Assembly (NCBI GenBank): GCA_943329925.2
Contig: CALQFT020000005.1
Coordinates: 1 to 58,352 of the forward strand
Length of the DNA stretch: 58,352 nt
Direction: 5' to 3'
Source of the DNA: Opitutus sp. GAS368
Lineage (GTDB): Bacteria; Verrucomicrobiota; Verrucomicrobiia; Chthoniobacterales; Chthoniobacteraceae
Shown here: piece after piece, positions 1-58,352 of the stretch
Layout: each line of letters starts with the position of its first letter
How positions within the stretch are numbered: position 1 is the stretch's first letter
The notes under the pieces: model-generated
Databases searched by the model: none
Told to the model about the DNA's origin: nothing
The model's input: the letters and a program-made list of their open reading frames with translations, nothing else
Position numbers and translations under genes: made by a program

Positions 1-282
1 AAAAAAGACCCTGTCCACGCGGATGCCATTGCGCGAGTTTAGAGACAGCTTGTGAGCTCCTTTGCCCTTGAGTGCCTCCTCGTGTAACCTCGCCCTTTCC
101 TCCTGATCCACGGGTCTTCCAAGCACGCCTTCATAGACATCCGGGACGCAGATGGGTGCCGGGGCCGCATTCGAAGCTTGTGGTAGGTTCCGGTCGCCGG
201 GCGGGGCGGCTGGTAAGGCGGCGAAGAAGGCCAGCAGCGCGGTCAGGAGCACGGTGAGGATGAAGTTGATGGCGCGTTTCAT
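1..282 (-). CDS. Small exported protein, partial (open at left window edge)
   Basis: Reverse complement from ATG at 282 gives MKRAINFILTVLLTALLAFFAALPAAPPGDRNLPQ...NSRNGIRVDRVFF with no stop to base 1; N-terminal signal peptide. Not in the ORF track because it runs off the edge. Confidence 0.7.
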   Translation of the reverse strand, partial: MKRAINFILTVLLTALLAFFAALPAAPPGDRNLPQASNAAPAPICVPDVYEGVLGRPVDQEERARLHEEALKGKGAHKLSLNSRNGIRVDRVFF

Positions 283-285
283 GGT

Positions 286-1884
286 CTATTTCTCGCTTTT
301 CTTCGTGGAGGAAATCTCTCCGATCTTCGCGTCACCACCGACCGAAATGGGATTCGGCACATCGGAGGTCATGACGTTGTCGAGTTGGAGTTGGCCGATG
401 TCGCCGATGTCGTGCTGGAGCACGCTCTTGAGTCGGTTGACCGTAATGTTCGAGAGGTGGAGCCGGTTGATCTTTGGGATGATTTCCAGCGAGGCCTGAG
501 CGCCCGGCCAGCCGCGACTGTCCAAAGGCACATTGCCGTAATTAGTCGGGTTCGGTTTCGTCTGGCTGGTCCCGACGCGAAGGTAGTTCTTCAATTTGGT
601 CTTATCGGGATCAGTCCGAATCAGTGCCCCGTCGATTGGCACTTCTTTGGCCCGGTAGAGAGTCACATCCCTCACCGCCAGGAGATCAACCTGCCCATCG
701 ACCTGAATGACCGGCGCTTTGGCGGAGTGGGGATCTTTCTGATAAATCTGCATCCCCTCCACGCTGAGCACATCGATTGCCCCGTGCGGTTGAACCCAAA
801 TCACCGGGCGGCTGTCCACAGGCATCTGGCTGTGGATATTGCGGAGGGTGAGTTGCTCGAAGTGACCGGCGAGGAAAAACACAAACGGGAGCGGCCCATA
901 GTCTGGTTTCAGGGGCCGCATATCGATGTTCTCAAAAGTAATCCGGCCAAAATCGCCTCCTGATCTCCAGTGAGGCTGGAGAAAAAATCCATACTTGCTG
1001 AAATGTCCCTGTACATTGCGGATGGAGACCCGATCCACTCGTGATTGGCGGGATAGAATGCGAATCGCGTTTTCGGCGCCATCAATCTGCACTCCGTCGA
1101 TATCGACATCTGTGATCGGCCCGAAGCTCGCGTAGGGTCCAAAGCCGTCGTTGCGCACGAACTCCTCCGCCTGATTCCAATCAACATGACCGTCGTCCGC
1201 GTTGAGGGCGATGAAATCATCACCCGTCACGCCCCGGATGTTCCTCATGCTCAAGAACCGGCCGGGGCCGCACAGGTGTAGGCCGTCTTGATGTGGGCGC
1301 TTGGGCTCCGTGTGGTTGTCGAGATCGATGTTCTCGAACACGGCGCGCTGCCAGTTCGTCATCAACAACGCGAAGGTGGTTGCATTCGTGATGGTGACAT
1401 CGCGAAACGTCACCTGCTCGACACCGAACAGGGCAAACCCCGTCACCCACCCGCGTCCGGGCACGTCGTGGGCCTGTTTCGCGCCGTTGCCGTTGTAGGT
1501 GCCTCCGAGGAACGCGATGTTGTGGTTCTTGCGCTCTGTGAGCGAGGGATCAGCGTTGCGGATGATCGGCTCGTCCACATGATCGGCGAGGAAGAAACCG
1601 CAATCGCTCGTGAGGCACTCGATGGTGGTGTTGGAATGGACCTTCAGCCCCTTCACGAGAATCGGGCCATCTACGACGAGTTTCAGCGAACCGAGCTCCG
1701 GTGCGCGGTCGAGGATGCCCTGGATGAGCGCCGTGTCATCCGTGCCGCCGCCTTTGGTGACGTCACTATCGAGCTTCGCGCCCGCCTCGCTGGCGATGAC
1801 GATGCGGGAGTCGTGAGCTGACGCGGCGTGCAGCAATGCTAGCGGCGCGAGCAAGGTAGTGATGAATGTGAGGATGAGTTTCAT
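286..1884 (-). CDS. Exported right-handed beta-helix (pectin lyase fold / GH28-like) protein
   Basis: 532 aa; signal peptide MKLILTFITTLLAPLALLHA; repeated strand motifs (FRDVTITNAT, MRNIRGVTGDDFIALNADDG, VSIRNVQGHFS, ITFENIDM) typical of pectate-lyase/GH28-like folds. Confidence 0.8.
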   Translation of the reverse strand: MKLILTFITTLLAPLALLHAASAHDSRIVIASEAGAKLDSDVTKGGGTDDTALIQGILDRAPELGSLKLVVDGPILVKGLKVHSNTTIECLTSDCGFFLADHVDEPIIRNADPSLTERKNHNIAFLGGTYNGNGAKQAHDVPGRGWVTGFALFGVEQVTFRDVTITNATTFALLMTNWQRAVFENIDLDNHTEPKRPHQDGLHLCGPGRFLSMRNIRGVTGDDFIALNADDGHVDWNQAEEFVRNDGFGPYASFGPITDVDIDGVQIDGAENAIRILSRQSRVDRVSIRNVQGHFSKYGFFLQPHWRSGGDFGRITFENIDMRPLKPDYGPLPFVFFLAGHFEQLTLRNIHSQMPVDSRPVIWVQPHGAIDVLSVEGMQIYQKDPHSAKAPVIQVDGQVDLLAVRDVTLYRAKEVPIDGALIRTDPDKTKLKNYLRVGTSQTKPNPTNYGNVPLDSRGWPGAQASLEIIPKINRLHLSNITVNRLKSVLQHDIGDIGQLQLDNVMTSDVPNPISVGGDAKIGEISSTKKSEK

Positions 1885-1894
1885 AGTTTGGCGA

Positions 1895-3334
1895 TTACTG
1901 GAGCTTCTCCACCATCAGGATTCCCCACGGGTTCAGTGCGGGGACTGACACAAGAGTCCATGCGCCTTCGGTGGTCGTGGTGAGGGTAGTTTCGCGAATG
2001 AGGCTGCGGTAGTTCTTGTCCTTCTCGGCCTTTGCATGCAGCGCGGCGTCATAGGGGAGTGGCTCGCGCAGCGTCACCTTGATCGCATTCGTTCCGAAGA
2101 ACCGCGCGCTGGGCAGGCAGACTGTCGAGGCCGCGCCTTGCTCCCGTTCGACGAGGTGGATGACCACGGGCGCGTTGGCATCGCCGGGTTTGGCGCGGAG
2201 GAAGGCGCTGAGCTTGCCGCTGCCGCCTTCGATACGCACGGGCGCATCGTCGCCGAAGCGCGTGTCCTGCAAATCATAGCCGCCGACGGCTGCCTCTTCG
2301 TAGCCATCAAGGACGTCCGCATTGGCTCGGACGAAGCCGGTGAGGTCGGCGAACTTCTCTTGTGCGATGAAGATGCGGGGCAGCTTTTGAATGGGAATGC
2401 GTGGCACTCTCGTCACCGGATCGAGCACGACGTTCTGGAACTGGTCCCATGGCACGATATACAGATTGCCCGTGGCGTAGCTCGTCGCCCAGATCCAGCG
2501 GTAGTCCTCGGCAGGCCGGTCTTCCTGGCCGGTGAGCACGAAGAGCTTCTTCTCCTTGCGCGCGGCGAGGCCGATCTCGCGGATGCGGCTCGGGCTGATG
2601 ACTTCCTTCGTCCCGTCCATGGATCGAAAACGCACCTCGGTCATGCGGTAGTCGAACACCTGCATGAAAGGCGGATCCGTGTGGCAGTTCGTGCTGAAGG
2701 TCAGTTTGCGGCCCGCGTGCTTTTCGATCTCGGTGCGTGCCCAGCGGTGGAACTCCAACAGATGGGCGTCGGGGATGGCGTCACGGCGGCCCTTCTTGCC
2801 CCAGTCGAAAAAGCCCTCATCCGGGTCATCGCGTTGAAAGCTGGAGACGCCCAGGTCCGCCAACCGCTTTGCACGATCGAGGTAAAGACGGCGGTACTCT
2901 GGGTTCGCGTTGTCGGCGCGGAAGGGGGGCTTGTCGCTTTGCCCATTCGTCCCGATGGGTCTGTTGTCGCGGTCACGCAGGGCTAGGGCTGGATCGACCA
3001 AGGTCATGCCGAGGCTGCCCTGGAACTCCCAGCCCTTTGCTTGGACGCTCTTGATGAAGGATTCATCTTCAATGTAAGACCACACTCCGCGCGTGATGTG
3101 AAAGTCGCTTCCGGCGGCGAGCATTTGCGCCGCAGTAAGGCCTTTCGCATCGAGCCTGAATAGCCGCAAGCAGACATCGCTAAGCTTCGGCATTTCGGGT
3201 GTGAAGCCGGAGGGCTGGGCGATTTGGCTAAAAGTGGCGTCAAGGGCAACGAAGGAATCTGCGGATTCTCTCGCGTGCAGCACGGCCAGCGGAGCGAGCA
3301 CCATGGCGATTATTAATTTGAGGGTGAGTTTCAT
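1895..3334 (-). CDS. Exported TIM-barrel-like putative glycoside hydrolase
   Basis: Track ORF 1895..3376; likely start at ATG 3334 (MKLTLKLIIAMVLAPLAVLHA signal peptide). Internal FQRDDPDEGFFDW and family-like acidic motifs; no specific family recognised. Confidence 0.6.
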   Translation of the reverse strand: MKLTLKLIIAMVLAPLAVLHARESADSFVALDATFSQIAQPSGFTPEMPKLSDVCLRLFRLDAKGLTAAQMLAAGSDFHITRGVWSYIEDESFIKSVQAKGWEFQGSLGMTLVDPALALRDRDNRPIGTNGQSDKPPFRADNANPEYRRLYLDRAKRLADLGVSSFQRDDPDEGFFDWGKKGRRDAIPDAHLLEFHRWARTEIEKHAGRKLTFSTNCHTDPPFMQVFDYRMTEVRFRSMDGTKEVISPSRIREIGLAARKEKKLFVLTGQEDRPAEDYRWIWATSYATGNLYIVPWDQFQNVVLDPVTRVPRIPIQKLPRIFIAQEKFADLTGFVRANADVLDGYEEAAVGGYDLQDTRFGDDAPVRIEGGSGKLSAFLRAKPGDANAPVVIHLVEREQGAASTVCLPSARFFGTNAIKVTLREPLPYDAALHAKAEKDKNYRSLIRETTLTTTTEGAWTLVSVPALNPWGILMVEKLQ

Positions 3335-3385
3335 GGCTATGTCAGAGTCTTGAAGGTGAAGCGAGTGTGGTCTCATTGAGTGAAA

Positions 3386-4444
3386 TCATGGCAATGCTTG
3401 GCTCCTCCGATTGGACACCGGCTTGCGGATGCTGACGAACGCACGCACATCATCCATAAAGTGCCCGGCGAAGGTCACGTGGTCGGGCGGTGTTGACAGA
3501 CTCTCACCACTCTCAGGTTTGGGGCTAAAGGACACCTTCAACAACACCATCTCCGTCCCTGGAGGCAGCAGCAGACGCGTGGAAGCACTCTGCCAGGTGG
3601 CCGGATCACGGTCCAATGGACGGCACATCCCGACGCTGTGCGCCAGCGCATCTTCCATCAGACTTTCTTCCGTGGGAAAACTTGGGCCAAGTGCCCAAAG
3701 GGTGACCACCCCGTCATAGCGCTCCGCATCTGGGAAAGGCGCTGCATTGAATAGAGCCGACAACGTCATCACCACCTCACCGCCGTCCGCCTCGCGCAGA
3801 AAAGGCCGCACATCAACAACACGCATCAGATCGCCTTGCAGGCTTGGTTTTGAGGACGTCTTGCCTTCAAAGTCGGAACGCAGCAAGCGAACCATCCGAT
3901 TGCCGTCCTTGGGCTTCACTCCCTGCTGCGGGCCGACGATTTCCGAAAAGTCTCCACTCCACTGGTTCAGTTCCTGCGGCACGCCCGTGACCAGGGGTGC
4001 AGGTCCGCTCTCAAAGCTTTCCTTCAAGATCGACACCACTTTTTCCAACGAACGCCCGACAAACCCAAATACCATCGACGCGCTGAGCAATCCGAATAGC
4101 AGCCCCGCCGCAGCCGTCGTGACCGGTCTCCAGGAGAACCAGCGGACTTTCACGCGGGACTGGGGTTGCGCCCGCACCAGATGGAGCACACTGCTCGCGA
4201 GATCGTCTGCGGGGAAGTCATTCGTGACGGCCGTCGAGAGGCCAAGGGCGTCATGCATTTCCAGCCAGCGCGGACCGGCGGCCTGCACTGCTTTGATCAT
4301 GCCCAGCATTCGGATTTCTTCCACGCACTCGGCTAGGAACGCCGCATCGTTTTCGAGAAGCTGAAGAAGACGCAGGCGCTCGGCATCGGAAACATCCGCG
4401 CCGCCAGTCCATGCTTGGAGAAAGGTTTGGAGGTCTGAATTCAT
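3386..4444 (-). CDS. Anti-sigma factor-like membrane protein
   Basis: Track ORF 3386..4615; start at 4444 (MNSDLQTFLQAWTGGADVSDAERLRLLQLLENDAAFLAECVEEI) gives an anti-sigma-like N-terminus, one TM segment (AAAGLLFGLLSASMVFGFVG) and an extracytoplasmic domain; overlaps the sigma gene stop (TGATG). Confidence 0.7.
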   Translation of the reverse strand: MNSDLQTFLQAWTGGADVSDAERLRLLQLLENDAAFLAECVEEIRMLGMIKAVQAAGPRWLEMHDALGLSTAVTNDFPADDLASSVLHLVRAQPQSRVKVRWFSWRPVTTAAAGLLFGLLSASMVFGFVGRSLEKVVSILKESFESGPAPLVTGVPQELNQWSGDFSEIVGPQQGVKPKDGNRMVRLLRSDFEGKTSSKPSLQGDLMRVVDVRPFLREADGGEVVMTLSALFNAAPFPDAERYDGVVTLWALGPSFPTEESLMEDALAHSVGMCRPLDRDPATWQSASTRLLLPPGTEMVLLKVSFSPKPESGESLSTPPDHVTFAGHFMDDVRAFVSIRKPVSNRRSQALP

Positions 4445-5019
4445 CAATGGGCTTCCTTGTTTATGCAGTCGCGCAGGAGTTGATTGGCACGGTAGTGAAG
4501 CTGGTAGATCGCAGGCACGGTGGTTTGGAGGTCCTCGGCTAGCGCGGCAGGACGCGCGCCTTCGAGGCCCGCATGGACCACTCGACGTAGCTTTTCCGGC
4601 AGACGGGAGATGCAATGCAGCAGCCGCTCGAGGCGACCACCCTCGTCCAGATGCGCAGCAGCCTCGAGTTCCTGCTCCGCGAGGCGGACCACCTCCGCCT
4701 GAAAGCGCTCCGTCGCACCGGCACGGCGCTGTTGGCTGCGAAAGTGCGTGAGAAGACGGTTCCGGGCAATGCCTCGCAGCCAGGTCCCAAAATCTCCGCC
4801 ACGACGGAAGCTGCCAAGGTCCCGCCAGGCCGTTATGAACACCTCCTGCGCCAAATCATCCGCCTCCGCGATGTTATAGAGCTGCCCGGCGATATAACTG
4901 CGCAGCATCAGTTCATACCGCCTCACTACCTGCAGATACAAATCCGTCTCGCCGCGTTCAATGCGGTTGAGCAGTGTGGTGAGATTGGTTTCGTCGGCGT
5001 TCATGCGGTATGCGTGCAA
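4444..5019 (-). CDS. ECF sigma-70 family RNA polymerase sigma factor
   Basis: 191 aa with region 2 (AEADDLAQEVFITAWRDLGSFRRGGDFGTWLRGIARNRLL) and region 4-like C-terminus. Confidence 0.88.
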   Translation of the reverse strand: MHAYRMNADETNLTTLLNRIERGETDLYLQVVRRYELMLRSYIAGQLYNIAEADDLAQEVFITAWRDLGSFRRGGDFGTWLRGIARNRLLTHFRSQQRRAGATERFQAEVVRLAEQELEAAAHLDEGGRLERLLHCISRLPEKLRRVVHAGLEGARPAALAEDLQTTVPAIYQLHYRANQLLRDCINKEAH

Positions 5020-5354
5020 GCTTTCTTCGGATATGTGCCAGAGCAGGTCCCGATCTCACAAAAAAAATCACAGTCATCCCACAGCCTGGGGAAAACGGGG
5101 GATTTAAGGGAAGTATACAGCGGAACGGCGGCGGAGTAGGAATGGAGTGTCAGTGAACACTCCATTTGCACCACTATTTCGAACACCGGCATTTTAGGCG
5201 GAAGAAACAATGCTTGCCTCGGTTTTGAGGCTGGCATCCGCGAAAAATGCACTTTTTTAGCGCGCCCCACGACGATACCTCGAGCGCGAACTGCTGGATG
5301 GAGCCAAAAGCGAACTCATCTAGAATTGACTTCGATGCGTTCGCGCCTACGGAA

Positions 5355-5373
5355 GGGGAGCCTGAGGCTCCCC
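5355..5373. terminator. Perfect 8-bp stem, 3-nt loop hairpin (GGGGAGCC-TGA-GGCTCCCC)
   Basis: Direct reading; lies just downstream (minus strand) of the AraC remnant stop codon at 5381-5383. Confidence 0.5.
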
Positions 5374-5380
5374 CAATAAT

Positions 5381-5468
5381 TCACCTGTGCTCGCCGGGCG
5401 TCTTGCCTGTGTATTTCAGGAAGACTTGGCTGCAATACTGGGCGGAGGAAAAGCCGCATGAAATCCCG
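5381..5468 (-). pseudogene. C-terminal remnant of an AraC-family transcriptional regulator
   Basis: Minus strand reads GISCGFSSAQYCSQVFLKYTGKTPGEHR-stop, matching the AraC HTH consensus CGFSSxxYFSRVFKKYTGKTPxEYR; upstream frame has no AraC-like sequence. Confidence 0.7.
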
Positions 5469-5823
5469 AAGCCCCTTTTTCTGTCTCCCATTCTTTTGTC
5501 TTCTCATCACGGCATTGCTCGCTGCGGATGATCCATCCTCGCGCATCCAGAGCATGGCGGCGCGACGTGGCAGGAAGTGCTGACCATCGATTCCGACGCG
5601 GGCGGTGCGGTGCTGGCCTTTGATCCTGAGCTATGGGCGTGGTTGTGATGGAAGAGGATGACCAGACGTCCATCGGTGCTGGCTGGCATTGTGAACCGGG
5701 CAACAACAGTACTGGAGGCACATCCCCGTTTTTTTAAGGCCTCAACGCTGCTCAGAGGTACGCGAATGGCAGAGTGCTTTAACCGCCGCCCTCTGGAAGA
5801 CAGACAAAACGGACTTTAACTCA

Positions 5824-6726
5824 CTACGGAGCCTCGGCTTTGAGAAGCGCTTTGGCAAAGCGGTTACCAACCTCGAGGGTGCCCTTCCCAGTAAAATGCG
5901 TTTGGCTTGGGAGCAATGTCTCTGCCCCGTCCGTGTCGACATACGCGCAAAATTTGTCATTCGCAGCGTGCGCTTTTTGCGCAGCGATTACCTCCGCCAC
6001 ATACGGGTTTTTGTCATTCCCAAAGTGCACATTAACCCCCACCAAACAGCGCAACTCTGGCGCCCCGATTTCTCTACGAAGCGCCCCGAGCATTTCCGAA
6101 AGCGCTTGCTGATACTTTGGCGCATCCTTCGCATTTGAGTCGCTTTCTCCCTGAACCCAGACCAAAGCCCTTGGATGTAAGGTAACCCCCGCCTCTGCTG
6201 CAGCGGCAATCGCAGCTTTTGCTTCTGTCACAAGCGCCCGGTAGCAGGCACCACCCGCCCCCGGATCATTCGCGTTCCAATCTTTGCTCAATCCCGTTCC
6301 GCTGAAGGCGACCTTCACAACAGCCAGTGCCTTGGGTTGTTGACGCTGAAGCTCCCGCGCCAACCCCATCTCGGGGCCAAAACCACCGCCAGCATTTTTG
6401 AAATTTCCATACTGCCGTCCTAGGCCTTCGGCCGGAACATCCTCGGGAGGTGCAGTTTTTGAAATAGGATTTCCACGGGGCTGTATTTGCAATGTGCTCC
6501 ACTTTCGGCTGCTCGTCGAATCATGCTCGTCGGGAGGCGGATCCCCCACACGCCACCAGAACATCACTTGTTTGTCCGTGGGATCTTCCAAAAGCGTCTC
6601 AGGATAAGCGTCATACCCAACGGCATTGGATTGTCCGGCTACAAGGATGAGATCACGGGACTCCGCGGCTAACAGCGAGACGGATGTCGCTAACAACAGA
6701 GACAGCAGTGAGGAAAAGGGGTTCAT
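5824..6726 (-). CDS. Exported sialate O-acetylesterase-like SGNH esterase (DUF303/CE6-like)
   Basis: 300 aa; signal peptide; DLILVAGQSNAVGY block, GFGPEMGLARELQ, ALVWVQGESDSN. Confidence 0.85.
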   Translation of the reverse strand: MNPFSSLLSLLLATSVSLLAAESRDLILVAGQSNAVGYDAYPETLLEDPTDKQVMFWWRVGDPPPDEHDSTSSRKWSTLQIQPRGNPISKTAPPEDVPAEGLGRQYGNFKNAGGGFGPEMGLARELQRQQPKALAVVKVAFSGTGLSKDWNANDPGAGGACYRALVTEAKAAIAAAAEAGVTLHPRALVWVQGESDSNAKDAPKYQQALSEMLGALRREIGAPELRCLVGVNVHFGNDKNPYVAEVIAAQKAHAANDKFCAYVDTDGAETLLPSQTHFTGKGTLEVGNRFAKALLKAEAP

Positions 6727-6852
6727 AGTGGGTGCTTCCCAAGGGGTTCGCCGCGCTCGTTAAGTGCAGCCATGTAGGCTTCATAAACGAACTTGAGGTC
6801 TAATGTTGTGATGGTAATGGAAGACTTCATGCCCAGTGATCTACGCCAGACT

Positions 6853-7998
6853 CTACGGCAGCCACCCGGGATTCTGATCTAGAGACACTGAGCAGACTCG
6901 GGCAGAAAGTTGGATTGATTCTCCTCCTTGACCGACAATCCAGCCTTTAGTGGCTCCTGTGTCATCCAGAACAGTTTCCAACTTCCGGGCATCATGGGGG
7001 TTTGTGCCGCTGTTGGCCTTTACTTCCACCACAATCTTCTCACTACCCCGGTCAAGAACCAGATCCGCCTCCTGACCGGTGGCGGTGCGCCAAAAAAAGA
7101 ACTGGGTAAAAGGATGCAGCATGCGTTCTCGACGAATCAGATCTTCAACCACAAATCCCTCCCAGCTTGATCCTCGAATGGGGTGGTTGTGCAGGTCCTC
7201 AAGGGTTCCAATATTGAGCAGATGGTGCAGAAGACCAGTATCGCGGATGAATACCCGTGGAGCTTTTACAAGGCGTTTACGGATATTGCAGAAGTACGGA
7301 GGCAGACGGCGTATGCAGAAAATACCCTCCAATAAATCCAAGCCATGCTGGACCGTGTGGTAATTGACACCAAGCGAGTTCCCGAGGGCAGAGAGGTTTA
7401 ACAAGCCGCCTTGCTGGGCAGCCAGCATGGTGAGCAGTCTTCGTAAAAACAACGCATCGGGCCGAAAGCCGTAGGCTGCAAGGTCACGCTGAAGCACTGT
7501 GCCGAGATAGGGCTCCCACCAGTTGCGAAAATCTCCACGGAGTGCTTCTGGAAATCCCCCGGAGAGCCAGTGCTTGGAAACATCCCAACCGGTTTCCAGC
7601 GGTGTCAGTGGATCGAGTTCCAAAAGCCCCACACGCCCAGCAAGCGACTCAGAAACTCCCCTTATGAGGGCAGGTTGGGCAGACCCAAGAATGCAAAAAT
7701 GACACTTCCGGTCACCTCTCCGTGAGTCGATGGCTCCCCTGAGTGCAGAAAAAAGAGAGGGAACAGTCTGAGCCTCGTCAAGAATGGTCATGTCCCTGAG
7801 CAGTTCCAGTTCATGAGCAGGGTCTTCTGAGAACCTAAGATTAACGAGAGGGGACTCGACATCCTTGTAGCTGGCTTCAGGGAAAGAAGTCCGTGCCAGA
7901 GTGGTTTTGCCGACTTGTCGAGGGCCGACAACCACTACTGCTGGGAACTGATTGGCCAACTCCCGCAACCGTGATTCTGCTAGGCGTTTCCAGTTCAT
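6853..7998 (-). CDS. AAA+ ATPase with DUF4143 C-terminal domain
   Basis: 381 aa; Walker A GPRQVGKTTLAR, Walker B-like MTILDEAQ, C-terminal DUF4143-like region (VEDLIRRERMLHPFTQFFFWRTATGQEADLVLDRGSEKIVVEVKA). Confidence 0.9.
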   Translation of the reverse strand: MNWKRLAESRLRELANQFPAVVVVGPRQVGKTTLARTSFPEASYKDVESPLVNLRFSEDPAHELELLRDMTILDEAQTVPSLFSALRGAIDSRRGDRKCHFCILGSAQPALIRGVSESLAGRVGLLELDPLTPLETGWDVSKHWLSGGFPEALRGDFRNWWEPYLGTVLQRDLAAYGFRPDALFLRRLLTMLAAQQGGLLNLSALGNSLGVNYHTVQHGLDLLEGIFCIRRLPPYFCNIRKRLVKAPRVFIRDTGLLHHLLNIGTLEDLHNHPIRGSSWEGFVVEDLIRRERMLHPFTQFFFWRTATGQEADLVLDRGSEKIVVEVKANSGTNPHDARKLETVLDDTGATKGWIVGQGGESIQLSARVCSVSLDQNPGWLP

Positions 7999-8514
7999 TT
8001 TTGTAAATTAGAGGAGAGAATGCTATTTTGCAAGACCTCGCCCGTGCCTTTAATGAATTCAGAGACCACCGTCCCGCCCGCCCAGACTGAATCACACACG
8101 TCCGAAACTTCAGAGCCCTTGGAGCGGTGCTGTTGGTTACTCGTCCTCCGACACCCCCCTCGCCAAGTTATTCTTAATGCGAGCTGAGACGGACTCTATA
8201 TGTAATCTTCGATCTCATTTCGTAAGGACGCTATATCTTTTGGGACGCTGCCGAGGGGCCAAACTTCGGAGACAATCATTGGGCCCGTCTTCGAAGCGAT
8301 TGAGAAGCCCACAAGAACGTCAGCCTCGGGGCTAAATGAGGACCGTGGAACCGACGTTTTGGGAGTGCCGGGCGAGGGGCCCGTTGACGGCTCGACTAGC
8401 GAAATGGACACCGCCGGACATCCCAGACGTGGACGCCGCTTTATGACTTTGATTATGACTTGGGGTCAAATGTCATTGCTAAATTCACGTAAGTCCTTCT
8501 CGCTGAGAAGGGAG

Positions 8515-8597
8515 TGCCGAAGGTGGGACTCGAACCCACACACCCTTACGGATACCAGATTTTGAGTCTAGCGCGTCTGCCATTCCGCCACTTCGGC
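8515..8597 (-). tRNA. tRNA-Leu (anticodon CAA)
   Basis: Reverse complement GCCGAAGTGGCGGAATGGCAGACGCGCTAGACTCAAAATCTGGTATCCGTAAGGGTGTGTGGGTTCGAGTCCCACCTTCGGCA: 7-bp acceptor stem, CTAGA/TCTGG anticodon stem with CTCAAAA loop, long variable arm, GTTCGAGTC T-loop. CCA not encoded. Confidence 0.96.
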
Positions 8598-8875
8598 TTT
8601 TCTCTGGAAAACGCCCTTTAGCAATTTCCCTTTAGCAATTTCCAAACTCCGCTCCCAGAAGGCACCCTCGACAATGTCTGATGCGCCGAATTGGAACGGA
8701 ACTGAACGTTGAATCGATTTTCGCTCTGATGCAACAATGGAGTGACGATTTTTCTCAAAGTCGGCAGCAATTTCAAAAAAAGTTTCCAGGAACCAGAATC
8801 AAGGTGCCCAGTAAAACTCATAATCCTTTTTGAAATTTCAGGCTTTTCGCCCTCTTACCCCAAGCCCAATCTCTG

Positions 8876-9247
8876 TTGATGCGCCTCCTCCCAGTTATCG
8901 CGACCCTTCTTATGACCGCCTCCACACTGCTAGGGGCCGAGGCCCCGGTTCGCCACGTTGTTTCCTTTAAATTCAAGGCGGACGCCACCGTCGAGCAGGT
9001 ACATGCAATCGAGAGCGCCTTCGCTGCCCTCAAAACGAAGATTCCCCAAATTCAGTCGCTGGAGTGGGGCACGAACGTGAGCGAAGAGAAACTCGACAAA
9101 GGGTTTACGCACATGTGGGTGCTGGGCTTTGCAGACGCTAAAAACCTTAAGGTGTACTTGGATCATCCGGATCATCAGGCGTTTGTTGCACTGCTCAAGC
9201 CGAGCTTGGCAGACGCCTTCGTGGTGGATTTTCAGCGGCGCCCCTAA
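8876..9247 (+). CDS. Exported Dabb-family (stress-responsive alpha/beta-barrel) protein
   Basis: Signal peptide followed by VRHVVSFKFKADATVEQVHAIESAFAALKTKIPQI...THMWVLGFADAKNLKVYLDHPDHQAFV; TTG at 8876 or ATG at 8879. Confidence 0.85.
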   Translation: MMRLLPVIATLLMTASTLLGAEAPVRHVVSFKFKADATVEQVHAIESAFAALKTKIPQIQSLEWGTNVSEEKLDKGFTHMWVLGFADAKNLKVYLDHPDHQAFVALLKPSLADAFVVDFQRRP

Positions 9248-9278
9248 TCCTTATGGGCGGTGGCGGTCCTTGAGTGGC

Positions 9279-12083
9279 CTAGTCTGACTTGCTCGCCACC
9301 AAGGGCTCTGTGGCCTTCCATAGGGCTTGTTGCAATTGGCCCAAGCGCTCTGAGTCGCGCACCTTCTGCCCCAGTTCGTCCGTGATGTAAAAGCTGTCAA
9401 TGGCGGCTCCCTTTTCGGTTGCCACGCGGGAGAGGGCGATTTCCAAGCCTTCATCACCAATGGCTTTCAGCAGCGAGTGGAGCAACCCAAGACGGTCGGG
9501 GGTTTGGATGTCGACCACGGTGTAAACCGGATTGGTGCTGTTATCGATGGCGATGCGGGTGGGGAAGTCGAGGGACTCACTTAATTTGAATCCTCGCTTG
9601 CCTATGGAACGGGTTAGGCGCGGGGTGAAGTTAAAGGCTTCGGTTTCCAGGGCGCTACGCAGCACTTTCTCGGCAAGCTCCATCGCCTCGAGGTCCGTGA
9701 CGGCTTCGAATTCGCGGGTGCAGACCCGGAAAGTGTCGAGCACCAGGCTGTCTGCGCGTGTAAAAGCATCGGCACCAAGGATATTAAAGCCAGCGGCAGA
9801 CAGGGAGCCTGCAATCTTGGAGAGCAGCGCATGTCGGTCCCAACCACAAAAACGGAATTCTGTGTGACCACGATTGGGGTGGGGGATCCATTTGATTGCG
9901 GGCGTTAGCGCAAAGTCCGCATTTTTCACTAGCTGATCTAAAAATTTATGAAACAGGCGGATGTGGTCGGCGACGGTTTCCGGCGGGTAGCTTAGGAAGT
10001 AGCGCTCTGGCATGCCTTGAAAATGTGCGGCAACCTCCTCGGGCCACTCTCCCTTTAGCAACTGGGCGACTGCGGCTTGGAGATCTTCGCGCTCAACGCG
10101 GCGTTGGCGGAAAAATTCGACGTTGTCGGCGAGGAAAAGTTTTGTGGAGTGATATAACTGCCACACTAGCGACTCCTTCCAATCAGACCAGGTGGAGTCG
10201 TCGCCCACGCCCTGACCGTCAACAAGGGTAAGAATCATGAGGGCGTCTAGGTTGGGCTGGTTGCCAACAAGGCTCGCAAACTCTTTGATGGTAGCAGGAT
10301 CCTCCAAGTTTCGGCGCTGGGCAGTGCTGGAAATAGTGGAATGATGGTCCACCAGGAAGATGAGCTTTTTGCGCTGCGGAGAGGAGAGTTGCAGTCGCAC
10401 GGCGACACGCTGTGCGGCAATCGCGCTCGCCTCGGCGTGGTGGCGTACATTTGCAGCCTTGCCGGTATCGTGAAGCAAAAGAGCGAGATACAAAACAGCG
10501 GGATCCTCCAATTGGTGGAACAACTTCCGATAGCCCTTCAGCTTGGCCTCCTCGGTGTGGAGTAGGGCGTCGAGCTTTTCGATACAAACCAAGGTGTGCT
10601 CGTCAGCGGTGTAGCGGTGAAAGAATTCGTGCTGCACCAAGCAGGTTAATTCGCCGAATTCAGGAAGATAGCGGCCCAAGAAGTCGACCTGATGCATGGA
10701 GCGGAGCACTGCGCCGGCCTCGCCCTTGCGGGAAAGGATTGCTAAGAAAGTCTCCCTGTTGGCTTTGGCATACTGGAAGGTGCGGTCCACGAGGTGGAGT
10801 CGGCGCCGGATGAGTTGCTGTAATTCAGGGCTGATACGCTCTTCGCGTTTCTGTTCGTAATGAAAGAGGCGCATGAGCCTGGGCGGGTCCTGGCTGAAAA
10901 TGGCGCGGTTATCGGGGTAAATGCGGCCGTTGAGGCTGTAGAAGCCGTCGAAGTGCTCCTGCTTTGGCGGGCGAGAAAGGCGCAGGAGTTTGAGCAATTG
11001 GGTGCGCTTCTTGGGCTGGGGCGTGATCACGCACAAGCGTTCACAGAGCAGTTCGGTGATATTATAGATGTCTCGCGCGTGCATGTAATAGTCACGCATC
11101 AAAGCTTCAGTGCGGCGCAGAACGTTTTTCTGCGTGTACTCCAAATTATCAGCGATGGCTAATTGCTGGTTGATGAGAATGACATCAGAGGGACGCTGAT
11201 TGAGGTAATGTAATTCGTTGCGGATACGTAGCAGAAAGTCATAGGAACGATCCAGTTGCCGGCGTTCGGCCTCGTTGAGCAGCTTCTTTTCAACCAACTC
11301 TGCCGTGGTACGGACATGTTCTTTAAAAAAGGATATCCAAAGCAGGTTCTGGTAGTCGCGGAGTCCTCCGCAGCCGTTTTTGATATTCGGCTCCTGCATG
11401 TAGACTGTCCCGCCAAATTTGGCGTGGCGCTCGGATTGGTCTGCGACGCGCTGGGCTATGTATTCGTCCACGTGTTTTTCCACACACTGCTGGACGAACT
11501 GCTTCTGAAAGCGGGCAAAAAGGGCCTCGTCACCTGCAACTAGGCGGGCCTCAAGCAGGGAGGTTTTGGAAAGCATATCCAGATTGGCCTGTGCTATGGC
11601 CTCCTCAGGAGTACGCGTGCTATGGCCAACTTTGAATCCGACATCCCAAAGCGTGTAGAGAACTTTCTCAACAATGCCAGCTAGCTCCAGTCGGGCTGTT
11701 GGATCGGAGGTGCCTTCGTGGAGAAACATTAAATCCACGTCGCTGAATGGATTAAGCTCACCTCGTCCATATCCGCCGATGGCAACCAGAGCGACGTTGA
11801 GATTCGGGGGTGCGCCTGCTTTTTTCTTTGCGACGGAGCCATCTGCAGCGGCGTCGAGTCGGCTGGCGGATCCTAGAAGGTGGCGCAACACAATGTCCAC
11901 CACTGTCGCGCGCTGGCCGCAGACCTCGCGTCCGCCGCCGCCGCTGGTGTGGCGCAGGCGGATGCGGTGGTTTTCAAGTTTGATGAACTTTTGGTAAAGC
12001 TTCAGCAGCTCTTCAGAGCGCAGGGTTCCTTTTGAAAACAACTCCTGTTCGGCGTGGGCGAGCACTTTTTCGCGATGACGCAT
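9279..12083 (-). CDS. glnD: [Protein-PII] uridylyltransferase
   Basis: 934 aa; NTase motif GGYGRGELNPFSDVDLMFLHE, HD domain LLLHDTGKA, two C-terminal ACT-like domains. Confidence 0.94.
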   Translation of the reverse strand: MRHREKVLAHAEQELFSKGTLRSEELLKLYQKFIKLENHRIRLRHTSGGGGREVCGQRATVVDIVLRHLLGSASRLDAAADGSVAKKKAGAPPNLNVALVAIGGYGRGELNPFSDVDLMFLHEGTSDPTARLELAGIVEKVLYTLWDVGFKVGHSTRTPEEAIAQANLDMLSKTSLLEARLVAGDEALFARFQKQFVQQCVEKHVDEYIAQRVADQSERHAKFGGTVYMQEPNIKNGCGGLRDYQNLLWISFFKEHVRTTAELVEKKLLNEAERRQLDRSYDFLLRIRNELHYLNQRPSDVILINQQLAIADNLEYTQKNVLRRTEALMRDYYMHARDIYNITELLCERLCVITPQPKKRTQLLKLLRLSRPPKQEHFDGFYSLNGRIYPDNRAIFSQDPPRLMRLFHYEQKREERISPELQQLIRRRLHLVDRTFQYAKANRETFLAILSRKGEAGAVLRSMHQVDFLGRYLPEFGELTCLVQHEFFHRYTADEHTLVCIEKLDALLHTEEAKLKGYRKLFHQLEDPAVLYLALLLHDTGKAANVRHHAEASAIAAQRVAVRLQLSSPQRKKLIFLVDHHSTISSTAQRRNLEDPATIKEFASLVGNQPNLDALMILTLVDGQGVGDDSTWSDWKESLVWQLYHSTKLFLADNVEFFRQRRVEREDLQAAVAQLLKGEWPEEVAAHFQGMPERYFLSYPPETVADHIRLFHKFLDQLVKNADFALTPAIKWIPHPNRGHTEFRFCGWDRHALLSKIAGSLSAAGFNILGADAFTRADSLVLDTFRVCTREFEAVTDLEAMELAEKVLRSALETEAFNFTPRLTRSIGKRGFKLSESLDFPTRIAIDNSTNPVYTVVDIQTPDRLGLLHSLLKAIGDEGLEIALSRVATEKGAAIDSFYITDELGQKVRDSERLGQLQQALWKATEPLVASKSD

Positions 12084-12277
12084 TGGAATAAAATGGTTGA
12101 GGGAGACTCGGGAGATGCTTGTTTGGGAGCTTTCTAGGGCAAGGTTGCCGCTTTCTTTAAAACTCGAAAATGGGGCGTCCGAGATTGAATGTGGTCGTTA
12201 TTTAGTGAAAACTTGAACCTCCTCCGGTCTCTGATCTGCTCCAGCATAGGTTCTAAACTTAGCCGGTTTTCTTTGTC

Positions 12278-13018
12278 ATGCAATCCTCCCACCAAACGAA
12301 TCCAGACCGGCTCCAGGTGTTGCTGATCGACGATGATAGCAAACTTTGTCGTCTGATTGCGGGCTACCTTAATCCGCTGGGCTATGAAGTTCATGCGGTT
12401 CATAACGGGCTGGAAGGCTTGGATCGGGCGAACCAAGGCGAGTGGCACGCGGTGTTGCTGGACATGATGTTGCCGGGGCTCAACGGGTTTGAAGTTCTCA
12501 AACGCCTCCGTCAGACAAGCTCGGTGCCCGTATTGATGCTTACCAATCGCGGGGAGGAAGCCGATCGTATTGTGGGTTTGGAACTTGGGGCGGATGATTA
12601 TATCGCCAAAACCTGCTCGAGCCGGGAAATGCTGGCGCGCTTGCGGGCTGTGGCTCGGCGCTCCCAGCGGCTTACTGCCGATTCGGTTCGGGAGGAGGAT
12701 GTGGATTTGCGGGTGGGCCTGCTCCATATCCAACCTTCGTCGCGCACCGTCGCAATCGGTGATCAGCCGGTGTTACTGACTCCCGTGGAGTATGATTTGC
12801 TTTTCTCCCTCGCAAAATCCGCGGGTCGCATCAAATCGCGAGAGCAGCTTTTAGAGGAAATTCGCGAACGCAATTACGACGTGTTTGATCGCTCCATAGA
12901 CGTTCATATTTCGGCGCTACGCAAGAAGTTGGGGGACGACCCGAAGCAGCCACGCTTCATCCGCACGGTACGCACAGCGGGTTATTCACTTATGAACCCG
13001 GACGTGCCGCATGCTTGA
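12278..13018 (+). CDS. OmpR/CpxR-type response regulator
   Basis: Receiver LLIDDDSKLCRLI...VLLDMMLPGLNGFEVL...LGADDYIAKT and winged-helix C-terminus (SIDVHISALRKKLGDDPKQPRFIRTVRTAGYSL). Confidence 0.94.
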   Translation: MQSSHQTNPDRLQVLLIDDDSKLCRLIAGYLNPLGYEVHAVHNGLEGLDRANQGEWHAVLLDMMLPGLNGFEVLKRLRQTSSVPVLMLTNRGEEADRIVGLELGADDYIAKTCSSREMLARLRAVARRSQRLTADSVREEDVDLRVGLLHIQPSSRTVAIGDQPVLLTPVEYDLLFSLAKSAGRIKSREQLLEEIRERNYDVFDRSIDVHISALRKKLGDDPKQPRFIRTVRTAGYSLMNPDVPHA

Positions 13019-14612
13019 GCACGCTAAAGCTCAGAGTGCGGATGAGAATCCGAGAGGTAGGCCGGTGTGGGTGCCCGTATCGCTGCAGATTTTGTCGTGG
13101 TTTTTTTTAAACATAGTGGCAGTGGGCGTCATCGCGGCTGCTTTGTTGATCGGTCATGGCGGTCCGTTGCTGAGCGTGCTCTTGAGCGGCAGGGCGGGGG
13201 AGCGTCTGGATTCCTTGGTGACAGAGGTGGGTGAACGAATCTCAGTGTTGCCGTCTTCGCGTTGGAGCGAGGTGACCTCGAGTCTGGCGAGGCGGCACGG
13301 CATGTCCTTTGGGGTCGTGAGGCGGGGAGGGGACTTGCAGGCGGGCTGGTTGCCGCCGGTGCCAGAGCTGGTTTTGGCGAAAGTGCGTGAATTAGCTTCC
13401 TTGAGACCGCCGCCTCCAGCTCCTCCGAAGGGCCCGTTGCACTACGGAATTGAGGGCGGCCAATCAGACTCCCCATTTGGTGAAAACCTCGAGCCACAGC
13501 ATCCGCCGGAGCGGGAGGGTTTACGAGGTGGAGAGCCTCCCTTGCCGCCTTCGGCCAAACGCTTTCTGGTGTATGAGAACGGCTTGTATTGGATAGGGTT
13601 GAATATGCCGCCCATCCTCAATGGCGTGCATTTTCGAGGGCCGACTTTGCTGTTAGTGGCATCCACCTCGCTGTTGAAGGGCGGATTGATTTTGGAAAGT
13701 ACGCCCTTTTGGATAGCGGCGGGAATTCTTCTGGGCTCGGCACTGTTTTGGTGGCCCTTAGTGCGACGTATTACGGTGCCTTTGAAGCGGATGCGTATTG
13801 CGGCTGAACAGATGGCCCAAGGCCATTTCGACAAGCGGCTGGACATCGAGCGCAGTGACGAAATTGGGAGCTTGGCGACTTCACTGAATCATTTGGCGAT
13901 GCGGTTGGAGGACTTTGTGACGGGAAAGAAGCAGTTTTTGGGGGATATAGCCCATGAGCTGGGCTCGCCTCTTGCCCGCCTGCAATACGCGGTTGCGATT
14001 ATGGAGTCTCAGGCGCGGCCTGAGATGCAGCCCATTCTGGATGATGTTCGTGAGGAAGTCGCTCAGATGGCTGCACTTTTACAGGAGATTTTACAGTTTA
14101 CCCAAGCGGGGTTGCAGTCTGAATTAAAGATGCAACGCGTCGAATTGTGTGAGGCCCTCGAGCGTGTATTGCAACAGGAAAACATTGCGCCTCAACATGT
14201 TTCCTCCAAGTTAAAGGAGGGGTTTTCAGTGCTTGCAGATCCGCTTTACCTTCAGCGCGCCATCGCCAATATCCTGCGCAACAGCCTGCGTTATGCCGAG
14301 GGTTCCGGCCCAATTCAGATTGAGGCGCGGCGCGAAAAAAATGAAATCCTGCTGCGGATTTCCGATCAGGGCCCCGGAGTGCCGCCAGAATTAGTGCACC
14401 GCTTGTGCGATCCATTTTTCAGAACAGAATCCGCTCGGACCCGGGAGACTGGTGGAGTTGGGCTGGGGCTATCCATCGTGAAGCGCTGCGTGGAGGCCTG
14501 CGGTGGAACGGTGTTCTTGCGCAATTTAGTGCCGCACGGTTTGGTTGTAGAGATGCGATTGCCCGCATACAAGGCCGTGGAGGGGTTTTCTCTACTGCCT
14601 CAGGGCAAATAG
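13011..14612 (+). CDS. Sensor histidine kinase (CpxA-like)
   Basis: Overlaps the response regulator by 8 nt; two TM segments, HAMP, H-box FLGDIAHELGSPLARLQYAVAIME, N-box and G-boxes (ISDQGPGVPPELV, GGVGLGLSIVKR). Confidence 0.94.
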   Translation: MLEHAKAQSADENPRGRPVWVPVSLQILSWFFLNIVAVGVIAAALLIGHGGPLLSVLLSGRAGERLDSLVTEVGERISVLPSSRWSEVTSSLARRHGMSFGVVRRGGDLQAGWLPPVPELVLAKVRELASLRPPPPAPPKGPLHYGIEGGQSDSPFGENLEPQHPPEREGLRGGEPPLPPSAKRFLVYENGLYWIGLNMPPILNGVHFRGPTLLLVASTSLLKGGLILESTPFWIAAGILLGSALFWWPLVRRITVPLKRMRIAAEQMAQGHFDKRLDIERSDEIGSLATSLNHLAMRLEDFVTGKKQFLGDIAHELGSPLARLQYAVAIMESQARPEMQPILDDVREEVAQMAALLQEILQFTQAGLQSELKMQRVELCEALERVLQQENIAPQHVSSKLKEGFSVLADPLYLQRAIANILRNSLRYAEGSGPIQIEARREKNEILLRISDQGPGVPPELVHRLCDPFFRTESARTRETGGVGLGLSIVKRCVEACGGTVFLRNLVPHGLVVEMRLPAYKAVEGFSLLPQGK

Positions 14613-14667
14613 GTTAACCCAATCCGAGTCCATCAAAGCGGCGCCCGACTTTCGGCTTGGCCTGTGG

Positions 14668-15975
14668 TCAGGGGAGTTTGGGAGAGGGAAGCGGAAGACG
14701 CAGGTCGTCGGAATCCTTGGGGGCGAGGCCGCTCTCGTGGACAAGGCGATCGAAAATGGGGGAGGCCATGAGCGTTGTCAGCACGGCCATAATCACCAGA
14801 GTGGCGAAAAGCCCTTCGGAAATGATGCCCCGTTGTAGGCCGATATTGATGATGATGAGCTCCATGAGCCCTCGGGCGTTCATTAAGACGCCGATTCCGA
14901 GGGCCTCCCGGTTGGGAATGCCTGTGGCCCTCGCCGCAAGCCAGCACGCGACTCCCTTGCCCAAAACCGCCGCTGTCAAAACCGCGACGCACATGAGCCA
15001 GAGAAAGCCCGTGTTTAGGAGCCCGATTTTTGTGTTCAACCCGGAATACGTGAAAAACAAGGGCAGCAACAAGGCGACGGTCAGTGGCTGAATGCGCGCG
15101 ATGAGATCGCGGGTGACAATCCCCCGGGGCATGGCGGCTCCCATGACAAAGGCGCCGAAAACGGCGTGAAGGCCGACCTTGTCGGTAATCCAGGCACCCA
15201 GCGCCATCAGGGCGAGCCCAACCACAAGACCCGCCTCGGAAAGAGCGCCGTTCTCGGTGAGCTGATGCTCGAAGCGCTTCGCCAGTGGCCGCACCAAACC
15301 GAGGGCCACGCACAAGTAGCCGGCGCCCCCCAGCATGTTCCAGAGCGCGTGCGACCAGTTGTTGTCGAAGCTCGCCAGCACAACGGCGAGCAGGCACCAC
15401 GCAGTCGCGTCATCCAAAGCGCCGGCGCCGATGGCTACGGTCCCCATCGTCGTGCCATTGAGCTTTTTAAATTGGATGATCCTAGCCAGCATCGGGAACG
15501 CTGTGATGCACATTGAGGCTCCCAGAAACAACATCGCCTCCAATAGGGACGTCCTTTTTGGAAATAGTTCGGTGTGGTGGAAAAACACCCAGCCCAGTCC
15601 GGCGCCCAGTAGAAACGGGGCGATCATTCCCGCGGCGGAGACGGCGATGGAACTCCTCAGTTTCTTCCTGATGATGTCGACTCTGAACTCCATCCCCACC
15701 ACAAACATATAAAGTGCCAACCCGAGTTGGGAGGCGGGGAAGAGATAGCTTTGGGTGTCGCGAAGAGTCTGTGTTTTGTCCCAAGCAAACAGGGCGGACT
15801 GCGCTTCGGGCCACAGCAGGCCGAAGAGCGAGGGGCCCAGCAGAACGCCGGCGATCATTTCAGCGACGACCTGAGGTTGTCCCAGTTTGGCCGCCACCGC
15901 TCCCACGGCACGGCAGAAGAGGAGGATGACGGCGAGTTGGAGGAAAAACTGGATCGCGAGGTGAAGGTTATCCAT
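14668..15975 (-). CDS. Kef-type / CPA2 cation:proton antiporter
   Basis: 435 aa, multiple TM segments; AKLGQPQVVAEMIAGVLLGPSLFG, GAGALDDATAWCLLAVV, ARGLMELIIINIGLQRGIIS. Confidence 0.92.
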   Translation of the reverse strand: MDNLHLAIQFFLQLAVILLFCRAVGAVAAKLGQPQVVAEMIAGVLLGPSLFGLLWPEAQSALFAWDKTQTLRDTQSYLFPASQLGLALYMFVVGMEFRVDIIRKKLRSSIAVSAAGMIAPFLLGAGLGWVFFHHTELFPKRTSLLEAMLFLGASMCITAFPMLARIIQFKKLNGTTMGTVAIGAGALDDATAWCLLAVVLASFDNNWSHALWNMLGGAGYLCVALGLVRPLAKRFEHQLTENGALSEAGLVVGLALMALGAWITDKVGLHAVFGAFVMGAAMPRGIVTRDLIARIQPLTVALLLPLFFTYSGLNTKIGLLNTGFLWLMCVAVLTAAVLGKGVACWLAARATGIPNREALGIGVLMNARGLMELIIINIGLQRGIISEGLFATLVIMAVLTTLMASPIFDRLVHESGLAPKDSDDLRLPLPSPKLP

Positions 15976-16066
15976 GAATAGAGATCCGTTTATACATGGT
16001 TATGCTTGTAACGGAAATAGAGGTTTGCTATGAGGTTGATCGCGGTTCGGTATAAGTAAGGCACCT

Positions 16067-16966
16067 ATGGAACTCAGGCATCTGCGTTATTTTCAAGCTG
16101 TCGCCGAGGAGCTCAGCTTCACGCGGGCTTCCCGGCGTTTGCACATCGCCCAGCCCGCGCTGAGTCGAGCCATCAAGGAGATTGAGACAGATTTGGGGGC
16201 TGCGGTTTTGGAGCGCACTACGAGCCGCGTCAGGCTTACGGCGGCGGGGGAGGTGCTGCTGCGAGAATCGGCGGTGCTTTTGGAGCGGTGGGAGGAGGCG
16301 TTGCGCAAGGTGCGACGCACGGCCAGCGGGGAGGAGGGGGAGCTGCGTCTGGGTTATATTGGACCGCCTACGCAGCCGTTTTTAGGCAGGCTTTTGGGGG
16401 AGTACCGCAGGCGGTATCCAAGGGTGAGTATTCATTTGGAGGAGCGCACGCCGGAACGGGTTTGGGAAATGGTGGTCAAAGGGAAGCTCTCGCTTGGCCT
16501 GACCCGGCCGGTGCCGCTTTCGGAGGATTTGGGCCTTCAAACCATTGAGTTGCGGGCGGAAAGACTGGGTATCGTCGTGCCTCCCGGACATCCCTTTTCA
16601 AAACGAAAGGCCGTCCTCTGGTCGGCCTTGGAGCGGGAGCATCTGGTGGTTTTGGCGCGCCGGGAGGGGGTGGGGTTGCATGACGCCGTCTTAAGCGGGT
16701 GCAGGCAGTCGGGATTTGCCCCGCGTATCGTGCAGACCCCCAGCCTCATTGGAACGGTCCTGAGTTATGTGGAGGCGGGCACAGGAATTGGGGTGGTCAC
16801 GGAGGGTGTTCTCACTCGGGACAACCCGCTTCGATTTATCCCCCTTTCTCCGACGCTGACGGTGCCGTTGGTGCTGGTTTGGCAGGAGGACGGGGACACT
16901 CCGCCGCTCGCCCGTTTCCGAGAACTTTTAGGCGAGTGGCTTAAGGACGGTTTACTCTGGGGGTAA
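16067..16966 (+). CDS. LysR-family transcriptional regulator
   Basis: MELRHLRYFQAVAEELSFTRASRRLHIAQPALSRAIKEIETDLGAAVLERTTSRVRLTAAGEVLL, full LysR HTH and effector domain. Confidence 0.95.
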   Translation: MELRHLRYFQAVAEELSFTRASRRLHIAQPALSRAIKEIETDLGAAVLERTTSRVRLTAAGEVLLRESAVLLERWEEALRKVRRTASGEEGELRLGYIGPPTQPFLGRLLGEYRRRYPRVSIHLEERTPERVWEMVVKGKLSLGLTRPVPLSEDLGLQTIELRAERLGIVVPPGHPFSKRKAVLWSALEREHLVVLARREGVGLHDAVLSGCRQSGFAPRIVQTPSLIGTVLSYVEAGTGIGVVTEGVLTRDNPLRFIPLSPTLTVPLVLVWQEDGDTPPLARFRELLGEWLKDGLLWG

Positions 16967-17025
16967 GGGGGCCGTTGTCAGACTTTCGGATTTAATACTC
17001 CGCCGCTTTCCGTTCTACCTCAACT

Positions 17026-17385
17026 TTGGTAATGAAACACGCACTCACAATACTCTTCACCGCCCTGCTGCTCTCTTGCCTGGCAGCGTCCGGGATGTCG
17101 TCGCCCACCAAAGTCCGCACCGAGACTTGGACCGAAAAATGGACTGCCGCCGCCGGCAAGGTTGAGACCCACGCCGTCACCGCTGGCATCGGCACGCTGA
17201 GGAACATCGTGTTTGAAAACCTCACCTTCAATCGCAACGTCACCATCACCGGTGTTCGCACCCGCGATTCGCAGACAGATTTGCCCATCGAAGAAGTCGT
17301 CCAGGTCATCGAGCAAAAACCCAATTCCGATTACCCGAAGACCACGCCCCGCGGCGGCACCGGTAAAGGCATCTGGATTCAATGA
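17026..17385 (+). CDS. Small exported protein, possible truncated beta-helix protein
   Basis: 119 aa; signal peptide MKHALTILFTALLLSCLAASG; LRNIVFENLTFNRNVTITGV resembles beta-helix rungs. Confidence 0.45.
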   Translation: MVMKHALTILFTALLLSCLAASGMSSPTKVRTETWTEKWTAAAGKVETHAVTAGIGTLRNIVFENLTFNRNVTITGVRTRDSQTDLPIEEVVQVIEQKPNSDYPKTTPRGGTGKGIWIQ

Positions 17386-17394
17386 GAACATAAA

Positions 17395-17524
17395 ACCATC
17401 AACGATCTATCCCCACGTCGGCATCGATAGCAGCAAAGTGTTCATCAAAGATTTCAACGGTCGGCCAACTGCGATTGTGCAGAATGGGCGGCCGATTCCC
17501 TGTTTAATGGCCCGCGGCGCGTGA
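17395..17524 (+). pseudogene. Possible N-terminal remnant of a carbohydrate-active enzyme
   Basis: Frame reads YPHVGIDSSKVFIKDFNGRPTAIVQNGRPIPCLMARGA-stop; xGRPTxxVNGxPIPxLM is reminiscent of glycoside hydrolase N-termini. No start or further domain. Confidence 0.3.
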
Positions 17525-17649
17525 GGGTTATCCATTTTTTATCAAAAAGGGAACCTGCTGGTATTCAAGTGAAGGGGTTGGTGCGGATGCTCGTGGCGCC
17601 ACGGTTTATTGTGTTTCTTTAGCGGCCCTAAGGGGCTCCAAGTAAACAG

Positions 17650-18753
17650 TTAAGAGCTTGGTGCTCTGACGGAGTGTCCTTTCACGAAGTTTGGGAACAG
17701 GAGGGTGTTGGTGGGCTTGGAGGAGTGCTGCTTGGCGAGCCGTAGAATAGTGCGGCAGATGCGCTGCGCCATGCTTGAATTGCTAAGGGAATAATGAGCG
17801 AGCATTGGGGAAACGCTCTCGAAAAGAGGGTCGTAATCTCGCGCGATGAGCGACAGATTTTCCGGAACGCGTATCCCGCTTTTGAGCAGGTGTAGAATTG
17901 CGGCTAGGGTGAATCTGGGTCTGGCTATGAGGAGTCCGGTGGGGGGCTTATTCGAGCGCAGAAGTGAGTCGAGTTTTTTGCAGAGCTGCTCGGAGGCCCC
18001 GTTGTGGCGAAGGACGGTTAACTCCACTTTATGGGGGTTATTTTGTTGGGCGGCTTCCAGAAAACCCGCTTCGCTTGCGCAGTCCCCGGCGGCGAGCCAG
18101 TCCGGGAGTAGGAAGGCGATATTGCGATGCCCCATAGCGATCAGTACTCCAGCGGCATGCCTGCACACAGCCCGGTAATCGATGTCTAGGGAGGGAAGTT
18201 CGACCCCCGGATGACAGGAGCCGAGAATGAAAGCCGGCAAGGAGCGTTCGAGAAACCACGTTTGGATCTCTTTGGAGACGGAAAGCAACACGCAGCAGGC
18301 CAGAGTGTTCTGTTGTAGGAATTCTTCGAGCCGTTTTTTTTGTGCGCTCAGGCCGCGCCGCGGGCATACGAGTACGATGGTCTTAAAACCTTGTTCAGAA
18401 AGAAGCGCGCTGGTTTTCGAAATAGTTTCGTAAGAGGAGAACGACATTTTGGATAAGGGCTCGTGAGTGATAAGGCCCACGAGGGTCTTTGTGGTTACCC
18501 GCTTAGCTTCAGGTGAAAGAAGGAGTCTGTTGCGGCGTCCTTGCTGGATGGTGAAAAGGCCCTCTCTGGCAAGAATCCGCAGGGCCGTGCGCACCGTGGG
18601 GCGGCTGATCTGCAAGATTTCGCACAACTTCCTCTCGCTTGGAAGTTGGTCTCGCCATACGCCTTCTGCGAGTGCGTGGCGGATGGCGTCGGCTGCTTGG
18701 GAGGAGAGGAGGTTGCGTTTTGGGGAGGCTAATTGAATGTCCGAACTGTTCAT
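17650..18753 (-). CDS. GntR/LacI hybrid transcriptional regulator (AraR-like architecture)
   Basis: N-terminal GntR wHTH (ADAIRHALAEGVWRDQLPSERKLCEILQISRPTVRTALRILAREGLFTIQQGRRNRL), C-terminal LacI/periplasmic-binding-like domain. Confidence 0.85.
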   Translation of the reverse strand: MNSSDIQLASPKRNLLSSQAADAIRHALAEGVWRDQLPSERKLCEILQISRPTVRTALRILAREGLFTIQQGRRNRLLLSPEAKRVTTKTLVGLITHEPLSKMSFSSYETISKTSALLSEQGFKTIVLVCPRRGLSAQKKRLEEFLQQNTLACCVLLSVSKEIQTWFLERSLPAFILGSCHPGVELPSLDIDYRAVCRHAAGVLIAMGHRNIAFLLPDWLAAGDCASEAGFLEAAQQNNPHKVELTVLRHNGASEQLCKKLDSLLRSNKPPTGLLIARPRFTLAAILHLLKSGIRVPENLSLIARDYDPLFESVSPMLAHYSLSNSSMAQRICRTILRLAKQHSSKPTNTLLFPNFVKGHSVRAPSS

Positions 18754-18766
18754 AAAGTGTTACCAG
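18746..18766. promoter_or_regulatory. Candidate operator site 1 (CTGTTCATAAAGTGTTACCAG)
   Basis: 21-bp imperfect dyad overlapping the regulator start codon in the divergent intergenic region; 16/21 identity to the 19772-19792 site. Confidence 0.5.
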
Positions 18767-18812
18767 TTGAAATGTCTTGGATCAGGCAGGGGAAAAGCAT
18801 TTGGTTGAAGAA

Positions 18813-19715
18813 ATGAATACGAGCGTCCGTATGAAAATTTGGTCTGCCATTCCAACCCCCCTAACCGAAAACCTTCAGGTCGACGAAGCCTCGATGGCAC
18901 GTTCGGTGGAGGCTTCCGTGAGGGATTCTGTCGATGGGTTGTTTGTTGCGGGAACTTGCGGGGAAGGACCTTGGCTCACAGATAAGGAGCGAGCAAAATT
19001 GCTTGGGTGTGTCGTTCGTTCTGCGGCAGGGCGTCTGAAAATTGCGATGCAGGTTTCTGACAACTCTGTGCCGAGGATATTAGAAAACATGAAAGCGGCG
19101 GCCGCTGGAGGCGCAGACTATGCGATCATCGCAGCGCCCGCGTTTTTATTGAATGCAACAGAGGACCGGGTTGCAGCGCATTTTCTTGGAGCAATTGACG
19201 CCAGTCCATTGCCTGTTGGTATCTATGATTTGGGGAAACATCGGCAGATTGTGATTCCAGAGGACCGTCTCGGAGAGTTATACCGCCACCCGAAAGTGGC
19301 CATTATCAAGGACAGTTCGGGTTCTGAATCCAGGCGGGTTGTCGCGCTTGCGGCACGCGCGCAACGCCCTGAGCTAGTGCTTTTGAACGGGGATGAATTC
19401 CGTTGCATAGAGTATATGGAGGCTGGGTATGATGGGGTGATGTTTGGAGGGGCGGTGATGACCGCAAGACAGTTGCGTCGAATTGGAGAGCTTCTGAGTG
19501 CGGGTCGAAGGGAGGAGGCTGCCGCATTGGATGCTGAAGTAAAACGGCGCCTGTATGGCGTTTATGGAGGTGAGTCCATCCTATGCTGGCTCACTGGGTT
19601 AAAGTATTGGATGGTGCGGGCAGGCTTATTTGAGGGGACTGCGAGTTATTTGGGATATCCGCTGCATGAGGAGTGCAAGGCCTTTGTGGAAGCAGATGCC
19701 GCCTTACATGGTTAG
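18813..19715 (+). CDS. Dihydrodipicolinate synthase/N-acetylneuraminate lyase family protein
   Basis: Track ORF 18777..19715; likely start MNTSVRMKIWSAIPTPL. GLFVAGTCGEGPWLT motif, Tyr in VGIYDLGKH and Schiff-base Lys in VAIIKDSSG. Confidence 0.88.
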   Translation: MNTSVRMKIWSAIPTPLTENLQVDEASMARSVEASVRDSVDGLFVAGTCGEGPWLTDKERAKLLGCVVRSAAGRLKIAMQVSDNSVPRILENMKAAAAGGADYAIIAAPAFLLNATEDRVAAHFLGAIDASPLPVGIYDLGKHRQIVIPEDRLGELYRHPKVAIIKDSSGSESRRVVALAARAQRPELVLLNGDEFRCIEYMEAGYDGVMFGGAVMTARQLRRIGELLSAGRREEAAALDAEVKRRLYGVYGGESILCWLTGLKYWMVRAGLFEGTASYLGYPLHEECKAFVEADAALHG

Positions 19716-19771
19716 GTTGAGGAATTGAGGAATCCTGTTTGGATGGGCCACTTTTGGGAGCAGTCAGGAGG

Positions 19772-19792
19772 CTGGTCACTAGTTGTTACCAG
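19772..19792. promoter_or_regulatory. Candidate operator site 2 (CTGGTCACTAGTTGTTACCAG)
   Basis: 21-bp dyad (CTGGT...ACCAG arms) upstream of the SDR gene; matches site 1. Confidence 0.5.
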
Positions 19793-19904
19793 AGTTCCTG
19801 AAGGGAGCCAAGCGTGAAGCGTTTCCTCAGCGTGGTTCCAAGGCTATCGGGAAAAACAGCGCAGGCTGATCCTGATTTATAAGAGTCCACAGAAGAATCT
19901 AAGA

Positions 19905-20690
19905 ATGACTACCCCTGATATAAACAAAGGCAGATCCACTCCTGGTGCAGGGCTCAAGGTCGTTGTTACCGGCGGGGCCACTGGCATTGGGCTCGCCATT
20001 ACCGAAGCTTTTGTGGGGATCGGGGCGAGGGTTGTAATTGGCCAACCTGAGGTGTCCGTGGCGGACTCGTTATTGGAAAGGCACGGTCTCAGCGTGCGGG
20101 TGTTGCCTGTGGATATTGGAGAGCCAGAGGCTTGCAAGCGGTTTATGGATGAAGGTGCAGCGTGGTTGGGAGGCCTTGATGTTTTAGTCAACAACGCAGC
20201 AATGACGGGGGTGGCCTGCCTAGGCTCACTTGAAGAAGTAACTCCCGCAGAGTTTGATCGGATGATGCGGGTGAATGTCGGTGGTGCGTTTTTCTGTTCG
20301 CAGGCAGCCGTGCCGCATTTGCGGGCAAACGGAGGTGGAGTCATTGTGCACATATCGTCGGTGAACGCGATTCGTCCACAGCGCGGCGCGATGGTTTATG
20401 CGGCAAGCAAGGCGGCGCTGAGCTCACTGGCACAGTCGATGGCGAAGGAACTTGCGGTGGACGGGATTCGCGTGGTGGCTGTGGCGCCCGGAGACATCCG
20501 GGTGGAAACGTCTTGGGAAATGGAGCAGGCGGCAGCGGCGGGCGGCGCAGGCTCGGATGTTTTTGGGCAAACCCCGCTTGGCCACGGAGAACCTAAAGAT
20601 GTGGCACAGGCCGTTGTTTTTATTTGTTCGCCGAGTGCAAAATTTGTCACGGGTGTGACCTGGGTGGTGGACGGAGGGTTGCTCGCGTGA
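19905..20690 (+). CDS. SDR-family oxidoreductase
   Basis: VVTGGATGIGLAITEAF cofactor motif, NNAAM, YAASK catalytic motif, C-terminal VTGVTWVVDGGLLA. Confidence 0.93.
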   Translation: MTTPDINKGRSTPGAGLKVVVTGGATGIGLAITEAFVGIGARVVIGQPEVSVADSLLERHGLSVRVLPVDIGEPEACKRFMDEGAAWLGGLDVLVNNAAMTGVACLGSLEEVTPAEFDRMMRVNVGGAFFCSQAAVPHLRANGGGVIVHISSVNAIRPQRGAMVYAASKAALSSLAQSMAKELAVDGIRVVAVAPGDIRVETSWEMEQAAAAGGAGSDVFGQTPLGHGEPKDVAQAVVFICSPSAKFVTGVTWVVDGGLLA

Positions 20691-20704
20691 ATCGCAGTCT
20701 TGGG

Positions 20705-21679
20705 CTACATGGGTGCGATGGTGCAAAGCGCATCCCCAAGGCTCACAGAGCGTTGCCTGCGCAGCATCACAATGGTGCCCGTACGTTCGGCAAGGATGGG
20801 GGACGGTGCTCCAGAATCAGTGGGGAGAACCGCGCCAAGGATCTGCTTGCTCTTTATTTTCGCTCCAATTCTGGCGGTTGGGTCAGGAATAAAAAGACCG
20901 TGATGCGGGGCGGGATGATGGACTTGGAGATGGGCTTCTTGGGAGTCGGAACTCTCCCGGAACTTTTGTGGGCGAAGGGTTTTGAGTGGGCCGGAGACGA
21001 CTCCACTCCAGCGCAGGAGTTGCCGCAGACCGAGGTGGAGGGCGCGCAGATCTTTAGGGTGAACGCCGCCTGCGCCCCGGCATTCTACATAGACGGCAGG
21101 GATGTTGCGGGCATGAGCAGCGCTGAGAGTGCGGCCTGGGAGGAAAGGTCCAGACCAGCACCAGAAGCGGTCAAAGCAAGCGGCCATAGCGCGTTGTGCT
21201 CGGCCCACTTTGTCTTTGCTGGAAAGAAAACCCACCCACGGGAGCAGTTCGTATGCAGCGCCGGCGCTGTGGAGGTCGACGTAGTGGGTGCATTGGGCGA
21301 GGAGTTGGGTGTCAAAGAGATGGGCGAGTTGACTGGTGTCGCTTCCGTTTTTTTTACCCGGGAAAGCGCGAGCGAGATTGCCATCGTCAGAGGGAGTGCA
21401 TCTGCTTCCTGCGAAAAAGGCGGCCTCATTGAGGATGGGAACGGCGACGACGGTTCCATTGAGGCGGGAGGGCCGCCAGCTTTGCGCCCACTGGCTCAAA
21501 AGTGTGGGCCCCTCGTATTCGTCGCCGTGGGTGGCGCCGTTGATGAGGACAACGGGGCCCGGGTTGCCCTTCCAGACAAAGGCGTTAAAACCCACGCGCT
21601 GCGTTTTAAAACGCAGGGTGTGTATTCCAAGTGGAAGGGCGCTGAGATCAGAGTGTAGTTTTGCGGAGGACGAGGCCAT
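20705..21679 (-). CDS. Succinylglutamate desuccinylase/aspartoacylase-family deacylase
   Basis: Track ORF 20705..21907; start at ATG 21679 (MASSSAKLHSDLSALPLG). Zinc motif NGATHGDEYEGP, second block HYVDLHSAG. Confidence 0.82.
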   Translation of the reverse strand: MASSSAKLHSDLSALPLGIHTLRFKTQRVGFNAFVWKGNPGPVVLINGATHGDEYEGPTLLSQWAQSWRPSRLNGTVVAVPILNEAAFFAGSRCTPSDDGNLARAFPGKKNGSDTSQLAHLFDTQLLAQCTHYVDLHSAGAAYELLPWVGFLSSKDKVGRAQRAMAACFDRFWCWSGPFLPGRTLSAAHARNIPAVYVECRGAGGVHPKDLRALHLGLRQLLRWSGVVSGPLKTLRPQKFRESSDSQEAHLQVHHPAPHHGLFIPDPTARIGAKIKSKQILGAVLPTDSGAPSPILAERTGTIVMLRRQRSVSLGDALCTIAPM

Positions 21680-21759
21680 GGATTTCCATCTCAGAAACAA
21701 GAACTTGGGCGGAAGGTGCAAGCAAAACCGACTTGTGAGGTTTGGATCGCTCCATTTTA

Positions 21760-21780
21760 CTGGACTGCTGAGAGGACCAG
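21760..21780. promoter_or_regulatory. Weak candidate operator site 3 (CTGGACTGCTGAGAGGACCAG)
   Basis: Same CTGG-N13-CCAG spacing as site 2, in the divergent region between the deacylase and threonine-synthase-like genes; only arms are conserved. Confidence 0.3.
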
Positions 21781-21856
21781 TTTTGAGCTCTGGTAAGAGT
21801 GGAAAGCTGCGGGTAGTCCTTTTGAAGACTGAAAGCAGGTTTTGATTGGAGGATTT

Positions 21857-22936
21857 ATGAGCATTTGGAAGTACGCAAAGCACTGGGAAGGACCTCCACT
21901 GGCACATGCCGTTACAATGGGGGAGGGCGGCACTCCGCTTGTGCGTTCCACGCGCATCGGGCCGGCGCTTGGCCTCGAGAATCTCTGGTTCAAATTGGAA
22001 GGAACCAATCCGACGGGTTCGTACAAGGACAGGTTTGCGGCGGCAGCCGTGTCACATTTACGGAGGCAGGGGCGAGGACTGTGCTTGGGAACATCCAGTG
22101 GCAATACGGGTGCGGCGCTTGCGGCCTACTGTGCGAGGGCCGGCCTGCGCTGTATCCTTGCCATAGTGGAGGGGGCGCCCGAGGGGAAGTTGCGCCAAAT
22201 GCGAGCTTACGGAGCCGATTTGTTGAGAATCCGTGGGTTCGGTTCTTCGTCTGCGGTGAGCGTCTGTGTCATGGAGGGACTCCAAGATCTGGCGAGGGAA
22301 TTGGAGGCAGGTTTTGAAATTAGCGCCTACCGTTTTTCCCCCTTGGGAATGGCTGGGGTGGAAACTATTGGCATTGAGCTGAGTGAGTTTTTTTCCGGAG
22401 AATCCTTCGCTGTGTTTAGTCCCGCGGGAGGCGGGGGTTTGACTTTGGCGGTTGCGCGCGGGATAGAGAGTTTTGGAGGGCGGGCGCGCGTTCACTGTGT
22501 GCAGCCGATTGGAAACGATACAATGGCGACTGCACTTAGAGAGGGTGGACCGACTGTGGCGGTGGAGTCTAAAACGGCCATTAGCGGACTGCAGGTTGGA
22601 GGTGTGTTGGATGGGGACGCAGTGGTGGAGATCTGCCGGCGAATGGGAGGGAGCGGTTATGTAGTCGCGGATGAGGCCGTGTGGGAATGGCAGGCGCGCT
22701 TGGTGCGGGAGGAGGGTGTTTTTTGCGAGCCCGCCGGAGCGGTGGCCTTGGCTGGGGTGGCGCAGGCTTTGGCCCTTGGCGAGCTTGATGCGCGCCGCCA
22801 GATCGTTTGTCTTGTGACGGGCACTGCGTTTAAAGACGAGCGCTCCCTTAATCGGTTAACTGGTGAAGGGGAAACCCGGATGACGGACGATTTTACGGAA
22901 TTTAAAAGAGAGGTGCGAAAGCTCTGTTTGGCGTGA
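21857..22936 (+). CDS. Threonine synthase-like PLP-dependent enzyme
   Basis: GTNPTGSYKDRFAAAAVSHL PLP-lysine motif, GTSSGNTGAALAAYCARAG, SPAGGGGLTLAVARG. Confidence 0.87.
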   Translation: MSIWKYAKHWEGPPLAHAVTMGEGGTPLVRSTRIGPALGLENLWFKLEGTNPTGSYKDRFAAAAVSHLRRQGRGLCLGTSSGNTGAALAAYCARAGLRCILAIVEGAPEGKLRQMRAYGADLLRIRGFGSSSAVSVCVMEGLQDLARELEAGFEISAYRFSPLGMAGVETIGIELSEFFSGESFAVFSPAGGGGLTLAVARGIESFGGRARVHCVQPIGNDTMATALREGGPTVAVESKTAISGLQVGGVLDGDAVVEICRRMGGSGYVVADEAVWEWQARLVREEGVFCEPAGAVALAGVAQALALGELDARRQIVCLVTGTAFKDERSLNRLTGEGETRMTDDFTEFKREVRKLCLA

Positions 22937-22966
22937 GGTTGCCCTTACAAAACGAGTCTGGTTTTC

Positions 22967-22988
22967 GCTTTCTATTTCAGAAGAAAGC
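22967..22988. other. 7-bp perfect inverted repeat GCTTTCT-N8-AGAAAGC
   Basis: Direct reading, upstream of the MFS gene; function unknown. Confidence 0.4.
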
Positions 22989-23051
22989 CTGTTGAATATG
23001 AAGTAGTGATGGCGACTTAATAAGCTGCCATTTAAGAACATCTCCCCCCCT

Positions 23052-24317
23052 ATGATTGCTTCTTCAGGTGCCATTAAGGTGTCTCCTCCGGTTCCCTCCC
23101 GCCCCAACCCTTGGATTGTGGTGGCGCTGCTTTTTGTGGTGGCGTGTTTAAACTATTTGGACCGTGTGATGCTCACGACCATGAGGAGTTCAGTGGTCGC
23201 AGCCATCCCGATGACTGACACGCAGTTCGGGCTTCTGATGTCCGGCTTTCTTTGGGTTTACGCGCTGATGAGTCCTGTCGGCGGTTTTCTTGCTGATCGA
23301 ATCAGTCGGAGCAAAGTGATTGTTTGGAGTTTGTTTTTGTGGTCGGCAGTGACGTGGATGACCTCTAGGGCGACGACTTTCGAGGAGTTGTTGGCGACGC
23401 GAATTCTGATGGGTTTTGGCGAGGCTTGTTATATCCCAGCGGCGGTGGCGTTGATTTCAGATTATCATCGAGGCGTGACCCGTTCGCTTGCCACTGGCAT
23501 ACACATGACTGGGATCTCATTGGGGCAGGCGCTTGGTGGGTTTGGGGGAGTTTTGGCGGATAAACACGAGTGGTCTTACGCGTTTAGTCTGTTCGGTATT
23601 TTCGGGGTGCTTTACGGTGTTCTGCTGGCGTGCACCTTGCGTGATGCTCCTCCAGATAGCGTTCAAGGGCCTGTTGATGCCGCTCCAAAGGTTCAGTTTT
23701 TGGAAGCCATTCGAAGTTTGTTTTCCTCTCGTTCTTATTGTTGTGCACTTGGATTTTGGGGACTCCTTTCGTTTGCTTCGTGGTGTATTGTGGGCTGGTT
23801 GCCAACCTTTTGGGGTGAGCGCTTTCATTTGAGTCAGGGAACTGCCGGACTTTCTGCCACCGTATATTTGCAGATAGCCGCTGCCGCTGGTTTTCTGGTG
23901 GCAGGGTTTCTTTCGGATCGAGCCAGTCGAGGCGATCCGTGGGGGCGGTTGCGAGTGACAATGATTGGCATCGCGATATCTGCTCCGGCGATTTTTCTGG
24001 GCTCCAACGCCACCACTTTTTCTGTGGCGATACTTGGATTTATGCTTTGGGCGTTTGGAAATGCGTTTGCGAGTTCCAATATGATGCCAATGCTTTGTTT
24101 GATCTCTGACCCGCGCTACAGAGCGACTGGGTACGGGATTCTAAATCTCTGCTCGTGCACGATTGGGGGCTTGAGCACCTACTTGGGTGGAGTGGTGCGT
24201 GACCGGCACATCGGGGTGTTAGTGATCTTCAACACATCCGTGGGTGTGATCGTTTTATGCTGCGTGCTTCTGTATTTCATGAAGCCGCGGCAAGGCGAAT
24301 CAAGCGCCGCTACTTGA
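23052..24317 (+). CDS. MFS transporter (anion:cation symporter-like)
   Basis: 421 aa, about 12 TM segments; CLNYLDRVMLTTMRSSV, GGFLADRISRSKVIVWSLFLWSAVTWMT, RILMGFGEACYIPAAVALISDYH. Confidence 0.92.
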   Translation: MIASSGAIKVSPPVPSRPNPWIVVALLFVVACLNYLDRVMLTTMRSSVVAAIPMTDTQFGLLMSGFLWVYALMSPVGGFLADRISRSKVIVWSLFLWSAVTWMTSRATTFEELLATRILMGFGEACYIPAAVALISDYHRGVTRSLATGIHMTGISLGQALGGFGGVLADKHEWSYAFSLFGIFGVLYGVLLACTLRDAPPDSVQGPVDAAPKVQFLEAIRSLFSSRSYCCALGFWGLLSFASWCIVGWLPTFWGERFHLSQGTAGLSATVYLQIAAAAGFLVAGFLSDRASRGDPWGRLRVTMIGIAISAPAIFLGSNATTFSVAILGFMLWAFGNAFASSNMMPMLCLISDPRYRATGYGILNLCSCTIGGLSTYLGGVVRDRHIGVLVIFNTSVGVIVLCCVLLYFMKPRQGESSAAT

Positions 24318-24353
24318 GTTAAAACGGCGGCCACTTGAGTTAAAACGTCGGCC
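24312..24353 (+). repeat. 21-bp tandem duplication (2 copies, 1 mismatch) at the 3' end of the MFS gene
   Basis: acttgagttaaaacggcggcc / acttgagttaaaacgtcggcc; the first copy contains the MFS stop codon. Confidence 0.9.
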
Positions 24354-24424
24354 CACTCCACCGGGCTATCGATCGGCAATCCGCAGCGAATTCCCCAGAG
24401 AAAGGGGCCGCGACCCATGCAGAA

Positions 24425-25777
24425 CTAGGCGAGTTCCGGAAGTGGGTTGCATCCGGGTTCGACGAGGTATTGGGGCCGCCCGGAAAGGTCGTTGATGGTC
24501 AGTTGGGTGTGGTCGATTCCCAAATTGCGATAGAGAGTGGCAAAGACTTCCCCGAAACGGACGGGGCGGGAATCTGGCTCGCCTCCGAGTCGGTCTGTGG
24601 AGCCGATGACCTGCCCGTGTCTCATGCCTCCGCCTGCGAGTAGCGCGCAAGAAACGCGGGGCCAGTGGTCGCGGCCTCCGGTAGTGTTGATGGTTGGGGT
24701 GCGGCCGAATTCGCCCCAAACAATTACGGAGACGTCCTGCTCGAGCCCGCGCTCGCGGAGGTCTGTAAGTAGGCCGGTGAGTCCCTGATCCAAAAGAGGA
24801 AGGTCCTGACGCAGCGCCTCGAAGTTTTTGCCGTGGTGATCCCAGCGGCTAAAGGCCACCGTTACGCAACGCGCCCCTGCCTCCACCAAACGGCGCGCGG
24901 CCAAAAAGTGCTCCATCATCTTGGGGCCGCCGTCGTCGCGGTTTTTCGGATCGCCCTTGCCATAAAGATTGGCAATGCGCGGGTCCTCGCGTGAAACATC
25001 CAGGGCCTCGAGCAGCTTGCTCGAAGTGAGCACGTTGAAGGCCTGCTGGTTGAATACGTCCAAGGCTGACATGACGCCGCTGGCATCGACGTCCCGGCGA
25101 AAATGGTCGAAACTGTTGAGCAACGCACGCCGGTCGGAGAGGCGTTCTAGGGTGATGCCGTTGAGGGTCATGTCCTGAGCCGCACTGCCCTTGTTGGGTT
25201 GAAACGGACCGTGGGCAATCCCTAAAAAGCCAGGATCGCCAGAATTTGCCCAGCGCATTTCCCCCATCTTGGGCGCCAGCCCCACAAAAGCTGGGACAGC
25301 CGGATCCACGCCACCTTGCACCCGCGAAACCACGGAGCCAAACGAGGGCCAGCCTCCCGGAGCTTGATTTAAAAAGGGCCGCCCTGTCATGCACTGGAAG
25401 GCGTCGTGCCGATTGTCGCAATCAGCCATGGAGCGGATGATCGTGCATCGGTCCATCATTTTTGCCAGCAGAGGCATGTGCTCTGTGATCTGAATCCCGG
25501 GGACATTGGTCGAGATGGGCTTGAACTCCCCCCGTATTTCAGACGGAGCGTCCATCTTCAGGTCAAACATGTCCTGATGAGAAGGGCCCCCGGGCAGGAA
25601 AATCATGATGACCGCCTTATGATTGCCCTTCGATCCGGTGGGATTTGCGGCGGCATCCGCGCGCATGATTTGGGGAAGGGAAGCTCCGCCCAAGGCGAGG
25701 CCGCCGATTCGTAAAAAGTCGCGTCGGGAAAGGCCGTCACAGAAAGAACCGCCACGGGAGCTGTGGATGGTAAGCAT
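24425..25777 (-). CDS. DUF1501 domain-containing protein (Tat-exported)
   Basis: [24 protein letters not shown] Tat signal; [53 protein letters not shown] hallmark. Confidence 0.93.
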
Positions 25778-25920
25778 CGTAAGATTTAAGGGGTTAACTT
25801 AAAAAAGAGCCTCTCCTTAGACTATTTCATTTGAAGCGCTAAAATCGGTTATCCATTAGGACAGTCCAATCGGGGCGGTTATCAAAGTTTGTGGAGCAAC
25901 GGCGACTATTGGAGGCTGCG

Positions 25921-27216
25921 TTATTTCGTCGAAAAGGTCTTTAGATCCAGAAAAGCGATAAAGGACGGATTGCCGACGGGGGTGTAATGCCCAGTGAAGG
26001 CGAGGGCGCCGGTTTTGCGGTTAATTCGGAAGGCCGTGACGTTGTCGCCACGCTGATTGCACGAATAAAGAAAGTTCCCGGAAGGATCAAAATTGAAACT
26101 GCGGGGATAGTCGCCGCGGGTCCATTCCTCCCCGACAAAGGTCAGGGTGCCGGTATTGCTAATGGAAAAGAACGCGATGCCATCGTGCAGGCGGTTGGCT
26201 GCGTAGAGGAACTTGCCATCGGGAGACACCATGATTTCGGAAGAAAAACTGCTTCCGGCAAAGCCTGGAGGCAGGCTGGAGATGGTCTGTCTCTGCGTCA
26301 GATGGCCTTTGTTTGCGTCGTAATCGAAAAGCACAATGGTGGAGCCTTCTTCTTGCAACGAATAAAACCAGCGCCCGTTGGAATGGAAGGAAAAGTGCCT
26401 CGCCCCGTCTCCTGGCGGCAGTGCGATGGAGGGGGGATCGTTGGGGGAAAGGACGCCGGTGTTGGCGTCGAATTTCCACACGAGGATTTGGTCCAACCCC
26501 AAGTCGGAGGAGATCGCAAAGCGCCCCGAGGGATCAGGGGCGATCATGTGGGCGTGAGTTACATCGTGACCGCTAATGGCAAAGCTTCCCGGAGGGGCGT
26601 TGGTCGCCTTTTTCGGTCCTACCGTTCCAACATCCTTTTTCACGTCACTCGCGGGCCCGAGCTTGCCGTCGGGCAGGATGGGAATCACGGCCACGGATCC
26701 CCCAAAATAATTTGCGACTAGGAGAAACTTCCCCGAGGGATGGATGCTCAAATAAGTGGGCCCCGCGCCGCCGGAGCTCACGGTGTTGAGCAGCGTCAAC
26801 TGTCCGTCGGCGCCATTCACGGCAAATGCGCTGATGGATCCGGCGTCATTTTCCCCCTGCTTTTCCGTCTCATTGGTCGAATACAGGCGGGTTCCTGCGG
26901 AGTTGAACACCAGGCAATTAGGGCTTGTGGGTTGTTCAAATATTCCGCATGGCGACAACGCCCCCGTGGAGCGATTCACCTCAAAGAGATGAATGCCGCG
27001 TCCGTTGCCGGGAGGCAGATCCACCTGACCCGGGCGGATAATGGGGAGCGGGGAGCTAAACGTGCCGACGTAAGCCATGAGCGCCCCCTTCGGAGCGGCC
27101 GCTTGGGTCCCAAAGATAGTGGCAAGGACGCTCCCGCCGCCGGCCAAAGCCGCCGTGGATTTCAGGAATGAACGTCGCGAGAGTGGGACTGAGAGGGGGG
27201 CGTGATTTTTCGTCAT
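25921..27216 (-). CDS. Lactonase family (7-bladed beta-propeller), Tat-exported
   Basis: Track ORF 25921..27252; start MTKNHAPLSVPLSRRSFLKSTAALAGG. GPTYLSIHPSGKFLLVANYFGGSVAVIPI, FNFDPSGNFLYSCNQRGDNVTAFRINRKTGAL. Confidence 0.88.
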   Translation of the reverse strand: MTKNHAPLSVPLSRRSFLKSTAALAGGGSVLATIFGTQAAAPKGALMAYVGTFSSPLPIIRPGQVDLPPGNGRGIHLFEVNRSTGALSPCGIFEQPTSPNCLVFNSAGTRLYSTNETEKQGENDAGSISAFAVNGADGQLTLLNTVSSGGAGPTYLSIHPSGKFLLVANYFGGSVAVIPILPDGKLGPASDVKKDVGTVGPKKATNAPPGSFAISGHDVTHAHMIAPDPSGRFAISSDLGLDQILVWKFDANTGVLSPNDPPSIALPPGDGARHFSFHSNGRWFYSLQEEGSTIVLFDYDANKGHLTQRQTISSLPPGFAGSSFSSEIMVSPDGKFLYAANRLHDGIAFFSISNTGTLTFVGEEWTRGDYPRSFNFDPSGNFLYSCNQRGDNVTAFRINRKTGALAFTGHYTPVGNPSFIAFLDLKTFSTK

Positions 27217-27467
27217 TTGGGGAGGATCACAGAAACAGATTTTGCCAGCCACGGGAATCGGATAAATGGGCCTTGGTTTGTTTGAGCAAGGGAACTGTTG
27301 TCGAGCGATGGCATGGGCCAGTCGGTCATGGGGCTCGACAATGTGTTATGCGCTAAACTTTTGATTCGAGAGCCGCCTTCTTGGCGCACTGTAATCTGGG
27401 CTCCAGAAAAAGGCTTAATCCGGATTCTTGCCAAGGGGGCGTGTAGCTGTATAAGTCCAATTTTACA

Positions 27468-28994
27468 ATGATGCGCACCACAGCTCTCGCCACGTTATTG
27501 TTGGTTCCTGTAATGGCCTCCGCGCAACTGTCCCCGGCGCCCAGACCTGAAAAGCCAAATTTCATCGTTATTAATATCGATGATTTGGGATACGCCGACA
27601 TCGCTCCGTTTGGTTCAACACTAAACCGCACGCCCAACCTCGAGCGAATGGCGGCAGAGGGTATGAAGCTGACCAGTCATTACGCGGCTCCAGTCTGTTC
27701 TCCCTCGCGAGCGGCCCTGATGACCGGGTGTTATCCCAAGCGCGTTTTAGCCATTCCACACGTTTTGTTTCCGGGGTCGGCTATTGGTTTAAATCCCGAG
27801 GAACAAACCGTCGCCAAAGTCCTCAAGGAGGTCGGTTATTCCACCGCTTGTATCGGCAAGTGGCACTTGGGAGATCAGCCCGAATTTCTGCCGACGCGCC
27901 ACGGCTTCGATCATTATTACGGGATTCCTTATTCCAACGATATGGGAACGGCGGCCGATGGTTCCAAAAGCAGCCTCGGGGAACCGCTTCCGCAACCGAA
28001 ACAAGGCGCAAATAAAAATCCCGAGGCGGACGACGCCACCGGACTCCGTGGAAACAATCAGCCGCCGCTTCCCTTGATAAAGGACCACAAGGTCGTTGAA
28101 CGGGTGGTTGCGGAAGGGCAGCAGTCTATTACGCAGCGCTACACCGACGAAGCGCTCAAGTTCATCCAAGCGAATAAAGACCATCCCTTCTTTCTGTATC
28201 TACCGCACACTGCGGTTCATTTCCCCATCTATCCCGGTCGCAATTTCCAATTCAAATCGCCCAACGGCATTTACAGCGATTGGGTGGAAGAGGTGGACTG
28301 GAGCGTTGGGCAAATTTTGGATTCTGTGCGAGCGCTCAAACTCGACGCCAAGACATTGGTCCTCTTCACCTCAGACAATGGCGGCACGCAAAAGGCTAAA
28401 AACACCCCGTTGCGAGGCTTCAAGGCCAGTACTTGGGAAGGTGGCATGCGCGTCTCCACTATCGCGTGGTGGCCCAAGCAAATCCCGGCCGGGGCGTCTA
28501 CTGACGAGATAACCAGCATGATGGATGTCCTCCCGACGCTGGCCTCACTCGGCGGGGCGAAGCTGCCCACACGCAAAATCGATGGTGGCAATATCTGGCC
28601 GATTCTCGCCGGAGAACCCGGAGCAAAATCGCCGCACGCTAACGTCTTCTACTTTTTCCGCGGGTTGAAGCTGGAGGCCGTCCGATCGGGTGCATGGAAG
28701 CTCCACCTCGCAGCGTCCGGTGGTGGTGGCAAAAATCCCGGACCTGCCGGCTCGCCGACAAAAGCTCAAGATGCCAATCCACGGCTCTACAATCTGGCTG
28801 AGGATATTGGGGAATCCAAAAATATTGCGGTTGAAAATCCCGAAATCGTGGCGAGACTCAAGGAGTTGAGCACTGGAATGCAAGGCGATCTTGGTTTGGA
28901 AGGCGTTGGGCCAGGCTGCCGTGAAATGGGCCGCGTTGCTCATCCGCAGGTCTTCATTAGTCAGGACGGAAAGACGTTGCCCGGATTTGATTAA
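27468..28994 (+). CDS. Exported sulfatase (arylsulfatase-like, Cys-type)
   Basis: NFIVINIDDLGYADIAPFGS, formylglycine motif CSPSRAALMTG, GKWHLGD, TSDNGG. Confidence 0.95.
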   Translation: MMRTTALATLLLVPVMASAQLSPAPRPEKPNFIVINIDDLGYADIAPFGSTLNRTPNLERMAAEGMKLTSHYAAPVCSPSRAALMTGCYPKRVLAIPHVLFPGSAIGLNPEEQTVAKVLKEVGYSTACIGKWHLGDQPEFLPTRHGFDHYYGIPYSNDMGTAADGSKSSLGEPLPQPKQGANKNPEADDATGLRGNNQPPLPLIKDHKVVERVVAEGQQSITQRYTDEALKFIQANKDHPFFLYLPHTAVHFPIYPGRNFQFKSPNGIYSDWVEEVDWSVGQILDSVRALKLDAKTLVLFTSDNGGTQKAKNTPLRGFKASTWEGGMRVSTIAWWPKQIPAGASTDEITSMMDVLPTLASLGGAKLPTRKIDGGNIWPILAGEPGAKSPHANVFYFFRGLKLEAVRSGAWKLHLAASGGGGKNPGPAGSPTKAQDANPRLYNLAEDIGESKNIAVENPEIVARLKELSTGMQGDLGLEGVGPGCREMGRVAHPQVFISQDGKTLPGFD

Positions 28995-29513
28995 ACAAAG
29001 TTTCACATCCAGCCAGAATGCAACCCAAGGAGTGATACCATCTCTTTTAGGTTTATGGATGATTAAAAGACCTCAGCACCTGGGAGAGAAGGACCAGGTT
29101 TCTTCAAGATTTGGTATTATTGGAGTTTGGCGAGCAGAGAGCTGGGCGTTTGGCTTGATGTTCAGGAAAGCCCATTAGGAGCGGGGTAAACAAACGTTCA
29201 GACAAAACCTCTCCAAATTGCTGAACTATCTGGGTAAAAAAGCAGAAGCCAAAGAAAGCCGCTCCCTCAGATCGGAGCACCAAAGGAATCAAAATCAAAT
29301 CAGAGCAGCAGCGGGTTTACGAAATGCTCGGGATCGACTGGAAGTAGGCATTTCAGGCGGTGAAATTATAGCTTCCGGCAGGATGGCTTTGTAGTGCGTT
29401 TTTTGGTAACCCGCTATTCTATAAGTATTTCAGGGCGAGTGTAAGAAACTTGAGTTATGGAATGCCTGTGCTTTTGGCTTTATCTTTGCGCTCAGTTCTT
29501 CTATCGCCGCTGA

Positions 29514-30389
29514 GTGTCAAATTCTCTAGCTATTGGATTCGTTGGAACCGGCGTGATGGGGCGTAGCATGGCTTCTCATCTGCTCCATGCCGGCCATACC
29601 GTGCATGTTTACAATCGCACCCGTGAAAAGGCGCAAACTTTGCTCGATGCCGGCGCGCATTGGCACGAATCCCCCGGCGAGGTGGCCGCTGCGTCGGATG
29701 TTATTATTACAATGCTTGGATTCCCCACCGATGTGGAAACTTGTTATTTCGCCGAAGGCGGCATTATAGAAAAAGCGAAGCAGGGCGCGCTTTTGATTGA
29801 TATGACGACCTCCAGTCCATTGTTGGCCCAACGCATTTCCGTCGCGGCGGCTGCGCGCGGCTTGGAGGCTTTGGATGCGCCGGTTTCAGGCGGGGATATC
29901 GGCGCCCGTGAGGCGCGGTTGGTGATTATGGTCGGCGGCGAGGCGGCCGCTTTCGAGCGCGCCAAACCTGTGTTGGAATTGTTGGGCAAGAACATCGCAC
30001 TTTTGGGTGCCGCTGGAGCCGGTCAACACTGTAAAATGGCCAATCAAATCGCCGTCGCTGTCGGGATGGTGGCTTGGTGCGAGGCGCTCGCCTACGCCCA
30101 GAAGGCTGGATTGGCTCCCGCAGCCGTGCATCAAAGTATCAGTGGCGGCGCCGCTGGAAGCTGGGCGCTTACTACTTTGGCTCCGCGCGCGCTTTCTGGC
30201 GACTTTGCCCCCGGCTTTTACGTCAAACACATCCTCAAAGACATGCGCATTGCTTTGGATAGCGCCGCTGAGTTGCATCTGGATCTCCCAGGACTTGCCA
30301 TCGCCCGCAAGCTCTACGAACAGGTCGCCGAGCGGGGTTGGGAAGACTGTGGCACCCAGGCCCTTTATCGTTTGTACCTCGCCCAATGA
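29514..30389 (+). CDS. NAD(P)-dependent beta-hydroxyacid dehydrogenase (tartronate semialdehyde reductase-like)
   Basis: GFVGTGVMGRSMASHLLHAGHTVHVYNRT, DAPVSGGDIGAREARLVIMVGGE, GAGQHCKMANQI. GTG start. Confidence 0.92.
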   Translation: MSNSLAIGFVGTGVMGRSMASHLLHAGHTVHVYNRTREKAQTLLDAGAHWHESPGEVAAASDVIITMLGFPTDVETCYFAEGGIIEKAKQGALLIDMTTSSPLLAQRISVAAAARGLEALDAPVSGGDIGAREARLVIMVGGEAAAFERAKPVLELLGKNIALLGAAGAGQHCKMANQIAVAVGMVAWCEALAYAQKAGLAPAAVHQSISGGAAGSWALTTLAPRALSGDFAPGFYVKHILKDMRIALDSAAELHLDLPGLAIARKLYEQVAERGWEDCGTQALYRLYLAQ

Positions 30390-31150
30390 GCACTTCACCT
30401 CTCTTTCGCAACCGAGTCCTCGCAGGCGAGTGGCTCGCAGGCACCTTCCTCAATCTCGGCTCCGCCTTGACGGCGGAAATAGCCGGCCGTTCGGGCTTCG
30501 ACTGGCTCATGCTCGATTTTGAGCACGGCCCGGGTTCGGACGAGACCCTGCTTCAACAGTTGCAGGCCGTTTCGGGAACCGCCGCCGCTACCATAGTCCG
30601 TCTGGCTGCCAATGAGACGCCCCGCTTTAAGCGAGCGCTGGATCTCGGGGCGGGCGGGGTGATGGTACCCTACGTCAATTCCGCCGAGGAGGCGCGCGCT
30701 GCTGTGGCTGCCGTTCGTTATCCGCCCCACGGCATTCGCGGGGTCTCCAAGTTCAATCGTGCCGCGGGATTCGGGCAGGATTTCGACGACTACTACGCGC
30801 ACGCTCACGAGCGCTTGGTGACCATGGTTCAAATCGAAACTCCGGAAGCCCTGCTCAATCTGGACGCTATTGCTGCCGTAGACGGAGTCGACGTCCTCTT
30901 CGTGGGGCCTTTGGATTTGACCACCAACATGGGGATCCAAGGCCAGTTTGAGCACCCCTCCTTCGTCCAGGCCCGTCTTCAAGTCGCCCAGGCGGCTCGG
31001 CAGGCAGGGAAGGCGGCTGGCATTCTGGCCACGGCGCCGACTCAGGTGGAAACCTTGCGCGCCGAAGGTTATTCGGTGCTCGCTTTGGGTAGCGATGGAG
31101 CTGCCGTTAGCGCGGGGTTGCGACAGTCTTTGGTTTCGCTCCGTGCCTGA
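30386..31150 (+). CDS. HpcH/HpaI aldolase (2-dehydro-3-deoxyglucarate aldolase-like)
   Basis: Start ATG 30386 overlaps the preceding stop (ATGA). GRSGFDWLMLDFEHGPGSDETL, VMVPYVNSAEEARAAVAAVRYPPHGIRG. Confidence 0.92.
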   Translation: MSTSPLFRNRVLAGEWLAGTFLNLGSALTAEIAGRSGFDWLMLDFEHGPGSDETLLQQLQAVSGTAAATIVRLAANETPRFKRALDLGAGGVMVPYVNSAEEARAAVAAVRYPPHGIRGVSKFNRAAGFGQDFDDYYAHAHERLVTMVQIETPEALLNLDAIAAVDGVDVLFVGPLDLTTNMGIQGQFEHPSFVQARLQVAQAARQAGKAAGILATAPTQVETLRAEGYSVLALGSDGAAVSAGLRQSLVSLRA

Positions 31151-31197
31151 TAGCTCCCCAAAATTTTCTATTATTCGGTAACTTTTACTCTTTCCCG

Positions 31198-32484
31198 ATG
31201 CGCCTCGCACAAATGCACATTACGCCGATCGCCCTTGGCGATCCGCCGCTTCTTAACGCAGCTGGATTGCACGCGCCGTACGCGCTGCGCACCGTGGTAG
31301 AACTCGTCACTGAGGACGGGATTTCCGGGTTGGCGGAGGTGCCCGGCAGCCTCGCTGTCGACGCTCTTCTAAATGAGGCACGCGCCGTAGTTTTGGGGGC
31401 GGATCCCCTGAACTGGCATGCGCTCAAGGCCCGTTTGGAAACGTATTTTCAACCCGAGTCCTCCGCTGCAAGGGGAGACGCGCCTTGGGATCAACGTAAA
31501 GTGGTGCAGGTTTTCAGTGCCTTGGACGTCGCCTGTCTGGACATTGCGGGAAAGGCCTTCGGCGTCCCTGTTGCCACGCTACTTGGCGGGGTTGTCCGCG
31601 AAAAAGTACCGTACTCCGCCTACCTCTTCTACAAATACGAGGGTGCCGGGGGCGTTTTGGAGTTCGACACCGATCCCAATGCCACGGGTTGGGACGCCGC
31701 TCGCCAACGTCCCGCTTTGGACGCCGATGGGATTGTCGCCCAAGCTCAGGCTATGGTGGAGGAGTTTGGCTTTCGTTCGCTTAAACTTAAAGGCGGCGTT
31801 TTTGAACCTGCGCTGGAAGTGGAATCCTTGCGCGCTTTGCGCTCCGCCTTCGGTCCTGGGGTGCCCATTCGCTACGATCCAAACGCCCTCTGGACGGTGG
31901 AAACCGCCATCCGTTATGGGCGTGAATTGGAAGACGTGCTGGAATATTTCGAGGATCCAGTGCGGGGACAGGCGGCCATGGCCGAAGTGCGCCGCTCAGT
32001 AAAGTTGCCCTTCGCCACCAACATGTGTACGACATCCTTTGCCGATCTTCCCGGAAGCGTACTCTCTCATTCAGAGGATATTATTTTAACCGACCATCAT
32101 TATTGGGGTGGCCTGCATTCCTCGATGGAGTTGGCCGCATTCTGCCGGAGCTTTGACCGGGGCATTTCGATGCACTCCAACAATCACGCCGGAATTTCCA
32201 TGGCCGCCATGACGCATCTCGGCGCGGCAATGCCCAATTTAAGCTACGCGCTCGACACTCATTACCCCTGGCAGTGGGAGGAAATTATTATCGGTGGGCG
32301 GCTTCCTATTGAGGACGGTTGCGTCTCACTACCCAAAGGCCCCGGACTCGGGGTGGAGTTGGACCGCCCGGCTTTGGCGCGAGCCCACGAGTCTTATCTG
32401 CGTTGCGGCTTGGCGGAGCGCGATGACCAGGTGGAGATGCAAAAGAAGGTTCCCGGATGGACCTTCAAAGCCACCCGCTGGTAG
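31198..32484 (+). CDS. Glucarate dehydratase-like enolase-superfamily enzyme
   Basis: RSLKLKGGVFEPALEVESLRALR, YDPNALWTVETAIRYGRELEDVLEYFEDPVRG, LPFATNMCTTSF, HSNNHAGISMAAMTHLGAAMPNLSYALDTHYPWQ, glucarate-dehydratase-like. Confidence 0.88.
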   Translation: MRLAQMHITPIALGDPPLLNAAGLHAPYALRTVVELVTEDGISGLAEVPGSLAVDALLNEARAVVLGADPLNWHALKARLETYFQPESSAARGDAPWDQRKVVQVFSALDVACLDIAGKAFGVPVATLLGGVVREKVPYSAYLFYKYEGAGGVLEFDTDPNATGWDAARQRPALDADGIVAQAQAMVEEFGFRSLKLKGGVFEPALEVESLRALRSAFGPGVPIRYDPNALWTVETAIRYGRELEDVLEYFEDPVRGQAAMAEVRRSVKLPFATNMCTTSFADLPGSVLSHSEDIILTDHHYWGGLHSSMELAAFCRSFDRGISMHSNNHAGISMAAMTHLGAAMPNLSYALDTHYPWQWEEIIIGGRLPIEDGCVSLPKGPGLGVELDRPALARAHESYLRCGLAERDDQVEMQKKVPGWTFKATRW

Positions 32485-32608
32485 GAAGTATCCGGCCTGG
32501 AAATGATTCCGCGCTGTGGTCTTACGTTGAGGGTGGGTTCCCTCAACTCGTTCTCATTCGTCAAGCCGCCTATTGCCCATGGCCTCCCTGTTTGGGCGGT
32601 AGGAGAAC

Positions 32609-32923
32609 CTAATGCGGTGCTGTATTTTGCGGAACGACGCCCTGTTTTTCGCTGGAGGAGCGAAATAATGCGCGCCTGATCGCGTCCAACAAAAGCCCAA
32701 CTCCTGTGCCAACTGCCAGCCCGAACGGTCCGAAGAGTAGGGACATGGCCGCTATGCGCATTGCCACGGCCGCGGCTGGAATCTCGATGCCTTTGAGCCG
32801 GGGACTGGCCACGGTGATCACCATGTAAATCTCGGCGAGCACCAATCCTGAAAAGGCACACCATTTGACTAAGGAAGGACGTTTTTTCTCCACGACCGTT
32901 ATTTTCCCTCGGAGTCGGAACAA
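32609..32923 (-). CDS. Small hypothetical membrane protein
   Basis: 104 aa with two hydrophobic segments; no family recognised. Confidence 0.5.
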   Translation of the reverse strand: MFRLRGKITVVEKKRPSLVKWCAFSGLVLAEIYMVITVASPRLKGIEIPAAAVAMRIAAMSLLFGPFGLAVGTGVGLLLDAIRRALFRSSSEKQGVVPQNTAPH

Positions 32924-33022
32924 AGTCGAGCCACTCGCATTGCTATGGGATGATTATCTAATGTGGGCGGCGTTGTTGTGGTTCTGTTTCTATAATGTTT
33001 GCTAAACCCGACGGAGAGGGAG

Positions 33023-33041
33023 GGCGAGCGCGTTGCTCGCC
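33023..33041. other. GC-rich hairpin GGCGAGC-GCGTT-GCTCGCC
   Basis: Perfect 7-bp stem followed by TCTCTT on plus strand, in the divergent intergenic region. Confidence 0.4.
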
Positions 33042-33145
33042 TCTCTTGGAGTGAGCTGATTTTGGAGGTGTCAGAATCATTTAGATTTGGTTGGGTTTTG
33101 GGTTGAGAAAATTTGTCAGTTAGTTTCAATTTAAGAAACGCCCCG

Positions 33146-33604
33146 ATGAAACTCCGACTAACACTTCTTCTTTCCCTAGCTTTATCGGCTGGAGCCTGCC
33201 AGCGAGGCCGCCTTTCGCCCGTGGTAAACAACGCGCCCAGCAACGCGCCCAGCAACGCGCCCAGTGCCGCCCCAGCTCATGCATCTCCCAAGACTGTATT
33301 GGCCAGCTCGGAGAAAGCTGGAAAAACAGCTGAGGCCGAGCGTCTTGCGTCAAAGCGCAAGCGCCTTGCCGCGGCCCGTCGAGCCCGCACCCGTGCGCTG
33401 GCTTCTGCTTCTTTGGAAGCGGGTCGGCAAATGCTGCGAGATTCACTTGATGAATCCGCGCTCAAAGCCTTTCGTGAAGCAGTGCGTCTTAACAGCCGTT
33501 CCGCCGAAGCTTGGTTAGGAATTGCCTACGTTTGTGAACGTTCGGGCAACGTGAAGGACGCAATTGTCGCATTCAAGGAAGCCAAAAAGCTCTGGGGAAT
33601 GTAA
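33146..33604 (+). CDS. Putative lipoprotein with short TPR-like C-terminus
   Basis: MKLRLTLLLSLALSAGAC lipobox, Ala/Pro linker, C-terminal ALKAFREAVRLNSRSAEAWLGIAYVCERSGNVKDAIVAFKEAKKL. Confidence 0.75.
   Translation: MKLRLTLLLSLALSAGACQRGRLSPVVNNAPSNAPSNAPSAAPAHASPKTVLASSEKAGKTAEAERLASKRKRLAAARRARTRALASASLEAGRQMLRDSLDESALKAFREAVRLNSRSAEAWLGIAYVCERSGNVKDAIVAFKEAKKLWGM
33230..33264 (+). repeat. 12-bp in-frame tandem repeat (aacgcgcccagc, about 2.9 copies; encodes NAPS)
   Basis: Direct reading. Confidence 0.93.
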
Positions 33605-33748
33605 TTTCGGGGAGCTTAAGCGGCTCTAAGCACTAGGTGACAAGGGGTGCTGCAAAGTTGCCTCCAGACGGCGTTTCCCCCTTTTCTTTTTGCCTTCGCC
33701 CGCTTCAATTCATTGAAGCCCGGTAGGTTCTGTTAGTTTTGTTCTGCT

Positions 33749-34114
33749 ATGTTCCAGGTGGTTTTTAACGATATCAGTGCGGCAGAAATGTCGGCGCTCC
33801 CGACCGAACTGCAACTGGACTTGCTTTCGGATTTCGAAGTACTTCCAGAGGACGTGGATAAGGCCGACCCCGAGAGATTCGGGGTCATCGAACGCGATGG
33901 TAAAAAGCTATTTCGCTACCGGGTAAAGGACTACCGGATTTACTTTGAACGCGCGCCTGAAGGGATCACTGTTCATCGTGTGCTGCATCGCAACACGTTC
34001 CGAGACTTCCTGTTCCGGGCTTCCTTGCCTATGCCCACTGAGGACGTTGAACTGGCCCGGCAACGCAAGTTCTGGGAACTGATTGACGAAGGGCGCGCGG
34101 CGAGAAAGGCCTGA
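33749..34114 (+). CDS. RelE/ParE-fold-like protein (possible toxin-family member)
   Basis: 121 aa; VIERDGKKLFRYRVKDYRIYFERAPEGITVHRVLHRNTFRDFLFR resembles RelE-family strand pattern. Confidence 0.6.
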   Translation: MFQVVFNDISAAEMSALPTELQLDLLSDFEVLPEDVDKADPERFGVIERDGKKLFRYRVKDYRIYFERAPEGITVHRVLHRNTFRDFLFRASLPMPTEDVELARQRKFWELIDEGRAARKA

Positions 34115-34118
34115 GAGG

Positions 34119-35288
34119 ATGATTCACTCGCTATGCGCCGACGAAGCTCGGAGGTGTCTCGCATTCCCCATTTGCGAGGAGAAGATCTTTCTGGCGCACG
34201 CCGCTGTTACGCCCTTGCCGCGGGTAGTTGCGGAGGCGATGGCGAACTACGCCATGCAATCCTCGCGAATGCCGCAGGAGTTCGCCGAGGTGTTACGCGA
34301 TATTCGTGCGACCCGTCAGCTCGCGGCCAAACTCATTGGGGCACGTTGGGAGGAAATCGCGTTGTTGGGGCCTACTTCGCTCGGGTTGAGCCTCTTCGCT
34401 AACGGGATTGCGTGGGTACCCGGCGACGAGTTGGTGTGTTATGGCGATGATTATCCCGCCAATGTCTATCCCTGGCTTGAGCTGGAACGTCGTGGCGTAG
34501 TCGTGCATCGCTTGCGTACGGAGCAGCCCGGGGAGGTGACGCCGGCCCTCGTACAAGCCGCGCTGACGCCGCGCACGCGAATGGTCGCCTTGGCCAGTTG
34601 CCATTTCTTTAGCGGGCGGCGCTTGGAGGTGGAAGCTATCGGCGCTCTTTTGCACGAGCGCGGTGTGTTGTTTGCGCTGGACGCGATCCAGACCCTTGGC
34701 GCCTTTCCTTTGGATGTAGTTCGTGCGCATGTTGATATGCTTAGCGCAGATGCCCACAAGTGGTTGCTTGGCCCCATGGCCATGGGCATCGTCTACGTCG
34801 CTCAACGGCACTTTGAAACGGTCCGCCCGACGCTGCTTGGGGCGTGGAATGTGCATTCACCCAAGTTTCTCACTCAAGACACCATTGAGTTTGTTCCGAC
34901 GGCGCAACGGTACGAACCCGGGGTTTTGAATGCCAGCGGGGTTTACGGGATGAAGGCCGCATTGGAGCTTTTACTTGGAGTGGGCGTTGAAAACGTGGCA
35001 GTGAAGTTGCTCGAACTCAAGGAGGTATTGCTCTCGCTGTTACTCCCGCTGGGCTTTGAGGTGCTGGGGCCGACTCGCGGTCCTCTGGCGAGCGGCATCA
35101 CTACGGTGTGGCATCCCACGGTGGCGGCCGCGGTTTTATTTGAGGCCCTTGAAAAGGCGGGAATCACCGCTTCGCTTCGCTTTGATCGTTCGGGCCGGGA
35201 GTATCTGCGTTTCAGTCCCCATTTTTACAACACGGCGCAGGAATTAGCGAAAGTAGGAGAAGTTCTGGCGGGGGCTTTGTCGTGCTAA
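34119..35288 (+). CDS. Class V aminotransferase (cysteine desulfurase-like)
   Basis: Track ORF 34083..35288; start MIHSLCADEARR. DAIQTLGAFPLDV, SADAHKWLLGPMAMGIVYV PLP-lysine motif. Confidence 0.9.
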   Translation: MIHSLCADEARRCLAFPICEEKIFLAHAAVTPLPRVVAEAMANYAMQSSRMPQEFAEVLRDIRATRQLAAKLIGARWEEIALLGPTSLGLSLFANGIAWVPGDELVCYGDDYPANVYPWLELERRGVVVHRLRTEQPGEVTPALVQAALTPRTRMVALASCHFFSGRRLEVEAIGALLHERGVLFALDAIQTLGAFPLDVVRAHVDMLSADAHKWLLGPMAMGIVYVAQRHFETVRPTLLGAWNVHSPKFLTQDTIEFVPTAQRYEPGVLNASGVYGMKAALELLLGVGVENVAVKLLELKEVLLSLLLPLGFEVLGPTRGPLASGITTVWHPTVAAAVLFEALEKAGITASLRFDRSGREYLRFSPHFYNTAQELAKVGEVLAGALSC

Positions 35289-35425
35289 ATGAAGCGGGGC
35301 GGGTTCAATATGAGATTACGAGTCTAGATTTCTATGCGAAGAAGGGGTGACACCGTGAACTCTTCTTGTAGCTTAACGCGTCTTCGTTGAAGAATCAGAT
35401 TTTGTTAGTTGGATGCTTTTAAGTT

Positions 35426-36607
35426 ATGAAGAATGCGATTATCGTTTCCTCGGATGTGTCTTGGCGCACCGTGATGGAGGGTACTCTTCTTGCCAGAGGT
35501 TGGCAGGTGGCGTCTGTAGAAACACTTTCTCCCGGTGATCATCCCGACCCGGCAAGTGTTCACGCGGTGGTTGTGGACTCCGCGTCCATCGATGCCTCTG
35601 CCGTCGCCGCTTGGCTCGGTGCAATGGGCTCAGGCTTGAAGGTTCCCCTGATCATGGCCCCCGGTTTGAAACAGGTCGAAGCGCTGGCCGACGCGATAGA
35701 AGTCCCCACAACTCCGGTCAAGGCTTCCGGTGAAGTCATTCTTCGTTTCTGGGGCGTGCGCGGTTCGATTCCAACTCCCGGTCCCAACACCGTTTTTTAT
35801 GGAGGCAATACCTCCTGCGTGGAACTGGACGCTGACGGGCAAATTATCATCCTGGACGCAGGCAGCGGAATCCGCGCTTTGGGCAACAGTCTGATGGGGC
35901 GCGCCGCCGCCTCGAAGAAGAAGTTGGATTTACATCTGCTTATTACCCACACGCATTGGGATCATATTCAAGGGCTGCCCTTTTTTGTTCCCGCGTATAT
36001 TCCAACCAACCATCTGCGAGTGGTGGGGTATAAGGCCGTGTGTCACCATCTTGGTGAAGTACTTGCCAAGCAAATGGATTCCACATACTTCCCGATCGCC
36101 ATGGAAGATATGCCATCGCATCCTGACGTGGAGGAGGTCGACGATCATTTCGAATGTGGGCCGGTGAAAGTCGTCGCGTTTTTTACCAATCATCCAGGTC
36201 GCTGTGCCGGGTTCCGTCTGGAAACCAGCGCGGGTTCGGTCGTCTACATGTCCGACAACGAGCTCAACCACCATGGCCAAGCGACTCACCTTCCTCGAGA
36301 AACCTCCGACCATCTTTATAAGCGTCTGATTGACACCATCAAGGGCACCAGAATCCTAATTCACGACGCCCAGTACACCCTCGCCGAATACGAGTCTAAA
36401 ATCGGTTGGGGCCACTCTGCCGTTGAGGACGTCATCGAAATGGCCGCCGCTGCCGAGGTGGAGCATCTTTACTTGTTCCATCATGATCCCACCCGTTCCG
36501 ACGCGGACATCAATCGCATCGTGCAACAATGTCGCGCCACGGCTCGAGAAAAGGGCTGGCCCATGTTGATTGACGCCGCACGGGAAGGGATGGAGATCGC
36601 CTTGTAG
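35426..36607 (+). CDS. MBL-fold metallo-hydrolase with N-terminal receiver-like domain
   Basis: C-terminal LRFWGVRGSIPTPGPNTVFYGGNTSCVEL...LLITHTHWDHIQGLPFF; N-terminal about 85 aa KNAIIVSSDVSWRTVMEGTLLARGWQV...HAVVVDSASID receiver-like. Confidence 0.88.
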   Translation: MKNAIIVSSDVSWRTVMEGTLLARGWQVASVETLSPGDHPDPASVHAVVVDSASIDASAVAAWLGAMGSGLKVPLIMAPGLKQVEALADAIEVPTTPVKASGEVILRFWGVRGSIPTPGPNTVFYGGNTSCVELDADGQIIILDAGSGIRALGNSLMGRAAASKKKLDLHLLITHTHWDHIQGLPFFVPAYIPTNHLRVVGYKAVCHHLGEVLAKQMDSTYFPIAMEDMPSHPDVEEVDDHFECGPVKVVAFFTNHPGRCAGFRLETSAGSVVYMSDNELNHHGQATHLPRETSDHLYKRLIDTIKGTRILIHDAQYTLAEYESKIGWGHSAVEDVIEMAAAAEVEHLYLFHHDPTRSDADINRIVQQCRATAREKGWPMLIDAAREGMEIAL

Positions 36608-36707
36608 CAGGACTTGCTCCCCGGAAAAGTTCCTGGGGAACTTCCTCGTTGCGTGGTCCTTCATTCTTTCTCTCGCTCATTTCGATTTTTCCCCCGCGCG
36701 ATTCGTC

Positions 36708-37844
36708 ATGAAAATTCTCGATCGCTACATTATCCGACAGCTTTGTCTGACCACATTTTTGGCAGTGTCGGTGCTCAGTGTGGTTCTGGTTCTGGGCAAT
36801 CTTTTTAGGCAAATCTTTGAACTCCTGGTCAATGGCAGCGCCACCTACGAGTTCTTCCTCACGTTTCTCGCCTACATCCTGCCTTTCTCGCTGACCTTCA
36901 CGCTGCCGTGGGGCTTTCTCACCGCGGTGCTTTTGGTCTTCGGTCGCCTTTCCGCTGAACACGAGCTTACCGCGCTGAAGGCCAGTGGAGTGAGCATTCT
37001 GCGCTTGAGCATGGGCGCCCTCGCCGTGGCTCTTGCCTGCGTCGCCCTCTGTCTCTGGATCAACGTGGACCTCGCCCCGCGGGCTCAAGCGCGTTTCAAG
37101 CTCGCGCTCTACGAACTAGCGGTCAACCGGCCGCTGGCCATGTTCGAAAGCGATCGCGTGATCGACGCTTTTCCTAACCTCAAAATCTACATCGGACACA
37201 ACGACGGTTCCCAGCTCCACAACCTTCTGGTTTATGAAATTGGCCGGGATTTCGAACCTCAAAAAGTCATCTTCGCCCGCCACGGAAAAATCAAAACGGA
37301 CGCCGTCAACCGCCGTCTTTTGCTGGATCTTGAGGACGCCCGGTTCGAACAGAGGGATGCCACCCAGCCTCAAAGTTTTACTCGGATTCGTCAGGGGATC
37401 ACAATGCAGCGCAGTACTTTGCCCATTTCCTTAGAAGAGCTATTCGAGCGCAACCAGAAGCGCCGCTCCAACAGCAGCCTGACCGCCCGCGAGCTTTGGG
37501 GAATACTCGTGGCGCGGAGTGCTCCGGACAGCGGCGGAGCGCCAATGGCGCCCCGGGAGTTGAGCGAGGTGCGCGTGGAGTTTAGTAAGCGGTTCTCGCT
37601 GGCGTTGGCGTCACTGGCGCTGGGGCTCATGGCGATTCCACTGGCAGTCACCGCACAACGTCGCGAGACGACGCTCGGCTTCCTCCTGAGCCTGATTGTC
37701 GCCTTCGGCTACTTCTTCATTATCATCATGACCAACTGGGTTAAGAGTCAGCCCGAGATGCACCCTGAGTGGTTGGTCTGGCTACCCAATTTGATTTTCC
37801 TCGCGCTGGGCACCGTGCTTTTTCGCCGTCTCGCCGCAAGATAA
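36708..37844 (+). CDS. LptF/LptG family permease
   Basis: Start at ATG 36708 (MKILDRYIIRQLCLTTFLAVSVLSVVLVLGNLF); six TM segments; ALKASGVSILRL; YFFIIIMTNWVKS. Confidence 0.9.
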   Translation: MKILDRYIIRQLCLTTFLAVSVLSVVLVLGNLFRQIFELLVNGSATYEFFLTFLAYILPFSLTFTLPWGFLTAVLLVFGRLSAEHELTALKASGVSILRLSMGALAVALACVALCLWINVDLAPRAQARFKLALYELAVNRPLAMFESDRVIDAFPNLKIYIGHNDGSQLHNLLVYEIGRDFEPQKVIFARHGKIKTDAVNRRLLLDLEDARFEQRDATQPQSFTRIRQGITMQRSTLPISLEELFERNQKRRSNSSLTARELWGILVARSAPDSGGAPMAPRELSEVRVEFSKRFSLALASLALGLMAIPLAVTAQRRETTLGFLLSLIVAFGYFFIIIMTNWVKSQPEMHPEWLVWLPNLIFLALGTVLFRRLAAR

Positions 37845-37858
37845 AGCGCCGCGAAGAA

Positions 37859-38704
37859 CTAAGGCCTCGGCCCTCTCTCTACCAGCGGGGCGCGGGCTCG
37901 ATGGAAGAGCGCGGCGAAGGGTGCCCAAACTTGGCCCGAAAAACTTTTTGGAAGCACCTCGTCGATCCCAAATACTTCGGGGAAAACATTTTTTGGCATG
38001 TAGTAGGTCTTGAACAAAATGTCCCATATCGGGAATAGGCCGGCGAAGTTTTTGTTTCGCGCACCAGCTTCCTTGGAATGATGCCAGCGATGGAAAACCG
38101 GGCTGGCAATCAGCGCGCGCAGCGGGCCGTTGTCCCAGTTGAGATTGGCGTGGAGGTAGATAGCGTAGAAGGTCACCAGAGGAGCGAATGCCATTGTGAC
38201 TGTAGGATTGAATCCAATAAGAAGAACTGGAGTGACTTGCGCGATCTTGTCCAGAAGCTCGTTGACGGGGTGGACTCGCGTGGCTGCCAGCCAGTCCACC
38301 GCTTCCGAACTGTGATGGATGGAGTGAAACGGCCACCAGCGCCCAGTGTGGAAGAGGCGATGGATCCAGTACCCAGAGAGATCCCCCAGTAGAAAAATTT
38401 CCACAGCTTGAAGCCAGATGGGTTGGTGGGAGACAGGGCCAAACCCATGATATTGGCTGGCTCTGAGGAGTTCTGGGGTTGTCACGCCCAGCAGTAGCAG
38501 CAGGCTTGCCGGCAGTATCAATGATATGCGGGTGAGCATCTTAATTGCGGGCGCGATGAATAGGTAGAGTACATCCACCCAGAAGCCTTCTCGAAGAATT
38601 CTTTGGGGACGTGCCTGCCCTATGGCGCGTTCCAGCAGGAAGAAAAATGTGCCCAACACCAGAAAGCCGATCAGCGGCCGCAGTAGCAGCTGTTGGACGG
38701 TCAT
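37859..38704 (-). CDS. Sterol desaturase/fatty acid hydroxylase family protein
   Basis: Start ATG 38704; His clusters HRLFHTGRWWPFHSIHHSSEAVDW, HANLNWDNGPLRALIASPVFHRWHH. Confidence 0.9.
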   Translation of the reverse strand: MTVQQLLLRPLIGFLVLGTFFFLLERAIGQARPQRILREGFWVDVLYLFIAPAIKMLTRISLILPASLLLLLGVTTPELLRASQYHGFGPVSHQPIWLQAVEIFLLGDLSGYWIHRLFHTGRWWPFHSIHHSSEAVDWLAATRVHPVNELLDKIAQVTPVLLIGFNPTVTMAFAPLVTFYAIYLHANLNWDNGPLRALIASPVFHRWHHSKEAGARNKNFAGLFPIWDILFKTYYMPKNVFPEVFGIDEVLPKSFSGQVWAPFAALFHRARAPLVERGPRP

Positions 38705-39066
38705 GCGGGTTGTTGGGGGGAGGGCGGCGCAAAGCACAGCGCAATCCAACCGGCAATAAGCAGCAGTCCACCCAGTGGTGTGATCCCGCCCAGTTGCTTA
38801 ATGGAAGTGATGGCCAATGCGTAGAGCGAGCCGCTAAAGAGCACAATGCCTATGGCGAATAGCCTGAATGCGAATCTGTTGACGATGGGCCGTCCTGCAA
38901 TGCAGAGGAGCACTGCCGCATGGAGCAAGTGGTAGAGCGAGGCCGTCTGCCACATTGCGTGTGCGGCGTGGGCATCAAGAAGGGACTTAAGTCCGTGTGC
39001 TCCGAAGGCCCCGAGCAGGACCCCGGTGGCGCCAAAGACTGCGGCGGTGCGGGTGAAGGCGTACAC
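38701..39066 (-). CDS. DUF423 family membrane protein
   Basis: ATGVLLGAFGAHGLKSLLDAHAAHAMWQTASLYHLLHAAVLL; overlaps downstream gene by ATGA. Confidence 0.92.
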   Translation of the reverse strand: MYAFTRTAAVFGATGVLLGAFGAHGLKSLLDAHAAHAMWQTASLYHLLHAAVLLCIAGRPIVNRFAFRLFAIGIVLFSGSLYALAITSIKQLGGITPLGGLLLIAGWIALCFAPPSPQQPA

Positions 39067-39200
39067 CCGAAAAGAACTAGCACGAGCGCGGCACTGCTAA
39101 AGATCAATCTCCTGCACACCGCTTTTCTAGGTTCTTCTTTCGAGCAACATCGGTGTGTGCTTGCAGGAGTGCGCCAATCAGCGAAACTACTCGGCTACCG

Positions 39201-42200
39201 ATGCCCGCCGCCATACCACTCTCCCACCCTGAATTGTTGCCTTCCGCCCTTCTTCTTTTGGAGCGGTTTGAAAGGGCAGGGGATGAATTGCAAGCGATTG
39301 CACGAATTAAGGTTAATCGGAAAAAGATTGTTAATCTTAAGCTCCAGGAATTTCGAGCCACACTTACCGCGGGTACCACAAAAGTAGTTGTAGCCTTCAT
39401 TCTGCGGGGCAGGGAGTTAGACGTGGATTGCACGGAGTGCGGCTGCGAGGGATGTGCGCATGCCTTAGTGGCGATTAGCTTCGTGATGGAACAAACTCTT
39501 GGGCAGTTGGGGGAACTCAATGCATCTCAGGGTATTGAGTCCGGGAATGGAACGAGTCACGCGACGCCCAAAAACCCCTTCGCTCGGGAAATTGCGGCCA
39601 AGCTTGGACGTGCGCTCACAGCCACCGAAGAGACGTATGGCGATGCGGTAGAATTACTTTATCAACGCCATTGGGCATCACGGATGTTGGCGGCCCCAAC
39701 GCTGGATCCCTTCCTTGGCGATGCGGGGCTTCCTACATGGGAGCAAGTTGAAGTGTGGCCGCGAAAACCCGAAAACACATGGGAAGCATGGCTTTATCTA
39801 GCCGCATTTTTGCGTAATCGTGGTGTGGAATGGCCCTCCTTTTTGGGGGAGATCACAACAATGGATGCCATCGAACGGCTGGCTGGGGACTGGGAGCGGC
39901 AACAGGCTTTGCGGCAGTGGGAGGATGGTCTGGGCAAGTTGTTGACCGAGATGGAGACCTGTCAGGATCGGCGCACGGTGGATGCCCGAATCCAAATCTG
40001 TGCGACTCACGCTCGATTGCAATGGCGTCGGGATGCGGTTGCCGAGGAGTGGAGCTATCCTACAGAGGTGCAGTATGATGAGTTGATTTCCTATTTGGAC
40101 AAGGGGCGCCTGGACTGCGACGCCGCCGTTCGTATGCTCCTCGAGGTTTTCTCTCAGTTCAGCATCACATACGCGCAGATTTCCTACAATCGGGAGGAAA
40201 CCTGTGAGCGCCTCGCTCGACTGTTGTTGCATCCGCTTCTTAACGATCGCTTTGTCACAGAGGCTGGTCTTCCTTTCGAACGCTCCTCCGAGCGCCTGAG
40301 TTGGCAGTTGCGTCGGGAGGATCTCACTCCTGGAGGGGATGGCGATTACCTGCTGGAGCTGGCTTTTTCTAATGGAGAGCGTCCAAGTGCGCCGCTTTTC
40401 ACCGCTGCTGCAGAGTTGAATTGCTATGTGACGGCCTCAGCTATCTATCGCACCGGACCACTGTTGCGCTTGGATCCACGGCATCCCATTCGGATTCCAA
40501 GCGCGGGATTGTTAACCGGACGAACGGTACAATTGTTGCAGGGATTGGGTGTGTCGTTGCCAGAAGATGTGCAGAGTCGAGTGTTGGCGATTCAACCGAC
40601 GGTGCGCTTGCGCTGTTGGTTGGAAGAGCGAGCGGGGGAGGAGCGATTACACATTTGCGCGCGGGCTTTGTTGGGAATGCACGGAGAACGGATTTACACG
40701 GTCCAAGGCTGGCAGATCACCCAGCAGTTGCCCGAGGAGCAGCGGCGTATTTTGGTGTTAGACGACTCACTGATGCGTCTTGTGCCCAAAATGTTGACGG
40801 ATCTGGGAGCCAAGGATTTCCAGGCCAGCACCGAGAGTTGGGGGCGTTTGATTGGGAAGCGTTTTGCCGAGGAGTTTAGCGCTTGGATGGACGAATTGCC
40901 CGAAGGCGTGGAGGTGGAATTGGAAGGGGACTTGGCGAGCTTGCAGAATGCGGTGGTCAGCGGTGCGATCCGTCTGGACGTGACCGAAGCGTCTCCGGAC
41001 TGGTTTGATTTGCAGGTCGCCATGAGTTTGAGCGACACGGAGTTAACGCCAGAGGAAGTGCAATTGTTGTTGGAGGCAAAGGGTAAGTTTGTGCGCCTCA
41101 AAAACAAGGGATGGCGACGTTTGGAGTTTGAGATCGATGACGAACAGGCCGAGCAACTTTCTGAACTCGGCGTCAATCCGTTTGAGATCGGTGGCCCTCC
41201 GCAGCGTTATCACGCGCTTCAACTCGCGGCATCTCCCGCGCGCAGCCTTCTTTCCGGCGATGCTCGCGACGGGGTATTGCGACGCGCCTCGGAAATCAAA
41301 ACCAGCGTCAGCCCTCCGGTGCCCGCTGGAATTCGCGCTGAAATGCGTGCATACCAGGTCGAAGGTTTTCATTTTCTAGCTTATCTTAGCACCAACCGGT
41401 TTGGTGGTATTTTGGCAGACGACATGGGGCTTGGAAAAACTTTGCAGACCCTTACCTGGCTGGCATGGCTTCGCGAACTTCCGGCTTACGATGGAAGCCC
41501 CGTGCTGGTGGTTTGTCCGAAGTCGGTGGTGCAAAACTGGCTGGGCGAGACCGAGCGCTTCACCACAGGAATCACTGCAAGTGTATGGCGGGGAGGAGAT
41601 GCCAAGAATTTAAAACAGGCGCTTGCCGAGACGGATATACTCGTGGTGAACTACGCGCAATTGCGTCTTTCGGCCGAGTTGCTTGCGAGCATTTCCTGGC
41701 ACGCAGTCGTGCTGGATGAGGCGCAGTACATCAAAAATCCGTCGTCCCAAACAGCCGCTGCGGCGAGCGCCCTGCGAGGAGCTCATCGCCTCGCACTAAG
41801 CGGGACACCGATTGAAAATCGACTGCTCGATCTTTGGAGCATCATGCACTTTTCGATGCCGGGCCTTCTCGGTTTGCGTGCTCATTTCCAGCGTCAATAC
41901 GACTCCCGCGCGGACATGCTCGCCCGCCGCCGCCTCTCGGCCAGAATTCGTCCCTTCATTTTGCGACGCACTAAAAGTGAAGTCGCCAAAGATCTTCCTG
42001 CCAGGATCGAGGAGGATCTCGTGGTGGAAATGGAAGGCACGCAGGCTGCGTTATATCGGGCGGAATTGAAGCGGGCGCGACAGGCGCTCTTGAAAATCCA
42101 GACGAGCCGGCAGTTGGACAAGGAGCGCTTCAATGTGCTTACGTCTTTGCTGCGCTTGCGCCAGATTTGCTGTCACCCCGGCTTGGTCAGTCCCGAGCAT

Positions 42201-42719
42201 GGACACTCGGATAGTGCGAAAATGGAGGCGCTCATTGACTTGCTGGAACCCCTTATGGAGCAGGGTAATAAGGTGCTCGTATTCTCGCAGTTCGTCGACA
42301 TGCTCGAGCGTGTCGAGAGGGAGGTTGAGGCACGCGACTGGCACTCGTTTATGCTCACCGGTGAAACCGAGAATCGTGGCGAGTTGGTACAGGAATTCCA
42401 AGAGTACGAAGGTGCAGCCACATTCCTTATTTCACTGCGGGCGGGCGGGATGGGTCTGAATTTGACGGCGGCGTCCTACGTGGTTTTGTTTGATCCTTGG
42501 TGGAATCCGGCGGTGGAAAATCAGGCCATTGATCGTACGCATCGCATCGGACAAACCAATCAGGTCATTGCCTACCGGCTTGTGGCAAAGGGTACGGTGG
42601 AGGAAAAAATCCGGCAGCTTCAACGTTCTAAAAGTGTTTTGGCCGGAGACATTTTGGGCGAAGAGTCCTTCGCAAAAGCTCTCTCCCTAGACGACTTTCA
42701 GTTTCTGTTGCAGGATTGA
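39201..42719 (+). CDS. SNF2-family DEAD/DEAH helicase with N-terminal SWIM-type zinc finger
   Basis: Track ORF 39153..42719; CGCEGCAH (CxCx2CxH) near N-terminus; motifs DDMGLGKTLQTL, DEAQYIKN, LALSGTPIENRLLDLWSI, LRAGGMGLNLTAASYVVLFDPWWNPAVENQAIDRTHRIGQ. Confidence 0.95.
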   Translation: MPAAIPLSHPELLPSALLLLERFERAGDELQAIARIKVNRKKIVNLKLQEFRATLTAGTTKVVVAFILRGRELDVDCTECGCEGCAHALVAISFVMEQTLGQLGELNASQGIESGNGTSHATPKNPFAREIAAKLGRALTATEETYGDAVELLYQRHWASRMLAAPTLDPFLGDAGLPTWEQVEVWPRKPENTWEAWLYLAAFLRNRGVEWPSFLGEITTMDAIERLAGDWERQQALRQWEDGLGKLLTEMETCQDRRTVDARIQICATHARLQWRRDAVAEEWSYPTEVQYDELISYLDKGRLDCDAAVRMLLEVFSQFSITYAQISYNREETCERLARLLLHPLLNDRFVTEAGLPFERSSERLSWQLRREDLTPGGDGDYLLELAFSNGERPSAPLFTAAAELNCYVTASAIYRTGPLLRLDPRHPIRIPSAGLLTGRTVQLLQGLGVSLPEDVQSRVLAIQPTVRLRCWLEERAGEERLHICARALLGMHGERIYTVQGWQITQQLPEEQRRILVLDDSLMRLVPKMLTDLGAKDFQASTESWGRLIGKRFAEEFSAWMDELPEGVEVELEGDLASLQNAVVSGAIRLDVTEASPDWFDLQVAMSLSDTELTPEEVQLLLEAKGKFVRLKNKGWRRLEFEIDDEQAEQLSELGVNPFEIGGPPQRYHALQLAASPARSLLSGDARDGVLRRASEIKTSVSPPVPAGIRAEMRAYQVEGFHFLAYLSTNRFGGILADDMGLGKTLQTLTWLAWLRELPAYDGSPVLVVCPKSVVQNWLGETERFTTGITASVWRGGDAKNLKQALAETDILVVNYAQLRLSAELLASISWHAVVLDEAQYIKNPSSQTAAAASALRGAHRLALSGTPIENRLLDLWSIMHFSMPGLLGLRAHFQRQYDSRADMLARRRLSARIRPFILRRTKSEVAKDLPARIEEDLVVEMEGTQAALYRAELKRARQALLKIQTSRQLDKERFNVLTSLLRLRQICCHPGLVSPEHGHSDSAKMEALIDLLEPLMEQGNKVLVFSQFVDMLERVEREVEARDWHSFMLTGETENRGELVQEFQEYEGAATFLISLRAGGMGLNLTAASYVVLFDPWWNPAVENQAIDRTHRIGQTNQVIAYRLVAKGTVEEKIRQLQRSKSVLAGDILGEESFAKALSLDDFQFLLQD

Positions 42720-42723
42720 GTGT

Positions 42724-43428
42724 ATGGCCGCCAAGGAGCCCTCCAAACTTCTTAATTTGAAGCGCCTAGCGTTTCGCTGGGCGCTGGAGCAGCGCTTTCG
42801 TTTGGCGGCTCTGGAGGTGAAGGTTCCCCAACTGGGCGCGCGCATCGATGTCGCCGCTTGTCGTCCCGAACAACCGCGCAAGGTTCGTGGTCGGATCGTT
42901 TTCAAACCGGGAGCCACGGCCGTCTTCGAGTGCAAGCGCAGCCGTGCTGACTTTCTCAAGGATGCCCGGAGCGAGGAAGTTATCCGTGAACAGTTGCGGG
43001 TGCTTCAACAAAGCCGGCTCGAGCTTGAAGAGTCATTGCGCCGCAATTTCCCGACACTGCGTGAGGGTGAGACTCTGTTTCCGGAGTACGACATGTACCG
43101 CTACCTCGATGCGGGCTGCGCTCCCTACGCCGAGCTGGTTGCCGAGATGAATGCGCTGACGGCGCAATTACATAGCCGCACTAAGTTTGCGAAGTTAACA
43201 CGATGGAATGCGGCCAACATTCTTTACCTGGTCGCTGATCCGGAAGTTGCTTTTCCTCAGGAGCTTCCTTCGGGCTGGGGGCTATTGGAGCGCCGAGATG
43301 GAGGGCTTTTCATGGTAGTACGTGCCGTCTGGCAGGATGTGCCTGAGGTGCACCGCTGGAACTTGATGTTGCGCATCGGGCTTAGCGCTTCTGCCTCCAT
43401 GGAAAAGCGTTTTGAAGAAGGTGCTTGA
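42724..43428 (+). CDS. MmcB-like / PD-(D/E)XK nuclease-fold protein
   Basis: 234 aa; RIDVAACRP...ATAVFECKRSRADFLKDARSEE fits D-Xn-E-X-K core and the MmcB-type EIKSSxADF pattern; 4 nt after the helicase stop. Confidence 0.65.
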   Translation: MAAKEPSKLLNLKRLAFRWALEQRFRLAALEVKVPQLGARIDVAACRPEQPRKVRGRIVFKPGATAVFECKRSRADFLKDARSEEVIREQLRVLQQSRLELEESLRRNFPTLREGETLFPEYDMYRYLDAGCAPYAELVAEMNALTAQLHSRTKFAKLTRWNAANILYLVADPEVAFPQELPSGWGLLERRDGGLFMVVRAVWQDVPEVHRWNLMLRIGLSASASMEKRFEEGA

Positions 43429-43531
43429 GGAAAATGTTTAAGCTCATGTCCTCAGCCGGGGCCGGACGCAACGCCACCTGAGCGAAAAACTTTCCACTAC
43501 CTTTTCGGCTATTGTCAGGAGCCCGTGATGG

Positions 43532-45577
43532 GTGCCAAATGGAGGAATGTCGCGCTTCCCTTTGAGCCGCCTGTTGTCCTGTATTTCGGCGCTGTTTTTC
43601 CTCGCTGCGCCTGTTTTTGCGAGCGAACCGCAGCCACTTGTTTTGGCTCATTACATGCCTTGGTTTGCGTCGCGGGAGGTAAGCGGTAAATGGGGGTGGC
43701 ACTGGACGATGGACCACTTCAACCCAGATCGGTTTTCGTGGGATGGGGAGCGGCAAGTGGCGTCGGAGTATTATCCGCTGCTCGGGGCGTATGACTCAGG
43801 CGACGAACATGTCCTTGAGACTCAGGTTTTACTGATGAAATTTGCAGGAGTTCAGGGCGTGATTCTGGATTGGTACGGAATCAGGGATGTGAAGGATTTT
43901 GCGATGGTGCATCGGAATTCGCAGCGTTTAATCCCAATTCTCAAAAAAGCGGGCCTGAAGTTTGCGATTTGTTTTGAGGATCAATCACTCGCGCAAGCGA
44001 CTCAGGGTAAACCACTTTCTCCTGAGCAGCAGTGGGATGGCGCGCGGGATGCTTTACAGTGGCTTGATCAGAACTGGTTTAGCGATGACTCGTATGTACG
44101 GCAGGACGGCCGTCCTGTTCTTCTTGTCTTTGGGCCGCAGCAGGTTCAGGGAGAGAAGTGGAAGGCTTTGCGCGACGGTCTCAAGAGCCGGCCCCTCATT
44201 TTCGGCCTGCCGCACCTTTCCAAACCAAGTGGCTTGGACGGCCTTTTTGCTTGGATACCTGTGGCGGATGGAAAAACGGTGCCGCCGGTAAAGTGGCGAG
44301 GGGATCTGGAGCAACTCTATGGAAGGCGGTTGGCTGGAGAAAACGTTGTGGCGGTGGCATTTCCAGGATTTCAAGACGTGTATCAAAAGGCGGGTCTTCA
44401 CGCCAGTTATGGGAGGATTGAGTCAAAGGATGGAGCCACCTTCCGTGAAACGCTCAATCTCGCTCTCAAAAGTAATGCCCCGCTTTTGCAACTCGCAACG
44501 TGGAACGACCACGGCGAGGGTACTGCCATAGAACCAACGCGCGCAAATGGATATCGTTATCTAGAGATCCTTCAGGCGGCCACGAATCCTGCTGGGGAGA
44601 ATATGAAAAAGTTCACGCTCAATGATTTGCGTCTGCCAGTGCAACTTCACCAGCTTAGAAGGCGTTCGCAGAATGATCCGGAACTTGCTGCGCGACTTGA
44701 TCATGCATCCTTGCTCCTTTTTGCCTCAAAATGCACTGAAGCGGAGGCGGTTCTGGAAAAGGTCGCCGTCACCCTGGCTTTGCGGCCGGCTCTTTTTGCT
44801 GATACTGCCGACGCGCCGGATCCCAACTATCATCTAGTCACCGATGTTTTGTACCGTAACGGAGAGGGCGTTTCGGACGCGATGAGGCAGCGGTGCCGTT
44901 TGGACGTGTATTACCCGATGAACCGGAAGAAGTTCTCGACGGTTGTGTGGTTTCACGGGGGTGGGCTGACAAAGGGCGAACGCTCTATTCCATTACCCCT
45001 GCGCAATAAGGACGTGGCGGTGGTGGCGGTGAACTATCGGCTTGGCCCAGACTTTCAGTCGCCCGCTTATTTGGAAGACGCGGCGGCGGCGATAGCGTGG
45101 ACGTTTCAAAACATAGCGAGATTTGGGGGTGCCCCTGAGTCGCTTTTCTTAAGTGGTCATTCCGCAGGTGCTTACCTCTCGATGTTGATGGGATTAGATC
45201 CCAAGTATCTGGTAAAGAATCAGATAGATACAGGCCGAATTGCGGGGCTGATCCCCTTTAGTTCACAGATGATCACCCACTTCCTCATTCGCGAGCAGCG
45301 TGGGTTTGCAGATAAACAGCCTGTGGTAGACGACATGGCGCCGCTTTTTCACGTCCGCAAGGATGCTCCTCCCATGCTGTTGCTCACTGGGGACCGGGAG
45401 CAGGAGTTGATGGGGCGCTACGAGGAAAACGCCTATTTTTATCGGATGGAAAAGCTTTTTGGGCACCCTGATGTGACGTTGCGCGAGCTTCAGGGGTTTG
45501 ATCATGGCAGGATGCCGGAGCCTGGGTTTCCGCTGTTGTTGCGCTTTATGGAGGAGCATGCGCCCAAAACACCTTAA
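43532..45577 (+). CDS. Two-domain exported enzyme: GH99/GH71-like domain fused to alpha/beta-hydrolase (esterase)
   Basis: N-terminal LAHYMPWFASREVSGKWGWHWTMDHFNPD, GVQGVILDWYGI; C-terminal VVWFHGGGLTKGE, LFLSGHSAGAYLSMLMGLDP. Confidence 0.85.
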   Translation: MPNGGMSRFPLSRLLSCISALFFLAAPVFASEPQPLVLAHYMPWFASREVSGKWGWHWTMDHFNPDRFSWDGERQVASEYYPLLGAYDSGDEHVLETQVLLMKFAGVQGVILDWYGIRDVKDFAMVHRNSQRLIPILKKAGLKFAICFEDQSLAQATQGKPLSPEQQWDGARDALQWLDQNWFSDDSYVRQDGRPVLLVFGPQQVQGEKWKALRDGLKSRPLIFGLPHLSKPSGLDGLFAWIPVADGKTVPPVKWRGDLEQLYGRRLAGENVVAVAFPGFQDVYQKAGLHASYGRIESKDGATFRETLNLALKSNAPLLQLATWNDHGEGTAIEPTRANGYRYLEILQAATNPAGENMKKFTLNDLRLPVQLHQLRRRSQNDPELAARLDHASLLLFASKCTEAEAVLEKVAVTLALRPALFADTADAPDPNYHLVTDVLYRNGEGVSDAMRQRCRLDVYYPMNRKKFSTVVWFHGGGLTKGERSIPLPLRNKDVAVVAVNYRLGPDFQSPAYLEDAAAAIAWTFQNIARFGGAPESLFLSGHSAGAYLSMLMGLDPKYLVKNQIDTGRIAGLIPFSSQMITHFLIREQRGFADKQPVVDDMAPLFHVRKDAPPMLLLTGDREQELMGRYEENAYFYRMEKLFGHPDVTLRELQGFDHGRMPEPGFPLLLRFMEEHAPKTP

Positions 45578-45680
45578 GTGAAGGGACGTTAGGCGCACAT
45601 TTTGCAGAGGGTCTTCAAAAAAGCGCTCTGGCAGCCTTTCTTGGACTTTGCACCCAGCGGGAATTTGCTAAAACTAGGGG

Positions 45681-46901
45681 ATGCGCATCCCCAGAGTGTT
45701 AGGTTCTATCGTCGGCGTGTTTCTAACAGGTCCTCTTGGCCTGAGCGCGGCTCCAGATTTGGGAAAGGCTGCCGCGCAACCAGTTTCAAATGAAAAGGCT
45801 GCAGTGAATCTAGCGGCACCTGCCCCGGCCAAAGCGGCGGCAAAAGGCGAGCCAAAGCCCAAGAAAGTGTTTTTGCGGATGGCGGAGGGACTGCGTTTTG
45901 ATCCCCCTCGGTTTGAGGCTAAACCGGGAGATCTCATCGCCTTAAACTTGGAAAACGTGGATGTCTCCCACCAACCGCACAATTTCGTGATCGTGCAACC
46001 CGGTCTGGTGCAAGATATAGTGAAGCTTGCTATGGACCTGGCCGCCTCGGGTGCAAGTCAGGGAGCGCTCCCAAAACATCCAGGGATCATCGCCTCTAGT
46101 GCGGATATTCTCAATCCGGAAAGTAAAGCGGTGCTTCAGTTTAAGGTGCCAGAGACTCCTGGAGTTTATGGTTACGTTTGCACCGTGCCAGGCCATGGCG
46201 TGGTGATGTACGGAGCCATGTACGTGGGCGTGCCGATGCCGCTTCTTTCAAAGGATACTAATATCCCACAAATTACTTTGGAAAAAGGTCTTGCAGGTGG
46301 CGGAAAGCGTCCGTTTGTGCAGCGTCTTTTTATGCCTAACTCTGGTCCCGCTTCCATGGGTGTGGCGTTACCGGGCACTCAAAATTATTGCTTTGATAGC
46401 GCAGCGTGTCGCGTGCGTTACGCTTGGAACGGCATATTTATGGATGGCTCTCAGCACTGGCGAGGCTCCGGGAAAGAACTCGCGGAGCTGGGCGATGTGC
46501 CTTGGTGGACTTCTGGAGCTTTTCCTCTTAAATTTGGGGATCGGGAATCGAGTTCGCTCGATTTTAAATTCCTAGGCTACAGCATGAAGGGAGAATTCCC
46601 GGAATTTCATTTCAAAGTGGGAGCGCAGGAGGTTTTTGAATGCGTGCAGCCTTCAGGGAGTGGGATTCTGTTAAAGTTCCGCCTTCCGGGCATCAACTCC
46701 AGTGTCGGAGTGCGTTCTGATTCCTCTGCCCAATGGGCTTGTCCAGATGGTGTTGCTACTAAGAGTGGATTCCGGATTTCTGCTGCAAAAGCCGCTGAAT
46801 TCAGCGTTCTAATTCAACCCAAAGACGCTTCGGCTCCTGCCGCTTCTAAGGCATCCGCGCCCTCCGCTTCCCGCCCCGTTCCCTCTTCCTCCAAACCTTG
46901 A
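45681..46901 (+). CDS. Cupredoxin/auracyanin-like exported protein
   Basis: LRFDPPRFEAKPGDLIALNLENVDVSHQPHNFVIVQPG ... VPETPGVYGYVCTVPGHGVVMYGAMYVG: blue-copper ligands H, C, H, M. Confidence 0.88.
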   Translation: MRIPRVLGSIVGVFLTGPLGLSAAPDLGKAAAQPVSNEKAAVNLAAPAPAKAAAKGEPKPKKVFLRMAEGLRFDPPRFEAKPGDLIALNLENVDVSHQPHNFVIVQPGLVQDIVKLAMDLAASGASQGALPKHPGIIASSADILNPESKAVLQFKVPETPGVYGYVCTVPGHGVVMYGAMYVGVPMPLLSKDTNIPQITLEKGLAGGGKRPFVQRLFMPNSGPASMGVALPGTQNYCFDSAACRVRYAWNGIFMDGSQHWRGSGKELAELGDVPWWTSGAFPLKFGDRESSSLDFKFLGYSMKGEFPEFHFKVGAQEVFECVQPSGSGILLKFRLPGINSSVGVRSDSSAQWACPDGVATKSGFRISAAKAAEFSVLIQPKDASAPAASKASAPSASRPVPSSSKP

Positions 46902-48511
46902 ACATGCAAACACGCTTTTCCTTCTACACCGCGGCCGCTCTAACGCTGGTTCCGATGCCGCTTCACTCGGAACCCGCCGCCGTGGCGCCCGCTGCTAAAG
47001 CGCCTGCAACTGGTGCGACATCTTCGGTTCCTGAAAAATCGTTCTATTCGGCTTCGGAGCGCGACTCCCAGATGGGGCGCTTTTACAAGGTGACGCAGGT
47101 GAAGGCACCCGCGGGAGTGGATTCCCAGGTCGGCGCGCTCTCCGTGTTGAAAGACGGTCGGATCGTGGCGGCGTTTCATAGGGGGGAGGTTGGTATTTTT
47201 AATCCGGAGAAGCAGGAGTGGAGCATCTTTGCGGAAGGCCTGCACGAGCCGCTGGGTATTTTAGAGGAAGCTGACGGGAGCCTCCTTGTGATGCAACGCC
47301 CTGAACTAACGCGTCTTCGCGATACCACAGGCAATGGCAAGGCCGATAGCTACGAGACCGTCTTTAGCGATTTTGGGATGACGGGCAATTACCACGAGTT
47401 TGCTTTCGGCCCAGTGCGAGCCCCTTCGGGAAAATTGTATGTGGGGCTCAATCTTGCCTCCTCTGGGGACACTGTTCACGAGGAGGTGCGGGGAAAGTGG
47501 CTTCCTATCGGACTTGATCGCAAGGAATTCTATGGTGATTGGAAAAAGAACAGCAAGGAAGCCGGCCGGATGTATTCCCGGGTGCCGTGGCGCGGCTGGG
47601 TGCTGGAGTTGGACCCGATTACCGGGAAGGCGACGCCTTTTGCTTCCGGATTTCGCTCGCCCGATGGATTGGGTTTTGACGCAGAGGGGCGCTTGGTTGT
47701 TTCCGACAATCAGGGGGATTGGCGTGGCAGCAGTGAATTGCATGTCGTAAAAAAGGGCGGTTTTTACGGGCATCCGGCTTCCCTTCCTTGGCGGGAGGAC
47801 TGGGGTAAAGGCGCTCCTCTGGATGTGCCCGTAGAGACGTTGGACAAACTGCGTACGCCCGCCGCAGTATGGTTTCCTCATTTGTCTTATGCCAACTCGC
47901 CGACGCAGATGGTGGCCATTCCGAAAACTCCTGTCTGGGGTCCGTATGGCGGCCAGTTTGTGATTGGCGAAATGAACGTACCCAAGCTGCTGCGTGTCAC
48001 CTTGGAGGAGGTCAACGGGATGTGGCAGGGCGCTTGCTATCCCTTCGTGGAGACTTCCGAACTTAAGGCGGGCCTGCACCGGCTCGTTTTCCGTGGCGAC
48101 CAGCTCTGGATGGGGCGCACGCACCTCACTTGGGCAGGTGAGGAGAACCTTGGATTTGTGGAGCCCGTGGGGCCCGCTCCGATGGACGCAGTATCCATCA
48201 GTCTGACAAAGACGGGCTTTAAGGTCCGCTTCACCCGTCCGCTGGCCTCTTCCAGCACGGATCCGACACTCTGGAAAATCCGCCGTTACACCTACGCCTA
48301 TCACAAGGAATACGGCTCCCCTGAATTGGATCAGGAAATTTTGGCCCCGACGGCGGTGGTCCTGAGTGAGGATGGTCTTACTGCGGATCTGACCTTGGAG
48401 GAGTTGCATGAAAATTTCGTATACGATTTTTATCTGGAAAAATTGCGTGCGGCCGACGGGGAAACGCCATTGAACGTCCGGGCGGCTTACACCTTGCGCC
48501 GGAAGCGTTGA
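46898..48511 (+). CDS. Exported beta-propeller (PQQ-dependent sugar dehydrogenase/PVC dehydrogenase-like)
   Basis: LSVLKDGRIVAAFHRGEVGIFNPE, GILEEADGSLLVMQRPELTRLRDTTGNGKADSYETVFSDFG; ATG at 46904 or TTG at 46898. Confidence 0.82.
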   Translation: MNMQTRFSFYTAAALTLVPMPLHSEPAAVAPAAKAPATGATSSVPEKSFYSASERDSQMGRFYKVTQVKAPAGVDSQVGALSVLKDGRIVAAFHRGEVGIFNPEKQEWSIFAEGLHEPLGILEEADGSLLVMQRPELTRLRDTTGNGKADSYETVFSDFGMTGNYHEFAFGPVRAPSGKLYVGLNLASSGDTVHEEVRGKWLPIGLDRKEFYGDWKKNSKEAGRMYSRVPWRGWVLELDPITGKATPFASGFRSPDGLGFDAEGRLVVSDNQGDWRGSSELHVVKKGGFYGHPASLPWREDWGKGAPLDVPVETLDKLRTPAAVWFPHLSYANSPTQMVAIPKTPVWGPYGGQFVIGEMNVPKLLRVTLEEVNGMWQGACYPFVETSELKAGLHRLVFRGDQLWMGRTHLTWAGEENLGFVEPVGPAPMDAVSISLTKTGFKVRFTRPLASSSTDPTLWKIRRYTYAYHKEYGSPELDQEILAPTAVVLSEDGLTADLTLEELHENFVYDFYLEKLRAADGETPLNVRAAYTLRRKR

Positions 48512-48591
48512 ATGGGCTTCGTGGCTCTTTTTTGCGTTTGTTAAAGGGCCGATGGCGCAATATCCCTTCCCGTGTTAGGTTGAGTTAGGGG

Positions 48592-49620
48592 GTGATGACC
48601 ATGACTGGGAGGACTGTTACTTCGGATACTTCGGATACTTCGGATACTTCGGATACTTCGGATACTTCGGATACTTCAAATTTGAAGCTGGGTAAGATTC
48701 GGCCGTTGGGCAGGAGGTGGGCTTGCGGGCGGATTTTTAGCCGATTGGGGGCGTGGTGTTTTGTGGCTTTCTGCGCGGCGGGTGTTTCCCTCGGGGGCGA
48801 TGGGGTTTCGGAGCGTTTTTTTCGCACTTCAGACGGGGTTAAATTGCATTACTTGGAAGCGGGCAGGGGACCGGAAACCATGGTGTTCATCCCTGGGTGG
48901 TTGATGCCCGCTGCAGTATTTGACGCTCAGGTTCGCGAGCTTTCGAATCGCTTTCGCGTGGTTTCGTTCGACCCTCGTTCCCAAGGAAAGTCAGAAGTGT
49001 TTAACGGGGCTCATACTCCGGAAGCGCGGTGTAGGGACATTCACGAATTGCTAAAAGTCATCAAACCCACCAAACCGATTTTGGCCGGTTGGTCTTTGGG
49101 CGTAATGGAGGTGCTGGATTATCTCGCGCACTATCAGCCTACGGATCTTGCGGGTTTGGTGCTCATTGATAACTCCATCGGCGAGGGAAGTCCGCCGGGG
49201 GGCGGGGGATCAAGCAAGAGCAGTTCCGGTGCGTCTGCCCCAAAGGACAGGAGTGCTTACTTGCGGGATTTCACCCTCAGTCTTACAAAAAAGCCGTTGT
49301 CGGATCCGCTATTCAAGGCCATCTATGCGTCTACGCTACAGGTGCCACAGGCCGCTGCTCGGGAGTTGCTTCGCAAACCCTATCCGCGTGAGTATTGGCG
49401 CGATACTCTTCTTGCGCAATCCGTCCCTGTACTTTACGCTATTCGTCCGCGTTATGAGGAACAAGGCGAAGCGCTTCTTCGGAAACGGCCCGGCCTTGCA
49501 CGGGTCGAACTCTTCACTGAAGCCGGCCACGCGCTTTTCCTCGACGAACCTGCCCGTTTCAATTCTGTGGTGACAGCCTTCGCAGAAAAGACTTGGGCGC
49601 TTGCCCCTAAGGGGCGTTGA
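48592..49620 (+). CDS. Exported alpha/beta hydrolase
   Basis: FFRTSDGVKLHYLEAGRGPETMVFIPGWLMPAAVFD, LAGWSLGVMEVLDYLAHYQP; start uncertain because of repeat-containing N-terminus. Confidence 0.87.
   Translation: MMTMTGRTVTSDTSDTSDTSDTSDTSDTSNLKLGKIRPLGRRWACGRIFSRLGAWCFVAFCAAGVSLGGDGVSERFFRTSDGVKLHYLEAGRGPETMVFIPGWLMPAAVFDAQVRELSNRFRVVSFDPRSQGKSEVFNGAHTPEARCRDIHELLKVIKPTKPILAGWSLGVMEVLDYLAHYQPTDLAGLVLIDNSIGEGSPPGGGGSSKSSSGASAPKDRSAYLRDFTLSLTKKPLSDPLFKAIYASTLQVPQAAARELLRKPYPREYWRDTLLAQSVPVLYAIRPRYEEQGEALLRKRPGLARVELFTEAGHALFLDEPARFNSVVTAFAEKTWALAPKGR
48619..48677 (+). repeat. 9-bp tandem repeat (acttcggat, about 6.6 perfect copies; encodes TSD)
   Basis: Direct reading: six perfect units plus partial seventh. 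Confidence 0.98.
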
Positions 49621-49640
49621 TATCCGCCCATTCGTGACTC

Positions 49641-50972
49641 ATGCCCCCCTCCTTATCCCTGCTAGCCGCTACTTTCCTCGTTGTTGCCAGTATGTTGGGG
49701 TCTGGAATCCTCACCACTTCGGGCTCGATTTTGGGCCTCGTCAAATCTCCAAACGCGGCAATGGCGGTTTGGCTTATTGCAGGAATTCACGCGGTTTTGG
49801 GGGCGTATTGTTACGGCATTATCTCCCGGCGGGTTCCTGAAAACGGAGGGGAGGCGAGCATCCTGCGTGCGTTTTTCGCCCCGGCTATGGGTGAAATTGC
49901 GGGTTGGGTATCCTTCATAGTTGGCTTCGCTGCCTCCAATGCGGCCTCGGCCATCGGTTTTGGCGCCTATCTTTTGAAAGCTTTCCCTGCAACTGCGCCA
50001 TTGGGGAAAGGCGCTGCGCTTTCCGCCATTTTGCTGGTCACCTTGCTACACTCGGTTTCCGGAGCGATCGGCATCCGGATTCAGACAGGGTTGGCGATGT
50101 TGAAGTTTTGTATGCTGGGCGGGTTGGCCGTCTGGGGCTTGGGGCATGTGCCTGCGCTAGCACTTGCCGAGCCGGTAAGTGCGGCTGTATCTGCTGCTCC
50201 TTTTGGGCCGGCTTGGGGTTTGGCGGTGATGTTTTCAATGTTCGCGTACCTCGGCTGGAGTGCCGCGATTTACTCCACAGCCGAAACTCGCGATGCCAAG
50301 CGTAATGTCCCAAGGGCGATGCTGCTGGGGACGACGATCGTGCTCACGTTGTATCTCGGCGTGAACTTGGCTCTTTTGCGTCACATCCCGCTTTCGGAAC
50401 TCGCTTCGGAAAAGGCCGTCATGGAGCTTCTTGTGCGCAAGCTCTTCGGCCAGGAGGCGGCTGTGGTGTTTGCAGGGGTGGTGGCCTTTGCCCTACTTTC
50501 TTCGCTGGGGGCATCCGCATTTTTGGGGCCGCGAGTTTTGGACACAATGTTGGACTGGTACCGCCCCAAACCCGCCCTTGGCGGGCCTTCTGGGGAGGCT
50601 CAAAAGCTGGGTGTAAGGGCGCCCGTCCCCGCCAGCTTAGTGTGGCTTCAAGCGGGCCTTTCCATGGCGATGATTGTCTCGGGGACCTTTGAGCAGATTT
50701 TGACGGTGACCGGGTTTCTGCTGGGGATTTTTCCAATGCTTGCCGTTTTAGGGCTTTATTCTGTGAAAGCTAATTTAGTGGAGCAGGTTTCAAAATTTGC
50801 TAAGTGGTTTGCCGCTCCAGTCTTCTTGGCGGGATCTTTGCTCATTCTAATCTTGGCTGCGACCGAAAGCCCCAAGGAAATGGCCATTGCAACGGCTTTG
50901 ATTTTGTTGATTTTCCTGCTCCGCCGCCAAGCCAACGCGGAGCCTCTTTTGGCACCACCACCATCAAAATAA
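49641..50972 (+). CDS. APC-family amino acid permease
   Basis: VVASMLGSGILTTSGSILGLVKSPNAAMAVWLIAGIHAVLGAYCYGIISRRVPENGGEASIL; about 12 TM segments. Confidence 0.9.
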   Translation: MPPSLSLLAATFLVVASMLGSGILTTSGSILGLVKSPNAAMAVWLIAGIHAVLGAYCYGIISRRVPENGGEASILRAFFAPAMGEIAGWVSFIVGFAASNAASAIGFGAYLLKAFPATAPLGKGAALSAILLVTLLHSVSGAIGIRIQTGLAMLKFCMLGGLAVWGLGHVPALALAEPVSAAVSAAPFGPAWGLAVMFSMFAYLGWSAAIYSTAETRDAKRNVPRAMLLGTTIVLTLYLGVNLALLRHIPLSELASEKAVMELLVRKLFGQEAAVVFAGVVAFALLSSLGASAFLGPRVLDTMLDWYRPKPALGGPSGEAQKLGVRAPVPASLVWLQAGLSMAMIVSGTFEQILTVTGFLLGIFPMLAVLGLYSVKANLVEQVSKFAKWFAAPVFLAGSLLILILAATESPKEMAIATALILLIFLLRRQANAEPLLAPPPSK

Positions 50973-50977
50973 CTGCT

Positions 50978-52120
50978 ATGCGTTTGACCTCCGCCACCCT
51001 TGCTTTCTGTCAGCTTCCATTCCTTTTCTCCCTCGCCGCCGCCCCTGATTCCTCCAGCGTAGATGCCCTTGCCCGCGATTACGCTGGGCTCCCTGTCTTG
51101 GGTGAGGTTTCCCCCGCCGCCGCCAGCACGCCGCCACCGCCTGCTCCTTCCCTTCCACCTGCCAAGGCGCCGGTGAAGTCCTCCGCCCAAGTCGCTTGGG
51201 CCGCTTACGAGAAATTCATCGGCATCCCCTTGCGCAACTGGGCGGCTGCAGAGGTTGCGCCCCCTAAGGGAGGTACTGTCTTTTACCCATTCTCAGGACC
51301 GGACCTCGTCACCGTTGCCCAGATGTTCCCCGAGGCCGATCGCTATGTGCTGGTGGCCATTCAACCGGCAGGTGCGCCGGTGGAACTCTCCTCCAAGACT
51401 CCTGTTGCTCTGGCTGCGTTCAGACAGAAGTTCAGCGAAGAGTGGGTGAAATTTGGCAGTCTGGGTTTCTTTCGGACGCTTGATCTTAACGAAAATACAG
51501 CAAGCACTACGGCTCAACTTACTTCGACTCCCGTCATGCTGGCGTTTGCCGCCTCGCTCGGGTTTCGCGTCGATGCAGCGCGACCCCTTACCCTAAATTC
51601 CGAGAAGAACGAGTTTGAACCGGCAGTTCCCAGCTCGGACTCAAAATGGACATCGGTGCGTTTGGACCTTTCCAAAGACGGGCGCAATGTCGTGGTGGAC
51701 TATGTTTGCCTGGATCTTTCTGATGATTATCTAAAGTCGCATCCTCACGAGGCTCAGTGGCTCAAGAATTGCGGTAAAAATCCAACCTTGTTGAAGGCTG
51801 CCTCCCATCTGTTGCCAAAGCCTTATTTTACAGTGTGCCGCGCTGCCGTGGTCGAGGGGGCCACGTTGTTGGTTCAGGACGAAACCGGCTTGGAATACAA
51901 AGATCTGAAAAAAATCGGTCCTGTGAAGCTTTACGGCCGTTTTGTGGAGGCCCACAAGCTCTTCGACGCTAACTCTCAGCGCGATCTAGCGGCTGCTTAT
52001 GTTGAAAGTCACCAAACCAGCCCGTTGCCTTTCTCGTACAGTTACCAAAAATCGGCAGACCGCCGTTCACTCCAAGTGGTCCGCCGCGAGGTGGCCCAAA
52101 AGGACGCGCCGAAACAATAA
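50978..52120 (+). CDS. Exported hypothetical protein
   Basis: Track ORF 50804..52120; start ATG 50978 with signal peptide MRLTSATLAFCQLPFLFSLAAAP; family not recognised. Confidence 0.7.
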   Translation: MRLTSATLAFCQLPFLFSLAAAPDSSSVDALARDYAGLPVLGEVSPAAASTPPPPAPSLPPAKAPVKSSAQVAWAAYEKFIGIPLRNWAAAEVAPPKGGTVFYPFSGPDLVTVAQMFPEADRYVLVAIQPAGAPVELSSKTPVALAAFRQKFSEEWVKFGSLGFFRTLDLNENTASTTAQLTSTPVMLAFAASLGFRVDAARPLTLNSEKNEFEPAVPSSDSKWTSVRLDLSKDGRNVVVDYVCLDLSDDYLKSHPHEAQWLKNCGKNPTLLKAASHLLPKPYFTVCRAAVVEGATLLVQDETGLEYKDLKKIGPVKLYGRFVEAHKLFDANSQRDLAAAYVESHQTSPLPFSYSYQKSADRRSLQVVRREVAQKDAPKQ

Positions 52121-52226
52121 GGCGGTGTTCTGTCTGAGGGTTTGGCGGGGGCGTCGTAACTTGTATTCGTATCTCTCCGAGTCCCAGTAATGAAGGGCTC
52201 CACCTCAGCTTTCGTGCGGACAGACT

Positions 52227-53330
52227 CTACATAAAGCGCTCCCCGACCGCGTCGGCTAGCATCTTGCCCCTGCGTGTCAGGCGAAAGTGTCCTTCCGCCC
52301 GCTCTAACAAGCCGATCTCCTCCAAATGTGCTGTCTCGTCTGACCAAGGCGCGAGCCGCTCCTCGGCAACGCCTACGTCGAGGCGCAGTCCAAACGCCAC
52401 GCTTTCCTTCAAGAGCGTCTCGGGTGCCAGCGCCTCACGTGTGAGTATGGGGGACACGCCTCCTTGCATGCGTTTGACGTACTCGGCTGTGTCTCGAACG
52501 TTCTGCAAACGCGCCCCGTCCAGAGTGGAAAACGCACTGGGCCCCAGCCCTAGGTACTCGCGTCCTTCCCAGTAGGCAAGGTTGTGCCTTGATTCAAAGC
52601 CGCTCCTTGCGTGGTTTGAAATTTCGTATTGGCGAAAACCACCGCCAGACAGCACGTCCATGGTCAGTTCAAACATCCGCGCGTCCTTTTCCTCGCTCTG
52701 TACGAATTGGCCAGTGCTGAGTTTTCGGAAGTACTCGGTGTCTTCCTCGTAGGTGAGGCAGTAGGCTGAAATGTGATCGGGTTGAAGGCCTAGGGTCGTC
52801 TTCAGGTCGCATTCCCATTCTTCTGGAGTCTGCCCCGGAACAGAGAACATCAGGTCGATATTCACCGCAGGAAAGCCCGTGCTGCGTAACAAATCGTAGG
52901 TTGCGTGAGCCTGTTGGGATGAGTGGACGCGACCCAATGTTTTTAAAGTCGAGGAGTTCCAGGACTGCACTCCAAGGCTGATTCGAGTCACCCCAGCGTC
53001 GTGTAATACTCTCGCCTTTTCCGAGCGCACCGTGGCGGGGTTGGCTTCTACCGTCCACTCTTGGAGTTCATTGAGCGGGAGACGTGCATGGAGGCCTTTA
53101 AAGAGGTATTCCAGCTGGTCCACCAGAAGTGCAGTGGGCGTGCCTCCTCCAAAATAAATGGTCTTGGGTATCACCGGTCGCAGGGCTTGAGCCGCGTCCA
53201 ATTCACTCAACAGCGCATCTAAAAATGCGATGTTCTTATTGCGCCCTCCTTCCTCGACATAGAAGCAGCAGTAAGGACAAAGCTTGGGGCAGAAGGGGAT
53301 GTGGAAGTACAGATGTTCGATGGGCGGCAT
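52227..53330 (-). CDS. hemW: Radical SAM coproporphyrinogen III oxidase-like protein (HemW)
   Basis: LYFHIPFCPKLCPYCCF (CX3CX2C), IYFGGGTPTAL, ISLGVQSWNSSTLKTLGRVH, CLTYEEDTEYF. Confidence 0.9.
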   Translation of the reverse strand: MPPIEHLYFHIPFCPKLCPYCCFYVEEGGRNKNIAFLDALLSELDAAQALRPVIPKTIYFGGGTPTALLVDQLEYLFKGLHARLPLNELQEWTVEANPATVRSEKARVLHDAGVTRISLGVQSWNSSTLKTLGRVHSSQQAHATYDLLRSTGFPAVNIDLMFSVPGQTPEEWECDLKTTLGLQPDHISAYCLTYEEDTEYFRKLSTGQFVQSEEKDARMFELTMDVLSGGGFRQYEISNHARSGFESRHNLAYWEGREYLGLGPSAFSTLDGARLQNVRDTAEYVKRMQGGVSPILTREALAPETLLKESVAFGLRLDVGVAEERLAPWSDETAHLEEIGLLERAEGHFRLTRRGKMLADAVGERFM

Positions 53331-53497
53331 GCTGGTGATGTGAAAGAGGCGGCAAAAGCGCGGGGATCAGGATTCTGAAAGGGCTTTGGTCCAGTAGAGT
53401 GTGAGCCGGGAGTGCCAGTCAGCCAAACCTGCGCGACTAAATCTTTGGGAAAGCTAATTTTACTCAGGCTTTTTGCACGTTATTTACGTAGCCAAGA

Positions 53498-54835
53498 GTG
53501 AGGATACGCCATGCAATCTCAAGAATGCCCGCCAGCAATCCATCTTCGCCAATGAGAGCAGAATTTCCAACCCAGCCTCCAACCCAGCCTCCAACCCAGT
53601 TGCCTGCAACTGCGCCCTCCGCCTTGCCTTCTAGGGATGTTGGTAGATCCGCGGCCTTGGGGGGCGAGTCTTCGCTTGCCGAGGCCGAAAGTCTGCGGGG
53701 GCTGCGGGGGATTATCCTCTCGTCTCCCGTCGCCGCCTCCATTGTTACACCGCAAAAACGAGCTTCAACCCCACCTGTTTTGCTGTCCGTCGCGGTGTTT
53801 GATTCACACAAATACGACTGCGGGCCATTGAAGGAGGCCTGCGCCAAGGCGCTGCAGAACCCTCAGTGCGACAAGCCGCCGGTGTCCATCGAATTGCGGT
53901 TTTTGGAGTCGCACCTAGACGTGCACTCCGCTGCTCTCGCCAAGGGGTGTGAAGCGGTCTGCGTGTTTGTGAACGACAAAGTTTCCGCGGAAGTGTTGCA
54001 AGAGCTTAAGTCTCTTGGGGTGCGTCTGGTGGCATTGCGCTGTGCTGGTTACAATAATGTGGATCTGCAGGCGGCCAAGCGTCTGGGCATCGCGGTGGCT
54101 CGTGTGCCGGAGTACTCTCCTCACGCCGTTGCCGAGCACGCGGTGGCTCTTCTGCTGGCGCTCAACCGCAAGCTGGTGCGGGCCAGTCAGCGGGTGCGGG
54201 ATGGTAATTTTTTGCTCGAGGGATTGGTGGGCTTTGATCTGTTTGGTAAAACTGTCGGGGTGGTTGGCACGGGCAAAATCGGGGCGGTCTTCGCCCGGAT
54301 TATGCACGGCTTTGGTTGCCGCGTGCTGGCCAGTGATCCGGTTCGAAACGAGGCGCTTGCGAAGGAGCCATGGCTTCAATACTGCGAATTTCCAGTGCTG
54401 CTGGAGCAGTCGGATATTGTTTCGCTGCACTTGCCGCTGACCCCGGAGAGTTGGCACCTGCTCAATGCGGACTCCATAGGCCGGCTTAAACGCGGAGTCA
54501 TGTTGATCAACACCGGGCGGGGCGGTCTCATTGAAACCGAGGCGCTTATTGCCGCGTTGAAGTCCGGGGGCGTGGGGGCCGCAGGACTGGATGTCTACGA
54601 GGAGGAGGAGGGAGTCTTTTTTGCAGATCACTCGGGAACGGTTTTAACGGATGACAAACTCACCTGGCTGCTTATGTGTCCCAATGTGTTAATTACCGCT
54701 CACCAGGCATTTTTGACGCAAGAGGCGCTGCAGCAGCTCGCTGCCGTCACCGTGCGCAATCTAAGTGCGTTGGCTCACGGCGAAGTGCCCGGGCAAGGAT
54801 GCGTAGATGGTCAGCGCTGGCTGGCGGGTCTTTAA
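53498..54835 (+). CDS. ldhA: D-lactate dehydrogenase-like 2-hydroxyacid dehydrogenase
   Basis: VGVVGTGKIGAVFARIMHGFG, LINTGRGGLIETEAL, GLDVYEEEEGVFFADHS, PNVLITAHQAFLTQEAL; conserved domain begins about aa 95, upstream start uncertain. Confidence 0.87.
   Translation: MRIRHAISRMPASNPSSPMRAEFPTQPPTQPPTQLPATAPSALPSRDVGRSAALGGESSLAEAESLRGLRGIILSSPVAASIVTPQKRASTPPVLLSVAVFDSHKYDCGPLKEACAKALQNPQCDKPPVSIELRFLESHLDVHSAALAKGCEAVCVFVNDKVSAEVLQELKSLGVRLVALRCAGYNNVDLQAAKRLGIAVARVPEYSPHAVAEHAVALLLALNRKLVRASQRVRDGNFLLEGLVGFDLFGKTVGVVGTGKIGAVFARIMHGFGCRVLASDPVRNEALAKEPWLQYCEFPVLLEQSDIVSLHLPLTPESWHLLNADSIGRLKRGVMLINTGRGGLIETEALIAALKSGGVGAAGLDVYEEEEGVFFADHSGTVLTDDKLTWLLMCPNVLITAHQAFLTQEALQQLAAVTVRNLSALAHGEVPGQGCVDGQRWLAGL
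53567..53599 (+). repeat. 12-bp in-frame tandem repeat (ccaacccagcct, about 2.75 copies; encodes PTQP)
   Basis: Direct reading. Confidence 0.9.
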
Positions 54836-55229
54836 TGGAAGCGCCGCTTTTTCTTTTCACACCCCATTCCAAAAGTTGAGCAAAGAATGAAATCGGGGCT
54901 ATTGCATTTCCCGTTTATCGCTGAACTTTAGTCGCATGGCGTATCGCATAAGGTAATTGAGGCAAGTTTGTTGCGGTTATGTGAGGGATTCTTGCGCCTG
55001 AGATAGTTTGCGAAATCTCACGCGGAGGTTGCTCGGTGCGGCGGATTTTTTGGAACATCTTCCCGTTTTTGCGAACTGCGAGGGACCCGTTTTTGACCTT
55101 TTTTAGGCGCTCCAAAGGACTTCCTGTTGTGCTAGATTTGGTGCGTGTGCTGGGCATCCCCTTTGGCGCTGAGAATTTCTGTATCGGTTCGAGTTTGCTT
55201 GGACACCATTTAAGCACCATAAGAGACAT

Positions 55230-56174
55230 ATGAATCTCTCCCCAAACTTACGGGGCGGCTTACTGGTCGTCGTTGGGTTGTGCGGTGGTATTGCTTTGGG
55301 CGCGTTACTGCCGGGCGACATTGCCGTGGGGGCCGCGTCGCACGGACATGAGTCCGGCCAGACAGCGGCGGCTTTATCCGGTCAACTTCACGAGGGTGCC
55401 GAGGCCTTCGTCAAGGATGGCGGGGAGAAGGGGGTGTTTCGCGGCGCGCTGGGTGCCGACGCTGCTGGGGCTCTGGGAAAACTCCCGCCAGAGAAGCTGA
55501 TCGCCTTATTCGAGCGGGTCTCAAATTTAAAAAGTGATTCGAGAAAATACATTTTAGCCTACCGGATCGCCAGTCAGTTGGAGGCGGGGCAAATCGAGGA
55601 GGCGTTGAAGTCAGCGCTGCAGGATTTGAGCGATGGCGACTATGTGACTACGCGGGCGCTGGCCCGTCGCTGGGTTGAGTTAGACCCCAAGGCGGCAGCA
55701 GCCAAGGCGTTAGAGTTAAAGCAACAGCATCTGCTTGTACCCATCATGGAATCCTGGTCGCGCCTCGATTCCGCAGCGCCTTTGAAATGGGCGCTGGAAC
55801 AGCCTGAAGAGACCAAGGTGGATGCCACCCGCCAGTTGCTTGTGAGTAAAATGCTCGACCCCAAACAACTCGAAAAGCTGGTCATGACGGCCGCTGATTC
55901 CCCCACTGAAGCGATGCGCAGTCAGATTTTCCCTTTTGCCACGGCGCGGCTTGCAGAAAGTAATCCGCAGGGTGCCTTACATGCGGCTTCGGCTATCGAG
56001 GATGCCGAAGTGCGGCAGCGAACCGTGGGAATGGTGTTGGGACGCCTCGGACAGAGTTCACCGGAGGTCGGTAAGGCGTGGCTGGCATCGCAACCGGATT
56101 TGGCACCTCAGGAGCGCGCGATGTACGAGCAAATACTTGCCAACCCGCGTCCTGCACGCCGAGGCGGTCCATAG
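55230..56174 (+). CDS. Membrane-anchored/exported alpha-helical-repeat hypothetical protein
   Basis: 314 aa; N-terminal TM LRGGLLVVVGLCGGIALGALLPG, repeats of helical pairs. Confidence 0.7.
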   Translation: MNLSPNLRGGLLVVVGLCGGIALGALLPGDIAVGAASHGHESGQTAAALSGQLHEGAEAFVKDGGEKGVFRGALGADAAGALGKLPPEKLIALFERVSNLKSDSRKYILAYRIASQLEAGQIEEALKSALQDLSDGDYVTTRALARRWVELDPKAAAAKALELKQQHLLVPIMESWSRLDSAAPLKWALEQPEETKVDATRQLLVSKMLDPKQLEKLVMTAADSPTEAMRSQIFPFATARLAESNPQGALHAASAIEDAEVRQRTVGMVLGRLGQSSPEVGKAWLASQPDLAPQERAMYEQILANPRPARRGGP

Positions 56175-56322
56175 AGCAGGGAGCGGAGAGCGGGTGGGAC
56201 GGTTCTTCCGTGGCGCACCCAACTGGCAAAGCCGCTTGCTCAGAATTTCGCAAGATCCCGCGCTTTTAAAGGCGATGAAAACTCCAAGCGTTTTTGAATA
56301 TGGTGATGGCGTTGAGAGCGCC

Positions 56323-57252
56323 TTATGAAGGGGATGGATTGGGTATTTTTGGCACCGGTGTCTGCGGTTGCGCATTGATGTACACATCCATCTGTTGGCC
56401 GGGCTTTACCGGAGAGCTTCCTCGGCTAAAGCTGTAGATGATCTGCATAACCCGCGTATCAACCCGCTCCTTTGACGCGCCGGTTAACGACACTTTAGGA
56501 ATTACATATGGCTCGAATCGAACGAAATTTAGAGGCATTGAAATGTCAGCATTACCGCGCAGATAGCCCACGGCAGAAGCCCCAGTGAACACCCGCCAGG
56601 CTTCGTTTTCGTCCACGTCGACACGGATATGGAGTGGATCCAGATTCCCCATTAGTAGCAACGGAGGTGAGACGACCCCGGTTTGAGCAAACTCACCAAG
56701 ATGGATCTTGAGCTGCAGGATCTCCCCATCAACTGGAGCACGGACGATTAAACGTTCCGCGTCGATGGCACTTGCCCTGGCTTGAGCTTGGATGAGCGCC
56801 CGTTGAGCCGCAGCAGTATCGGCAACGTATTGGCGCAGACTCGCGTCTTCGGCGCTGATGACATGTTTTTGGGCTAATGTTTCTCCGATTCTGGATTCGT
56901 ATTGTGCCTGAGCCAGTTGAGATTCAGCCACCTTGACGGCCGCTTGCAAGCTGGCAAGCGTTGCCTGGGTTGCCCTGTCATCGATACTGAAAAGTGGCGC
57001 GCCTCGCTTTACGTGGCTCCCAATTTCCACATAGATTTGCGAGACAATCCCAGCAATGTGTGTGCCAATGGAGATGTTTTCTGTATTTGCTTCGACTAGA
57101 CCTGCACCTGCTACAAACGTTTGGTAGGGTGGAGTCGGAGCGTTAGAAACCATCGGAGTGGGGATCAAGCTCTGGGCGCTGCGAACGGCGGCTAGCACGC
57201 CCAGACCAACGCCAATAAGCGCAAAAAACGACAAGAGATATTTTCGGATCAT
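56323..57252 (-). CDS. HlyD-family (DevB-like) periplasmic adaptor
   Basis: N-terminal TM; GAGLVEANTENISIGTHIAGIVSQIYVEIGSHVKRGAPLFSIDDR; LIVRAPVDGEILQLKIHLGEFAQTG. Confidence 0.9.
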   Translation of the reverse strand: MIRKYLLSFFALIGVGLGVLAAVRSAQSLIPTPMVSNAPTPPYQTFVAGAGLVEANTENISIGTHIAGIVSQIYVEIGSHVKRGAPLFSIDDRATQATLASLQAAVKVAESQLAQAQYESRIGETLAQKHVISAEDASLRQYVADTAAAQRALIQAQARASAIDAERLIVRAPVDGEILQLKIHLGEFAQTGVVSPPLLLMGNLDPLHIRVDVDENEAWRVFTGASAVGYLRGNADISMPLNFVRFEPYVIPKVSLTGASKERVDTRVMQIIYSFSRGSSPVKPGQQMDVYINAQPQTPVPKIPNPSPS

Positions 57253-57261
57253 AATGGTTCC

Positions 57262-58020
57262 CTAATCTAACTTCGGCTGCAGCGTCTTTAATTCCTGGGC
57301 TGAAGAGGCAATTTGAGTGATTCGTCCGTCGTTCATTTCCGCAATCCGATCGGCGAAATCGAAGATGCGCGAATCATGAGTTACTACGACCAGCGCTCGG
57401 TTCTCGCCCCGCCCAAGCCGGTGTAATAACTCCATGACTTTACGGCCTGTCTCGGCATCCAGAGCGCTAGTGGGTTCGTCACACACAATCAGGCGAGGTC
57501 GATGGACCAAGGCGCGGGCAATCGCGACGCGCTGTTGTTGTCCGCCCGACAAATCAGTTGGGAGCGACTCCATCATTCGGTTGTCGAACCCGACTTCTGC
57601 TAGAATGTCGCGAGCCTGCCTGACCGCATCTCGTGGCTTCATACCATTGATGATTAGCGGAGTAGCGACATTCTCTGCTGTTGTTAGGGAGGGGATGAGG
57701 TTAAAGGCCTGAAAAACAAAACCGATGTTCCTACCGCGAAATAAAGTCGTCTCTTCTTCGCTCATGCCGTTGTAGTCCTGCCCGAAGATTGTGCATTGGC
57801 CCGCATCGCGCCGGAGAACTCCCGCGATGATAGAGATCAGAGTGGTCTTTCCGCATCCAGAAGGGCCCACGAGCATGAGAAGCTCCCCGTTTTGTACATT
57901 CATATCCACGCCGCGCAAAGCCTTGACCATGGCGTCTCCCTTGCCGAAGACTTTGGTCAGTCCTTCGCAAGAGACGGCTACGTGAGGGGCCGAGGGGAGG
58001 GACTCCGAGTGGGTATTCAT
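57262..58020 (-). CDS. ABC transporter ATP-binding protein (DevA/MacB-like)
   Basis: Track ORF 57262..58188; start ATG 58020. Walker A VGPSGCGKTTLIS, signature LSGGQQQRVAIARALVHRP, VCDEPTSALD. Confidence 0.95.
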   Translation of the reverse strand: MNTHSESLPSAPHVAVSCEGLTKVFGKGDAMVKALRGVDMNVQNGELLMLVGPSGCGKTTLISIIAGVLRRDAGQCTIFGQDYNGMSEEETTLFRGRNIGFVFQAFNLIPSLTTAENVATPLIINGMKPRDAVRQARDILAEVGFDNRMMESLPTDLSGGQQQRVAIARALVHRPRLIVCDEPTSALDAETGRKVMELLHRLGRGENRALVVVTHDSRIFDFADRIAEMNDGRITQIASSAQELKTLQPKLD

Positions 58021-58025
58021 CGCAG

Positions 58026-58352
58026 TTAGCTCCGAAATACGACGGCTGGTTCCAGCTTCATGACCTTGCGAATACTCAGGGCGGCCGAGCTCAGGCAGAT
58101 CACTAACACCGCCACAGCGCTCACCACCAGTAGATGCCACGGCAACCGGAAGGCCAGCTGAGTGCGTCCACTGATGAGCATCCCCCAAGCCGAAGCCGTG
58201 CCTACTCCCAGACCGTACCCAATAGCGCCTACCACCAGAGCCTGCAGCAGGATCATCCGAAGGAGCATTCCATTTCTGGCGCCCATTGCTTTGAGCGTTC
58301 CGAAATAGCGCAGGTTATCGAGGGTGAAGTTGTAAAAGGTCTGCCCCGAAAT
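58026..58352 (-). CDS. FtsX/DevC-like ABC transporter permease, partial (cut by right edge)
   Basis: Frame stays open to 58352: ISGQTFYNFTLDNLRYFGTLKAMGARNGMLLRMILLQALVVGAIGYGLGVG... Confidence 0.88.
   Translation of the reverse strand: MSGQTFYNFTLDNLRYFGTLKAMGARNGMLLRMILLQALVVGAIGYGLGVGTASAWGMLISGRTQLAFRLPWHLLVVSAVAVLVICLSSAALSIRKVMKLEPAVVFRS

Follow-up and report, generated by a model that had tools for sequence, protein, structure and literature searches.

Genome surveys define the bacterial use of sialic acid by the presence of NanA, NanK and NanE, with the AGE route of Bacteroides as the sole alternative (PMC10570557, PMC10017367). A survey of 2009 reported NanA from Verrucomicrobia and Planctomycetes, along with NanA-bearing genomes that lack NanK or NanE (PMC2693436).

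An oxidative route is known from chitin use. In the Ong pathway of Pseudoalteromonas prydzensis, deacetylation, PLP-dependent deamination to 2-keto-3-deoxygluconate (KDG) and an essential RidA are found in one cluster (PMC9537276).

The cluster described here lies in a window of 58,352 nucleotides, which is the whole stretch of DNA analysed. Our favoured reading of its sequence, held with modest confidence, is that its genes make up the larger part of a non-phosphorylating, oxidative pathway for the use of an N-acetyl aminosugar, in all likelihood N-acetylmannosamine (ManNAc) from sialic acid. The wider claim is evenly poised: that this is a third bacterial route for ManNAc and sialic acid, kinase- and epimerase-free, which runs from N-acetylmannosaminate over mannosaminate to KDG and is spread over Verrucomicrobiota, Bacteroidota and Planctomycetota. 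No description of such a cluster was found in the open-access literature searched, and on N-acetylmannosaminate catabolism that literature yielded nothing relevant.

Table 1 Genes and candidate operator boxes of the cluster, in window positions.
Feature	Position	Strand	Evidence
REG: GntR-type DNA-binding and LacI-type ligand-binding regulator	17650-18753	-	Pfam GntR 2.1e-13, Peripla_BP_3 6e-18
TTACCAGT box, REG/DHDPS divergent promoter, likely operator	18760-18767	+	Conserved in orthologous gaps
DHDPS/NAL-superfamily Schiff-base aldolase	18813-19715	+	Pfam DHDPS 3.7e-29
TTACCAGA box in DHDPS/SDR gap	19786-19793	+	Also in close relative L036
SDR, proposed N-acetylhexosamine (ManNAc) 1-dehydrogenase	19905-20690	+	Pfam adh_short_C2 6.6e-51
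AstE/AspA/DoeB-like zinc deacylase, proposed N-acetylhexosaminate deacetylase	20705-21679	-	AstE_AspA_cat 2.7e-27
TTACCAGA box in deacylase/PLP divergent promoter	21789-21796	-	Also in close relative L036
Threonine-synthase-like PLP enzyme of fold type II, putative ammonia-lyase/dehydratase for an aminohexonate (mannosaminate)	21857-22936	+	PALP 6.3e-73
ACS/galactonate-type MFS transporter, putative importer of sialate or an aminosugar	23052-24317	+	MFS_1 2.5e-59

A Pfam profile search recovers all six gene families that the initial annotation had named, at the positions given in Table 1. The catalytic motifs are indeed intact: Y138/K166 in the aldolase, YAASK in the SDR, HGDE and DLHS in the deacylase, and NPTGSYKDR in the PLP enzyme. 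The DHDPS frame is open from 18777, with the ATG at 18813 as the likely start. For the deacylase, the listed frame reaching 21907 is too long; the ATG at 21679 is where the alignment of relatives begins. We call the deacylase, the SDR and the PLP lyase the trio, as these form the core of the cluster. Between the cluster ends there is no NanM, sialidase, lactonase, RidA, HpcH/HpaI or RraA gene.

The reactions, their order and the substrate are read from the gene families, their conserved grouping, the boxes and the NAL signature in relatives. The MFS protein would import sialate or ManNAc. A lyase, either the DHDPS-family protein of the window or a canonical NAL elsewhere, would split sialate into ManNAc and pyruvate. 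The SDR may then oxidise C1 of ManNAc to a lactone or aldonate, from which the AstE/AspA-like enzyme would remove acetate. This would give mannosaminate, a (2S) beta-hydroxy-alpha-amino acid. The PLP enzyme could remove the 3-hydroxyl as water, and also ammonia, to leave KDG. Finally, a pyruvate aldolase would cleave KDG to pyruvate and glyceraldehyde; in relatives this may be an HpcH/HpaI or RraA family enzyme, and here possibly the DHDPS-family protein.

Deacylation followed by PLP-dependent elimination, together with an aldolase, follows the same logic as the scheme first proposed for these genes. That scheme had the SDR as a late reductase; its place is changed here. The enzyme fits better at the start, as a sugar C1-dehydrogenase: its top NCBIfam match is glucose 1-dehydrogenase, under the cut-off, and sulfoquinovose 1-dehydrogenase is among its best PDB matches. 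In place of an N-acyl amino acid, the most probable substrate is an N-acetyl aminosugar acid that stems from sialic acid.

The proposed route resembles the Ong pathway in its non-phosphorylated deacetylation of an N-acetylaminosugar acid, its PLP-dependent deamination to KDG, the RidA gene (here in the clusters of Bacteroidota relatives) and a repressor over the genes. The enzymes are unrelated, however. OngB belongs to the D-aminoacylase family, unlike the AstE/AspA-type deacylase of the window. OngC is a fold-type III PLP enzyme for D-type substrates, whereas the window enzyme is of fold type II. In the Ong pathway KdgK phosphorylates KDG; here an SDR is proposed at the entry and an aldolase in place of the kinase.

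As in the NanA-NanK-NanE route of E. coli, a Neu5Ac lyase would deliver ManNAc and pyruvate, and a NanM mutarotase is present, here in relatives. Unlike in that route, NanE is missing from the window genome, and ManNAc would be oxidised, not phosphorylated. The NanL-NanE-II(AGE)-RokA route of Bacteroides fragilis (PMC10017367) shares the Bacteroidota/Verrucomicrobiota setting, the MFS uptake and a ManNAc that is unphosphorylated at first. The window genome lacks its AGE epimerase, however, and the trio is proposed to replace both epimerase and kinase. The eut/doe degradation of hydroxyectoine and ectoine has the deacylase and PLP lyase superfamilies in common with the cluster, but differs in DoeB/EutB scores and in neighbours.

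If the proposed route is real, genome surveys overlook an entire group of soil and freshwater bacteria that degrade sialate. The use of sialic acid by environmental bacteria that have a sialate lyase, but neither NanE nor NanK, would then be accounted for. There would also be new activities, useful for assays and aminosugar chemistry: a ManNAc 1-dehydrogenase in pathway context, an N-acetylmannosaminate deacetylase and a mannosaminate ammonia-lyase.

The initial annotation had suggested looking for the same grouping in other genomes, and it is there, in bacteria of soil and fresh water. Relatives in the Opitutaceae keep the order and strands of the cluster, including the minus-strand deacylase, with proteins that are 50-70% identical. 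That independent genomes share this arrangement at such a level of identity places the grouping beyond chance. The REG orthologue there is 47-50% identical and also divergent from the DHDPS gene. These clusters additionally hold a NanM-type kelch protein, BNR genes, HpcH/HpaI aldolases and a DUF4432 gene. A plasmid search with the DHDPS protein gave no match.

The trio is also found, as one tandem block, in Bacteroidota and Planctomycetota and in further Verrucomicrobiota. Counting only loci with enough flanking sequence, the PLP gene has the deacylase and SDR beside it in 15/15 loci of the Opitutaceae type, 12/13 of other Verrucomicrobiota and 17/19 of Bacteroidota. The corresponding counts for a pyruvate-aldolase family gene within 10 kb are 13/15, 11/13 and 19/19. 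Most Planctomycetota relatives of the PLP gene are without a nearby trio, which is found for 4 of 10.

Neighbouring genes in Bacteroidota indicate the likely substrate. In all 19 of the Bacteroidota loci the PLP gene is accompanied by a NanM-type mutarotase (PF24996/TIGR03548), an SMP-30/gluconolactonase and RidA. M81 is found in 18, a DHDPS-family lyase in 18 and BNR genes in 17. BNR genes are not proof of a sialidase. The NAL signature S-S/T-Y-K-T-G-D-E-S/T, which includes D191/E192/S208(T) and is drawn from PMC3014015 and PMC5380162, is kept in 19 of 20 Bacteroidota cluster lyases; the single departure, L135, has P at E192. MFS proteins from Bacteroidota clusters with NAL and NanM are 50-57% identical to that of the window.

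The window genome itself has a NanM and NAL locus outside the cluster, and this NAL carries the full signature. NanE (PF04131) is absent from this genome and from the ten Verrucomicrobiota compared, and AGE-family epimerase (PF07221) is absent from the window genome and G015. This looks like a strong argument for another route, but it is weakened on two sides. All ten Bacteroidota tested have AGE-family genes elsewhere in the genome. And G007, of the same genus, combines a BNR sialidase-like gene with NAL and NanM and has no trio and no epimerase match, so missing epimerases alone do not demand an oxidative route.

A mere neighbourhood of six unconnected genes, or a remnant without function, might be suggested by the deacylase on the opposite strand, and by the cluster being found in only 2/40 genomes of the window's family. 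Order, intact motifs and boxes are conserved across genomes, however, and the conserved grouping refutes this reading, which we consider negligible. A pathway that breaks down an N-acyl amino acid or an osmolyte like ectoine, with the deacylase freeing the amino acid, the PLP enzyme eliminating and the aldolase and SDR finishing, is quite improbable. There are DoeB-like and EutB-like matches at the family level, and DoeB (6twm) is among the nearest solved relatives of the deacylase. The scores are nevertheless far too low: the deacylase has 112.7 bits against a cut-off of 402.7 for DoeB (TIGR02994), and the PLP enzyme at most 88 bits against EutB cut-offs of 413 (TIGR02991: 75.7 against 413.35). 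The neighbourhoods are also wrong, with a mutarotase, a lactonase, sugar-acid aldolases and BNR genes, and none of the neighbours examined could be recognised as an ectoine gene. The earlier parallel with hydroxyectoine degradation is therefore dropped. A more serious contender, though still unlikely, is that the trio performs the same chemistry with a different 2-acetamido sugar, be it GlcNAc, N-acetylglucosaminate, QuiNAc/FucNAc or an aminosugar from a nonulosonate other than Neu5Ac, such as legionaminate. The product would be a 2-keto-3-deoxy sugar acid, again cleaved by an aldolase. Many Verrucomicrobiota and Planctomycetota loci pair the trio with an HpcH/HpaI or RraA aldolase and have no NAL or NanM, the window cluster is without NanM and sialidase, and the Ong route runs such chemistry on GlcNAc1A. 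Against this, practically every Bacteroidota locus has NanM and a lyase with the NAL signature together with the trio. Also, AspA/AstE/DoeB enzymes and L-Ser/Thr dehydratases use L-configured substrates, which would fit (2S) mannosaminate better than (2R) glucosaminate.

Within the favoured ManNAc route, the DHDPS-family protein is proposed as either entry lyase or exit aldolase. It forms a divergent subfamily with a GTCGEGPW motif, and Y138/K166 are invariant. DapA is rejected at 85.5 bits (TIGR00674 cut-off 206). Compared with NAL, the catalytic Tyr137/Lys165 and GxxGE are present, but the sialate-recognition residues D191/E192/S208 are replaced by E/F/G; a canonical NAL is thus rejected, even though the predicted fold is nearest to N-acetylneuraminate lyases. 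The lack of the recognition residues is not decisive, since the C. glutamicum NAL is active without them. It is conceivable, at a little under an even chance and compatible with the best explanation, that the protein cleaves KDG to pyruvate and glyceraldehyde and that a separate canonical NAL cleaves sialate. The genome's other NAL, beside NanM, does have the recognition residues, and neither an HpcH/HpaI nor an RraA gene lies in the window cluster. But the closest fold to the window model is that very C. glutamicum NAL, many Opitutaceae already have HpcH/HpaI alongside the orthologous DHDPS gene, and in G161, where the trio was not found, REG, DHDPS, MFS, HpaI, NanM and a BNR gene lie near one another.

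The PLP enzyme is not a plain threonine synthase. It scores 112.6 bits against a thrC (TIGR00260) cut-off of 167.1, which two other loci of the genome exceed (334.6 and 277.5 bits). By sequence its nearest solved structures are threonine synthases, and the ThrC stretch NSVNPYRLEGQKT is replaced by SAYRFSPLGMAGVET. The structure model is weak (pLDDT 70), and a fold search from it was given no weight.

Of the initial grouping under one divergent regulator, the catabolic cluster with a dedicated regulator stands. The cluster is not one operon, because the minus-strand deacylase gene is flanked by the plus-strand SDR and PLP genes. REG is predicted to control the cluster through the TTACCAGT boxes. 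The sequence TTACCAGT is exact in 17 of 19 orthologous REG/DHDPS gaps, with one mismatch in the remaining two, and as an 8-mer it occurs once within the 58 kb window. The shorter TTACCAG occurs in three copies, which lie in three of the cluster's promoters.

The six genes of the cluster are near certain to form a real, conserved unit, a catabolic module that is probably undescribed so far. The initial annotation had grouped them as such, and this observation holds; the sole correction is that the deacylase gene lies on the minus strand. Its start is set at 21679 because relatives begin at the equivalent position, which makes the listed ORF to 21907 over-long. The catalytic motifs of the enzymes are intact. 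The suggested likeness to hydroxyectoine degradation fails on family profile scores.

Genes of the cluster and copies of the TTACCAG box in the window
Feature	Position	Strand	Remark
REG: GntR head + LacI-type ligand domain	17650-18753	-	divergent from DHDPS gene
DHDPS-superfamily aldolase	18813-19715	+	
SDR	19905-20690	+	
AstE/AspA-type deacylase	20705-21679	-	strand opposite to SDR and PLP genes
Fold-type II PLP enzyme	21857-22936	+	
MFS transporter	23052-24317	+	
TTACCAG copy	18760		REG/DHDPS gap
TTACCAG copy	19786		DHDPS/SDR gap
TTACCAG copy	21789-21796	-	deacylase/PLP gap

Its distribution within the family is patchy, with 2 of 40 genomes carrying the cluster. Gene order and strands are identical in Opitutaceae genomes, with proteins 50-70% identical. 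Used as query in a genome-wide scan, the PLP enzyme gave 80 loci, and neighbours were counted only where there was sufficient flank. Deacylase and SDR adjoin the PLP gene (together, the trio) in 15/15 Opitutaceae-type loci, 12/13 from other Verrucomicrobiota, 17/19 from Bacteroidota and 4/10 from Planctomycetota. The Bacteroidota arrangement is deacylase-SDR-PLP on a single strand. The 14 control loci, centred on DHDPS genes from the same phylum that are more distant, had no trio members apart from chance SDRs. Six loci from genomes of the planctomycete Schlesneria (L106, L107, L111, L113, L114, L118) have a PLP enzyme whose identity is about 52%; neither a deacylase nor an SDR was found in the 10 kb around it.

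The promoters also share short repeats. Of 19 gaps between regulator and DHDPS gene, 17 hold TTACCAGT and the remaining two hold TGACCAGT, a few loci being the same genome counted twice. TTACCAGT has a single copy in the whole 58 kb window. TTACCAG has exactly three copies in the cluster, every one intergenic. The close-relative locus L036 has it in the same three gaps; once the deacylase start is corrected to 8885, the copy at 8768 falls inside the gap that separates it from the PLP start (8709). G311 and G130 have a copy after the PLP gene and in front of an ORF (L040:3117-5375, and its L041 counterpart) that by eye is TonB-type receptor-like. These boxes are putative operators that may bind the regulator.

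Neighbouring genes point to sialate. Bacteroidota with trio clusters include Dyadobacter, Runella, Larkinella and Parapedobacter, among others. Their neighbours are SusD, a DHDPS-family lyase, MFS and an RraA-like protein, along with a kelch protein of N-acetylneuraminate-mutarotase (NanM) type (PF24996, TIGR03548), SMP-30/gluconolactonase and RidA (each of these three in 19/19 loci), BNR sialidase-like proteins (17/19) and an M81 protein (18/19). No proposed step requires this MlrC-type metalloprotein (e.g. L112 14324-15838). The residues that define N-acetylneuraminate lyase (NAL), taken from structures in PMC3014015 and PMC5380162, are conserved in 19 of the 20 lyases at these loci, the exception being L135 with a change at E192. 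This means that the trio there adjoins an enzyme predicted from its residues to make ManNAc and pyruvate from sialate. Many Opitutaceae six-gene clusters add a NanM-type protein, HpcH/HpaI aldolases, BNR genes and a DUF4432 gene.

The cluster likely performs oxidative aminosugar chemistry; that its substrate is ManNAc derived from sialate is about even to favourable. Each reaction of the route is one we infer. Sialate would be cleaved to ManNAc, which the SDR would oxidise at C1. Among families, this SDR matches glucose 1-dehydrogenase best, and its closest relatives of solved structure include sulfoquinovose 1-dehydrogenase. The lactone would then open, and Bacteroidota loci have a lactonase gene. 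The deacylase, whose family strips N-acyl groups from L-amino acids, would release mannosaminate, which has a (2S) configuration that would suit L-type enzymes. The PLP enzyme, whose relatives include threonine synthase and serine/threonine dehydratases, would eliminate the 3-hydroxyl and ammonia to give 2-keto-3-deoxygluconate (KDG), with RidA clearing the enamine. KDG would be split by a pyruvate aldolase; an HpcH/HpaI, RraA or DHDPS-family protein lies within 10 kb in 13/15 Opitutaceae-type, 11/13 other Verrucomicrobiota and 19/19 Bacteroidota loci.

The window's own DHDPS protein could stand at either end of this route. It retains Tyr138 and Lys166, without the NAL recognition residues. 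Its confident predicted model (pLDDT 92) is nearest to Corynebacterium glutamicum NAL, then E. coli NAL, with DHDPS structures behind, by small margins. The C. glutamicum enzyme is an active NAL although it, too, lacks the canonical residues. G161 has a window-type DHDPS whose surroundings include a NanM-type protein, a BNR gene and an HpcH/HpaI aldolase; the trio was not found at this locus. We lean slightly towards an entry lyase, with an exit aldolase a close second. Window-type proteins make up a subfamily that has no name, marked by GTCGEGPW and, at the C terminus, by CWLTGLK (CWLSGLK in L110 12594-13535).

The window's genome also has a NanM-type protein adjoining a lyase that keeps the NAL signature in full (L151 9249-11351). 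Its close relative G015 has the same pair, with a BNR sialidase-like gene alongside (L153 7940-11430). A profile search of both genomes found neither NanE nor AGE epimerase, which fits a need for an alternative ManNAc route. This is not decisive, because the genus mate G007 (L162) has a sialidase-like gene, NAL, NanM and an RraA-like gene with neither trio nor epimerase match, and because AGE-family genes occur elsewhere in 10/10 Bacteroidota genomes examined.

Published sialate routes handle ManNAc via NanK/NanE or via AGE and RokA (PMC10570557, PMC10017367). No account of an oxidative ManNAc route was found in the open-access papers searched. Among known systems, the Ong pathway of oxidised chitin (PMC9537276) comes closest, with deacetylation, PLP deamination to KDG, and a RidA protein required for growth. 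Its enzymes are of other families and its substrates are D-type, so the window cluster is not an Ong member, though it would work alike.

The window's genome (L152) and G015 (L154) each have a further cluster that partly echoes the Bacteroidota ones, with HpcH/HpaI, a Gfo/Idh-like ORF, SDR, a class III aminotransferase-like gene and an MFS about 52% identical to that of Dyadobacter. At 5824-6726, 11 kb from the cluster, the window encodes a carbohydrate esterase of the SASA family (Pfam 'sialic acid-specific acetylesterase', 2.7e-29), which may or may not be functionally tied to the cluster. At 29514-32484, a 3-hydroxyisobutyrate-dehydrogenase-type reductase, an HpcH/HpaI aldolase (30440-31108, plus strand) and an enolase-superfamily enzyme together look like a glucarate/galactarate branch of GudD-GarL-GarR type, which could supply a KDG aldolase.
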